A stretch of 64,000 nucleotides of DNA from Norana najaformis (Eukaryota > Annelida > Clitellata > Crassiclitellata > Hormogastridae). Position 1 is the first letter of the stretch. Every line of letters starts with the position of its first letter. Made by a program: the position numbers and the translations under genes. The notes beneath the pieces are model-generated. The model was not told the origin of the DNA and did not search any database. It saw nothing but the letters and a program-made list of their open reading frames with translations. Location: NCBI GenBank assembly GCA_964023275.1, contig OZ029916.1:20430064-20494063 (forward strand). The letters run 5' to 3'. Positions 1 through 64,000 of this stretch are shown one piece after another.

Positions 1-1540
1 ACTTCTGTACAAGGAATCGCTTTATTCTGTGTAGAAAGTGATGATCGTTTGCGCGTTGCATACACTGTGGAGTTTGTATGACACAGTTTGCATACAGATG
101 AAGTTAAATGTGTTGTAGTTGATGCATGTCAGCTACTGCTGTCTCTCTATTGCTGGTATTTGCTGTGTGATCATTCATTTAAAGGTCTGGTATTGTTGCT
201 TTCTGCTGGTTAATTACTTATGCTACCAGCCTTTAGGGGCTTTTTAGAATTTTTGTCTTTGTGAAGCATGCAAGTCGCTGTGAACCCAAAAAGCTGAGAA
301 AAGCTGAAGTTGAGTGTTTGGCTTGGTGTCTTTTCCTCAGCTTAAGGATCAAAATGTGCCTGGGGATCAGGCATCCATCCCAACCCAGATATTAGTATAA
401 CTAAAAAGTAGTTTTTTATATTGGTGTCACAGTCCTTTGGCAATTGTCTAACCTTCCTATGCCTAGGTACAGCCCTGAACAAGCTTTTGAGAAGCACTTT
501 GACAAAGTATGCGCAAGAAACTGTCAATGCCAATCTGGGCTGAAATGCCCCACTTTTGGTGTATGAGCGTAATAAAAAAATTTGCCTGGGAATTATTTTG
601 AATTGTGTGATTCATTACTCTTTTCTACTGGATAAAGTAGTTTTGATTATATTCGTTTGATCATCATTTTGAGATAGTCTTTTATACTGTATAGGAGTAT
701 TTCATTGCCTTAATGATACTATTTTACTTTATATTATTTTATTGAGACAAAAAATGGGTGGGGTATTAGTTAGTGGCAGTTCGTGTGTCAGGGTCTTGGG
801 TGTAAAAGGGAAACTTATGCGATTATATATAGTAGCCTACTAGCCTATCACATGAAATCATCTGCGTGCTAGTTGTACATAATTTGCTAAATGATGTTTA
901 GGAATGAACTTCATATTTGCTCTTTATGCATTAAAATTTATATATATTAATCATAGTTGCTGGAGTGTCAGCATTTCTCTAAATGTTTGGCCAGCGTATT
1001 GTCTAACTAATGTCATATAATTCGCCAGATGGCGCCACTGCTAGACCACGTTCATATCTGTGTGTCTAAGCATACTGTTGTATAGATGTGTAATTAAAAA
1101 GTTGTTATACAACTGTGTCGTCTCAATGACCAAGTGGTTCCTCACTGTTAAAAATCGTGGAACTTCTGGGTAATTGTATTTGTATTTGAAATTCGGAAAT
1201 TAAATGCATGGGTTCAGAAAGGAAGCAATATGAGAGTCTTGCCCATTAATTTATTGTGGGTATGTCTGGGTGCTATGTAATTAAATCATCTTAACTTCCT
1301 AAGGTGACTCCCTGTGACATGGTTGTCCAAGCTGTATCACATCTGCTGTCCTTGATATCTAATGATCAAGGGTTTGATGTTATTAGTGCTTGTTCAGTCC
1401 TGCAGAGCAGACTGCTGTTAGTGACTCGGTTGAATATGATGTATATGATTACCCAGCACACAGATGTACTGAACTATGCCTCACCAAACGATATCAAGTT
1501 ACCTTAACTCATATGCGTGAATTGCTTCAACACGTCTAGA
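1..1540. other. intergenic, no gene seen
   Basis: AT-rich sequence with only short chance reading frames (67 aa or less) that have no recognisable motif, signal peptide or splice context. No repeat longer than a few tens of bases was noticed. Confidence 0.6.
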
Positions 1541-1544
1541 GCTT

Positions 1545-2445
1545 TGCAGCGTGGAGCAGGCTATATTCTGCCTTTGCTTTGCCTGCCTGTTGTGGCGTGG
1601 CTTGGCCGGCGCTATTTAACTTGTATGCCAGCCAACGCACAGAGGCGAAAATAATGTACATAACTTTGGGGGGACGACGCAATATTTTTTTGCATTTTTG
1701 TTCGTAATGGGGGGACAGTAAACTAAAATGGGGGGAGCAGAGCCTACACAAATATTCATAATTCATCAAATGCATGCAGATTACAGAGTTCATATGACGA
1801 TAAAGAGTAAATATATAGGTTCTAAGTAAAGGCTAAATAAGCCGAAACTACTAATGACTTTTTAGTGGGGGGGACAACAAACAAATGGGTTATTGTATGT
1901 TTTTGTACAGTTTTCTACGCATACTTTTGCAATTAGATTAAAGTGTTTGAACACTTTTATTTACAGTTGATAAATAGGGGCAGTGCCAGTGAACATAAAT
2001 ATCATAAATGGGGAGATGTGCATTCATTTTGTAGTTTGGCACCAAACACATTAGATCTTATGGGGCCGTCCATAAATGACGTCACGCACCTAGGGGGCGA
2101 GGGTTCACACATCTGTGACGATTTGTGACGAAGGGGAGGGGGTGTTTAAGAAATGTGACGTCACATCATCACATCAAAGAGTTTGGATTGTTTCGAGTTA
2201 TTGTTATTAAACATTTGTAATAATTGTAATGATTCTGCCAGAGCTTTTCATTTTGTGGAATGCATAATGATTGTAATAATTATACTCCCTCCATGGCTTA
2301 ATGAAGCAGAGGGGTCAGTGCTTGGTTTAGCACTGTCCCCCTCATTACAAGTTTTAACTTTGGGGGGATAATCCCCCAGTCAACACTTTGGGGAGGACAG
2401 CCCCCCTCTGCCCCCCCTCCCGTGATTTACGCCACTGCCAACGCA
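1545..2445. repeat. G-run-rich interspersed repeat debris
   Basis: Two stretches (about 1545-1880 and 2280-2445) carry repeated runs of six or more G or C and end in a GTGATTTACGCCACTGCC-type motif. Between them, 2058-2172 is a short unit beginning GGGGCCGTCCATAAATGACG and holding two TGACGTCA palindromes with a purine-rich centre. The arrangement looks like degraded non-autonomous transposons. No coding potential is seen. Confidence 0.4.
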
Positions 2446-2979
2446 TGTTGTTCGAAATGTCTCGTCGTTCAGTCTGCAACGTGGGATACAGCGTCAATAT
2501 TAAGGGCACTCTACACATATATAGGAGATTGGCCTAACGTTAGTCCCGACGTCCGTTTTGGTCAATTTGTTAAAGGACTCGAATATTAAATTGAATTAAT
2601 AAAATCAGTGAAATTTTAGAAACAAACTGAAAGGAAAGAAACAATTTCTAACATCAGACTGTAAGGCCTAATTCGTGCATCACTGAAATAAAATTATAAT
2701 TATTTATAAATCCGGTCTGCCACATAAACACAGGTCTCATGCATCCATGGCTGAGATGATGAGATGGGTCTTGCTGACTGGTTAACTCGGAGCTGCCTGC
2801 AGTTATTGAAAGCATCCTTTGGGCATCTTTGGGCCAAACTGCTGCTCGTCTACCCTAACAGATTTCTTTCACTCCTTGCACAGTGCAATATAGCCTGTAT
2901 CGGCCGCATGGACTCCAGGCACCTAGTCTCTCTCCTTTATACCAGATATCCGCGTTTCGTCGCTAATTCATTCTTTCCT

Positions 2980-3360
2980 TGGTAGGCTTTGATAACCTGG
3001 GATTGTACCAGCTGCCTCTTGTATATCATCTCTAAAGACATCCCATTTCGAGCAATTCTCTAGACTTGTTCCATTAAAGCGACCTCTTAAGTCTGCCTCA
3101 TACGCCCTCCTAACAATGAGATCCTGGTATTTTTATCTCCTTGGCGTCTTGCGCGTGAAATGTTCGCCCTCGGCCTGGTCGAGGGTAGCAACAACCGCTC
3201 GATGATCTGAGTCGCACTCCAGTCTGCGCATACTCTGCAGTTGGTAACCGAACTCCATCTGGTGTTGACTAGAATTTGATCGATAGATCTCCTTCGTGCT
3301 GCCATTGTTGAAGAATTACGGATACCGATAGAAGACTCGCCTTTGAAACCATGAGCCACA
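2980..3360 (-). pseudogene. LINE endonuclease-domain fragment
   Basis: Translated on the minus strand, the segment reads SIDQILVNTRWSSVTNCRVC. One frame over it continues CDSDHRAVVATL. These match the last motifs of the AP-endonuclease domain of non-LTR retrotransposons (IDHILV...R, then SDH..V). The two halves are in different frames, so this is a broken remnant. The downstream sequence toward 2770 may be more of the same element but is too decayed to read. Confidence 0.6.
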
Positions 3361-3489
3361 TGTCCGTAGTCTGGTTGTGCACAGAAATAGCTGGCCGCTC
3401 AGAGTTTGGATTACCTGTAGGCCTATCTCTCAGTAAGGGCAGAACCCAGCAGACGACAGAAGAGATGTTATAGATATCTGCATGTTATG

Positions 3490-4004
3490 ACCAAGTCCGG
3501 AATTTGTGTAAAGATGTAAGGCCGGTTTCTACTGAGTAAAGTTGAAACTCTGAAAATTCATAGAAATTCCCGGGTCGTTTCAGGAAGACGGAAATAGGCG
3601 CATTCGACCACTTACGTTCATAGCTATCATCTGGTAAAATTTAATAAGATTTGGTAACAGTCCCCAAAATCTGACTCGTGTCAACAGTCTATAATATGCA
3701 AGTGCTTTTGATGAATGCACAATAAAGGCCACTTACTTACTTAATTACTACTTAACACTGCTGTATATACCTCGTTGATTTTGCCGTAACCTAGCAATAA
3801 TCCGTACTCATACTGATCAATAGCTATAGTTATAACCAATAGTTATAGTCACTATAACCAGGTATTCATTCCAGCACTATTAATAACCCTTTTTTATTAT
3901 TAACCCTTTATTAAACTTTATTATTAACCTTTATTCATTTTATTTATTTACTTTTATTTAGTTATTACCTTTATTAAGCCTTTACTAATCTTTATTATTA
4001 ACCC
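3490..4004. repeat. intergenic with degenerate TTTATTATTAACC array
   Basis: Positions about 3880-4010 contain a degenerate short tandem array of TTTATT/ATTAACC words. The rest of the stretch shows no gene. Confidence 0.5.
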
Positions 4005-4115
4005 TTTTGCCTATCGATTTTGTTTTGACTGAGCGCCTGTGAATAAGCTGGTTCCTGCGACTTAGCTTTCGTTGGGCGCTGTAGAAATCTCGAGATTACG
4101 ATTACAATTAATATA
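4005..4115 (-). repeat. interspersed repeat family A, copy 1 (partial)
   Basis: This is the reverse complement of the sequence at 21371-21480. Shared words include AAAACAAAATCGATAGGCA, GGCGCTCAGTC and CTCGAGATTTCTACAGCGC. Further copies lie at 42350-42460 and 58511-58740. Longer copies carry GGGTTCGGTTCC, reminiscent of a Pol III B box, so a SINE is likely. Confidence 0.7.
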
Positions 4116-4590
4116 TCTCATTAGATAGCAAAGATCTTCGCGTGTAGTCCAAGATCTTTGCTGGCATCTAATTCTCACACCACTTAAACAAAGATCTTAG
4201 AGCTAAATTTATCATAACAAACTGACAAAGAAAACTTTAATTGCATTGTGAAGCGCTTCTAAGCAAACTATTTAAATGAAACTCGTTTTAAGGAGCAGCG
4301 CATACCCATAAATAGCAACGTTCAATCCCTTGAACCCTACGCTACCTATTAAAGTGTGGAATCATGTCTTCGTTTCATATATAATCTGATACCTGCGTTG
4401 CCCACCTGGCTATTTTGCGGAACCTAGTGTTCGTTTTGTTTCTATCATGGCGTAACAGACATACATATTTTAAATATTAGCCACATTCCATTTAGAACCT
4501 CCTTTTTTTCGAAAAGTGCTTATGTTTATTTCTAGTGTGCGGAACTTTTACCCTGTTTGAACTGTCTGCCGACTGTACAGGCCCGTAGCT

Positions 4591-7040
4591 ATGAACTTCG
4601 GACTTCTGACTGTGCTACTTGCCTCAACTTTTACGTTGAGTAAGTTTTCAGTTTCTTGATTAAACCTTTGATAGGTTTGACTATGTCAGAAGTGTGTGCC
4701 ATATTGACGGCTGTTTACTGGCCGTGTCTGTTGTCATCCTTAAATTTTTGATCTAGTACAATGAAGTTTGATAAGACGTGGTTTGAAAATTTTTGTTTTC
4801 GGGGTAAGGTAACTCGGGGTCGAACCCGAATCCCCGAAAGTTTTGAAAATACACAACAGTCCGATTTCCCGAAAACAGTTTTATAGAAAGCGGTATAAAT
4901 TCCGAAAACTAGTATGGACTATCTAATCGGCAATAGTAACCGAACGTATAGGGTTTCAGTGTTTCCCCCATGTAATAACATCCCATCCCGTCGTGTAGAC
5001 ATTGACTTTCAGGAAAAAAGCCTAATTCCGCCATACTATGGTTATGTTGTTAATTTTTGGGAAGGTGGGTCGCACTTAGAAAATTGCTTTCGGGGATCCT
5101 GTCGAAATTCGTTTCGGGGATTCCCTGTGCACCCGGTAACTCTGCCTGCCGACAATTTCAACACCGAAATTCAAAGGTTATTGAATTTGATGTGATGAGC
5201 TGAAAGATTTTGAATTGCATTTGTAAAAAGCAGTTTAAGATGTCATCGCCAACAACTGGTAACAGGCACCCGAGTCCAAAATACCATAAGGCTAGTGAAT
5301 GTAATTAAATATATATATGTACCACCTCTTAACAGTACTTATGGCATGAGGGACTGACATGGCGGACCGATAGAAAGCGTGGCTTATCGTTGTTTAGGTC
5401 TGTCGTCATAGGTATGGCCTCAGTAGCCAACCCCGGAATACATCAGGGACCTGCTTATTCCTGTTGCAGGCCAACTGGGTCAACAAATGCTGTTGTTGGC
5501 CCATGGAGGTCTTATAGTTCCATGCTCCCATGTGATGGCACGGATACATCGTTCTCTCCCATGTGTTGGATAGTCCTGGAAATCTTCCTCTGGAAATTTG
5601 AACTCTTCGTTCTCAAATGGCTCAAGAAACATTCTCGGCACATCGTAAGATGCACCTTTTCGGAGCTGTTAGATAGTCATGTCGCAGCGCATTTGGGGTA
5701 TATAAGTTTTTGGATACATATATATGTTTCAGTTAAGAACTTGATTTATTTTAGCATTCGGGTTGAAATGCTATGAATGCAACGTGTGGAAGGCAGGCTA
5801 TGGAAATCTTTGTGACCAGCCACGCATCAGAGATAATTGTTATGGCTGCATGAAAACAGAGACAACAATATTCATGGGTTACTACAAGAACACTCCAAGA
5901 TGTAAGAATTTCTATGATGTTTTTAGTTATGCAGTGAGAAAGTGTTTCTTTTGCAATGTGGACTAAGTCTTGTGAAACCTTTTTTCAACAACTGCCCCTT
6001 TAGCTACTTTACTTCTATTGCTGTGATTTGGATTAAGTTAGTTTTCCTGGGTATATTTTGGAAGGGCAGAGGGCAAAGAAGTGGCACTGCCATTTAGATG
6101 AACTGCTTCAAAATTATCTCTTACTTTCTGTGTGGCATGATAGATCTAAAGCCAGGCATCTCCAGGTAAAATTATGTCATCCAGTAACTATAGCCGAGGC
6201 ATTTTTACAATTCCTTGCAGCAGAAAAATGAGAAATTTGCATGGTATGTTTGCTTTGTTACATTTGGGCATCGCCAGCTTAGCACTTTAAGCGCCTGGTT
6301 GATGGGCAAGTTTTAGCGTCCTGATTAGATTCAGGGACGATCTGGGCCAGACAATGCATTTAGTAATGTAATGTACTCATGTTTCTAGAATTCCTGTAGC
6401 ACCTTTCTTAGAATCTCACAAAGCAGTGTCATAAGTCATAATCTTGGTGTCCAGTCAGATTGTCCTGTTCATTTTCTACTGTTGAAATGATTGATGAAAT
6501 GACTGTCCAACAAATGCACGCATCCATGTAGAAATCCATGTAGAAAACCTTAACTGGTCCTTATGCTACACCTTTGCAACTAAATGATGTTTCCAAAGGT
6601 AGGGAATGGCCTCCTGCTTATGTGGGTAGTTGATGTCCTATTGAAGGACTCTAAATGTAAACGGTTTTCTATAGCAACTGTATGGCCTCGACCCTGCTCG
6701 AGTGAGATGCTTCACTACCACTGCACGTTTGAATGGGCGCCACGCCACTTGAGGTTCCCATGCACGGACCATGCTAGCCCAAGATTCAGATTTCTTAAAT
6801 AAACCACCTTTGATTTTATTATTATTTTTAGATTCGACGATAATTTCACGTATCTGCGCCAACAGCCGAACAATTGCCTTCAGCCACGAGTGCCAATACT
6901 ACGAAACTGTCGATGGCCACAGTCGACGATGCTACTGTGACACGGACCTCTGCAACGGTGCATGGCGTTCTGCCTCTGCAGCTGCTTTTCCTCTGCTTAT
7001 CATCTCGTCCGCCTTGATTACATTTTGGAACCTTCTCTAG
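4591..7040 (+). CDS. LU-domain (Ly6/uPAR, three-finger) GPI-anchored surface protein, gene 1
   Basis: Three coding exons join cleanly at phase 1: 4591-4639 (ATG, signal peptide, donor GTAAGT), 5755-5901 (acceptor TTTTAG, donor GTAAGA) and 6832-7040 (acceptor TTTTTAG, stop TAG). The product is 134 aa. Residues 1-19 are a hydrophobic signal peptide. The LU domain starts at LKCYEC (C22, C25) and ends in CYCDTDLCN, the family signature, with ten cysteines in total (five potential disulfides). A hydrophobic tail with no charged residues (about residues 113-134) follows a small-residue stretch, as expected for GPI attachment. Family members are extracellular, membrane-tethered modulators of receptors, channels or junctions; the ligand cannot be told here. 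The fold is shared with three-finger toxins, but the GPI-type tail argues for an endogenous surface protein. A paralogue with identical intron phases lies 8 kb downstream. Exon joins are inferred from splice consensus, not transcripts. Confidence 0.87.
4801..5140 (+). repeat. interspersed repeat family D, copy 1 (intron 1 of LU gene 1)
   Basis: About 330 bp closely resembles the reverse complement of 30237-30560. Shared words include CGGACTGTTGTGTATTTTC, CCATCTAATCGGCAATAGTA (or complement) and the TCGTGTAGACATTGACTTTC segment. The open frame at 4914-5195 lies inside the repeat and is not a gene. Confidence 0.75.
6670..6808 (+). repeat. interspersed repeat family B, copy 1 (intron 2 of LU gene 1)
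   Basis: The consensus words are CTATAGC..CTGTATGGCCTCGACCCTGCTC, TTTGAATGGGCGCCACGCC and GCTAGCCCAAGATTCA. Other copies are at 10083-10215 (-), 14317-14640 (+, interrupted), 31536-31590 (-, partial) and 37535-37710 (+). It is non-coding and probably a SINE or MITE. It ends only about 25 bases before the acceptor of exon 3. Confidence 0.75.
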
Positions 7041-7650
7041 TTCTGCACCATTGAACACTTATCTATGTGTAACTTAGATTTACATGTATATTCACACACG
7101 TCTCTGGACATGTCTGAATTTCTGTATGTGTAGTGTGCAAATTGTAAGAGTTATATACGCTAATGTATACATACACCAAGACTTTCACACTGTTTCACAA
7201 TCATACATCTGTACATATATACATAGAATCATGCACAATATGTCCATTCATGATTTATTATGCAATGACGGTTTATTACTTGTTAGCTCGAAATGGAACT
7301 AATACATTCCTTCAGACAAACTTGGTTTATAAATTTGCGCTTATTATGCAAATGTTCGATCGAGATGCGACATGTTTATAGCATAATTTAGTGTTTAATG
7401 TATTGATTTGATAAATGCAAGTGAGAAATTTAAATTGTTTGTCCTTCTAAATCACTTTCTTCCTGTTGCAGGATATCTGTGATTTTCATGGTTATCAGTA
7501 GACTATACTGATAGCCTTCTGCTAGCGATTGTCATTTTAACTGTAGCAAAGATGGTTTCTTACCAGTTGATCCTAGTGTATAATTTGTGTTAGGATGTGC
7601 TCCTTCTTACAGTACGTATTTCTTTATGTAGGTCTTGAGTTTGGGCTGTT
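7041..7650. other. 3' flank of LU gene 1
   Basis: AT-rich sequence with many ATACA/TATAC words; presumably part is 3' UTR. No AATAAA was seen in the first 700 bases. An AATAAA occurs near 7812. No other gene is seen. Confidence 0.4.
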
Positions 7651-7652
7651 TT

Positions 7653-9076
7653 CAGAGCTGGTCCCAAGGTGTTTTGCACCCTAGGTGAACCTTCCACTTG
7701 GTGTCTCTACCCTTGACGTAAAAAACAGATCGTTACGGCAGATTTCGCCTAAAAATTCTGCATTTTCGCTTTATCATTTCCACTTTAGACTAGGCATTCA
7801 ATAAGCTACTAAATAAAATATTCAAATCTTTAGTAACAATGTGCTTCTGTATAGTTTTACTTTGAAGTTTGTGCAACAGTGACAGTATAGCCCCTGACAT
7901 TGGGCTTGTAGCTGACCACCTTTTGACACCAGTGGCCCAAAAAGCATGGCTGTGCGGGGTATGATATCTACAGTTGTACAGGAATCACATTCAGTTCCAG
8001 TAACTTGGATCATTATTTTCTGCACTTTCAGTTTAGCAAATGTAGAAACAAGTTCTTTCAAGTTAGCGCTTTGAGCATTGTCATGTTCTGTTGATATGGT
8101 TGATAACAAGTTTTCCTGCAGTATGGACGTTACAGGCATGATGTTATCAGCTCAGCTTGAAGAGGTTTCACATACCACTGGCTATGGAAAAAGGGAGAGT
8201 ATAGAGGATTCTTAGAACAATAACAGTTACTGCGTTGGCAACACCATCTGTCAGCTTATTGTACCATATGAAGTTCAGTATATTGTGGAGATGTACGCTT
8301 TAGAACTCACTTTGTAATGGTTTGTGGTTCACTGCACAGATCAAATGCTTAAATATCTTTGGACTCTCTGTGCTGCAATGCTTGCTCCTGTCTTAAAAGG
8401 TGTTTTCTAATTTGCATTGATGTTATATTCTTCAAGTTGTGGACATCGTTGGAGAAGCCAAGCATCGAACTAGTTTGATGCATCAGCACGATTCTTTCTT
8501 CCACTGATTGGATTGCTGTGTCAAGGATGGCAAAATAAAAGCTGTCTGAATTTCGCTTTCTTTAAGGTTCTGAATGAGCTTATCATCTCCATACTGTATA
8601 GGAATTGCTTCCTCTTTCTTCTGATACAGACTGGATCTGGTTCTGAAGGTGCTGGCATCAACTCCTCAGCAAGTTTACCTGCATCTACCTGTGTTTTCTT
8701 GATCTTTGTTACTACTGTGACCTGCGGTTAAGCCCAGCCCGTCATGCGCTGATTGCAGCTGTTGTAATGCATTTATGTAAGTAATGCATTTGTTAACACA
8801 CTATATGTCCGTCGGCTGAGCAAGTCATAGGCATGGGTGGGTCACAGGGGTCAGACACCAAAAGCAAGACGGTACCAATAGGTCTTAAGCTGATGTTCAA
8901 TAGAACAGGTGCAAATTCATTTAAATTAATCAAATTGCAGAATGCTTTCATGTAGTTTTACCCATTCATTTCTGCAGGAAGGGCAGAATTTTTGTCATGG
9001 GTGCCTTTTTCGCCACCCCGAAATTGTGCTGCCCTTGGCGGCCACCTAATTCACCTAGTGGGTGTGCCAGCCCTGG
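7653..9076. mobile_element. probable hAT-like non-autonomous or decayed DNA transposon
   Basis: The left end reads CAGAGCTGGTCCC and the right end, read inward, CAGGGCTGGCACACCC. These imperfect terminal inverted repeats have the CAG.GCTGG form common in hAT elements. On the minus strand, 8515-8700 reads as a spliceless open frame with VDAGKLAEELMPAPSEPDP followed by a basic RRKRK, which may be a transposase relic. No clear 8-bp target duplication is visible. I base this on the termini only. Confidence 0.4.
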
Positions 9077-9079
9077 GTG

Positions 9080-10080
9080 GGTTTACTGGGATTCTGTGTC
9101 TAAAAATAGAATGCATGTTCAAAAGCAGTAGCAGAGCCGGATGGTCGTTAATTTAGCTTTTTTCAGGTTTATGTACCAATCAGTGTAATAATCAACTGAG
9201 TTAATTTTTAACTGTTTTTCTGTATTTGCTGGCTGTAATCTAGAATGGTCACTACACCGAAGAGAGATGTAAGCCAGGGTACTGTGTTGAGGAGAGGGAA
9301 GTTTTCCCTCTCACTGATTCAGACCATTGGGATAGAGTACATTTATATTTAGTATTTCTTGCAGTCATTAAGCTCTTCCCATCTTCAAATCGTTCTCTGG
9401 TTTCACCACTAGCCATCGTACATTAAACACTGGAAACTGATACATTAAGGAAATGGTCATAATAAAGTTACATTCCTGTGCAGTTTCAGATGTTTTCCAT
9501 GACCTGTGCAGTGGTGCTTTATGCCAATTTGTCAACCTGTGCTGTGTAAAGTAGCCTACCCTTGAGCCTCACATTTTTAGTCCATGATGGTGTCTGTTCT
9601 GAACTAACTTAAAAAGTCCCATGATAATGAATGAATAGCAGTCATTTGCATGGTAGCTTTTGTTTGCCTTTGTTGTTTATCGATGAATTATGTGAAGGTG
9701 ACAGTTGGATGTGACGGAATCATATGACATACCACAAGATTAGTAAATCACGCAAATTTTACACTGCTTAGCATTAAAGGCATCCAGCTGGAGGGTTTAC
9801 GATTTCCTGTATGATACTTGTTGTCATATACGCTGCTTAACAAAATCGTTTGCTTTAACTGATACTAGTTTCTAACAACATCAGTTGGCTTCACAGGTCT
9901 CACTGCATGCCTTCTTTAATGATGTTTTTGAAACAATTAAGTTGGTAATATCATGAGCTTTCAATTTTGAAAGTAGATACTGAGTTGCTGGCAACAGCAT
10001 ATAGAGCATTATACATGCACGAACATTATGGAAAGATTTTGAAGACTCCTGTTTGGTTGTCTTTTATGTTTATAGGATGA
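9080..10080. other. intergenic, no gene seen
   Basis: No open frame above 60 codons, no recognisable motif and no obvious repeat. Confidence 0.5.
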
Positions 10081-10082
10081 GA

Positions 10083-10215
10083 TTTGAATCTTGGGCTAGC
10101 ACGGTCCCTACATGGAACCTTAAATGGCGTGGTGCCCCTTCAAACGGGCGGTGTGGTGAAGGATCAGTTCATTGAAAAATGAGCAGGGTCGAGGCCATAC
10201 GGTCGCTATATAAAA
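10083..10215 (-). repeat. interspersed repeat family B, copy 2
   Basis: Reverse complement of the family at 6670-6808, including the AGCAGGGTCGAGGCCATACG and TTGGGCTAGCACGGTCC segments. Confidence 0.75.
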
Positions 10216-10416
10216 CCATGTACATCTACATTTAAGAAAGCTAATAGTGCTTAAGTAGACTAGAGGTGGCAGTACTGTTTACTTTAATTAGTACCGATCA
10301 GTATGTTTGGCTAAAAGAGGTTTTTTATCTTATGGGCCATTCCGTGTGAGATCAACCAGACCCTCCCACCTTCAACCTTAGATTTGGCTGAAAATTTCTC
10401 CATGTACCTGTCCACC

Positions 10417-11061
10417 ATTTTGAGGCACAAATACAAAATTTTATTATGATATGTCAAAATTTGGTTTAGATATACCATCTTAAAGTGAGGTGGGGTAGGC
10501 GAAAATTGGTATCCGATTTCGCGAAATGTTCTCTGAGGCCATATTCAACATGAAATAACTCCAGAAGTAGAGGGGGGTAGAGGCATGAGGTTTTCACTGT
10601 TGTATTCAGAAAGTGACTGGTGACCTAATGAGCCTATTACAATGACTGTGCCTTGAGTAGAGACTTTAGAGGACAGCTGTCAATATGCCATCTCAGAAAT
10701 CGCAAACTGTATTTTCTTCAGTTTGCCTCACCAATATGACGAAAAGCAGCTGCAAATTTTTTTTAATCTTTTCATATTCTGATTTAGCAAGTAATGGGCT
10801 CCTACTGGATGTATTTTACTTTGATGTTTATTTACAAATGAAATCATACTGACATGCTAAACTTGGTCAAACTGATGAACGGGGGGTCAACTTCACCAGC
10901 TGATATTGGGAAACTGACAACTGGGATCTACCTGAACTTCATATTTCTGAAAAGTGCATGCATTGACCTTTCTGGTGATACAAATTTGATTTTGGTGCTC
11001 AGAAGCAATCAGGAGCAATGCTTTGTTGAATATAGCTCTATTTTCGATGTCGCGACTAACC
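10417..11061 (+). repeat. left arm of a long inverted repeat
   Basis: This 645-bp arm pairs with 12573-13216. Read against the reverse complement of the right arm, it begins ATTTTGAGGCACAAAT and ends CGCGACTAACC. In the parts I compared there are only a few differences: a run of six G against five near 10877, G/A near 10690 and C/T near 10740. It contains a 75-codon frame (10854-11081) without recognisable homology; the one-base indel breaks that frame in the other arm. Confidence 0.93.
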
Positions 11062-12572
11062 GTTTTGGTGCAACAAAGTAATTCTAAGTACTTAAGAACT
11101 TTTTAGAAGTATGTATCAAAGAAGTAAACAAGCACAAAATTACAAGCATACAGTGTAAACTGTAGAAGTCTAGAGCTACTGATCAATAGTGTTTGTGTGC
11201 ACTGTGTCCAACTTAGTTCAGTTACACGCGAAATATCACCGAAATTCCATACTAGATCATGTACTTGTTTTCATATCAGACACTGAAGACTGTATTTTTT
11301 AAATAAATTTAAAAATAGACCACAAGTGCTGCAGTTCTATACTGCACGATGAGTTATTATTTAAAACTAACTGGAAGTGTTAAAACAAATTATCATCTAT
11401 TCAACAACTCTTAACATCTGTTCAAAATGCCTCAAGTACAGATCACATGTTCTGCCCAAAATAATCCCAGTAAATCATAAAATAAAAACTAAATTTTAAC
11501 ATCCTGACCAAGATAGTGATAAACAAATTATCATCTACTTAACAATCTCTTCAAAATTGCTGACTAATCACATGTCCAGTTTTAAAAACCACAGATAATG
11601 TAACGGACAAACCCTGGATATGTTTCCTGAGGGTGGCTGGTCCGAACATACACCAGAATGACCTAACCTGTGCTCTTCTGGGGTTGGTCCACAGGGCAAG
11701 GCTCCCATGGTCTATCAGGAGGCTGAGCAACAAAGTCTTCACGTTTCTATCGTTTATTGTTTGCAACTTAAAACTGCAGTTATAACAACTGAAGTACAGT
11801 TATGCCAGTGACTTACCTACTACTCAACTAAACCACTAAACTATTTCGAGTACTCAACTCAACGCGGCCGACTAACTAGCAAAATGAAAACTTCGGAGTC
11901 GAACTCGAACACTGCGACTACTGCTGACGAACTGCTCTGCTGATGGTACTGCGACCTCAAACTCGATGGACGGCTCTGCCGACGCTAATGCTCTTTTATA
12001 GGCATCCTTAGAGGCTTAGAGACATTAGAGGCTAATTAGCATGTTGGAGGCTAATTAGCATAAAGGCATTAGAGGCTTAGAGACATTAGAGGCTAATTAG
12101 CATGTTAGAGACTAATTAGCATAAAGGCTTAAACGCATTAGAGGCTAATTAGCATGTCAGAGGCTAATTCGAATAAGGGCCTAGAGGCTTAGAGATGCTA
12201 GAGGCATTAGAGGCTAATTAGCATGTTAGAGGCTTTAGAGGCTTAGAGGTTAATTAGCATGTTAGAGGCTAATTAGCATGTTAGAGGCTAATTAGCATAA
12301 AGACTTAAAGGCATTGGGGGAAAATATGATTTCTTCACAATAAAAATTAATAGAATAGAGAGAAATTTATATTAAATCATGACCTAGACACAAAACATCT
12401 TAAGCAGGTTAATGAATAATATTAGAAAATAGCATGTGCTAGTTAATTTGATTGCAGACTTTGATTTCAATACATATTCAAATCTAAACAAATAGCAAGT
12501 TTTATAGAGGTACACATAACAGTGAAAAATGAATAATCACATAATTAACAGCCAAAACTAGACATGGATTCT
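11062..12572. other. loop between the inverted-repeat arms
   Basis: About 1.5 kb of spacer. Most is AT-rich without a gene; 12003-12312 is a tandem array described separately. Confidence 0.8.
12003..12312 (+). repeat. degenerate tandem array of GTTAGAGGCTAATTAGCAT units
   Basis: An irregular array of 19-bp and longer units built from TTAGAGG and CTAATTAGCAT. TAATTAGC occurs about nine times. The core GCTAATTAGC is a perfect palindrome. Confidence 0.85.
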
Positions 12573-13216
12573 GGTTAGTCGCGACATCGAAAATAGAGCT
12601 ATATTCAACAAAGCATTGCTCCTGATTGCTTCTGAGCACCAAAATCAAATTTGTATCACCAGAAAGGTCAATGCATGCACTTTTCAGAAATATGAAGTTC
12701 AGGTAGATCCCAGTTGTCAGTTTCCCAATATCAGCTGGTGAAGTTGACCCCCGTTCATCAGTTTGACCAAGTTTAGCATGTCAGTATGATTTCATTTGTA
12801 AATAAACATCAAAGTAAAATACATCCAGTAGGAGCCCATTACTTGCTAAATCAGAATATGAAAAGATTAAAAAAAATTTGCAGCTGCTTTTCATCATATT
12901 GGTGAGGCAAACTGAAGAAAATACAGTTTGTGATTTCTGAGATGGCATATTGACAGCTGTCCTCTAAAGTCTCTACTCAAGGCACAGTCATTGTAATAGG
13001 CTCATTAGGTCACCAGTCACTTTCTGAATACAACAGTGAAAACCTCATGCCTCTACCCCCCTCTACTTCTGGAGTTATTTCATGTTGAATATGGCCTCAG
13101 AGAACATTTCGCGAAATCGGATACCAATTTTCGCCTACCCCACCTCACTTTAAGATGGTATATCTAAACCAAATTTTGACATATCATAATAAAATTTTGT
13201 ATTTGTGCCTCAAAAT
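12573..13216 (-). repeat. right arm of the long inverted repeat
   Basis: This 644-bp arm is the reverse complement of 10417-11061. Beyond both arm ends the similarity stops abruptly (11062 and 12572 differ, as do 10416 and 13217). Confidence 0.93.
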
Positions 13217-13359
13217 TTGGCTAAAAGAGGTTTTTATCTTATGTGTAACAATTTGCATTGTATACTTTCTATATGCAAGAACTGGTCTTTTTAGAGGTTT
13301 AAATGCCCTTACAATTTATAGAATTTTAAAGCCCAGTGAATTCGGAAAATCAGTGGAGT

Positions 13360-13482
13360 GTAACTCTGCCACTGCCTTTATTCGGGTAGTGCCAGTCCCA
13401 GCCTGGATAAGGGAGGAGGGCGACGTCAACGGCCTTTGATGCCGTAAGATGTCGTTAAACGTTGGAACTACTACTCAGTGGA
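13360..13482 (+). repeat. interspersed repeat family C, copy 1
   Basis: Shared words are AACTCTGCCACTGCCTTTAT, GTAGTGCCAGTCCC, CTGGATAAGGGAGGAGGGCG and GGCCTTTGATG. Copies also lie at 49250-49370 and 49385-49500 (both -), and 55183-55305 and 55385-55470 (+). Confidence 0.75.
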
Positions 13483-13531
13483 GTACCCAAAACAGTGGTG
13501 ACCCGGTGACTGAGAAACTTATATATTTCAG

Positions 13532-13555
13532 TGATAGAGAGAGAGAGAGAGAGAG
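13532..13555. repeat. (GA)n microsatellite
   Basis: An uninterrupted run of GA dinucleotides. Confidence 0.9.
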
Positions 13556-14316
13556 GTGGGGGACTAGGTCAGTTCAACTGCGGAGGTGAAACTCCATGGG
13601 CCTACTGTACCACAATGTGAATTGTAGGCCTATCGTGTCTAACGTTTTTCATTGGCACAATCTATTGATCTTTGAGCCACATGCCCTCACTGTCTCAGTA
13701 TGTGATCACAATTGAAATTTTGGGTACTGGTGATAAAAATGTCTTTAAAAGTTTAATTTTGAGCCCTCTTTTTGGCCTCTTGAACAGTAACGCCCTGGGC
13801 GACCGCACCACTCGCCCCCTTAGCTACGCTTCTGGTTGCCGACTTCGTTGTGCATTTCTGTGCTTTGCAAGAGCCATTATCAAATTTTAGTAGTTGTGTA
13901 ACATATAAATTGTACACCGTGAATAATAGGCCTGCTATCTTGAATGAGCTCGTTGATCAATGCTGACGAGTGCTGTTCGAAAGCCGGCAATCGTGACCAC
14001 ATTTATATACCGCCGTTTCAGAAAAATCCTAAGATCTGCTTGCGAACTGGGAACACAAGATCACGTTCATCATCAGTCACCATGGGTTCAGCGCCCGTAG
14101 GTGAAGATCACGTTACACGATCGAAACGAGACAGATGAAGGACGTGCGCTGTGTACTCGTTTAGTTCGAGTATACAGCAAGCGACTTAAATGCAAAAGTT
14201 CGCATTTCTCAGTCGCGTCTTTTGACCAGAGTACAGTGAGTAAATTTGGAGTGGACACGGAGCACCCGAGGTTACATTCCATTGGACCCAGATTGTGTAA
14301 AACCACGTTTTTGTAT

Positions 14317-14640
14317 AGCTACTGAATGGCCTCGACCCTGCTCATTTTTCATTGAATTAATCGGGTGATATCCTTCACCACTGCTGCCTTTTTGAATGGG
14401 TGCCACGCAGTGCGGGCTCCAGGATTGCTTTCGATGGGGGAAGAGCATTTACAGTGGGGGGCGCCGCTTTCTTTCAGTCCACCATGCATGGGTCTGGTCT
14501 GAGGGGCCCCGGCACCTAACCAGGAGGGGCGCGGGGACGAACCGCCCCACGCCTTTAGCTAAATCCACCGCTGTTGCTACCCCATTTGAAGTCCCTGTGT
14601 AACGACCATGTTAGTTCGAGATTCAAATCTTTGAAATAAG
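14317..14640 (+). repeat. interspersed repeat family B, copy 3, split by an insertion
   Basis: The left half (to about 14409, GTGCCACGCAG) and right half (from about 14583, GAAGTCCCTGTGTAACGACC) match the family. The roughly 170 bases between, G+C-rich, are absent from the other copies. Confidence 0.65.
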
Positions 14641-15155
14641 ACGCGATCGGTATCTCCGAACCTCGCCTCTAGTGGTAAGTTACGGCCCTAGTGTGGACCA
14701 AACTAAGGTGGCTATCAGATTTATGATCATATTCTATACATAGTGCTCATTTAAAATTTGTTATCGTTGAAAATTCGATATGAATTGGTATTACGAAGAC
14801 AGCCTATAGTTATTTTGCTAGCACGATAGATATTTACTGAATGTGCAAATCCTTAATTCCCAATTGCTCAGCGCCATCGATTGATGTTTAGCCATTATAT
14901 AGTGGCGCTTAATAAATGCAGAAATAATAATAATTATTGTTGTTGTTCTTATTATTATTATTATAAACTTAAACGAACGCTTGTGCTGCTTATTTAGCTA
15001 TAGCGCAACATAAATAAAATTTTGTGGTTGGGAACGTTTGGTGCGCACCAGTTACGGCTCAGGTAGAAAATCATTCGAGATAACGCTTACCTGTGTTTAT
15101 TAGTGTCATTTGATTAGCCGAAACGAGCAGTTTCGGAAAGAAAAACATTATAAAA

Positions 15156-18100
15156 ATGTGGCCTTTGCTAACTGACATTATAACTTTTTTCATCCTTATT
15201 CAATCCGGTGGGTATTATTGGTTTAGTGTTGTTGTGTAGTTTATCGTTACAGCGATCTGGTTTATTTTTGACCTACTCCTGACGGTGTTCACAGCTTACA
15301 TACTTAGGTTTAGAATGCTTCTTTTAAAACCTTTGAACAAGCCTTCCTTACGCGCATTATATGGCGTATCTTAGACAACTATATACATTTTAAACCAGTT
15401 GGCGATTGACGGTGAATAAGTGACTAGTTTCTGTTGCCGTAAATAAATGCAGACGGTGTGCAGAAAGTACTTTGAATGCAGAAAGTACTTTGAACAGACA
15501 TACGATACAGGTGCACTGTAGCTTTTTAACTCAAGTGGACTTCAGCATTATAATATACTATTTTGCTATTTTCGATGTAGTTATTGTCAGAGTACATACA
15601 TGGAACAAATGTTGGGCCAATGCCATAAATGGTTGGCAATATATCCTCTTTTGTTACAGTTATGATGTTGGCACTGTATGGCTAAACATTGGTTCCATGT
15701 ACATAACATTTTGATGTCTATATTGTAACTACCAAAAATAATGGAATATGTCAGCATTAACATGGGTCCAATTCCGTGTCCCTGAGTACACCTGCTTAGG
15801 CAAAAAAGGAATAAACTTAACATACATTGCCATCAATAAGAAAAGCATATGTGAAATGCCATGTTCCCTGTGATTTTTTTTTATCTTCTTGTGCACACTG
15901 GCCTACCAGTGTGCACACTGGAACCTGTGGTCGGATTTGCCTGTGATGTATGTCTGCAAAAATGGCCTACTTTGGACTCCTTCCTTCCCCTTGTCCACAT
16001 AGGCCATTGCCTTCAACCCATCCTCTTTTTAAATGTCCTCAATCCAACGGAGTACTAAGGCCTAGATTAGGCCACTTTGTTCATCTTGCAGTATTAACTG
16101 TGTTATGGGTTGGAGCACATTGATATTGCCACGTCCAGCAAAGGAACTCTAATTATCTACTCATTATTCATTATACCTTTATCTATCTTATCTTCCATTC
16201 TCTCAAATTCTGCAACTGCTCCTTAATCTATGTGGCGACAGCCCTTTGGAATGAACTCCCAAAAGACCTTTGCCTTTTGTGAATACTCCTTCCTTGCCTG
16301 TCAATCTGAGCCTTCCTCTGCTTGCCCTTTCTAATGCAGCATTTCACTCAAGACTGAAAGTCAAATGTTTCAAGTTGTCCTATCCTGCTTCTGTTCTTGC
16401 ACCATCTCATGACCACTATCAAGAGTGTTAAGCAAGCTCTGAACTTTTATATTACTTAAAATGGCCAAATGGTGAGAACATTTATAAAAAGTGTTGGATT
16501 GTGTGCTTCTCTAGCCGTGGCTCTTCAATGCTATCGATGTGTGAGTTCACAGCCTGGATGTGGGAAGGAACTGAGTATCCGTCTGCAGAGGTGGCACACT
16601 TGTCCTGAACCGCAGAAGTTTGGTGGCGAGAATTTCTGTGTGAAAGTCATCGAAAAGGTTGGATGTAAGTGACATCCAGACATAGTCATGCCAACCAAAT
16701 TATTGCTGAGGCAACATGAAATAGTTACCTAGTCATGATCTCTGTGATCATAATGTGCAACAAGAGAAAGAGTTAACGTAATGCTCATTTCAGATTCATC
16801 TGCACTGAGCTTCTGTGCCTACACATGAGTATAATTTATGATCTGCAATGTTTCTTTGACTCTCGATTACAACAGTGCCATTGCAAAAATGTGAGAGATG
16901 ATGTAACTTTAGCAATGTGATACTAAATTGTAGTAAATTTTTGTAACTGATTGACTGCAAGACTTCTGATGCAGAATTTCAAGGCAAGTCAGATTTTTTT
17001 AAAATATAAATAAAACTGGGCATTTTTCATTTCACTCGAGCACATAGAATTCAATAATATACTTGAATATCTTTTCTCTTATAATTCCTTCTGATAGACA
17101 TTCTCTTTCGCCACCTTTTATGAAATGCATGAATTGGGGATGGTTTATGAAATGACCAAGAACAACACCGAGAAGGATAAATGACAACTGTTTTGGATCT
17201 GTGTCAGTGTTTCCAGTCACTTGATGAATGAACTAATGTTTGGATAAAGAAGTCCCTTAGTCATGGGCATGAAGTGTTAATGGCGTCATTTTTCTTAGCC
17301 TCAGCCTAAGAGGGGAACTGGCTAGTCCTGTCCCTCACCATCTGGTCTTCCCATTTACAGTCCATGGTCAGTGTATTCATTGTAGCTAAGTTTGCTAGTG
17401 GGTGCAAGTGGAGCCAAAATCTCAAAGTCCGTGTCTGCCTTGCAGAGATTTTAACTCCAACCTCTCCATGACAGGCCAGCACACTAACCCACTAGACTAT
17501 CGCACACCCCTAGACTATCAAGTACCCTTTTTGGATGAACTGTCTGATTAGTCTAACCAGTTCAGTTAATGTGGTAATCAGTTGAGGCTTTGTTGGTTAC
17601 GTATGGTAGGAAGACACATTGTGAGAGGATAAGCTCGGATGAAATGGTTTTCACATGCAAAAACTTTATTCCATTTTTGATTTTGATGTAATGTAGTGAC
17701 GAAATTTGTAATGTTTCTGCTAGCACAGCTGGTTCTCTGGACTTTGAGTTCATCTGGACTTACTGAACCATGGTTCTGCTTATACACTGCGGGATAACTA
17801 AACCTTTGGTTCACTATCATTAGTTTAGTGACTAGTTCACATGACAAAATTAGCACCAGTGACATACAGAACTCATTGAAGTAATATAATTCCGTCATCT
17901 TTACACAGTAACTCTGTAAACCCAAGTGGTTTTGGAATCAAATGGTAGCAACTTTGGTAGGTTTTCCATTGATGTGGTTCAAGTGAAGTGCTTTCATTAA
18001 AAAATGGCAATTCATTATTGACACTTTGAATCACTGTTGATATTATAAGCATTTAATTATGCTCTGTAAAACTTCAGATCTTAATTTCAGTGAGAAAGAA

Positions 18101-18544
18101 TTATTAGGAATGTACGAGTACTGTGTTCCATCTTATCTACACTGTTCTTTCCAGGCTTTTCTTATGTGTATTTGAGGTAATAGGTACATGTGCTTCATTT
18201 TATGACCGATTTGTCATGCCCAGGAAACTTTCTGTGTTGCATGAAATACATTCTGCTTTGTTTCTTGTATTCTTGCAGCTGACGAGGTCATTACACGTGA
18301 GTGTTTGATGACTCTACGTCATAGCACGCGTCATCGAGAAAAGTTACCAACAGTTCAACGACAGAACTACTGTCAGCCAGGTCGGAACAATGACCCAAAG
18401 AAGCCTTACGACTACACAAAGACGTTTTGCTTCTGCAATGATAAGGACGGGTGTAACAGCGCTCCACGGAAAACCACAGCAGCATCAACATTAGCCCTCA
18501 GTTTTGCCTTCATCGTCTTCTGCTACAAAGTTCTCCTCCCATGA
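15156..18544 (+). CDS. LU-domain (Ly6/uPAR, three-finger) GPI-anchored surface protein, gene 2
   Basis: Three coding exons, all joined at phase 1: 15156-15207 (ATG, signal peptide, donor GTGGGT), 16515-16664 (acceptor TTCTCTAG, donor GTAAGT) and 18279-18544 (acceptor TTCTTGCAG, stop TGA). The product is 155 aa. The first ~20 residues are a hydrophobic signal. The LU domain begins ALQCYRC (C23, C26) and ends FCFCNDKDGCNSA. It has ten cysteines in the same order as LU gene 1 but a longer basic central loop rich in R, H and K. The last ~22 residues are hydrophobic, fitting a GPI-anchor signal. The layout resembles invertebrate quiver/sleepless-like UPAR/Ly6 proteins, which act at the cell surface on channels or receptors; that functional link is inference only. 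Identical intron positions and phases to gene 1 indicate a tandem duplication origin, though the sequences have diverged strongly. Confidence 0.87.
16190..16400 (+). pseudogene. CR1/L2-type LINE 3'-end fragment (intron 1 of LU gene 2)
   Basis: With frame changes, the plus strand reads WNELPKDL and then SNAAFHSRLKVKCFKLSY. This is the usual C-terminal pattern of CR1/L2-like reverse transcriptases (WN.LP..LR ... F+..LK..L). It is short and frameshifted. Confidence 0.55.
17330..17525 (-). repeat. tRNA-derived SINE-like copy (intron 2 of LU gene 2)
   Basis: The reverse complement begins with an A-box-like TAGTGGGTTAGTGTGCTGG followed by a B-box-like GGTTGGAGTTAAAATCTC at tRNA spacing. This is a degraded SINE head. 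Confidence 0.5.
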
Positions 18545-21370
18545 TAAGCATTGGACGTGGGTGTTTGGCTTTAGTTTTACGTGGAACCAAACCAACAGAT
18601 GCAGAGGCCGTCCTTGGGCCAAGTCTGTAATGTGTAATGTATCGACATGGACATGCATATCTTGTATTTGAACTGTACATAAGCCAACTCGGATTCAAGA
18701 TGTTCTTAGGCATGCTAGAACTGTGAGAGGTGAATTGATCTTTAAACAAATTACCATATACAGTTTAACTTTGTTCACTGTAGAAGGTGATCAAGGTGTT
18801 TTTGTATCCCATCTTCAGTGCTGTAACCTGTTCGTTCACAAAATGTTAAAATGTTGGCTGAAACTCTAGGCAGGGTAAGCAGTGACTTTGTAAACACCTT
18901 TTCCAAGTAGCTAGTGGCTGTCATTCTCAGAATTTTGCTCATTTAATTCTTCCTACCAACCACACTGATTACTTTCGTTAATTTAGAAGTACCTACATGC
19001 GCCAAGTTATGTAGATTTGTCAGATTATTTGATTAAAACTGATGGAATTATTTGAAAAAGAATGAAAGAGTGTAAGGCAACTGTAATAACTATGGTGATT
19101 TTTGATGGATGCACACTGCAGAGAGCACAGAGGCAAATTACTATGGTACATGTATTGTGTTTGCCTTTTCCTGTTGTGTCTGGGTTTCATGTCATATGAA
19201 ATTTACAGTTTGTTTTCAAGCCATGTCACACATAAGGAAATTGCTGTTGTCTTGTTTGTGCTTCAGCCAAAAGCTGTTTCAACCCACCTGGACAATGCCT
19301 CTGATGACTATATTTGAGAGACATTTAACAACCGATTACCTTAGCTATCAGGATGCATATGTTCACTCTGACCAAGTAAATGTAGCATTCTCAGGATGTA
19401 CTAACTTGCCTCAATGTTTTTCACGACTTACTTTCAGTTTCCTTGACAAGAATTTACTTCTTGTAGTGGTTGAACCATGATGCTTTAACTGGATTGCGTT
19501 CACCCCTGGGCCATAATTCAAAACTGTTGCAAAATCGACTTGATTTAAAAATAGTACTATTATACTATACTGTTGTTTGAATTGGCTAATGTAAAAACAG
19601 TCACAGTCTTCACTGGATGATATTGTTACTATCACGACTAATAAGAAAGATTATTACTAGTTATATACTAGATGTTTAAGTATGTACAATTAAGCAGGTA
19701 TATGTATTGCTTTCAGTAAGCATATCTGTTATTGCCAAGAACATTAATTATCAACTATGCATACACAATTGCATACGTACTATCTAACTGTCCTTATGCA
19801 CAAGAATTTTTTCAAATAACTGTAGTTTTTTAACATTTAAACATTTCTGAAAATTAGATTTAGTATCAATGATTATAATTACTTCTTTCCAAATGAACTG
19901 GCTCCTTGGGATGTCATCAAAGTTGGAGGAGAGTGATCTTTAAAAATGCAGCTGAACCATGACAAAATTCTTCAGAAATAACATATATTTGACAATTTCT
20001 TGCAGAGTAATGCCACAGATATTTTGCCACTGAGCATGATGCCTTGGCACCTCATCTTGCAGAGTATCTCCAGAGTGAATTGCTTCATGGGAAAAATCAC
20101 ACATCAGTAGCCACCATGTGGCCCTCCAGGTTCCCATAAGATTATGGACTGGCCAGCTGTCCACATACAGTCTCCGGTTCATGGCTAATACGGCCTTCCA
20201 CAGTCAAACTTGCAGTTTGAACCTCGTCTTGCAGTTACTCAGGATGTTCTGTTTCAAATGCCCAGCAACTAAGGGTTTGATGTAATCTATGCATTCTACC
20301 CCCACCCTTGTTATAACACACGGTGATATAACGCAAATTCAAGTACAACACGGTGGCGGCCATGGATCCCAAGTTTACCTATGCATGCATACGTGATATT
20401 TGGAAGAAAAACTCATAGTGTCAAAATGGTAACGACTGTCCTGAAGGAAGTGCTGATCTTCTATACTCGTTCGCCATGCTGATAGTGGGTCAAATGTTTG
20501 TGTAGTACACCAATAAGCAAGATTCTTACTATTTATATACTAGATGTTTAAGTATGTACAGTTAAGCAGGTATATGTATTGCTTTCAATAAGCATAATAT
20601 CCAAATGTTTGCGTAGTACACCAAGATAGCTGCTATAAAGCATCAATATCATATTTCTGTAAGACTCGCTGGTACAGAACTCTCAGATCCACGGTACATA
20701 AGAGATTTTTATTCTACTGACTGCACAGTTGCATCACCAAAGTTATTTAAGTCTCCAAAGACAACAGCTAGACCTAAAATGCTAGACAAATTCAGAGTAA
20801 TAAAATTTTCTTTTCTTTAGAAAAATAAAAAATTTCAGGAAAAAGGATAGCCTATTCAGAGTTCAAGCTGGTGCAATCGTAAGACATTGAAATGACGAAA
20901 CCCAGGCAACTATTAGTACAGATCTTAGAATTAATGAAGCCAAAATGTCTGTATTACATATTGTTCTTTTAAATAAAAGCTAATTTTTAAGGTGCTGTTT
21001 CTGTACTTATTTATCTAAAATATTTATTCCACATAAATTTATCTATGGCACTGCATATGTGCAGCCAGAAGTTCATGGCACCTGAGAGCGGAAATCAAAA
21101 CAAAGAATAAAAAGCATTTAATAAAATTTATTACAAATCGCTTTCACTTCAAGATACAATTTTGAATTAAATCCAGTTTTCCAGCTCTGGCAGCCTCCAT
21201 TCCAAAAGGCAATTCGTAATTTTCTCATAACCCTTTACAAGTCCAGTGACGCACATGGCAAAAAGCTGAAAGACCAGTTTTTCATGGCAAACCTGCATTC
21301 TTATGCTCTGATACACCCAGTACAACCTGCAATTACACAGCTACATAAATATATATAATGAAATTTTGAT
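18545..21370. other. 3' flank of LU gene 2 and intergenic sequence
   Basis: No gene was recognised. A local duplication of ~80 bp is present: 19640-19725 against 20516-20596, sharing TATATACTAGATGTTTAAGT and AAGCAGGTATATGTATTGCT. CCAAATGTTTG.GTAGTACACCAA also occurs twice near 20490 and 20603. The 123-codon frame at 19109-19480 has no motif. Confidence 0.5.
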
Positions 21371-21700
21371 AATCGTAATCTCGAGATTTCTACAGCGCCC
21401 AATGAAAGCTAAGTTGTGGGAACCAGCTTATTCACAGGCGCTCAGTCAAAACAAAATCGATAGGCATAAGGGTTCGGTTCCAGGTCAAGATCCAGGAGTC
21501 AGGTAGTCAGATGGCTACAGTGGATGATGTTTGAAATTGAAGCAAGAAGAGAGATAAGTGGAAGAGGAAGAATCCAGATAAGATTTTTGGAAAAGAAGTG
21601 TTTTCAGTCTTGAGTGAAAGACCTGCGCAGAAACTGAAAGAGGTGAAGTGTTGGTGAGTTTGTATGATGGACCAGATAACTGTCGTAATTCTGAACACCT
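21371..21700 (+). repeat. interspersed repeat family A, copy 2 (long copy)
   Basis: Starts ATCGTAATCTCGAGATTTCT, continues through GGGTTCGGTTCCAGGTCAAG, and then a purine-rich tail (AGAAGAGAGATAAG) shared with 58511-58740. Confidence 0.75.
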
Positions 21701-23225
21701 AGAACACCTTTTTAGGTTAACAAATATGGCTTTGCCTTAATGTGGTACTTGACATGTACCCCAAATCCTAAGTAATAACGAGGATGCAGTGTGTTATGCT
21801 AACCATTTACTAACATGTAGATGCACAAAAACTGCCATATAACTTGCATCATCATGATGGTATGGTGCAGTTGGGCATATGATCCCAAGTTCAGTTCAGC
21901 TCTCACTTCCTATAACACAACTCCAATACAGCACAGTATTTGAAATGGCTTCCAATGGCTTATTCTGTGATTCCACTGTACTTTAAAAATAGTAAGCTAA
22001 GTAACTTCACTCTCTGAACTATAACAATTCAACAAATTTTTCCTTTACTTTACATACTTGATGCAATGACAGGGCAAATAGTAATCAGAAAAGGAAAAAT
22101 TACAACAGTATATAATAAAAACTGCAAAACAATATGAAGTGAATTCAGAGAGAAAAAGAACAACTATGTAATAACAACATTCAAACAAAACAGATCAACA
22201 ATAAAATTCAACAATGAAGAAAATCTGAGAACTTTGAATTGTAAGATGCTTTGCAATTTATGCAAAGAAAACATTTTCACACTGGTTTAAATTTTTACGA
22301 AACAAACCATTAATTAAGAGCTACATACTACGTTAATAAATAGCTACTATAAATCGTCAAGTCAACCACAAGAAACATCAAACATTATGATGACCCACAG
22401 AAAACAGACAAGCGACTTAAATACAGAGTATCAAAACCAACCCAACCAACTCCAGAATTGCCCAAGTATGAAGCGCACTAAACTTGGCAGCCACTACAAA
22501 ACCTGGATCTTCTGTAACACCCTACACAGTCACTTACAGAATGGATGTAGGGGAGGATACCCAAAAGGGGTGCAGCAACTCGACTGCCACAAACAACTGT
22601 CCTTGAAATTATGAAGGATACCTCTGGTGAAGTGAAGTGCAAAAATGATCCCAGCAAGGTAAATCCACATGGTGCATGAGAGTTTGAGTCCTACATGTAC
22701 TGGCAAAAGACAGACATCACTGAATGCAAACAGCAATTAACCACAAAATAGACAAGCTTTTCTTCCTTTTCTTTGTTTTCATTCAAAAACTGGACAAATC
22801 CACACAAATTATAAAATTCAAACCCAAAACACAGCAGGGACAGTCTGGACATTAACCACCTTGCCACTGCACTGTAGGATTCCACCTTGAGTCCTCGTAA
22901 TGTAATATAATAGCAATACACACTTACATGGCAAGAAAACAAGCTTGTATTCGCACCATTCCCTTTGATGTAGTGGCAGTGGATAATTCAGATGCAACTG
23001 TGTAACATTGCGGAAAGTGGAAACTAACATCTGGTAGCATATGAAAAGTCCAGGGTCAAATAGGGCTATTAAAACAGTAGCATACAAGTGTATTGCATAC
23101 CACAAGCTACGTCCCATCATCTCTCACAGGTGATGTCATGGAATGCAAAATGCATGATTCATGTCATGCCACTTGTAGCAGCTGTGTCGTGTAGTGCGCT
23201 CCTGTCCATCACTGACCTAAGGAGT
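21701..23225 (-). other. probable 3' UTR and 3' flank of the CSP gene
   Basis: AT-rich sequence downstream (on the minus strand) of the CSP stop. No competing gene is seen; the short overlapping frames have no motifs. The polyadenylation site was not placed. Confidence 0.4.
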
Positions 23226-26200
23226 TCATGACTTCTGAAATTCTGCGCCATAAGCGACCTGGCCCAGTGTCGACAGGGATGACTTCTCACTCAGCTCAAT
23301 GGCAACGGGGGGTGTTCCATGGTTGTTGCCAGAAGCGCTGGCATTGGCTTCCGACATGGAAGTCGGCTGGATGAAGATGGGCTGCTCACGCTCAGGAGAC
23401 TGCTCTGGGCTGCTGAAGTCCTCCTGAAACAGCATCCCAGACGACAGATTAACCAACAGCATTGAAGAAATCCAAATTGCTAATGATCAGCTCCCATAAG
23501 CACCAAAACTAAAACTAAAATTATAGCTGTGTTGTCAATGTTGTATTTGGAGTTCAAATAACAGTATCTTGGCTGAAGGCTGCTTCACTGGCTCAACAGT
23601 CTGACCTTTTGCCAGCTTGATTTTGGTTTGGTACACTGCATTTTGCTGTCTGTTGATTTTAAAGATAGAATCATACACGCTGGTAGTCTATGTGGCAGTT
23701 ACTTCATGTGAAGTCAAAATGCTTTTGAAAGCTTTCCCTGTTACTGTATAGTTTTTTGTAAATTTTTATTAATAGTTAACAATCCATGTATCAATCAGCA
23801 GATCTTCATTACTTTGTTACTCACATGCAAATTGGCGTATCTGCCATCTTCATCTGGAGGTCGAGGCTTACACTTTCCGCAACAGAAATTGCAGAAGCAG
23901 CAAAAGCAACAGCACAGGTAGCATCCAGTGATCAGTCCACAAAAGATGAACAAACCCTAACAAGAAATGTCCAATTAATATGAAAAAAATTATAAAAATT
24001 AACATCTGTATCGCTTTTATCGCATCACTCACACAATAGACTGGTCAGTGGACACTCTTCCTGAACTTTATTACTTTAGTCATGCTACAAATAACGTCAT
24101 ATAATACAAAAGTTGTTTCTGACAGGCTACCAAAAGGTGGTAGAGAAATACTCGTTAACTAATTACAGTATCAGTCCATAAAATGAGTCAAATATTAGTG
24201 TGGAAACAAATTTTGTTTGAGTGGTAAGCTAATACATAATTTCCAAATAAGAAAAGCTGACTTTTAGTTTAATACTCAGATTTTCCTTGTAAAACAACCC
24301 TTTCATTCACATTTTATTCAAATCAAATAATTGCTCAAGATCAATGCCTGTTTAGACACTTTACCCGGTCCAATAGCAGGCAGGAATATGCTAGGGTGCT
24401 CCGAGCCTTCATTTCTGACCCCTCAGAGCTTTAAGAGACCAGTTGGTCAGCGCAGTCACACATGGGCCCAGTCAATGGATGACGATCTTCACCCACTATA
24501 CTTTGGGCTTCACGCATGCCCAGGACCGGGCCAGTTAGCACAGTCGTAATTAGAGACAGGCTCACATTTTAGTATTGCAGCCCTGTAGAGCAGATTAATA
24601 TTTGCAGACAATTTAGTAATTCCTGCAGAGGGTGTAGCATTCTATTTTCTCTTGCAATCTTGGGTGGCCATGCAATTGACAAAATAGCGACTGCAAGCCG
24701 CCATTTCCAGCCACAATCAAAAATATAGCGTAAAAGTTAACAATGCGCATAAAAACGATTCTGGCTTCACTGGAGAAGTTAAAAGCAAACAATAGGCTAA
24801 AATGACTTACTATACTAAGCAGTTGAAGGTTAGACAGAAGTTAAGTCAAAAAAAGGCATGGCTTTGAAAAAAGGCAATTATAACATGCATTTTGTCCCAG
24901 ATTTACTGTGAACAATCTCAGTATGAGTGTGCTTTCAGCATGTACACTGCTGTTATACGTCAGATCAAGCCTTGTTTACTAATGAAACAAAATCAATATT
25001 ATTCAAATATATAATCTGTGCACTTATTAGTAAGCATAATAGAAATTTAATGTGCTGTTGGTACTGTTAAAAATTAGCAAATCTGCTTAGGAATTTCATC
25101 TAATGTGCCAAATAATGTCATTAGTTAGGGTAAAGATTACCTGTTTGGATTGTAGTTTAACACAAATACTGGTTTTAAATATTAGTCTTTTTTATTAATT
25201 ATCAAACCCAGTACTAAGTAAATCTACTTAAGATCTACAGGATCAGCAGCTGCAAGTTTAATTCAAGTTAACAAAGTAGATGAGATTGTATTTATTCATC
25301 TGGCTCACATAGTGCTATACTACAGTAAGCATACTACTGTATTCGCCATACAGATTTCGCTTTTAATGAATGTGATTTAATTTAATTTGTTTGTTATCAA
25401 TCTATGATACATGTAAATATAACTTAGTCAGAAAATTTTTGAAATTTTCACACATAAGATACAAGATACAACCCTACAAGTTCATGTCAAAAAACCATGA
25501 CTTATATTCCAGAAAAATGGGTAATGCAGTTGGCAGACATCCTACCATTTGGAAATGCCTTGCATATGGAGCAAGTTTTATCAGTAGAGTATGCCCAACA
25601 ACTGAAGAATGTCTTACCGCTGAAAGACTGTTTACCTTGCACCAAGGACTAGTCAAGACGAAGTATGTGTTGACATTTTCTTCACCAAACTGCTCAGCAA
25701 CATAGAGACCAATGGAACCATATCGATCGTAGATTCCTCTCTTTGTTGTATCACTGAGAACACGGTTGGCATAGTTAACCTCTTGGAACTGAAAGAAGAG
25801 TCAAACAGCACAAGATAATCTCAGAATGCTTGAAGACCACAGGCCTGTGACAAATAGTTTGAACAGTGGTTTGGAGATATCAACATTTCCCTCCAACACC
25901 CCTAAATATCAGGATGCTCTTGAATTACACACATGTATGAAAGCTGATTGGTCTGGTTAAAAAGAGGTAAAGGTACACACTTGTTTATATGCCTTAATAG
26001 AAACTCCTCAAAAGCATTGTGCTGAGGTCGAAGGTCATTCAGCTGAGGCACAAAAAAGACCACAGCAGTCCAATGACAGGACATCTTGTTTAATCTCCCA
26101 ACTTGTGTTGTACTCATTGATTAATAATAATAATTCGAAACTTCTAATGCACCAGTGTCTAACTTACAAGGCATTAAACGACGGCGCACCAAAGTCAAGC

Positions 26201-29200
26201 CGCAATCAGGTCAACATCCAGTCAATATCCAAAAGCTCAGTCCACAAGACAGACAGACAGAGTCAGTCCACAAGACATCCTTTATTAACCTGTCCACAAG
26301 ACCGATTAATAAAGGATGGATGGTTGGGTGGGCACCAAGGGGCAGGGTATTCCACAGACAATCACTAATCCAAGTACAAACTGGAGGTTTTGATCTGTAT
26401 TAAATTTACTGCACCTACCAGCATCATATCAACAACAAAAACAAGCAGTAATGGTAAGTATAATTTAATTCTATACTTTAATGGTGTCTTAACCTGACCT
26501 GAATTACCTTTTAAAATTGATTCACATCTTTCGTCAAAACCTGGACTTCGGATATAAGACTAGAATGCTACAAGCAACACTGACGCTCCTAACACAGCAA
26601 AGACTGAAACAAAAACACATTCATAGCAGACACTAATATGAAAATTATACATAGGTAACTAAGGACAACACAAAATTAGAAAACATTTAAGCACAACAGA
26701 AAATTGCAAACTAAATGGCAATACATCACAAGCTTTAATTTAAAATATGCATAAAAGAAATCAAATTTTAAGAAACAAATACAGTTTGTGCCATATGTGC
26801 CGTTGAAAACATTAAAAGCATTGTCAGTGCATCGCATGCATTAGCCAACCTATTTTAGCATTTCCTACAGTAATAATACCTCAGGATTGAGGTCTAAGGG
26901 CATTTTATTATCCCATTATCCACCATTCGTGGTGACCCCTGATTCCAATCAAAACAGAAAACTTCCACAGTACCACTGTTAATAAATGCACAAGGCATTT
27001 GTCAATTGTCACCACTAAACAGAACTGATAGGCATGCCGAAAGCCAGAGTGAGTCCGGTGTACTGCTATTGGCTATTTATGCCATTTTTTCATTCAATCT
27101 GATATCATGCACACAGTTTAGCCTTTTATGAAGCACAACTTTAAAAGCTGAATCACAACAAGAAAATAAATAAATTCTTCAGCAGAAATGTTACTCATGC
27201 TTCAGTACCAAGCTAGAGACAAATTTCATGCAATGTTATGTGATTTTTCTGATGATGACTCAGCACGTTTTATTTGAAGTTTCAGTGACATCAAGCCGAT
27301 GAGTCATCGGGTTGTTTACTTGTTTGTGATTGGCTGGCGGTGCCCTGCCTGCAGGTGGGCCAAGGTCAGCAGTGATTCTTGCCGAAGTGCATATTGTAAT
27401 GTGGGTGCTTGCATGGGAAACGTCAAGCCTGAGGTATAGGACAGTCTGAACTGGTCCTGTTGTGGTGGGAAAGAGCTTACAAAATGCCAAATTTGCAAAT
27501 GCATTGTATAGAGAGTGCAAAAAAGAATTTGTAGCAGTAGTCCGTTATGTCTCAGTTGGTAATTTGATATACAAATGTCTGATAGATTCATGTGTTTAGC
27601 AACTGTATGTTAATGTTCAAGTACTGCTGTCACAGAACTGTTCAGTTATTCAATTATACATATTGAAATAAAAGACTGTGTCTTTTCTCGAGTTAAAGAT
27701 ATGGTACAAATTGGGGGAGTCAGTAGTTCGAAGCCCGATCAATAGACACTTTGAAAGATCATAGACAAAATCATCAATAATGATGAGCATAGAAGAGTAA
27801 GGTAAAAGAACAGAATTGACAGAATAGTAACAAAATGGAACCCTCAGTGCTCAGTTAGGATGGCAAAAAATTTAAAAGTTGCCCAACCTTTAGCAGATTT
27901 TATCAGGAATTGCAAGAAATGGATAGTTTTGAGGAAAAATTCCTAGTCTCCCACCCAGAGTAAACTTTAAGTAAGATGGGATTTAAGCGATGTGATACAT
28001 TTAAGCTGAGAACTGACAAAATGTATTGCCTTAAATCATACAGCATACTGGAATGTGATTTTCTAGATTTCTGCTGTGAAATGTCATCTATGCAAAAGAA
28101 ACCCATCCCCATTCTGGTCAGAACAAATAGCTCCATAACCCATGCTTGTGACTTCTCTGCCTTTGAAACGAAGAATGAACACATATACATAAGCTCGTCC
28201 AGAACAGAGTATGAATCTTGCCTTTGCAGTTGCTTCTGGGTTATGAGGATTCTTGTCTGGGTGATACTTCAGAGCCAACTGAAAGAAACAGAACAGTTTT
28301 CCTGTCAACAATGCTTTCAGAACTACTTCAAACAGAATTAGAAAAGTTAACATTAAAACTATATAATTCCATTAATCATCAAATGAGCCAATGATGAGAA
28401 AATTCCAATTCCTTAACAAGTTTACTTATATTACATGTAAACAGACTGGAAACTCATAATTGCAAAACCTTTTGCAGTGATATCCAATACTGATTTGTAA
28501 CAGGATACTCTAGTACTGAGTTCTTCTCTTCTTCCAGTGCTCTGCCGTCAGGCAGGTCCACATGTCCAATGACGCCACTCTTCTCTGTTGTTTGCTCTTC
28601 TCTTTAGCCCTTCATATCCATCTTCTAGCATCATCCAGTCCAATATCATCTGTCGAGGTCTTCCGCGTGTCTTTTTCCCCTCCATTCTTCCCTCGAGTTA
28701 TATCCCCGTTCAGTGTAATCCTAACTGTTTCCGCCTCTCCTCTCCCTATCTTCATCACCTTTGTCTTCTTGATGTTGATCCTCATGTCATATTCCCTCGA
28801 TATTCTGTCGAGCTGATCCATCATCTTTTGTAATCCCCTTTGGCTGCTTGCCATCATAGCTTGGTCATCCGCAAATCTCAGCGCCTTTACTGAGTACTGA
28901 GTTAAGGGAATGAAATCCATGTAGCAAGTGTTCACGTTCTAACAATGTGTGTTATTAGCAGTTCCACTGTATAAAAGTGCAGACAGACAGGTCAATTACA
29001 GGTGCACGTTGGAAAAAGGTTTTGCTTTTTGCGCATGTCTACAACTTAACACATGGATGAAAAGTTTTATGCATAACAGACGTCCCGGATGGCAATGTGT
29101 GTTTATTGTTCATGAATTTTTTTAAATGACAAAAGACATTTGTTTGGAGCAAAGAGACAAAACTGCAAATACAGTAAACCCAGTAAAATTTGATTAGCCA

Positions 29201-30699
29201 CTTCAATCTTTCAGTTATGATTCCAATTAACCTTACTAAAGAAACAGAAAAGGCTTGACAAATGCAGAAAATTCAGTAAACTTTTATTAACATATTTATA
29301 ATCATAATTGCACACAGAGGTAGTACTTCCTTAAGACAAACTACAGACAGATGCTCCAGATCTCACAACACAAAACCACCCGCAAAGACAATGGTTTTCA
29401 CCACGAAATAAAATGGACATCTTTCAACACAAAGCCCTCAGGGGCCAACACAGATCAGGATGGATGAAGCATAACTGCCCAAGTGCACTCAGGGATCAAT
29501 CAGGACAACCAAAAGACAGGATGAATGATGTTGCCAGGCACTTTGAGACAATGTTGTGGTCAGTGCTGCTGACAGCTGAACTCATCTCAAAAATGGCTGG
29601 ACTGATACTTGTATGCAATCAAAAAAGCTCATAATGGATAAGAAATAATACATGTCAGAACAGACTCTATGGAGTGAAACTTCTGATACTCAATTGTTGC
29701 CTAGGAAAGAGAAACTGGTTCAAGGCAGCTACAGGATCAAGCCAATTTTCTCAACTACTAAATGGATACCCTTTGAAACAAAAGATAACTCAGAAATTGG
29801 TCAATAGTTGGCCATGCCAATAACATCAGGGACACATTAACCATTTCACTGTTTTAGTTACAATTCCAAACATTCACCATGCTACAGACACATTTACCTT
29901 TCTGTATGCTCGCTTGATGTCTTCTCTGGAACACTGTTTTGCAAGTCCAAGTACTTGGTAAAGACTCTGACCAGAGGCACTTGACACAGAGCATACCAAA
30001 ATAACAGTCAAGTGCAGAGCTGAACAAGTATCACTTTATAACTAGATACTTTAAGGATTAATTAAATTTAAGATCCATGGCACGAAATAATCTGTAAAGT
30101 TTCAACAAGGCATCGAATCCAATATCTACTAGTCAAGATTTGCCATACATGATTTGCTGATTTCTGCAAAACAATTTATCTGCAAGCCAATAGCATTATT
30201 ATGAAGTGCATGGCTTCTGAGATAATTCACAGGTGCATAGCGAATTCCTGAAACGAATTTCGACCAGATCCCCAAAATCAATTTTGTAACAAAGACCCAG
30301 ATTCCCGAAAATTAAGAAGATAACGTTTGCAAGGCGGAATTAGAACTTTTTCCTGAAAGTCAATGTCTACACGACGGGATGGGATACTATTACATGACGG
30401 AAACACTGAACTCCTACACGTTCGGCTACTATTGCCGATTAGATGGTCCACAAGCCTACTAGCTTTCGGGATTTCGACTGCTTTCTAAAAAAAACTGTTT
30501 TCGGGAATCGGACTGTTGTGTATTTTCAGCGCTTTCGGGGATTCGGGACGACCCCTAATTCACACTCGTGTATTGGCGTACTGCCCCTCCCCACAAGCAT
30601 TTCCTGCACTTGATAGCGGGTTAAGATGCTTCAGGCTGAAAGCAGAATGGCTACACTGTTAAATACTTACGACATGCTACGGGCTCTTGAGCTGTTCAT
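23226..30699 (-). CDS. DNAJC5: cysteine-string protein, DnaJ homologue subfamily C member 5
   Basis: Six coding exons give a 216-aa protein: 30699-30671, 29979-29898, 28278-28222, 25788-25636, 23956-23825 and 23423-23226. The N-terminus [20 protein letters not shown] keeps the basic-plus-serine PKA-type site of CSPs. The J domain spans about residues 15-85, with HPD at 43-45, the same numbers as in mammals. The linker carries [20 protein letters not shown]. The cysteine string (about 105-136) has 11-12 palmitoylatable cysteines, including CCCFCCFC and CCGKC. The tail is acidic and Ser/Pro-rich. CSP is a synaptic-vesicle co-chaperone that recruits Hsc70 to SNAP-25 and other presynaptic clients. 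All joins keep frame. Intron 3 uses a GC donor (AAG|GCAAGA); the others are GT-AG. The phase-2 first intron explains why exon 1 has only 29 coding bases. OSER1 lies upstream on the opposite strand. Confidence 0.94.
26105..26165 (+). repeat. short repeat shared with 31185-31235
   Basis: Both read GAAACTTCTA.......CCGGTGTCTAA or a close variant. The copy lies in a CSP intron; the copy at 31185 is at the end of a possible LINE 3' fragment. Confidence 0.4.
27690..27775 (+). repeat. repeat shared with 41830-41905
   Basis: Both contain GTTCGAAGCCCGATC followed by an A/T-rich GAC..TT.GAAAGA.....ACAA tail. GTTCGAAGCCC looks like a Pol III B box, so it may be a SINE. It is in intron 3 of CSP. Confidence 0.5.
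28610..28905 (-). pseudogene. LINE reverse-transcriptase fragment (intron 2 of CSP)
   Basis: The minus-strand frame reads [19 protein letters not shown], then [19 protein letters not shown]. The first has the FADD catalytic box of non-LTR reverse transcriptases; the second is the following NxxKT motif. The frame is open for ~100 codons, so the insertion is fairly recent, but it is only a piece. The fragment at 53926-54870 belongs to a related family (KEYDMKINIKKAEVM). Confidence 0.85.
30237..30560 (-). repeat. interspersed repeat family D, copy 2 (intron 1 of CSP)
   Basis: Reverse-complement match to 4801-5140 over most of its length; see that entry for the shared words. It lies about 110 bases downstream of CSP exon 1. 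Confidence 0.75.
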
Positions 30700-31019
30700 G
30701 TTGTACAAAGATGCGCTATATCAACGGTAGAATGCTCGCGAAAGGACCAGTGGCTTACTTTCCTCAAGTCAAACTATTTGATTTGTGGCCAGTATAGTAT
30801 GCATCTGAGATGTAGGCACAGCCTACATAAAAGCACTGGACAAAACGCAACAGTTAATTCTAAATTCTATATACTCATTATGAATTTGGGATCTAAACAC
30901 TCCGAGAATGATTTACCAGCATACCAGATTACGATTAACTTCGTAGCTTAGACACTTGATGACGTAATGCTGGTTCGGCAAGCATACATACTCTTTTAGG
31001 GCCTGATCAATCGGAGTAT

Positions 31020-31240
31020 GTTCCGGTGAGAGGTTAGCTGCTATAGGACTACCAGGCTTTCCATTCAAAACTTAAGTCCCATCTCTTCAATGAATTCCAC
31101 CTTAAACCATCCAATCCGCCAACTTTCCATTTCTCGCAAACCTAAATACAACTCAAAACAGCTGTCTGCTCTCCGATCTACTTGTTATTAGTAATTAGAA
31201 ACTTCTAGAACGCCGGTGTCTAATGCAGGGCTTTAGAAAT
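31020..31240 (+). pseudogene. possible CR1-type LINE 3'-end fragment
   Basis: With frame changes the plus strand gives FHSKLKSHLFNEFHLKP-like coding, resembling the FK..LKTHLF end of CR1 elements. Only the extreme terminus is present. Confidence 0.35.
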
Positions 31241-31535
31241 TTTCAAGTTTACGATTGTTTTGCAATTTTGGCGTTAATTAATTTCAACACAATTACCCAA
31301 ACTTAAGTATGAAGTAGAAAAAAGAATGTAATATTTGGTAAAATAACTGTAGGCCTAACAGTAATATCTTAAACTCTTAAACGCTGGATTTCAAGTACTT
31401 TGTAGACCTGCTCCGATCATGCTCGAAGTGTACTAGCAGTATAAAACGTTTCGACTTGGAACAATTTAATTAATAGCGTGCATCGCAGGCCTATCGATGA
31501 GCAAAGTGAAGTCGTGGAACGCAGTTTGTTTGCAG

Positions 31536-31590
31536 TATCAATTCATTGAAAAATGACAAGGGTCGACGCCATAAGGTAGCTTTAGAAAAC
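31536..31590 (-). repeat. interspersed repeat family B, partial copy 4
   Basis: Carries TTCATTGAAAAATGACAAGG and GTCGACGCCATAAGGTAGC, matching the 5' end of the family. Confidence 0.6.
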
Positions 31591-32989
31591 ATGTATATTA
31601 CATGAATTGCATACCATTTGACTACGTCGCCGATTTAGAAAAACATATAATACGATTTGCTAACAGAAAAAAAACAATTTTTACATGGTAATAAACTAAA
31701 CATTCCGCGGTATAAGACCGCGGAGGTTATCAGTTTAACATAAGATCGAATTGAATAATATAAGTTCTCTGATCAATCCAAATCCCATGCTACACCTCGC
31801 AACTGGTGCAAACTCAGACCTCAATTCCGCAAATTCTGCGCTTTGTCACTCGTCCTGTCATTATAAAAAGTGAAACTATAAGTACAAATGCATTTGATAT
31901 TGCCCTTCTACCAAAGTTCAAAAGTGCACACACGACCAAACGACAGAGTATCTCGGGGAGGCTCGAGCTCGTCGTTTGTCCAGCATCATTTTCTCAAAGC
32001 CCTTTATCTATCTTATTCATAATCGTAAATTCAAAAATTTGAGACTTTTAAAGCGAAACATAAATGGCCTTATAGTAACATATGAGATTGGCCTATTTAC
32101 TTACTTAAATCTTCTTTGCCAATATAAAATCTTTGGTATGTGCGCCATTGTTGTTGCCATTTTGGCAGTGACTAAAGATCTTTGGCAGTGACTTAACAAT
32201 TTTGAAGTGAGTAAATAAACAGGGAATTTCTATATTATCGTTATGTGTTTATAGTTGCAAACATTTTTTTACATAATAGTAACATTATTACTATCAACTG
32301 ACACAAAACATACAAAAAATAGTTAGGTACTATCGAAATTTGTTGAAGCAGATGCATTTTAATGTTTGAGTTTGAAGTGAATAATTCCTGAGTATACGGT
32401 AGAAGAGCTAGAGAATCTAGGCATACAGAGATAGTTTGAGTGAACTGGCGGAGGGTTTTGGGGATGGTAATTCCGTATTTTAGCGTTGTCTCAATTACTG
32501 TGTTGTGTTAGCTGCCCAAATTGTGTTCAGAATTCGGTTTAAATTATTTTAGTATGATAATGTTTAAAAAATAAAACAAGTTATTAAAAAGATACTTTTA
32601 AATATCCATGCAATATATGATGACTTGTACGGTCAGTTGTCTCACCGTGAATCGGTTGTTCGGTAATTTGTCGTTTTAGCGTCTCACATTAATTAAGAGG
32701 TGTATCTATAGCGGTTTAGTGTCCAAAATTCATTGCATCGTTTACCTTTATAGTTGTCAAATCCCAAATAGCATACTTCAAACAAAGTCGCAAATGAGCT
32801 TCACTGAGTCTTAAATGACCATAAACGTTTAAATTATTGAGAACAAGCATAAAGAAATAAATGTTTAAATGGTAATCAGCAAATACTGGAAGTTAAACTT
32901 TGTATTACTTTTCATTCTCACATGAAATTATAACCAAGTGGAAGTTATATTTGAGTGCAGTTACATTTTAGGTCGAGGATGCCGTAACA

Positions 32990-33690
32990 CCTGACGTTAG
33001 CCTATACACGGGACTCGAATAATGCCCGCTACGCAGTTGGTCAATGCATAGCACGTGATTTTGTGCACGTGAACGGGGCTGACGGGCGTGATTGAAGTTG
33101 TCGAGGATGCGCTCACGTCTGGCGGGCACGTGACCGAATTGGTCGCAGATCCTTTCACGCCCGAATATAGTAAAGCGTAACACGTGTTGTAAGTTAGGAA
33201 AGGACTGCTGCAAAAATGACCTAATTTGGACCTCTTTCTGATAAAATATCTGTATATTAATAACTGGATGTTGTTATGAGAACCTGCATAATTGCCTATC
33301 AGGCAATTGCAAACAAACAAGAAACGGGGATTTTCTAAGAACAGTTTCAGTCCAACAAGCCCACAAATACATTTCTTTTTGGGAAAATACAAGTTTATTG
33401 CTTTACAGCCCATTTTAATGCGTTGTTTGTTGGCACAACGTGACCTTTGGTATTTGTAATTAAAATGCATGAAATAGCGATCAGAGTATGGAATTACGAC
33501 ATTATCTTTATAAGAGAAATTGATGGAAAGCTAGCTAAACTGATGCAGCCTGATGGCCGCCATTTCAAAATCTAGAAATTCATCCTAAAGTGACCAAAAT
33601 CACAATGGAAGTGCACAATTCACGTGACATGCTTTAGCCAATAGCGTGACGGGCGTGAATCTAGTCTCTCAGTTTCCGCTAACGTCCCGG
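32990..33690. promoter_or_regulatory. E-box cluster, candidate promoter between CSP and OSER1
   Basis: CACGTG occurs at 33052, 33066, 33127, 33181 and 33621. The surroundings are G+C-rich relative to the flanks, with several CGGGCGTGA-type words. CACGTG is bound by bHLH-Zip factors (USF, Myc/Max, MITF/TFE). It lies between the divergent CSP and OSER1 genes and about 1.1-1.8 kb upstream of the OSER1 coding exon, where its first non-coding exon would be expected. The promoter role is inference. Confidence 0.45.
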
Positions 33691-35587
<1,897 letters not shown>

Positions 35588-35702
35588 AGTACTTGCTCAA
35601 CATACAGCTTGAAACTTGGCTGCGGCAGGCAAATATTTTTATCCCTTTTCCCAGAATTTTGATACATGCCTGCCTGGCCTGGCACTACTACCTTGACATT
35701 GG

Positions 35703-35708
35703 AATAAA
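35703..35708 (+). terminator. polyadenylation signal of OSER1
   Basis: AATAAA 116 bases after the stop codon. Another AATAAA lies at about 36561 and could serve a longer 3' UTR. Confidence 0.55.
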
Positions 35709-35709
35709 T

Positions 35710-36890
35710 TGTTTTCTGAAATAATTGTTTGAATTGCGGTGCTAGTTCTTCTACTTTTTGACTTTGTGAATTGACTTATTTTGCTTGCAGCCATAGGTTT
35801 TCAAAAATGACCTGAAAATTACTATGGCTTGCACTGTGAAGTTGTGCAATATGTGATACCTGTTGCCTCTTGGAAGAGACTTTGAACAAACAGTCTGTTG
35901 TCTGCATAGTTTTTCAGAATATACTTTCACTGGTTTGATACTGAATACAAGATAACTCGTGTATTGGGAAGGTGATGCAAAAATCAAAACCCTGAAATGT
36001 TCCTTCAGTGTACCACATTCATCCTTGACAAAAGACATGTGTAATTTCACTAAGCCTTCACAAATAATGAATTGGTATGTTGTTGTTATCTGAATGAAAA
36101 TTTTTTAAAAGAATAACAGCAAATTATTATTAATGGATATATCAGTAAAATGGGTTTTTTTTGTTAATCAGGGTTCAGTGTCTGAAGTATTAGAATTGGC
36201 CATTGCTATGTTGTTTTCAAGCCATTTTCAGTGAAACTATCGTACAACTCGTGCTTTGAAACAACTTGTTATTAAAGTTCTTTCAGCGTTAATTTAGCAT
36301 TTCTCATACTTATCTTCCGAGTGACCCAAAATGTTTTTTGGATGACTTTGGGTCCTTAAATGGCTTGCTTGTGACAGATTAAAACCACGAGGAGGAGCCT
36401 GCCGTTTACAAATATTCTCCAGATTTGAGTATGAATGGTGAGACTGCATTGCACAGACACTAAAACTTAATGAAAATTTTAGTTCTTTAAATATTTAAAA
36501 CACTTCTGATCTTGACATTTGGAACTTATAGCTTGAGAGTAACTGTTATTTCTTGAGTGGCAATAAATGTAGACAAATCATACCACTAGTTTTGGATTTT
36601 ATGGTTTAAAATTGTAAAGATAATTACACCTGTTTACATGTTCTTTTAGAAACACTGTCTGTGATATGACTGTTGAAGTGCAACCACAGTGACAGCATGT
36701 CAACAAAACCTTCTCTAGCTTACCAACTTGCATCTGTACTCATTTAATGGCCTCAGAAGAATGAAGAACTGAGCTAGCATGGATGGCATGGTATTCTTGG
36801 ATGGTCAGTAATCACAGGGCTGGCAGATGCTTTTTAATGTGAAAAATCTGATGCCCATGGAAATAGAGAAATGCAGTTTTATCATTAAAT
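35710..36890. other. OSER1 3' flank, no further gene seen
   Basis: AT-rich sequence. The minus-strand 99-codon frame at 35751-36050 shows no motif. Confidence 0.45.
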
Positions 36891-37110
36891 GATGAAAGGC
36901 AGGTATTAACAGTGAGTGAGGAAGAAAGGGACTTGAGAGTGATCATGCATAAGAGTGCAGAAGTTTCAAGGAAGCGTGCTGAAGCAGCAAAAGAGGCTAA
37001 CTAACCTATATGTGATCAAGAGGACATTAGTTGGCAGAGACAAGGGTACAACACTGAGGGTGTACAAATCACTGGTGAGGCTACAGTTGGAATATTGCAT
37101 CCAGGATTTT
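36890..37110 (+). pseudogene. CR1-like LINE reverse-transcriptase fragment
   Basis: The plus strand reads TVSEEERDLRVIMHKSAEVS, then AEAAKEAN, and in another frame YKSLVRLQLEYCIQDF-like coding. This is the DLGV...AA+.AN...LY.SLVRP.LEY pattern found after the catalytic core of LINE reverse transcriptases. Frameshifts mark it as dead. Confidence 0.7.
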
Positions 37111-37534
37111 TATGACATGGAATTTTAACAACAGATGTGTATTATCTGCTTTTAGCTTTTTCACTATTTTTATAACCATTTTAGTAGACAGCTTAATGCT
37201 ATTCCTCCAAATCAACTGGGTCCTTGGCCAGGTATCCGCCCTTGACTGGATGATTGATACAACTGATCACAGATGTCGGCCTACATGTAACTGTGCACTG
37301 ATTTGTTACAGTGGTTGTCCATGGTCCAGCGTCGATCTCGGGCGCTTCTGTCTGTGACAGTAATTAAAGGTTATTCTGAACTAAACGTAACAAAACAAAA
37401 AACTGAAAACTTTTATGCCTGCCTGGACTCCCATCTCCCGCTAGGAACTTGGCCGTATAGCTGTGCATCATTCGCTCTTAGACTATGGACTTAGCCGGGG
37501 CCATCTACTGTACATGTAAATGTAGGCTTATATG

Positions 37535-37710
37535 TTTTTCTATAGCGACCGTATGGCATCGGCCCTGGTCATTTTTCAGCTGAATTGATCAGGTAAAATC
37601 CTTCACTACCGCTGCTAGTTTGAATGGGCGCCACGCCAATTAAGGTCCCCGTTTACGGACCGAGCTGGCCCAAGAATCAAATCTCTGAAATAAGCCACGA
37701 CCGGAACGCG
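37535..37710 (+). repeat. interspersed repeat family B, copy 5
   Basis: The fullest copy: CTATAGCGACCGTATGGC, TTTGAATGGGCGCCACGCC and GGCCCAAGAATCAAATCTC. About 160 bp in length. Confidence 0.8.
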
Positions 37711-38550
37711 AACCGTCTTCTCATGCTCAGACAGGACCTCGATGACGCTCCAAGCAAAGTATACATTTTGGCGCCCCCCGATCCCACCTAATTACAAGCA
37801 TTTTTTAGTTTGTAATCACGCCATGCAAAACACTGTAAATCCCAGGGCCGATACCTGACTTAATGCTTCTCAACTCTTGCATAACAATAAGATCTGCTCA
37901 AAATAGACCTGTTTCTAGAAGTCTCATTGTTTGTTAATGCAATCATAGAAATCATTTTGAAGTTTCTATCGATAATGGAAAGTGATAAATTTAACATAAT
38001 TTTCCTAGGAATAAGCGTTTTACTAACCCTTCTGCTTTTTGATACTAAATTCTGTTCGCAATTTTTTCTTACGAGATCGGGCACCCGATAATTTCTGACG
38101 TTTCATCGGTTTTGGCATTATTTCTTATTATTTTACTTTTTATTAACATTACAATAAGACCAAAACCATAAAATCTGTATAGTTATCGATATTATGATCT
38201 TAAATTAAGATTTTCACAAATTAAGACTATTTAAAACTAAAGATTAAACTACATTTGAAAAGAATCAAATTTGGCAATACAACGTCTGGAAAAACAAAAT
38301 AGAAGAGATACGAATAACTAGCGTATTCCCGCATTCAGTCGCGTGTTTTACTCTGGTGGACGTGTTTTTCTTCGGTTTTCTCGTGTCACACAGTTTTGTT
38401 CTATCAGTGCTTAGAAGATGCCTATAACCATAACTTGAAGCGTACAACGCACACACGTGGCCGGCTACTAAGTCTGCCGCTTGCGTACGATAGCGCACCC
38501 TTGGGCCAACTTTGGACTTGTGCGTTGGTACACATATTGACTCACTGATT
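37711..38550. other. intergenic, no gene seen
   Basis: AT-rich sequence with short motif-free frames on the minus strand. Confidence 0.5.
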
Positions 38551-38552
38551 TA

Positions 38553-38672
38553 CTAGACGGACAGCCCAAGGCTGCAGAACCGGGCGCCGACGGAGATCAG
38601 CCCGATGTACACGAAATTTTGTTGCGTATTCATCTCCAGCAATCGCCCAGTCTCATAGCCTTGACCAGACAT
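38553..38672 (-). CDS. uncertain 39-codon small open frame
   Basis: The frame starts ATG TCT GGT CAA and ends TAG. It reads MSGQGYETGRLLEMNTQQ..., then a hydrophobic FVYIGLISVGA, then FCSLGLSV. I do not recognise it. The start context is weak and no splice or promoter evidence was seen. A SINE-like body (GAGCAAATCCTTCAGTCAC) lies at about 38776, so it may be repeat-derived. It could be a chance frame. Confidence 0.15.
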   Translation of the reverse strand: MSGQGYETGRLLEMNTQQNFVYIGLISVGARFCSLGLSV

Positions 38673-39059
38673 CTAACACCGGCATTTGCCGAGTGCAACG
38701 CCGGCCACCTGTCCTTATTCGTCTCACGATTCGCTAGACATGCTGTACAAACGTGGCAGGGGGTCACTGTGTAGGGACCTTGAGCAAATCCTTCAGTCAC
38801 AGTTTTGTTAGTGATAGCCCTATGTTATGGCCAGATTGCGATTAAGAAAAATGTTGAATTCAAATTTTAAAAATAATCGAAAGACTGATTGAATAACATA
38901 AAAACAGAAAACACAACTTGGAGGGAATGGCGCCCCTAAATTGTGGCGCTCGAAGCAACTGTCTGCTGTGCCTATACCTAAGGCCGGCCCTGTGCTCAGA
39001 GGTGTATTGACGTAGACTACACGTGTAGCTAATCAGGCCAGCAGACACTTCGGTCGCAT

Positions 39060-40360
39060 TGGACCCTCTTTATGGAACAGTCTGCCTTAAAAGTAATAGA
39101 GGTCTACATTGTAGTATCGTAGCATTGTGCAATAAAGTAGTACCATGCTATAAGAAGCCTACTATCAGAGGTGTTTGGCCAGAGGGTTAATCACCCTAGA
39201 ATCGATTAGCCATTCAGTCACAACAAGATCGATCGATAAGGAAGGTAATATGTAGGCCTACGGTTCCGAGCCCAAATTCAAGTGTGAGACAAACAGGTTA
39301 CGGCGGTGTTTGGTTTTAGTGCAGGCATAAGCTAATCTCGATCGCTGTAGGCCGCAATCATTATTATTTTACGAGGCAATTTATACCCAGCAATACTTCT
39401 CATTTGGAATAATTACGAGTAGGGCCTACTGTACACCAAGATTATTGCCTAATGCATTTTATAAGAACAATATAGAATCTTACAATCTTCCGTTGTCGCC
39501 TTATTTTTAATAGGCCTACTTTCACACTGATTTACGAATTTCATATCATATAATTATAACATCTAATTAGGCCTAACAGATGCTTAAAGTCTGCCATTAG
39601 CAACTGCAGCCAATATTAGCCTATCCTGCAGTGTTAACTTTGATAATTCTTCTCTATTGCAGCAACGTAAACTCTTGGTTTCTTCAGTCCAAAACAATAA
39701 AGGATGCCTATGTCGTTCATTAGTTCGAGTATTAGGCCTAAAGCACGCCTAACAAAGTAATGTGGGCCTCTCTCCCTCCCCTCCGCGAAGCGTCTCCTCA
39801 ACGGTAGTGGCTTTTGGGGGGCGTGTTGAGCTCCAGGCGGGATCTTGAGCAAAACCCCAGCCGCCAAGCCTTTCCGTGTGTTTACACGGTAAGTTCGTTA
39901 ACCTGGACTTTCTGGAGTAACGTTACCTTGATCACGATTACTGTGCTGGACGAATCACTAAGATTCACATAATTGTTATTCTAGAGCCTAGTTTTGCGCG
40001 AAGCAGTTAGTTTACCGTATTTAGAAGACTGCAATTTAATTAGGCCTCATTGAGCTTTCACAGTAAAAAAGGCGTCGATCCGTCGTAAACATCTGAGGGT
40101 AGGGGACTATAATGGGGGTATAGATGCGAAGCCTCTACTGGGTTCCAGGGCAAAGACCCTAGTATAGAGGTCAGGAAGTAGGCCTAATGCAGGCAGACAT
40201 AAAGCCCAACATCTTAATAGACAATTAGAAATGTCGCTAATATTATTTACAGTGGAATGTCAACCTGGACCTACACAACAGTTACGAACAGTTATGGCAG
40301 TAATGCTAAAACAGCGCAATATGAGCACATAATTATTTATTCAACATTGAAATTGCCGAA
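39060..40360. other. intergenic, rich in TAGGCCTA
   Basis: No gene seen. The palindrome TAGGCCTA occurs at 39253, 39511, 39568, 39733 and 40179. Confidence 0.5.
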
Positions 40361-40361
40361 A

Positions 40362-40475
40362 ATGTTCTCCCTGATTGTGCTTCTTCTAGTAAACTTAGCC
40401 ACTAGTGCTATAGGCTTCAGGTTACCTGACATCTACTTCAGTTTTTATCGCTCTAGTGTCAGAACAGACAATTGA
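40362..40475 (+). CDS. uncertain signal-peptide-like short frame
   Basis: ATG at 40362 is followed by FSLIVLLLVNLATSAIG, which has the shape of a secretory signal with a plausible cleavage site. The frame stops after 37 codons. It could be the first exon of a secreted protein, but no convincing donor was found (CAG|GTTACC is weak) and no matching downstream exon was recognised. Confidence 0.18.
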   Translation: MFSLIVLLLVNLATSAIGFRLPDIYFSFYRSSVRTDN

Positions 40476-40544
40476 GTCATTTGCCTTAAATGTAGATTGT
40501 AGAATGAAAACAGAATCAAATTTTACTCTATATTATTGTAATAC

Positions 40545-40915
40545 AGCATTTACATACCGCTTCGCGCAACCTCTCAAAAGCTCTCTAAATTTATTAATTA
40601 CTTATTTATACAATGAGGCAGCTGTTTAACCCACTTATGTGATTCTTTTCTTTACCTGTAGGCCTATGGATTGAATGGATAGTTGAGTCAACTTATGAAA
40701 ATTTTCTACAGGGCCTACCTGAATTTGAACCTTGGAAAACTAGGCTAAGTAGGCCTAACTGGCTTTCCATTTCATCTCACTGCACCTACACTGAGTGATG
40801 AAAAGCTGATGAGCCTATCTTCACATGTGAAATTTCACCATCGATATTGTCAGCTAGTCGTTTCCATTTTGTAACAAATTTATCCATTGTTCGTATCAGC
40901 AAATCCGAACGCAAT
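40545..40915 (+). repeat. interspersed repeat family F, copy 1
   Basis: Similar to 48285-48650: both share GCTCTCTAAATTTA..AATTAC, then AAGCTGAT.AG and AAATTTATCCATT....CAGCAAATCCGAACGC. Confidence 0.65.
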
Positions 40916-41519
40916 GTGTCCATAAATGTTATTTGTTCAAAGTCAACGAAATCTCATATTCGTATATTAAACAGAGGGGCTTTCTTCGGCTAGCGATGCA
41001 GGGACTGTCATATGAACGGGTTCATAATTATAAAAGCGACTATACGAATATGGATATATATGTACCCACCCCTAATTACAAAATCATATGTACATAAGGT
41101 AGGCTACAAGTATATGGTTTTATAGCTGAAGAAACTGATTTAGCGCATCGGCTTAACCCCTACTATACCTGACTGATCAAAGATGACATTCAGATGGCAG
41201 TGAGCAGTGAGGGCGAGTTGTCTGCCCTGTATTCCATTAATTTTTCTGGGTTCTTTTAAATCTTGTTAAATCTGTCAGTCTGGCGATCTGCATCCATGGG
41301 AGCGGGACTCCAAAGGGGTTAGCAGAGACGAAAGAAGAAAAGTCTGTCGCGGGGTCGCCATGAAACGAACATCTGCTCATAAATGCGGCCGCTTCCAGCT
41401 CGGAAGCCACAGACACCACAGGCTCTATGGAAGCCGGTCGGCCACTTCGCCTTTTCTCCCTCTGGTGGCTCCCTAACATGGAGTGTAGCACGAGGTTAGG
41501 TAGTAGGGCCTCTGTGTAC

Positions 41520-42345
41520 TAACGACGAAGGTGGTTTTCTGAGCCGGCCTGCGGGGCTAATCGACCGAGATTCGAATCCCCACAAGGGGAAGGGAAAATG
41601 GGTTCTTCCGGCCTGCAAAACATCTCGAAGGCAAGAAGGATACCGTGGTAGGAGAGGACGGTCGACAGAATATTATGGGTATGTGTCTTAAAGTGAAGAC
41701 CACGGCAGTCTATAACCTTAACGTGGATTAGAGTGAGAAATAGACAAAAGAAGGAGATTGTTATTAAATTAACGATAATTAGGCCTAGTATAAGATCGTA
41801 TTAAGTTGTCAGTGCGAGTTACAGCTGCGCTGCAAATCGGGCGAGTCTACGGTTCGAAGCCCGATCGATTGACAATTCGAAAGACAATTTCTACTATTAA
41901 TTTTTCTAATGAAGAAAGCGTGAACATTTTCGGCCTCTTGATTAGATACCGAAATGCTATTCCACACGCACAGACCAACCACCCGAAAGGCCAGATCAGT
42001 TGTCTTATAGTTGCTGGCACAAAAACACTTATTAACGGTCCAAGGGCTACAAGATGTTGTGAAACACTGGACACGCGAAGACATCGACAAACTGCGATGA
42101 GCGCAGTGGCATGCCGATGTGTGTCACCTGCAGATGAGTTGTGCGCAGCAGCATCGTGTGCATTCATGCAGACAGCTGCCTCTACAAGAAGGCAACCTTT
42201 GAATTTGATGCGCTCGCTGATCCCCAGCCATGGATGCACTGAAGCTGGTCTTGTACCACACATGTTGTGTGGTCGAACTCTTTATTCGAACGGTCAGTCG
42301 AAAAGCGGCGTTGATGACCACCCGAAGGCGAATGATACTGCGTTC
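41520..42345. other. intergenic with SINE-like pieces
   Basis: Contains B-box-like GAGATTCGAATCCCC (about 41569) and GTTCGAAGCCCGATC (about 41851, shared with 27720). The 183-codon plus frame and a 138-codon minus frame overlap each other here and neither has a motif, so neither is called as a gene. Confidence 0.4.
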
Positions 42346-42349
42346 TGGC

Positions 42350-42462
42350 AAAAGTAATCGTAATCGTAATCGTAAACTTGAAAATTCTACAACGCTCAAA
42401 GGAAGCTAAGTCGCAGGAACCAGCTTATTTACAGGCGCAATGTAGTCAAAACAAAATCGATC
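42350..42462 (+). repeat. interspersed repeat family A, copy 3 (partial)
   Basis: CGTAATCGTAATCGTAAAC, GGAACCAGCTTATTTACAGG and AAAACAAAATCGAT match the family. Confidence 0.7.
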
Positions 42463-43099
42463 AAACCACCAAAGACGAAAACTCAATATATACCGTGTAA
42501 CTTGTGTGGTCAGAATTTGGACCGAGGTACGATGAGGAGTGACCGCGGTAGATATATCGACTCCAAATTGCTTCAAACACAGCCCATAGAAATGTCAGAG
42601 CGAGGATGCGCCCCTCGTTGCATAAGTCGATACGAAAGTCTATGCGAACAGCGGGAGTTGTATAGAGAGAGAACTCTATGGATGCTTGTCAGAATTCCAC
42701 AACTGATTTGCCAAGTAGAATTATTAATCTTTGTTGGTCGAGATTGGCCTATATACACAGAGACTTAAATCAGTTTGAGGGGCGAACTCAGTGGCGTGTC
42801 CTTCCATAAAGAAAATGGGGCTATGGTCCGATTGCTCGAGGCCCAGATCCTTCCTTGAGATGGGACGCCAGTCGCAACTCTCGGCAGTCGCAGCACTTTT
42901 GGTATAGGCCTACTGAAATCTGAAGTTCACATTCAGGTTATTCGAGGTCAAATCCACGAAAGCCCTTTTTCTTACAGTCCGAGTCCATGTCCGAGTGCTT
43001 GTTCTTCTAGTCAATGTCCGAATCCTTGAATCTCGAACCCGTTGATGCAATTCTGAACCCTTGTTTCCAGCGAGTTCGACTCGGGTATGAACTGAGAGG

Positions 43100-43205
43100 G
43101 AATGAGGAAAACAAAGAAACAAAGAAAGATAGAAAGAAACAGAGAACGAACGAACGAATGAATGAATGAATTAAAGAAGGAAGGAAGGAAAGAAGGCATC
43201 GAAGA
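43100..43205. repeat. purine-rich GAAA/GAAC/GAAT simple repeat
   Basis: About 100 bp of nearly pure A/G on the plus strand with GAAA, GAAC and GAAT tetramers. Confidence 0.8.
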
Positions 43206-43404
43206 AGACAAAGAAAGCTTTTGACACGAAACCAGTGGTTAAGTAGCATTCATAATTCGATATAAAGCAAAGTCATTGTGTAGGTCTTTCGGAGCCAGAA
43301 ATGAAGGAAAAAAGGAAAGAATAAAACAGATCAACTCAGTTCAAATCAGGCCAATCGAATTCAACTGGAGTTTAACTCCACACGTATAGTAACCTACACA
43401 ATCT

Positions 43405-43446
43405 TGCATGTATGTGTTTATGTATGTATGTATGTATGTTTGTATG

Positions 43447-43479
<33 letters not shown>

Positions 43480-43582
43480 GTGTGTATGTATGTATGTATG
43501 TATGCTTTATGCATGTATGCTTTATGTATGTCTTATTTATGTATGTATATTTGTATGTATATGTATGTATGTATGTATAAAC
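43405..43582. repeat. (TATG)n microsatellite
   Basis: Tetranucleotide array with interruptions; produces spurious MYVCMY-type frames. Confidence 0.95.
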
Positions 43583-44289
43583 TTAATATAGAGCCCTTAA
43601 AGTACTTCTCAATGACGCTGCTCTTGCTGCCATTTTTTTGCTGGCATCTAACTTTACTGTGTAAATTATGTTAAAATTCATTAAGAACGACAAATTAATC
43701 TGTACGCAAATGATACTAAGATAACTACGTGGAAGTCACCACTGCATGGCAGGCTTTCGCACACACATAGAATCTAAGCATAAAGAATACAACCATGTAT
43801 ATGTATGTTAATATTATTTAAACATGGGCCTACATCACATAATGGCGGTATAATAATTATATATGCATGCATACACAGTCTGACTGTTGGTAAATGTAAT
43901 TTTCTTCAAAATCATCAGTCTTAATCTGCAGCCCATCAACATTTGGTTAAGCGTCGTATTCGACTCTATTTGTTTCGATTAATTTTTATAAATACTTTTA
44001 ACTCAAAACTCGACTCCTGACTACATGATTAGCCTAAATTTATGAAACATGCCATAGACACATTTTATAATTGTTTAAATATTTATGAATACATTTTATT
44101 GTGAACGTGAAATTGATATTTTGTCTTGTATGCAAGTATGCGCATTTATCCACAGATCACTATATATACACGTCTTCAATCTTTTCTTCGCGAAATTTTA
44201 ATTTGATTTTTCTTGGTCTTTTTATATTCTCACGTTTATATTTGTATATAATTACGCATTAACAAGAATATAAATAAATACAAATATTT

Positions 44290-44325
44290 ATGAATATATA
44301 TATATATATATACGAACATGAATTT
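44290..44325. repeat. (TA)n microsatellite
   Basis: Short AT dinucleotide run. Confidence 0.85.
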
Positions 44326-44489
44326 GGAAGGAAGAACGATAGAGACATCATCGGTATGCGTATCAAGACACCTGTGCATATATTTGCGAATACGCTGTAT
44401 AAGGTATTGCACCTGAGAAAGATTATCCATAGGTTATCCTTCGCTGAAGATGGATTATATTCGATCATTCTTAATGCTGGTGTATATGT

Positions 44490-44805
44490 AGGGTATACGT
44501 ATGCATGTATTTATATATTTATGTCTGAATGTGTGTATGTATGTGTGTATGTATGTATACATGTATATATGTATGTATTATATGTATGTATGTCAGTATA
44601 TATGTGTGTGTATATATGTATGTGCGTATGCATAAATATATGCATGCGTGCATGTATGCATGTATGTACGAATGTATGTATGCATGTATATATATGTATG
44701 TATGTATAAATATACATGTATGCACACTTGCATGTATGTGTATATATGTATGTAGGCCTGTGTTGTATGTATACATGTATGTATGTATGCATGTATGTGG
44801 CGGCT
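44490..44805. repeat. (TATG/TGTA)n microsatellite
   Basis: Over 300 bp of imperfect TATG/TGTA tetramers. The 139- and 133-codon frames across it are low-complexity artefacts. A SINE-like body (TATATCCTTCACGCACAGTT, then GCTCAGCGCCATCG) interrupts at 44810-44920, and the array resumes at 44930-45085. Confidence 0.93.
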
Positions 44806-44929
44806 ACTGCGTAAGTAACTTGGGTATATCCTTCACGCACAGTTGCTCAGCGCCATCGAAACCGTGTCGTATACGGTTGTGGGCACTTCTGAGCTTGGGA
44901 AGGAAGGCAGTGTCAAATGTGCTATCATA

Positions 44930-45085
44930 GTATGTATGTACGTACGTATGGATGTATATATAAATGTATGTATGTATATATATGTATGTCCATGTGTATG
45001 TATATATGTAAGTATGTAATTATGTATATATGTATGCTTGTATGTGTGTATGCATGTAAGTCTGCATGTAAGTAGGTATGTGCGT
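44930..45085. repeat. (TATG)n microsatellite, second block
   Basis: Continuation of the array beyond the SINE-like interruption. Confidence 0.93.
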
Positions 45086-45151
45086 AGTTACACATATTAA
45101 TGAAGCACCGTTCTGATCAGACTTCGGGTGATTTCAACCAGGAACACAAAC

Positions 45152-45481
45152 ATGCATCCCTTTGTAGTTATTTGTCCCTCGGAATCTATCCAGAAATTTT
45201 CTTTGAAATTTCAAAAGTTGAAGTCATCCGACAAAAAATTCGCCTTGCGCCGTTTAAGCACTAATTCCTTATGCGATTTAAGGAAGCTGAAGTCTAAAAG
45301 TTGTGAAACGTTTATAGGGCAGTCATATGCAATAAAGCCAGATTATTGTAATAATCTGTTCTCATCTGAAGACTTCAATGATACCATTAACGTGACAATT
45401 CACAATGCATTAGTAGATAATCGTTTGTACGAAACACTGCATTCCACAATGATATTCTCTTCGAAAGTTCAGGTCCTATAG
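45152..45481 (+). CDS. unrecognised 109-codon open frame
   Basis: The frame from ATG 45152 (MHPFVVICPSESIQKF) is lysine- and serine-rich, with no hydrophobic segment and no motif I know. It is one of the few frames here not made of repeats. It has no visible splice context and could be chance. Confidence 0.15.
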   Translation: MHPFVVICPSESIQKFSLKFQKLKSSDKKFALRRLSTNSLCDLRKLKSKSCETFIGQSYAIKPDYCNNLFSSEDFNDTINVTIHNALVDNRLYETLHSTMIFSSKVQVL

Positions 45482-45997
45482 GTCAAAGATATCAGAAGAC
45501 AGGCTATACAGACAAGGGTTCAGAAAGGCCCGACCACTGCAAATACGAGGACCCATGGCATCTTGGAGCAATCACATCAAAAGCCCATGAAATCGCAGTT
45601 GTGAATTGTAATAATACAAAAAGGAGAAATAAATAATAATAATAATTATTACATACAAACTTTTTTATATCTAAGGCCTCTATTCGATGTGAAGCCTCGG
45701 CCAAACTGTTGGTCCCTTCTATTAAGCAAGCCCTGGTTACAGAGAATAAGAAATTCGAAGGGATGAGATTTTATTCATCACCGCAAAGTCATCACAGAAT
45801 GTTGCTTCAAAGAATTGCACCAGAAGAGTTGAACACGATATAGAGTTGAGAAACCTTGTGTACACAAATAGGCCCATACGTGTGATAACTGCTTAAAATT
45901 CTTGTTCATAGCAAACTTGTTTTTTGGCCACTTAACTTCAGTTTTTGAGAATTAATAAAAAATAATTCTCTGGTAATTTCCTGAGGCTTCACGGAAA

Positions 45998-46066
45998 TAA
46001 GTTTAGGAAATAGGCTTAGGAAATAGGTTTAGGAAATAGGCTTAGGAAATAGGCTTAGGAAATAGG
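45998..46066 (+). repeat. tandem repeat of about 13 bp (AGGAAATAGGCTT)
   Basis: About five to six copies, alternating TAGGCTT and TAGGTTT variants. Confidence 0.85.
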
Positions 46067-46309
46067 TGGGATTACGTTTACTCCTGGCTGTTCAACTATG
46101 CATTGAACCAAAAGACATCTGCGACCGCGAGAAATCTCAGATTCTGTGAAGCAGCGGAGAAGCATTCCTTGGAGTGGCGTCGACCGCCATTTATGGAGAG
46201 CTTTGCATGCGAACAGTCGACTAGAACTGACACAGTGGCGTAGTTTGGTCTAGAAAATGCTAGTACTAATTTCTACAGCCTATTATAAGACACTGATAAC
46301 AATGATAGG

Positions 46310-46717
46310 TATTATTGTTTTTTTTATTTTAATATTAAACGGGTAAAAACATTAATATTAATAATATATATTATACTGAATAACAATAATATTATTATTA
46401 TATATATAATACTGATAATAATATAATAATATATTAATGATAATAATAAATCAATAATAATTATAATATAATAAAAAATATTATTATTGTTATATATATT
46501 ATATTACTAATAATATAATAATAATATATTAATAATAATATAATATAAAAAATTATTATTATAATATTTTATTAATATTATATTATCATAATAATAATAA
46601 TATTATTATTTTTATATTATTATATCATTATAATAATATAATTATCATTAATATTATTATATTATAATATTATTATTATTATCAATTTTATTATTTTTAT
46701 TATAGAATAACAATTAT

Positions 46718-46748
<31 letters not shown>

Positions 46749-46773
46749 TATTATTATTATTCTTATATAGTAA

Positions 46774-46804
<31 letters not shown>

Positions 46805-47036
46805 TATTATTATTATTTATATTATTATTATTATATTATTATTATTATCATCATCATCATTATCATTATCATTATCATTTATTATCATTATCATTATCAT
46901 TATCATTTATTATTATGATTATTATGATTATTATTATTATTATTATATATTATTATTATTATTATTATTATTATATTATTATTATCAGCATCATAATTAT
47001 CATTACCATTATCATTATCATTATTATTATTATATC
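46310..47036. repeat. long (AAT/ATT)n and (ATTATC)n tract
   Basis: About 700 bp composed almost entirely of A and T, with ATT, AAT and TATCAT repeats. Strand sense switches along the tract, so it could fold into hairpins. Confidence 0.95.
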
Positions 47037-47455
47037 TTTCTCAAACTTCCGAAGCTCATAAAGAAACTTGTTATCTCTTTCAGCGTCTAGCTGAAGCAAC
47101 TCAGAGCTTCAATGCCGTTGCCTTCCGTAGCACTTTTGCCATATGCGTGAACTTGACGAGATGTAGCCATTCCAGATGATTTATCTTTTTCTACACTATT
47201 TTTTCAATCCAGAGGGATCATATATACCTCGGGGAAAAATAATAATACCAATGATGCTTGGTAATTCTGGTTTCCGTCTTAATTGTAGGATCACATCTAT
47301 TAACGAAAAATAAATTACTCCGCCGGAGAAGCTCATATAGTAGGCACGATTTATGTATGCATGTATCCGGAATTTTTTTAAAGCGCATTTTATAGAAACT
47401 CCACACAAGCGCTATGAACACAGCAAGTCAGCAGATCCACACAGGTAAGATTTAA

Positions 47456-48160
47456 CTATGGAGGAAATGTTAGTTGTTTGTTGTCCAAAGATAGACACCG
47501 AATGTCAAGTGGGAGACTATTCCTGCAGAGGGCAGGGCCGACACAGGAAACAGCGCGATGTTGACGTGAAGATGGGACCAGAAGTTCATGGCGAGTAGAG
47601 GAGCGCAGCGCCTCCCGGCCGCTGAGAGCTCGAACGGACTGGAACAGTTCACAGACGTACTCCGGAGCAGTTCCGGCAAGCGAAGACCTTGCGAAGAGTA
47701 AAATCTTGAAATTTAATCCTATCCTGAATAGGTAGCCAGTGAAGTGTGTCTTTAATGTGGTGGGAAATGTGAGAATAAGTATACTTAGCAGGTTAGCAAC
47801 CAGTCGAGCTGCGCAGTTAAATACCGACTGTATTTGACGAATACGGATGGATGGAAGACCGACGAGAATGGAATTAGCATAATCCAGACGATTGATGACA
47901 AAGGAGTGGAGAAGAGCAGAGGCAGAGGAGAATGGTAGGTATCGATCGGATCTGCCGAAGATGATGGCATAAAAGGTTTTACAGAGAAAGTTCACCTGTT
48001 CAGACAATGAGAGCTCGCCGTGGACTAGCACGTCCAGATCTTGTGCGGTTCGCGGAGATGTGAAATCAGGGTATAGTGATGCGAAGTCGGCGAAGCCTGA
48101 CGAGTGCCGATCCAGAGGAATTGAGTTTTTGATGAGTTAAACCGGAGGCGGTTAGATGAT
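47456..48160 (-). pseudogene. CR1-like LINE, 3' part of reverse transcriptase
   Basis: Reading on the minus strand: NRLRFNSSKTQFLWIGTRQ near 48150, then a long open frame with SEQVNFLCKTFYA, LLHSFVINRLDYANSILVGL, FNCAARLV and a tail NSLPLDIRCLSL. This order (SKT.F.WLGTRQ, HSFV.SRLDYCN, AARL) is that of CR1/jockey-clade reverse transcriptases. The catalytic core is missing and a frameshift separates the first part. Confidence 0.85.
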
Positions 48161-48284
48161 ACTAGTCACGTGATGAGGTGGCTATAGACCAAGCGAACGC
48201 AAGACCAGATCAGATGAAGATTACATTTTCAGATTGTGCTAATGAAAACGTCGTTTAATTGTAACTGTAGTACATAATTTATAT

Positions 48285-48650
48285 AGCGCATATTTAGAAC
48301 CTTTCAGATGCTCTCTAAATTTAACAATTACTCATTTATACCTAGTTGTTGTGACAAGAAAGCAGCTATTTAAACCACAAAAAGATGTCCCTTTATACCA
48401 ACCCCGATGAAATGGAAAGTTGGGCATCCAGTAAGGAAAGTTGCTATACCTGGAGTTGAACCTTAGACACTGACTCTCAAGGCCAGCTCTGTGTGTGTAA
48501 ATCGTATGATTGATGAAAAGCTGATTAGGTAACCTCAACAGCGGCAAGTTTGTCATCACTATTGACATCTAGGTCTACTCGTTTTCATTTCATAGCAAAT
48601 TTATCCATTATCCAGATCGGCAAATCCGAACGCGACTTGTAGAGAATTGT
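48285..48650 (+). repeat. interspersed repeat family F, copy 2
   Basis: See 40545-40915. The A+T-rich body and the ATCGGCAAATCCGAACGCGA end are shared. Confidence 0.65.
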
Positions 48651-48689
48651 AATTTGTTATAAATCCCAAATGCCTAAGGTTTATGACTC

Positions 48690-49185
48690 CGTGGTTTTGG
48701 GGCGACTGAGCCGAAAATTTGCAGTATACGGACTAATGAGCCGCATACTGCAAATCTTAGTATACCATGCATGACAGCCCGAATATATGCCAGAATCGAG
48801 CATGTTTTCAGAACGCTCAGTTTTGTCTCCAGCTTTATGGCTTTGCTTTTCCAGATTTTATCCATAGGTTTCAATGTTGCTGTCGCCTTTGCAATTCTGA
48901 CTAGTAGGCCTACTTCTTTCCTGCTGTCCAAGTCATACGTCATATTACATCCAAGGTATGTAAACTTTTCCACATTTTTCAACTGAATGCCGTTTAAGAC
49001 CATCTTCTTTGTTAAATTCTTTTGGCCAAATGCCATTGTTTTTGTTTCGTCAAAATTCATGTCCTCGGTAAGGCCAAATCTCTTTCCTTATTCGTTCAAC
49101 GTTTGTTCTGTGTGCTCCAATCGTTGTTCGTCCTCTCCAGTCACGAGGTCAACATCGTCAGTAAATGTCCTCTTGCTTGCACATA
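48690..49185 (-). pseudogene. LINE reverse-transcriptase fragment
   Basis: Minus-strand reading: FTDDVDLVTGEDEQRLEHTE with the (Y/F).DD box, then FDETKTMAFGQKNL, KNVEKFTYLGCNMTYD, and VLKTCSILAYI. One stop separates the first two segments. Part of it recurs at 49790-49880. Confidence 0.8.
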
Positions 49186-49249
49186 GGGCCTACATAGAGA
49201 GCAACGTTCACATATGGAAGTCATAAAAAATGAGACAAAATTGTTTATA

Positions 49250-49370
49250 TGTAGTTCCGCAGTTTAACGACAGCTTATGGCATCAAAGGCCGTTGCCCTC
49301 CTCCTTTACCCAGGCTTGGGACTGGCACTGCCCCCATGCAAACAAGGCAGTGGCGGAGTTATTGTATTAT
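49250..49370 (-). repeat. interspersed repeat family C, copy 2
   Basis: GTAGTTCCGCAGTTTAACGA, GGCATCAAAGGCCGTTGCC and AGGCAGTGGCGGAGTT, reverse complement of the 13360 copy. Confidence 0.8.
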
Positions 49371-49384
49371 TATGTAACGTTATT

Positions 49385-49500
49385 ATATGTAGTAGTTCCT
49401 CAGTTTAATATAGTAGTTCCTCAGTTTAACGACAGCTTATGGCATCAAAGGCCGTTGCCGTCGCCCTCCTCCTTTATTTAGTCTTGGGACTGGCACTTTT
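49385..49500 (-). repeat. interspersed repeat family C, copy 3
   Basis: Direct neighbour of copy 2, with a repeated GTAGTTCCTCAGTTTAA at its left end. Confidence 0.8.
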
Positions 49501-49873
49501 TAATATAACGTCAAAACAATATTATATGGCGATATTTAGACTTTTAAAAGGATGTTCAAGGAATACGCGTGAATATGAGTCGATAACTTTATTACAAATC
49601 GTTTGCGTATTTATAGTAAATTAATCAATGAACGCGTAATTTTGTTATTTATAATGGAATCGCTATTATTTATGGACAAGGCGTAGGCCTATACGCGACG
49701 ATTTAATAGCCATTGAGGTGGTTACCTGTATGAAAATTGAGGATATATCTGAGGCAGGGAATGCCGAAGGCGCTAAGCTTAAGGCCATAATATCTCTTTC
49801 TTTCTTCGTTAAGCGTTTGTTCGACTTCTCCAATATGGTCTGTATCGTCAGCAAAATGTCCTCTTGCTTGCAC

Positions 49874-49907
<34 letters not shown>

Positions 49908-50315
49908 ATAATAATGAAAATAATAATATTATTATTATAATATACCAATAGTAATGATAATAATAATATTATTATAATATTATTATATAATAATAATAGA
50001 GAGCAACGTTCATATATAAGAACAGATAAAAAAAGTTGTTTATATAACGTCAAAACAATATTATAAGGCGATATTTAGACTTTTAAAAGGGTGTTCAAGG
50101 AATACGGAAATATGAGCCTATTACTTTACTACTAATCGTTTGAGTATTTATAGTAAATTAATCAATGAATGAGGAATTTTGTAATTTAGTGGAATCACTA
50201 TTATCTACGGACAGAGGAGTAGGCCTATATATACGCGACGATTTAAAAGCCAGTAGGCTACCTGTATGAAAATTGAGGATATCTGAGACAGTGAATGCCG
50301 AAGGCGCTAAGTCCC
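49500..50315 (+). repeat. local tandem duplication of a ~280-bp unit
   Basis: 49500-49785 and 50040-50312 are about 85-90% alike by eye. Shared words include AACGTCAAAACAATATTATA, GCGATATTTAGACTTTTAAA and CCTGTATGAAAATTGAGGAT. The sequence between holds a second piece of the 49.1-kb LINE and an (AAT)n tract. The minus-strand frame 50158-50598 overlaps the second unit and is not recognised. Confidence 0.85.
49876..49997. repeat. (AAT)n tract
   Basis: Mixed AAT/ATT trinucleotides. Confidence 0.9.
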
Positions 50316-50621
50316 TAACGATGAGGGGGTCTTTGGAGAGTCCTACATAAGGTAGGCCTATACCCAGCGGAGTGCGGGACGGAGCCCTGGAAGCAAACGC
50401 ATTTTGCCAAATAAAAAGGCTATAACTCGAATACTTGAAGTCGGCCTGGAAAATACTCTGTTGTATTATACTGGTATCCATCGACACATCAGAGTCAAGA
50501 GTCACCGATCGGGGAAGGGGAACAAAAAATCTCATAGGATTTACACGAATTCCAAGCATGATGGTCTTGGCCTCGGAAGAGTCCGCGCCACAAGTCACCC
50601 GGTCAGGTACGCCACTGTTTT

Positions 50622-50665
50622 TGGATATATATATATATATGTGTGTGTGTGTTTATATATATACA
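50622..50665. repeat. (TA)n(TG)n microsatellite
   Basis: TATATA followed by GTGTGT and again TATATA. Confidence 0.9.
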
Positions 50666-51509
50666 GGGACATATTAGCCTTAATTATTTATGTTATATTC
50701 ATTTGCTGCGTACAAAGTCAAAATCAAATCATGTATGTTTGCGCTGGTGTGAATATAGAGTTGAATGGAATACTATATACAGGCCATGTTAAATAAGTGA
50801 ACAGCCGAAGAATCGTAAACGGAGGAGGGTTTTGGACGGTAGAAAAAGAGGACAGAGAGGAGGACGGATGTATGCAAGACACTGTATACACTTATGAATA
50901 ACATTCAATCAATCGCGATTGTGCAATCAGCCCATGAGGGGCGGATGTAACATTCTGCCGCCCCATGCCCATTTTTTGCCTCCCCCTATGCATGCCATGT
51001 TTTGCCGCCCTTACAATTTGTTTCAAAGCTTTAAGTATTTAATTTTTGTTTTAGATAACACCAGGCACGATGACACCAACAAGAACAACACAGCTTTAAA
51101 ATGCAGTTTTAAATTAAATTTAATGTACAGTTTTTAATTTTTAAGTTTTACTGCCCTCTGCAATATGCCGCCCTATAGGCCATGGCCTAATTTGTAGGGC
51201 CTACCTATAGTGAATCCGCTATTGAATCAGTCGATTTCGGCTACTTGATGTTTTATAGCAGTCAGCCATATTAAAAAATTATATATAGATAGATTAATGG
51301 CGTATATGTATGTATATATAATGCGTTTGAAAGCAGTATCTTAATAAAGATATTTAAACTTAGCATGTATGTGTATAGGTCTCACTGCTTTAAAAACAAA
51401 CAAACTTCATCGAGGTTTCAGGTTCTTGCTTTTAGACGGTTCTGCGTCATGCAGAATCACTCGAATGTTTCCTAACGAATTGTCCGTCCTTTGGTCCGAT
51501 AGCAGGACA

Positions 51510-51780
51510 GATGAATGGATGGAATGACAAGAATGAATTGATGGAGAAATGGTTGAAATGATATCGATGGATAGATGCATGGATGCATGGATGATTGGAT
51601 AGATGAATGGATGGACTGACATTGATGAACTGATGGAGAGAGGGATGAAATGATAACTATGGATGAATGCATGGATGATTGGATAGAATGAACGAATGGA
51701 ATGACATGGATTGTTGGAAGGAAGGAAGGAAGAATGGATGGATGGATGAATTGATGGATGGATGGATGGATATTGGAGAG
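51510..51780. repeat. GGAT/GAAT-rich simple repeat
   Basis: Imperfect tetramers (GGAT, GAAT, GATG). The 224-codon minus-strand frame (51407-52081) is the low-complexity translation of this tract (IHPSIHPSI). Confidence 0.92.
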
Positions 51781-51964
51781 ATGGACAAAGAAAGGGATCG
51801 AGGGACGTACGCACTGACCGAGGGAGTGGCGAACGGGTGCAAGAGAGACGGAGGCATGGATTGCCGCGGGGAGGTCGAGAAGGAATTAATGAGGGACGAC
51901 GATAGGGGTTTGGACTATACGTTATGCGTGCACGAGTGATTAAATATATACATATTGTATAATT

Positions 51965-52030
51965 TATGTACGTACGTACGTACGTACGTACATATATATA
52001 TGTATGTATGCATGTTAGTATGTAAGTATG
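51965..52030. repeat. (GTAC)n and (TATG)n microsatellite
   Basis: Six GTAC tetramers followed by TATATG and TATG. Confidence 0.9.
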
Positions 52031-52199
52031 AAAGCATTTGTGTATGTATGTATATATGTGTTCATGGTTGTGTGTATTCATATATGCATATATATATGCA
52101 TATTTTTATACGATTGGATGAATGAACAATTAGTTAAACTCGAAGTCATGCATGCATGCGTACAGGTCGAATTGATTCATATTTATTATGCACATATAA

Positions 52200-53920
52200 T
52201 TGTAATAAATTGACATAAATGCCTATCTATAATAAATTGTGCATGCAAATGAATGCATGCAGTTATTGCATGCATTGACCTAGATACATAATCTACTCGA
52301 TATCTATTAACGTCACGTGTTGGTCTGTATCTAATCTTATTCATAATGTGACATTTTAATATCCTATAAAGAACGTTGGAATATATTTGCATGCAAACAA
52401 ACGCTAAATAATCTTTCTTCAAGCAAAGGAATATATATTATATAGCAGCTTGTGCATTTAAAATGGCTTGTTTCCTGCATAGGTTGTAAGTATATTTAAT
52501 ACTCGATTTTTGTTTCTGCTGCCTGTTTTCTCAGTCATATGTAACGAAATTATTTGTACTTGGCGCATATAAGTGGAGAAGGTAAAGGTGGAAGGCACTC
52601 TGATGAATGGGCCTCGTAATTATAGGGCTAAATAAACACGCCGAGCAACGCGCTTAACATGGCACATATGCATATGTCATGCAGTTTATTTTTATATAAG
52701 CCCCTACGTTTATAAAGATTTGATAAGCGATTTAACCTTGTTACTTTTTGAAGCATGTCTTTTCGTATTTTGCTATAGCATCATGCAGTGTATCTGCTTG
52801 CATGTGCTTGCATGGGCCTACATCACAAGGATGCGCTACAGAAATTAATATACAGATTAAGCTCTAAAGTAGTGCATATAATACACGAATGACATATAGT
52901 GTATCCAAAGCAGACTCCGTGTCCGCCATGTGTATAGTGGTTTATCCCTGAAATAAAACAAACGACTGTCGCCATGCATGAAACTGTCACTTCCCTCGTC
53001 TGTTAGGCTGTACTTCAGTGCCTTAAGCGCTACTTAGGCCTATAATATCTTGTGTGAAGTCTCGTGACCTATTTCTACATGAAACACGAATATTGCTTTC
53101 TGCTTGGTTTGCATTGAGTTTCTTCTTTTCAAGAATGTCACTGATTTATGACACAATATAAACAATTACATCAACTTTAATCCCATCGGGACCTAACTTC
53201 AACTCAACTACACAGACAGAACATATGAATGTATATCTAGCTCAACCTAGGCCTATATAGGCCTATGCTGTGAAATGCGGGAAAGATGACGACCATAATA
53301 GTTTTTAACATAGGTACAGTTTTTGGACAACAAACAATTCGACCGAAGCGAATCATGGACTTTTTATGTTGCTTTTCAGGGATGCTATAACAATTATGTA
53401 TATATTTAGTTATTAACATACGAAATGCAAAAGTACGTCTCGTTATCTGCGGATGATTCTGGACCCATCGGACGTGCAGTAAGCCTATATATACAAAGCC
53501 CCAGAAGATTACGCTGCTGAACATTAGCACCGCTCGCCACCAAGGTATACTGCAAAAAGATTGTGTTCGCCTGATGGGGATCTTTTGTCGACGCAGACGA
53601 GCACAAACAAAATCTTTCTTCAGTACACACTATACATTTGAATCTTGCCTGAAGTCCAGACTTGTCTATCTTATACACATAACATACAGGTGGCGTTGAA
53701 GCAAAAATCTATACTACGCTGTGCATGTCTATTAATGCCCGTTCGAGATCGACTCACGTTCAAATTTCCTCCGTCATCCAATACACCGTATTCATAAGAT
53801 AGGCTGACGAAAGCCTTCCACTGCATATATGTATCGAAGCTAAATAAGGGACATCAGTACGTGTATCTGCCCATCAATAAGTCTGTACAATTGCAAACTA
53901 CAGTGAATTTAGGATACCAA
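52200..53920. other. intergenic, no gene seen
   Basis: AT-rich. The overlapping minus-strand frames at 53237-53678 (97 and 90 codons) contain no motif. TAGGCCTA occurs at 53035, 53248 and 53258. Confidence 0.5.
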
Positions 53921-53925
53921 GAGAA

Positions 53926-54870
53926 TAATGGATGCGCTGAAGCAAATATCGAAAGAATATGATATGAAGATCAATATAAAGAAAGCAGAGGTGATGAGAA
54001 TGAGCAGATATGGAGGATAAAGAATGACTGTTGTCATTAGTGGTACAAAAACTGAGTAAGTCCATCAGTTCTGTTATCTTGGAAGCATGATATCAGTTCT
54101 GTTATCTTGGAAGCATGATATCAGTTCTGTTATCTTGGAAGCATGATATCAGTTCTGTTATCTTGGAAGCATGATATCAGTTCTGTTATCTTGGAAGCAT
54201 GATAGCAGACGACTGCAAATGCCTTACGGAGATCAACAGAAGAACAGCAATGGGCAAAGAAGCATCTTATAAGACAGGAGAGTTACCCTGCAGAGGAAAT
54301 CTGAATTTGAACTTAAAGAAAGAATGCTGAAAAATCTCATATGGAGTTTAACGCTGTATGGATCCGAGCCAAGACTAGTAAGACATTTGTTAACACGCCA
54401 TATGTCCATCGGCTGAGCGAGGAATCGTAGGCGAAAGGACTATTGGAAAAAGAGAAATTTGGAGCGTCCCATGGAGGGTTTGAAATGTACATATGGAGAA
54501 AACTGGTTAAAATCAGCTGGAAAGGTCATAGGACAAAAGGGGAGGTGCTGTGCTTGATGCAAGAAGAAAGACCACTAGTGAATACAATATAGAGGAGACA
54601 AATGAAATGGATCGGTCACATACTTCTTGAAAATTCTGTCCTGAAGACAGTAGGCCTATGCCCTACTTGAAGAAAGAATTGAGAGAAAGAAAGCCGCACG
54701 AAGACCAAGAACTATAGCCTATAATATGCTGTTGGACTGGATGATGGGTAAAGGCAGCAGACGGGGGCTACAAAGAACTTCAGAAAATGGCACAGAACAG
54801 AGAAGAATGGCGTCGTTGAATTCCTGGACCTGGCTGCCTGAGGACAGAACAATGAAGATGCGCAGTTGGG
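53926..54870 (+). pseudogene. LINE, 3' part of reverse transcriptase and C-terminus
   Basis: Frames in order: MDALKQISKEYDMKINIKKA, then a CYLGSMI motif, NRRTAMGKEAS, MKWIGHILLENS and ARRPRTIAYNMLLDWM ending EQRRMA. This order (KTK.M, F.YLGS.I, R...A, RR.KW.GH.LR, RGRP+......W, R..WR) is typical of LINEs with this C-terminal layout. Stops and frameshifts show it is dead. It belongs to the same family as 28610-28905. Confidence 0.85.
54065..54204 (+). repeat. five perfect copies of a 28-bp tandem repeat
   Basis: Units start at 54065, 54093, 54121, 54149 and 54177, each beginning TCAGTTCTGTTATCTTGGAA. The unit is the LINE's own SVILEA/CYLGSM coding segment, so the array arose inside the dead element. 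Confidence 0.97.
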
Positions 54871-55182
54871 ATCAACTACAGAGCGTATGGTATACAGTAT
54901 CACATACGTACGCCATCTATCGAATTAGTTGTCTAGAAAACAGTTATAAACGGAAACTGATGTTCTAAATCTCATTACATTAGACCTATAAATAGGCTAA
55001 TCTGCCATCTTTTAATGAAATGTTCCTTTTAAATTTCATTGCATGCGCTCCACTGGAGTTACTAGGGAACAGGGCATTCCGACCATGGTCTTATCTGAAA
55101 TTTGTCTTAGGCTGTTACTAACCCGAACTTAGCTGAAGGCAAATCGCTAGATAACTCTCACCGTCGCAGACGCCAATCATTT

Positions 55183-55305
55183 AAACTCCGCCACTGCCTT
55201 GTTTAGGGGTAGTGCCAGTCCCAAGACTGGATAAAGGAGGAGGGCGACGGCAACGGCCTTTGATGTCATAAGCAGTCGTTAATCATTGGAACTACTACTA
55301 CTATG
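55183..55305 (+). repeat. interspersed repeat family C, copy 4
   Basis: AAACTCCGCCACTGCCTTGT, GTAGTGCCAGTCCCAAGAC and GGAGGAGGGCGACGGCAACG. Confidence 0.8.
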
Positions 55306-55384
55306 CCAATCATTTCGATATGACGGCGTTGTTTAATAAACGTTATCAAACCGACTTAAATGTAGGCCTAACTCGGCCGTTGAT

Positions 55385-55470
55385 GTGTTCTGCAGGTGGT
55401 GCCAGTCCCAAGCCTGGATAATGGGGGAGGGCGAAGCTAATCATTTTTGTTATGACACAGCGTCGTTAAA
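55385..55470 (+). repeat. interspersed repeat family C, copy 5 (diverged)
   Basis: GGTGGTGCCAGTCCCAAGCC, GGGGGAGGGCGAAGC and CGTCGTTAAAC. Confidence 0.65.
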
Positions 55471-56339
55471 CAAAAACTCATACGGGCTGAAATGTGTCTA
55501 TGCTATCGATGAGTGAACACTGCAATATTCTAATTAAGGGTTTAAAGTTCAACCTCCGACAGGCGTAAACAACCCCGTGCCATTATTGAAAAGATCTACA
55601 AGGATGCAACTGACCATCAGCTGAGAAAAATTCTTGAGCTGTTTCTGTCGGAAGAGATCTGTTAGTGAAATATTACTCCAGATTGTCCAGTGCACTAGAA
55701 ACTACGGTGTGCTCGAGCCTTTGTTCAGAAGCACATCATGGACCCAGTGGCCCCGTAAGTGTTTAAAAGTTGTGTGAGCCAATCTCAGCCAAGTACAAAC
55801 CTAAGGTGGATAAAATTATACATTATATTCTATATAATCTACAAGAATATTTTTTTTGTAATTTTTTTGCTACCACTGGAAAAGAATATTTCGTCGCTTG
55901 CAAAATGTGGGACGTAGGTCTAAAATCAGAGTATATATCACTGTATTATTTTTTATAGTATTTGTGTTTGTTCAGTGGCATAGGTAGATATCTCCATTGC
56001 CCAAAAAAGTTGTGTGAGCCTCGGCGTCACGAAGACAAAACTTGTGTGAGCATCGGAGCCCTTGGGCGCCATGGCTCCCGGTCTCCAGCATCCACCTGGC
56101 TGGTTAGAGACAGGAATGGGGAGCCCTGATGCACCAACTGTTGAGTCCTCCCCTAAACCATGATCTAGTGCAATTGCATATGGTTCGAAATAAACGCGGC
56201 CAAATCTTTACAAACCATTTTCGAACATTTCAGGCCTTATATACACCAAATAATCATTTTCTAAAATGCTCTAAAGTTTGCAAAACATTTGTTCCTTTGT
56301 TATCCAAATGTATGCCGTTTCAAGAGACTTTCCCTCTGG

Positions 56340-57145
56340 ATCTAGTAACTATAACTTATCGTTAACGTAAACTTAAGGTTTTCGTTAGCGATAACTATAA
56401 CTATAACTAAATCTCAGGCAAAAACGATAACAAAATAAAAACTAAAACTCAGGTGTTAAAACTTTAATGGAAACTAATACTAAAACTCACGGTATTATAC
56501 ATAACTAGCGACTCTGTTGGGCAGCTGGAATAGCTACTCCAGGCCTCCCACAGAATAATTATCGCCCTTCAAAAGGCGGCATCCGAAGACGAGGAATGCA
56601 GAGTAGTTCAGAGAGTGGCCATCAAAACCCATCCTGCTATCATTCCATGCGGAGCCAGAGACAGAATCCTGATACGCATTTCTTCAGGTCAGATAAGCTT
56701 AACCAGATGCTCTATGATATGATGATTCTCTTGCTCGGTGGCATCTACAGTCTACGAAATTCAAACAAGTAAGTCCGTTTGTTACTGACATTTTGGCTGT
56801 GCCTGCCTCAGAAACTTATATTGGAAGAATGTTTTCACTGTGTGGAGACTTTTCTTCAGGAAAAGGGAATCGTGCCTTAAAGACGCTTGAAATGAGAGCA
56901 TTCTTAAAATTAAATTTGAAGCTATTTTCAAAGTGACTAAAATTATGGGCTATTAAGAAACCCAAACAGCCATAACTAAAACCATAATTAAAACTTTGAC
57001 TGTAAAAATTAAAACTGAAATGCTTTAGGTTTTAATAACTAAAACTAAAACTCGAGATAGATAACGATAACTAATTATAACTAATACTCGCGATGTCCAA
57101 ATTTATAACTACAACTACAACTAAAACAGATAACTAAAACATCAC
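56340..57145 (+). mobile_element. hAT-type transposon remnant with AACTAAAACT-rich flanks
   Basis: The core is a transposase relic at 56778-56936 (listed separately). On both sides, 56340-56500 and 56940-57145, are degenerate arrays of AACTAAAACT/ATAACTAA words, possibly subterminal repeats of the element. Exact ends were not found. Confidence 0.5.
56754..56936 (+). pseudogene. hAT transposase C-terminal dimerisation region
   Basis: The plus frame reads FVTDILAVPASETYIGRMFS, then LCGDFSSGKGNRALKTLEMR, then AFLKLNLKLF and a stop. This matches the hAT C-terminal (hATC) dimerisation motif: LA.PA......R.FS..G......RN.L......LFL+.N. Only this end is preserved; the preceding 250 bp do not read through. 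Confidence 0.85.
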
Positions 57146-57399
57146 TATCCGGATCCCACTGGAGCTCCGCCCAGACCCATATTTCTGAATCTGCCCCTGC
57201 ATAAGAAATAAAATAACCTTTTAGCAGAGGTTAAATCTATTGGCCATCAAAGCAGCGAGGCTGTTGAAACCGCCCCAACTTCTAAAATGGCCAACGATAA
57301 GCTAGCAGTATCTTGTAGGCCACACCCACACTGGCTTTCTATAGGTCGCTTTAATCGATGATTAACATCGATCGACACGCTGACGTTACAACTTCGGAT

Positions 57400-58140
57400 C
57401 GACCGCTGCACCAGAAGCTAGCGACACCTAGCAGCGACTGCAAAACTAGGTCAAGATCGCAAGATGACGCTGGTATGCAGGCACAGAGCTCACGACGAGC
57501 AGCAGCCGGAGCTGCGCCTCAGCAGCAACACAGCCCTCATCATCACACAGTGCAGACAGAGAGGCCGAGTCAATCAATGCGCCATTACAGTCTGTTCATA
57601 ACGGCATGCAAGAACAGACAAAAACAGACAGACTGACAGACACACAGACGCAGATGGCTACCGGCGGTATGCCTCCACTCCCTCACTGCACAGCTCTGCA
57701 TCGCCGAGCGCGGTCGATGCTCTGCGGCGCAATGCAGGCCGCTCACTGAGCAATGTGCTTGGCTCGAGGCCCGGACGGTTGGTGGCCGGTGGAGCTCGCG
57801 GGGCGGTAGGCCTGGACCCGGCTGGAGCCATTCGCAACAGTGAACGCAGGCAGCAGCGGCGCCTGGCGCTCGGCGGCGGCGGCGGTGGCGTAGGAAATGC
57901 AGCGATCGACGTCGTGTTCAGTTGTCCAAAGCCGTTGTACGGGTGGTTAGGTTGTATCGTTGCTACTGTGTAACAGACAGCCGTATCGTTAAACAGACGG
58001 AGCAGAACGCGAAGTTGTTCATTAGCAGTGAGCACCTATAGCTGAGAGAGCGCGCGCTTCGGTCGAGATGAGCCGTGGAGCAGCCTGTTAGGCGTCGATG
58101 TTGTATAGTCACCGCCACAAACCGTCAACATGAGTTCGAC
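57400..58140 (+). other. CpG-rich stretch with an open frame; candidate first exon or promoter
   Basis: The most G+C- and CpG-rich segment of the window (57650-57900). A plus frame is open from 57602 to the stop at 57971-57973, reading RRYASTPSLHSSASPSAVDA, RSLSNVLGSRPGRL and a poly-Gly run, but has no ATG of its own. A separate plus frame, 57358-57636, and a minus frame, 57658-58035, overlap it. The S/R-rich plus reading looks more protein-like, yet no homology is recognised and no clear splice sites were found. Confidence 0.3.
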
Positions 58141-58510
58141 TTAGAACAGCCAAAGCTCGGAATTCCGTTCGCGGAATACACCGGAAATGACGTAAACGAG
58201 GTACGGATCCTTCCTCTTTTCAGCTAACAGTGCTGCATGGGAGTAGTAGCGAGTTTTAACTGATCTTCAACACACATAATGCGCGCAATGATGCGTGGGC
58301 TTGAAACCAACTTAAACTGTGTTGACCCAGTGCAGGGACACCATCCGTTCGCTTTCATCTAGCTGTTGGCTTCTTACAGCTTTGCTATTTGGCATGGCTC
58401 TGTCGAACAAATGATGCAAATCTAAGCGAAAGTTTTGAAGTATGGACATCACTATAGTTGTATTTTGTTTGATTTCGTATGCCGACGAATTCCTTTAGCT
58501 CCAGTCTCCT

Positions 58511-58740
58511 GTAATCGTAATCGTTATCGTAATTCCGAGATTTGTACAGCGCTCAACGAAAGCCACGTCGCGGGGACCACTGTATTCACAGGCGCTCAGG
58601 CAAAACAAAATTGATAAGCCAAAGGGTTCGGTTCCAGGTCAAGATCTAAAAGTCAGACGGAGAGACAGCGTGGCAGCAGCTATGGAGTGGTGTTTGGGGT
58701 TGGAGAGGAGAGAGAGAGATAAGAGGAAAAGGGGTGTATA
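58511..58740 (+). repeat. interspersed repeat family A, copy 4
   Basis: CTGTAATCGTAATCG, AGGCGCTCAGGCAAAACAAA, GGGTTCGGTTCCAGGTCAAG and a GAGAGAGAGATAAG tail, matching 21371-21620. Confidence 0.8.
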
Positions 58741-59480
58741 TTTGACTGTGAAGTAGAAATCAATAATGCTACAATTTTGTAATTGAAATGTGATCACAAG
58801 TTTAGCATGGCTGGAAATGCGTGAAATGCAGGCTTAAGTTTTTATAAAAGTTCTAGTTCAATTGAAGTTCAATGCCATCTCACGCAAGAAGTTAAGGATC
58901 ACAAATTTTAGGGTCATTTGTTGTGCGCTATTCGTGCTCCTTGTATAAACATTTAAGTAACTGAGGCTATTCTTTCGTCGAGGTATGCCAACGGATTTTC
59001 CACAACGGGTTCACTTGAAGCGACCATCGAGTGTTGCCTTGTGCGTTGTGATAATGGCGCTGTCTTATCTGATCTAATCTGATCTAATCTAATCTAATCG
59101 ATAGCTTCTATAGTGTAATGCATAAGACATCAACCGATGGTCGTTTCGAAGCAAAATCGTATTCCAAAACCACAGCCAAGCGTGTTGGACGGAGCCATGC
59201 TGTCAAGATCCGTGAGGCCCCTGGGACTGAAAGAAAGGCAACAGAAGTTATTTGAAAAGATGTCAGATGCTGCATGACACAAATCAGATGCAGAGTATAA
59301 CTAGAAGATTTCAACAGATGAACAAAAGAGAAAACTATTCTTAAATACAGCTTAACCTAATTTTAAAATAAACGGAAAATGCTATATAATGCAGTCACCA
59401 TTCTGAGCTGAAACCTTGCGCTTCCTTTAGAATTAAAGCGCTATATAAGTCGACCTGCGTAAATACCGGTTAAGTTTATT
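58741..59480. other. intergenic, no gene seen
   Basis: Contains a short TCTGATCTAATC repeat at about 59065-59100 and no recognisable gene. Confidence 0.5.
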
Positions 59481-59689
59481 GCTGTATTAAACCACGAACG
59501 ACTGACTGGCCGGCCGTTCAAGACTGGGCAACGGATCCCCTCGGCCTTCGATAGACAAAGCAAAGAATGTCGAAGGCTGTACTATAGAGATACTCGAGCC
59601 GAACTGTAGCTGGAGGTGGCTGGAGGTGGATTGCTCTTGGAGCCCGAGCCTCAAGTGGATTCCGCGAAGCGAGCGTTCGCCCACTTACA

Positions 59690-59896
59690 TCATCCGATGC
59701 TGTTTGACAGTTGCGCTAAACTGTCGCGGGTGAGTGGGGTGGGTGAGCGCAAGGATGCTGGGTGGGGGTCAATTGGTGGCACGGAGGGGAAGGCACTGCT
59801 GCTGCCGTTGTTATTACTCGAGGCCCGTAGCCGTGACTGATAACGCGCAACAGTTTCTGTAGAGAGGCCCCTATTTGCGCCGCCGTTAGAAGCCAT
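59690..59896 (-). CDS. candidate first coding exon (unrecognised)
   Basis: The frame starts at ATG 59896 in a strong Kozak setting (GACAAGATGGC) and reads MASNGGANRGLSTETVARYQ, followed by a Ser/Asn/Pro-rich stretch ending DSLAQLSNSIG. A consensus donor (GAT|GTAAGTGG) follows, but an in-frame TGA falls two bases before it, so the exon cannot splice in this frame as it stands. It could be a real first exon with a nearby frame error, an upstream ORF, or chance. The G+C-rich context favours a promoter-proximal site. Confidence 0.3.
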   Translation of the reverse strand: MASNGGANRGLSTETVARYQSRLRASSNNNGSSSAFPSVPPIDPHPASLRSPTPLTRDSLAQLSNSIG

Positions 59897-60201
59897 CTTG
59901 TCTAAGCGAGCGATTGCTATGTATACATCCCCCGTCCGTCTGTCCGTCCGTCTGTCCGTCTGTCCGTCCGTCTGTCCGTCTGTCTGTCCGTCTGTCCGTC
60001 TGTCGGTCCGTCTGTCTGTTCGCAGGCCGCCATCGCCGCTCTAGACCTCCTTCTCCTCGTCTTAACAGACGCCTTCTGAGGTTTTATCTACCGTCGCAAG
60101 CCTCCTGTCTGTATGTGTTTGTCTTCTTCTTCGTGCCTCTGTATCTGTCTGTTTTTGCCATCGAAGCCATCTTGTCTAAGCGGGCGATTGCTATGTATAC
60201 A
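59889..60201. repeat. 39-bp direct duplication flanking a CCGT/CTGT array
   Basis: 59889-59927 and 60163-60201 differ at one base; both hold GAAGCCATCTTGTCTAAGCG and CGATTGCTATGTATACA. Between them, 59929-60020 is a (CCGT)(CTGT)n array. Confidence 0.9.
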
Positions 60202-60260
60202 GCCTCATCGGTTGCTATCTCAACTATGCCAACCAGGGCGAGGTTTACTTCAGGCGCACG

Positions 60261-60325
60261 CTGTGTGTGTGCGTGTTTGTGTGTGTGTGTGTGTGCGTGT
60301 GTGTGTGTGTGCGTGTGTGTATGTT
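60261..60325. repeat. (TG)n microsatellite
   Basis: TG dinucleotides with GCGTG interruptions. Confidence 0.95.
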
Positions 60326-60491
60326 GTGCGCGCTCGCCTGTGCTCTCTTGTAGTAGATACACAAACCGGACAATACGCCTCTTTCTAGTATATTTTGCGC
60401 AGAGAGACTTAACTGATTGAAGCGCAGTTTATATTATGTCTGAATGACCGAATGATTGAAATACTGCCTGACTGTCTGACTGCCTGACCTA

Positions 60492-60556
60492 CCGACCGAC
60501 CGACCGACCGACCGACCGACCGACCGACCGACCGACCGACCGACCGACCGACCGAC
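60492..60556. repeat. (CCGA)n microsatellite
   Basis: About 16 uninterrupted CCGA/ACCG tetramers; (GACT)n follows at 60621-60650. Confidence 0.97.
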
Positions 60557-60849
60557 ACCCCCAGTGCTTTACTGACTGACTATGAATGAATGACTGAATG
60601 ACTGAATAGCTGGCTGGCTGAATGACTGACTGACTGACTGACTGACTGACTCGCTGACTTTGTGCCTAAGTTTGTGACTGACAGACTGGCTGACTGATAG
60701 AAACTGGAGCTGATGGTGACATTTTAATGTGAACTGCATCCGAAGCCGAGGTTGAAACGCGGGCATGGTTCAGGTGCTTCAGGCGCCGTTTCGAACGGAA
60801 GGAGAAGCGTGGAAATAGACAGCGAGGAAGAGAGACACGGACAGACATT

Positions 60850-60885
60850 GTGTGTGTGCGTGCGTGTGAGTGTGTGTGTGTGTTC
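60850..60885. repeat. (TG)n microsatellite
   Basis: Short GTGTG run with GCGTGCGTG. Confidence 0.9.
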
Positions 60886-61129
60886 GAAACTGGACGTTTC
60901 CTACTGAATTAATGTTGCGCAGTGAAAGGTGATAATATATGTAATTTTTCCGCATGGGTTTACGTGTGTAAGTTATCGTCCAAAAATACAGCCGTTACAT
61001 TGACTTGCGAGGCGGAGCCATCGATCTCCGCCACATCAGCCTCCGTGAGCCTCAGTTAAAAACGCCGCGTTTTACACATACGATCAACCACATGGTAACA
61101 ATAACAGACAGTGATGTGTTGAGTTATGA

Positions 61130-61290
61130 CTGTCTGCCGTTCTGTCCGTCTGTGTGTCTGTGTGTGTCTCTGTCTGTCTGTGTGTGTCTCTGTCTGTGTG
61201 TCTGTCTGTATGTTTGTCTGTCTGCGTGTCTGTGTGTCTGTATGTGTGTCTGTGTGTCTGTCTGTGTGTGTCTGTGTGTCTGTCTGTCCT
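61130..61290. repeat. (TGTC/TGTG)n microsatellite
   Basis: Pyrimidine-purine tetramers, TGTCTGTG. Gives overlapping [12 protein letters not shown] artefact frames. Confidence 0.95.
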
Positions 61291-61354
61291 TCTGATTCGT
61301 CAGCATGTCTGCCTCGTTATGTCTGACACAGACATATGTCCGTCTTTCCTCTCG

Positions 61355-61450
61355 CCATCCTTGCTCTCTCTCTCTCTTTCTCTCATTCTCTCTCTCCCTC
61401 TCCCTCCCCCTCTCTCTCATGCAGTCTCTGTCTCTCTCTTCTCTGTCTCC
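61355..61450. repeat. (TC)n-rich tract
   Basis: TCTCTC/TCCC runs on the plus strand. Confidence 0.92.
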
Positions 61451-61721
61451 TCTACGTATGTCTGGCTGTTTGTCTGTCTCTTGTTGCCCGTCTCTTCCAG
61501 TCTGCTTCTCCGTGGCTCAATGGACGCGTGCCTTTCTTTACTGAGATCGTCTATTTATTAGCTGTTCATGTACCTAGAAACCTTACCTGTGCGCGTGTAT
61601 ACCTACCGCAATCTGACCGCCTGCGGTATTTTATGCATCAAACATGTGGACAAGGTACAAACATTCATTTATATGCAGAGAGAAAGATGTGATAAAGACG
61701 CACAAATAACCCTTTCACAAT

Positions 61722-61770
61722 ATATATATAGCTATTATATATATATATATACAGCATATGTATATATAAA
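61722..61770. repeat. (TA)n microsatellite
   Basis: ATATAT run interrupted by GC. Confidence 0.9.
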
Positions 61771-62149
61771 CTAGTTACAGGTTGTCTAGGGATATTGAAC
61801 AATGTCAGATGTAGGCAGAAATGTTTTGTTTCCTGTGCGATTGACAAGAGTAACATGACTCACAAAGAAACAAGACGTCGACATCAGGCGGCGACAGAAC
61901 CTGCGAATTAACAGACTCTCGAGGGAAGAAAACAGACCATCCACAAACAGAAGGTAATTTTTAAAAACGGCTCATGAGAAAGAACCAAAGAAGTCATCTA
62001 CGCAGGGAGACTTCAACACGAATGGCCGAAAGAGACTGAGAAAAAACGATCACCCAAGACCAAAGTCAAAATTCAGTCTGAGCCATACTTAGACACAACA
62101 CCTTTCATAAAGTGAGATTTTTGTCAAATATACAGCGTGCTGTATGTAA

Positions 62150-62375
62150 CTATATATAGGCATTTTCTCTAAAAGGCCCTTACAGCCTAGGCCGTCACGG
62201 GCTGGCTCAACACGACCGACAGAGCATCCATCGATGGGGCAGAGCAGTTTTGAGTGAAGGACTTGCTCAAAGTTCATTTATAGTAACCGACTCAGGAGAG
62301 GCTCGAACCCCCTATATACTCTTCGTGTTACAAGCCGATCGCTCTAACCAGTCATCTACTTACAGTCTGCAGTTG
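62150..62375 (-). repeat. tRNA-derived SINE (tRNA-Thr-like head)
   Basis: The reverse complement starts with a tRNA-like region: A box TGGTTAGAGCGATCGG, an anticodon-like loop CTTGTAAC (TGT, threonine), and B box GGGTTCGAGCC. A non-tRNA body follows (TGAGCAAGTCCTTCACTC, then CTGCTCTGCCCCATCGATGG). Body fragments recur near 14864, 38776 and 44812. The 5' acceptor stem is not paired with a 3' one, so it is not a functional tRNA gene. Confidence 0.7.
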
Positions 62376-63915
62376 CGGATGTCGGCAGTGGGCTAGAGTT
62401 CATGGCCTCCCCATTCAAAAAATGGGGGTCACGCTTTTTACTCTAAAGGTATAAAATTTGGGAACCTGCTTTTCCGGATTAGCTAAAAGCTGATGAGAAG
62501 GAAAGGGAAAAAGTAAATCCTACAAGAGAAGCAGTGTTCCTCTTTTTACGCCGTGCTCGAACTGGCTTAGCGCTGGCAGTAACACTTGGCACCTGTACTC
62601 TGCTTTGTCTTTGGGTCGTCCATGAAGAACGTCCGAAAACTGGATCCCTCTCTCCCCTTATCCGCATCTGGATATACCATTCCCATCTCTCGTTGCAGAC
62701 TTCCGCACTTCAACGGAGTAATATGGCTTAGCCTAGGCTACGCTGCTGATCGTGCAGGGTTAACTGCGTTACTTGGTGGGCATACTTTGATACTTCTAAC
62801 AGTTGACTGCTAAATGATAGACTTTATGATCTTATGACCTTTCTAACATCATTGCGGTTTGTGCAGAGAGCGCCACTGATGAGTTTATCTTGAAGTGGCG
62901 CTATACAAATTTTAAATTACAATTACACTTACAATACTACCGCGTCCAACAAAGGTACTCCAGTTATTAGATCCAACGCAGTACAGTTTATGCTTTCTGA
63001 TTGAAGTTTTTGTTCGTTGTAAACGCTGTACTGAAATAACTACTCTTACCAAATCCAGATGTGGACGTTCGCTTTGGGCATGACCCCCTGCCCTTATCCG
63101 TTTTTGTTCGAATTGGGCGACTCCACCCAAACCCCTGTGGGGGCGTCCTTAGTGGATGACCCGCCTCTGCGATTGCCAACGACCGTATAACATGATCCAG
63201 CTTGACTTTTTGGAATGCTTGGCTATTAGGCTATGAAAGCTTGAGTGGTTGAATCCAGGAGCATCTCAAAAATGCCTTTTTTACCTATGTTTCGACATTT
63301 TGTGACGTAATCGACATGAATTATGTGTGTTAGGTGTTGCTTGTAATAATCCAACTTCCATTCCTGCCATCTTTACTAGTGGTAAAATCACCATGAGCTC
63401 TTGCTTTCGACCTTATGCCTACATTGCAAACAACGTCATCGGAATTGTCACGATATGTAAAAACTTTTCTTAACATAGCAGCCTACTCTGCACCTAATGA
63501 CGGCAGTATATCTCGATATATATGTATGCATTTATGCAAATATATTCATTTAGCCACTTTGTCTTTCTAGCCCAAAACCGCGTTCTTTCTTTTGATATTT
63601 ATTAATTTTAAAAGGGTAAATATAAAGAGTGATAACTATCCAGTCAAGTAGCATACACTATTTGCTATTTGTGTGATTTAGGCCTCCTGACTAACAATGA
63701 CTGTGTTGTGAAAGTGAAGGACTTTCTACACTACTGACCGAGTAACATTATACACATTTGCGACGATTTAGTGGAGAGAGACTTCGATCCCTTTACCCCG
63801 GAATATCCATCATATAGAGCATATAGAGGCTAAAGTTCAGAGTCCTGACAGCCGCGTTCATTTAGCGCACAGAAGCGTGCGTGCTGCCGCGGGTTCAACT
63901 TGTGGTCGCTATTAC
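62376..63915. other. intergenic, no gene seen
   Basis: Only short motif-free frames. A small repeat-like end, GAGCGCCACTGATGAG then AAGTGGCGCTATACAAAT, is at 62870-62910. Confidence 0.5.
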
Positions 63916-63919
63916 CGCA

Positions 63920-64000
63920 ATGTGGGCCAGATTACTGTGCAGACTACTTGGAAGAACATGTCCTATGGTTTCGCCACCCGAGCCTTGTTTTGACCTTCTA
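63920..64000 (+). CDS. open frame running off the right edge; possible gene start
   Basis: ATG at 63920 (G at -3) opens 27 codons to the window end with no stop: MWARLLCRLLGRTCPMVSPP.... The 60 bases before it are G+C-rich, like a 5' UTR. The Arg- and Leu-rich start resembles a mitochondrial or secretory presequence, which is only a guess. It could be chance. Confidence 0.25.
   Translation, partial: MWARLLCRLLGRTCPMVSPPEPCFDLL

Follow-up and report, generated by a model that had tools for sequence, protein, structure and literature searches.

The window, by which we mean the whole stretch of DNA analysed, comprises 64,000 bases without any N and has a GC content of 39.5%. Judging from its microsatellites and dispersed short repeats, it probably stems from an animal genome. 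At 10417–13216 it carries a long inverted repeat; the features in and around it are the following:

10306–10334, plus strand: left copy of a bracketing direct repeat, 29 bp, TTTGGCTAAAAGAGGTTTTTTATCTTATG
10335–10416, plus strand: asymmetric left end of 82 bp between the direct repeat and the left arm
10417–11061, plus strand: left arm of the inverted repeat, 645 bp, from the self-alignment
11062–11598, unstranded: left part of the loop, A+T-rich (GC 0.311, 4 CpG), no recognised coding
11599–12339, minus strand: block resembling a solo LTR, 741 bp (GC 0.433, 20 CpG)
12007–12312, unstranded: tandem array, TRF periods 61, 52, 36, 28 and 19
12344–12572, unstranded: right part of the loop, A+T-rich (GC 0.262, 0 CpG), no recognised coding
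12573–13216, minus strand: right arm of the inverted repeat, 644 bp, from the self-alignment
13216–13243, plus strand: right copy of the bracketing direct repeat, 28 bp, the sequence of the left copy minus one T

Self-alignment of the window showed that the left arm and the reverse complement of the right arm are identical in 642 of 645 columns (99.535%, E = 0). The same pair of arms emerged from a repeat search, split into two gapless blocks (469 and 180 nt), and 1511 nt separate the inner ends. An inverted repeat of about 645 bp with a 1.5-kb loop, arms near-identical in reverse complement and abrupt ends on both sides had been described in the initial annotation. Its outer coordinates turned out to be exact, the loop measures 1511 bp, the arm identity is far from the level below 90% at which the description would fail, and the self-alignment confirms the abrupt ends. 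The statement that the arms do not resemble the other repeat families of the window also holds at a blastn word size of 11: further copies of an arm were not detected within the 64 kb at E-values up to 1e-3, nor in a search at up to 1e-8.

The three differences between the arms comprise two substitutions (10702, G/A; 10740, C/T) and a change of one base in the length of the G run at 10881–10886. At both substitutions the left arm has a CpG where the right arm reads CpA or TpG. In total, the left arm contains 10 CpG dinucleotides and the right arm 8. Only about 20 of the 645 arm bases lie within a CpG, and we estimate by hand a probability of approximately 0.001 that both substitutions would fall there by chance. 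Loss of CpG is what a young copy under methylation should show first, and the substitutions fit deamination if the change ran from CpG to CpA or TpG. Because of the 99.5% identity, the data support a recent origin or a recent homogenisation of the arms, in agreement with the earlier proposal of recent formation or gene conversion.

The window contains further repeats. A family of dispersed repeats is found at 4000–4110, 21370–21567, 42354–42461 and 58511–58732 with 76–95% identity between copies. The segments 4816–5133 and 30232–30555 form an inverted pair of about 320 bp with 83% identity and presumably represent an older repeat that is present twice. Likewise, 49497–49777 and 50036–50311 form a direct pair of about 280 bp with 85% identity. 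At 54064–54208 a 28-bp unit is repeated 5.2 times with 99% matches, a minisatellite of young appearance.

At its outer edges the inverted repeat is bracketed by a direct repeat, the two copies of which match with a single indel in a T run. The right copy abuts the right arm, base 13216 being common to both, whereas the left copy ends 82 bp short of the left arm. When we compared random pairs of stretches of equal length from the window, the local alignment score of 24 was reached by 2 of 2874 pairs, both of which overlap the very same pair of copies. The next-best unrelated random pairs scored 23 and then 20 and both involve A+T-rich simple repeats near 46700; the bracketing direct repeat is not of this kind. 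Standard short target duplications are not readable at the ends of the arms themselves. Immediately to the left of the inverted repeat, segment 10079–10234 belongs to another family of dispersed short repeats (also at 6652–6807, 37517–37698, 31531–31603 and 14309–14408; 75–83% identity). Just to its right, 13361–13475 is a member of a second such family (also at 49244–49361, 49405–49497 and 55184–55299; 79–91% identity).

The 82 bp between the left direct-repeat copy and the left arm read GGGCCATTCCGTGTGA... at their outer side; the first G of this sequence, at 10334, still belongs to the direct repeat as its final base. The GC content of this segment is 0.50 as compared to 0.38 for the arm. 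An inverted partner could not be detected in the region 13217–15000: the inverse local score was 9, while 300 random 82-mers from the forward strand gave a mean of 9.05 and a maximum of 21. No other match to the segment was found in the window (blastn, E 1e-3), and its first 16 bases occur a single time there when up to three mismatches are allowed. The bracketed unit thus extends from about 10335 to 13216, and the inverted repeat reaches its right edge and stops short of its left edge.

We then assessed the coding content of the unit. In the left arm, an open frame at 10842–11078 comprises 79 aa, 75 of them from the first ATG, and ends 17 bp past the arm. In the right arm the corresponding frame runs for 92 aa, but the indel in the G run leaves it without an ATG. 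The observation that the left arm alone keeps a frame of 75 codons is therefore literally right. This frame is not special: it has no Pfam match up to an E-value of 1, and the window contains 54 ATG frames that are 75 codons or longer. In 20 mono-nucleotide shuffles the mean number of such frames was 12.45 (range 9–20). Between 10000 and 14500, 34 frames reach 45 aa or more, and 10 of these were scanned against Pfam, again with E-values up to 1. Nine of the ten had no match, including two mutually overlapping frames of the loop at 11554–11799 and the minus-strand frame 12505–12780, which enters the right part of the loop. In the left part of the loop, the scan covered these two frames and the one that enters from the left arm. 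The tenth, 13089–13436, matched only a bacteriocin model (E = 0.17; 12.6 bits, with a cut-off of 27). A credible match was not found among these 10 of 34 frames, and the idea of coding arms was rejected.

Elsewhere in the window, the open frame at 34691–35587 (plus strand, 298 codons) appears by eye to be part of a real gene and has no Pfam match up to an E-value of 0.1. Two minus-strand frames look by eye like reverse-transcriptase remnants: 48674–49087, which matches only DUF6451 (E 0.0027, below the cut-off), and 47456–48136, which has no Pfam match. The sub-threshold match of 41794–42357 (plus strand) to Kp4 (E 0.00035, scoring 21.1 bits where the cut-off is 27.8) is probably due to chance. 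Neither Rfam matches at gathering scores nor tRNA genes were detected in the window.

At the RNA level, the plus strand of 10417–13216 is predicted to fold with a minimum free energy of -1535.8 kcal/mol, as compared to -641.7 to -774.2 kcal/mol for five stretches of 2800 bp elsewhere in the window. In this predicted fold 643 of the 645 bases of the left arm pair into the right arm, which bears out, as a prediction, the suggestion that a transcript across the locus would form a double-stranded hairpin of about 640 bp. The low energy is a plain consequence of any long inverted repeat.

About half of the 1511-bp loop is taken up by the block at 11599–12339, which differs in composition from the A+T-rich sequence on both sides. 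Read on the minus strand it starts with TGTGAAG and ends with GTTACA, and ATAA flanks it on either side. On the same strand a TATAAAA starts at 12000 (offset 339 of 741 in the block) and an AATAAA at 11758 (offset 581 of 741); as short motifs, both are putative signals. Solo LTRs are characterised by TG...CA ends, a short flanking duplication of 4–6 bp and a TATA box followed by a polyadenylation signal on one strand. As a sole criterion, TG...CA ends plus a duplication would be weak: the loop contains three combinations of TGT...ACA with ATAA, against a mean of 1.375 and a maximum of 5 in 200 shuffles. On account of the order of the signals and the step in composition we nevertheless consider it quite likely that the block represents the solo LTR of a retrotransposon nested in the element. 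It resembles solo LTRs of LTR retrotransposons in its TG...CA ends, the flanking ATAA and the succession of TATA and AATAAA on one strand, and it differs in that neither an adjoining internal region nor a second copy is present in the window.

Immediately upstream of this block's TATA box lies the tandem array at 12007–12312. It holds seven perfect GCTAATTAGC palindromes, where 0.15 would be expected by chance, and each of them contains TAATTA, which we take to be a homeodomain-type core. The array thus lies where the enhancer repeats of a U3 region would be located, and a U3 array appears the more likely reading. An interpretation as an internal repeat of the foldback type is the less likely one, since the array sits between LTR-like ends and upstream of a TATA box.

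The sharp and near-identical arms, the bracketing direct repeat and the middle part without recognised genes make a mobile-element insertion of a known kind the likely origin of the locus. More specifically, we think that it is probably a recent, or recently homogenised, insertion that would work like a non-autonomous DNA element of the foldback type with long terminal inverted repeats (TIRs). Long near-identical inverted arms are present, as in such elements. Against a TIR element stands the terminal symmetry that defines a TIR transposon, which fails at the outer 82 bp, so that inverted repeats do not occupy both outer ends. Tandem repeats are also missing inside the arms, where TRF found only 1.9 copies of a 21-bp unit (10434–10473); these are not present in every foldback element. 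That the window contains no second copy of the arms likewise counts against a TIR element, as does the lack of a readable short target duplication at the arm ends. Because the tips proved asymmetric when tested and the length of the target duplication is either unreadable or too long, we liken the unit to foldback-type elements and file it in no superfamily. Exact-match searches of viral contigs with patterns of left end, arm and array were negative, and so was a search of prokaryotic genome contigs with a left-end pattern; both results carry little weight, the host not being expected in either collection. Short sequence terms had no match in a literature search. Helitron, Polinton and DIRS identities were dropped on what we take to be the features of these groups.

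For a foldback-type insertion the following course of events can be envisaged. A transposase encoded elsewhere would recognise the ends of the repeat and move the unit, and the near-identity of the arms would stem from recent insertion or from gene conversion between them. A retrotransposon may have landed in the element and left the solo LTR behind. At the right end the outer ~82 bp kept at the left are missing, with a 28-bp copy of the left flank in their place. In what would be the most economical account, the true target duplication is short and lies directly next to the left end, made up of the final few bases of ...TTTTTATCTTATG, and the right tip was lost and replaced, in the course of repair, by a short patch of left-flank sequence. 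A literature search for templated filler at transposon ends turned up no paper covering five of the six terms. If the right tip was lost at this locus, dispersed copies would be expected to have both tips GGGCCATTCC... and a short duplication of fixed length.

The locus, with its unequal edge, could also have arisen if template switching during replication (MMBIR/FoSTeS) had duplicated the left arm locally in inverted orientation. After the loop, the fork would have run backwards along the left arm, switched to the left flank for 28 bp and finally moved into the right flank. This accounts for the exact coincidence of the end of the right arm with the start of the left-flank copy, with one shared junction base, and for the presence of the 82 bp on one side only. 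However, at least three switches would be needed, and for two 645-bp arms and a 1.5-kb loop lying between copies of a 28/29-bp direct repeat an insertion is the simpler explanation. We regard template switching as unlikely. Alternatively, the bracketing repeat could be an unusually long target duplication of 28/29 bp around an element with unequal ends. We know of no DNA-transposon superfamily in which this combination occurs, and an element family with naturally unequal ends, one tip extending ~82 bp beyond the inverted repeat, together with such a duplication seems improbable.

We further considered a dedicated hairpin-RNA (hpRNA) locus that is selected to produce siRNAs silencing a target with homology to the arms. 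The predicted duplex of about 640 bp would suit such a function, and there is precedent in Drosophila simulans, where loci of this type are known to suppress selfish genes (PMC10317233). However, the arm frames tested had no Pfam match, leaving no coding target visible, and the insertion-type edges account for the structure without selection. The direct repeat and the LTR-like block, neither of which figured in the initial annotation, point to a mobile-element insertion instead, and a dedicated hpRNA locus is very improbable. Production of Dicer-dependent siRNAs of 21–23 nt from the arms is possible, though speculative.

An assembly artefact, either a haplotig in reverse orientation or a chimeric fold-back read, is just as improbable: only the near-identity of the arms speaks for it, while the arms differ at CpG sites, both outer flanks share an insertion-like direct repeat and the loop is 1511 bp long. 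Artefacts from fold-back reads have little or no loop, and this source was dropped for that reason. A retrotransposed hairpin transcript, which the long direct repeat would fit, was dropped as well: reverse transcription would have had to pass through a 645-bp duplex, and an added A tail is missing.

When inverted repeats are long and near-perfect, they constitute fragile sites, provide material from which hairpin RNAs can arise and may seed chromosomal inversions. If the present copy is as young as its arms suggest, it could mark an element that was recently active in the genome. The copy itself looks ordinary, and the unequal edge looks like a small puzzle.

Comparing the unit with known systems, we find that it shares with the Drosophila hpRNA loci an inverted repeat and a transcript that forms a long duplex, which is predicted here; it differs from them in its insertion-type edges and in that no target was seen (PMC10317233). 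Tm1 of root-knot nematodes is by its title a Mutator/Foldback family (PMC3169594); the likeness to our unit concerns this classification and places our unit in no superfamily. Among the systems compared here, the closest precedent is the foldback element Tetris of Drosophila virilis (PMC4079207). Tetris has long TIRs with tandem repeats of ~220 bp within them and a variable middle without apparent coding capacity, its target duplications are 8–10 bp long, an autonomous copy was not found, and membership in Mutator was suggested by its authors (PMC4079207). In our unit the tandem array is instead located in the loop, within the LTR-like block; the two ends of the unit differ in length by 82 bp, and the direct repeat around it measures 28/29 bp. 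What both have in common are the long inverted repeats, a middle part that does not appear to code for protein and the lack of an observed autonomous partner.
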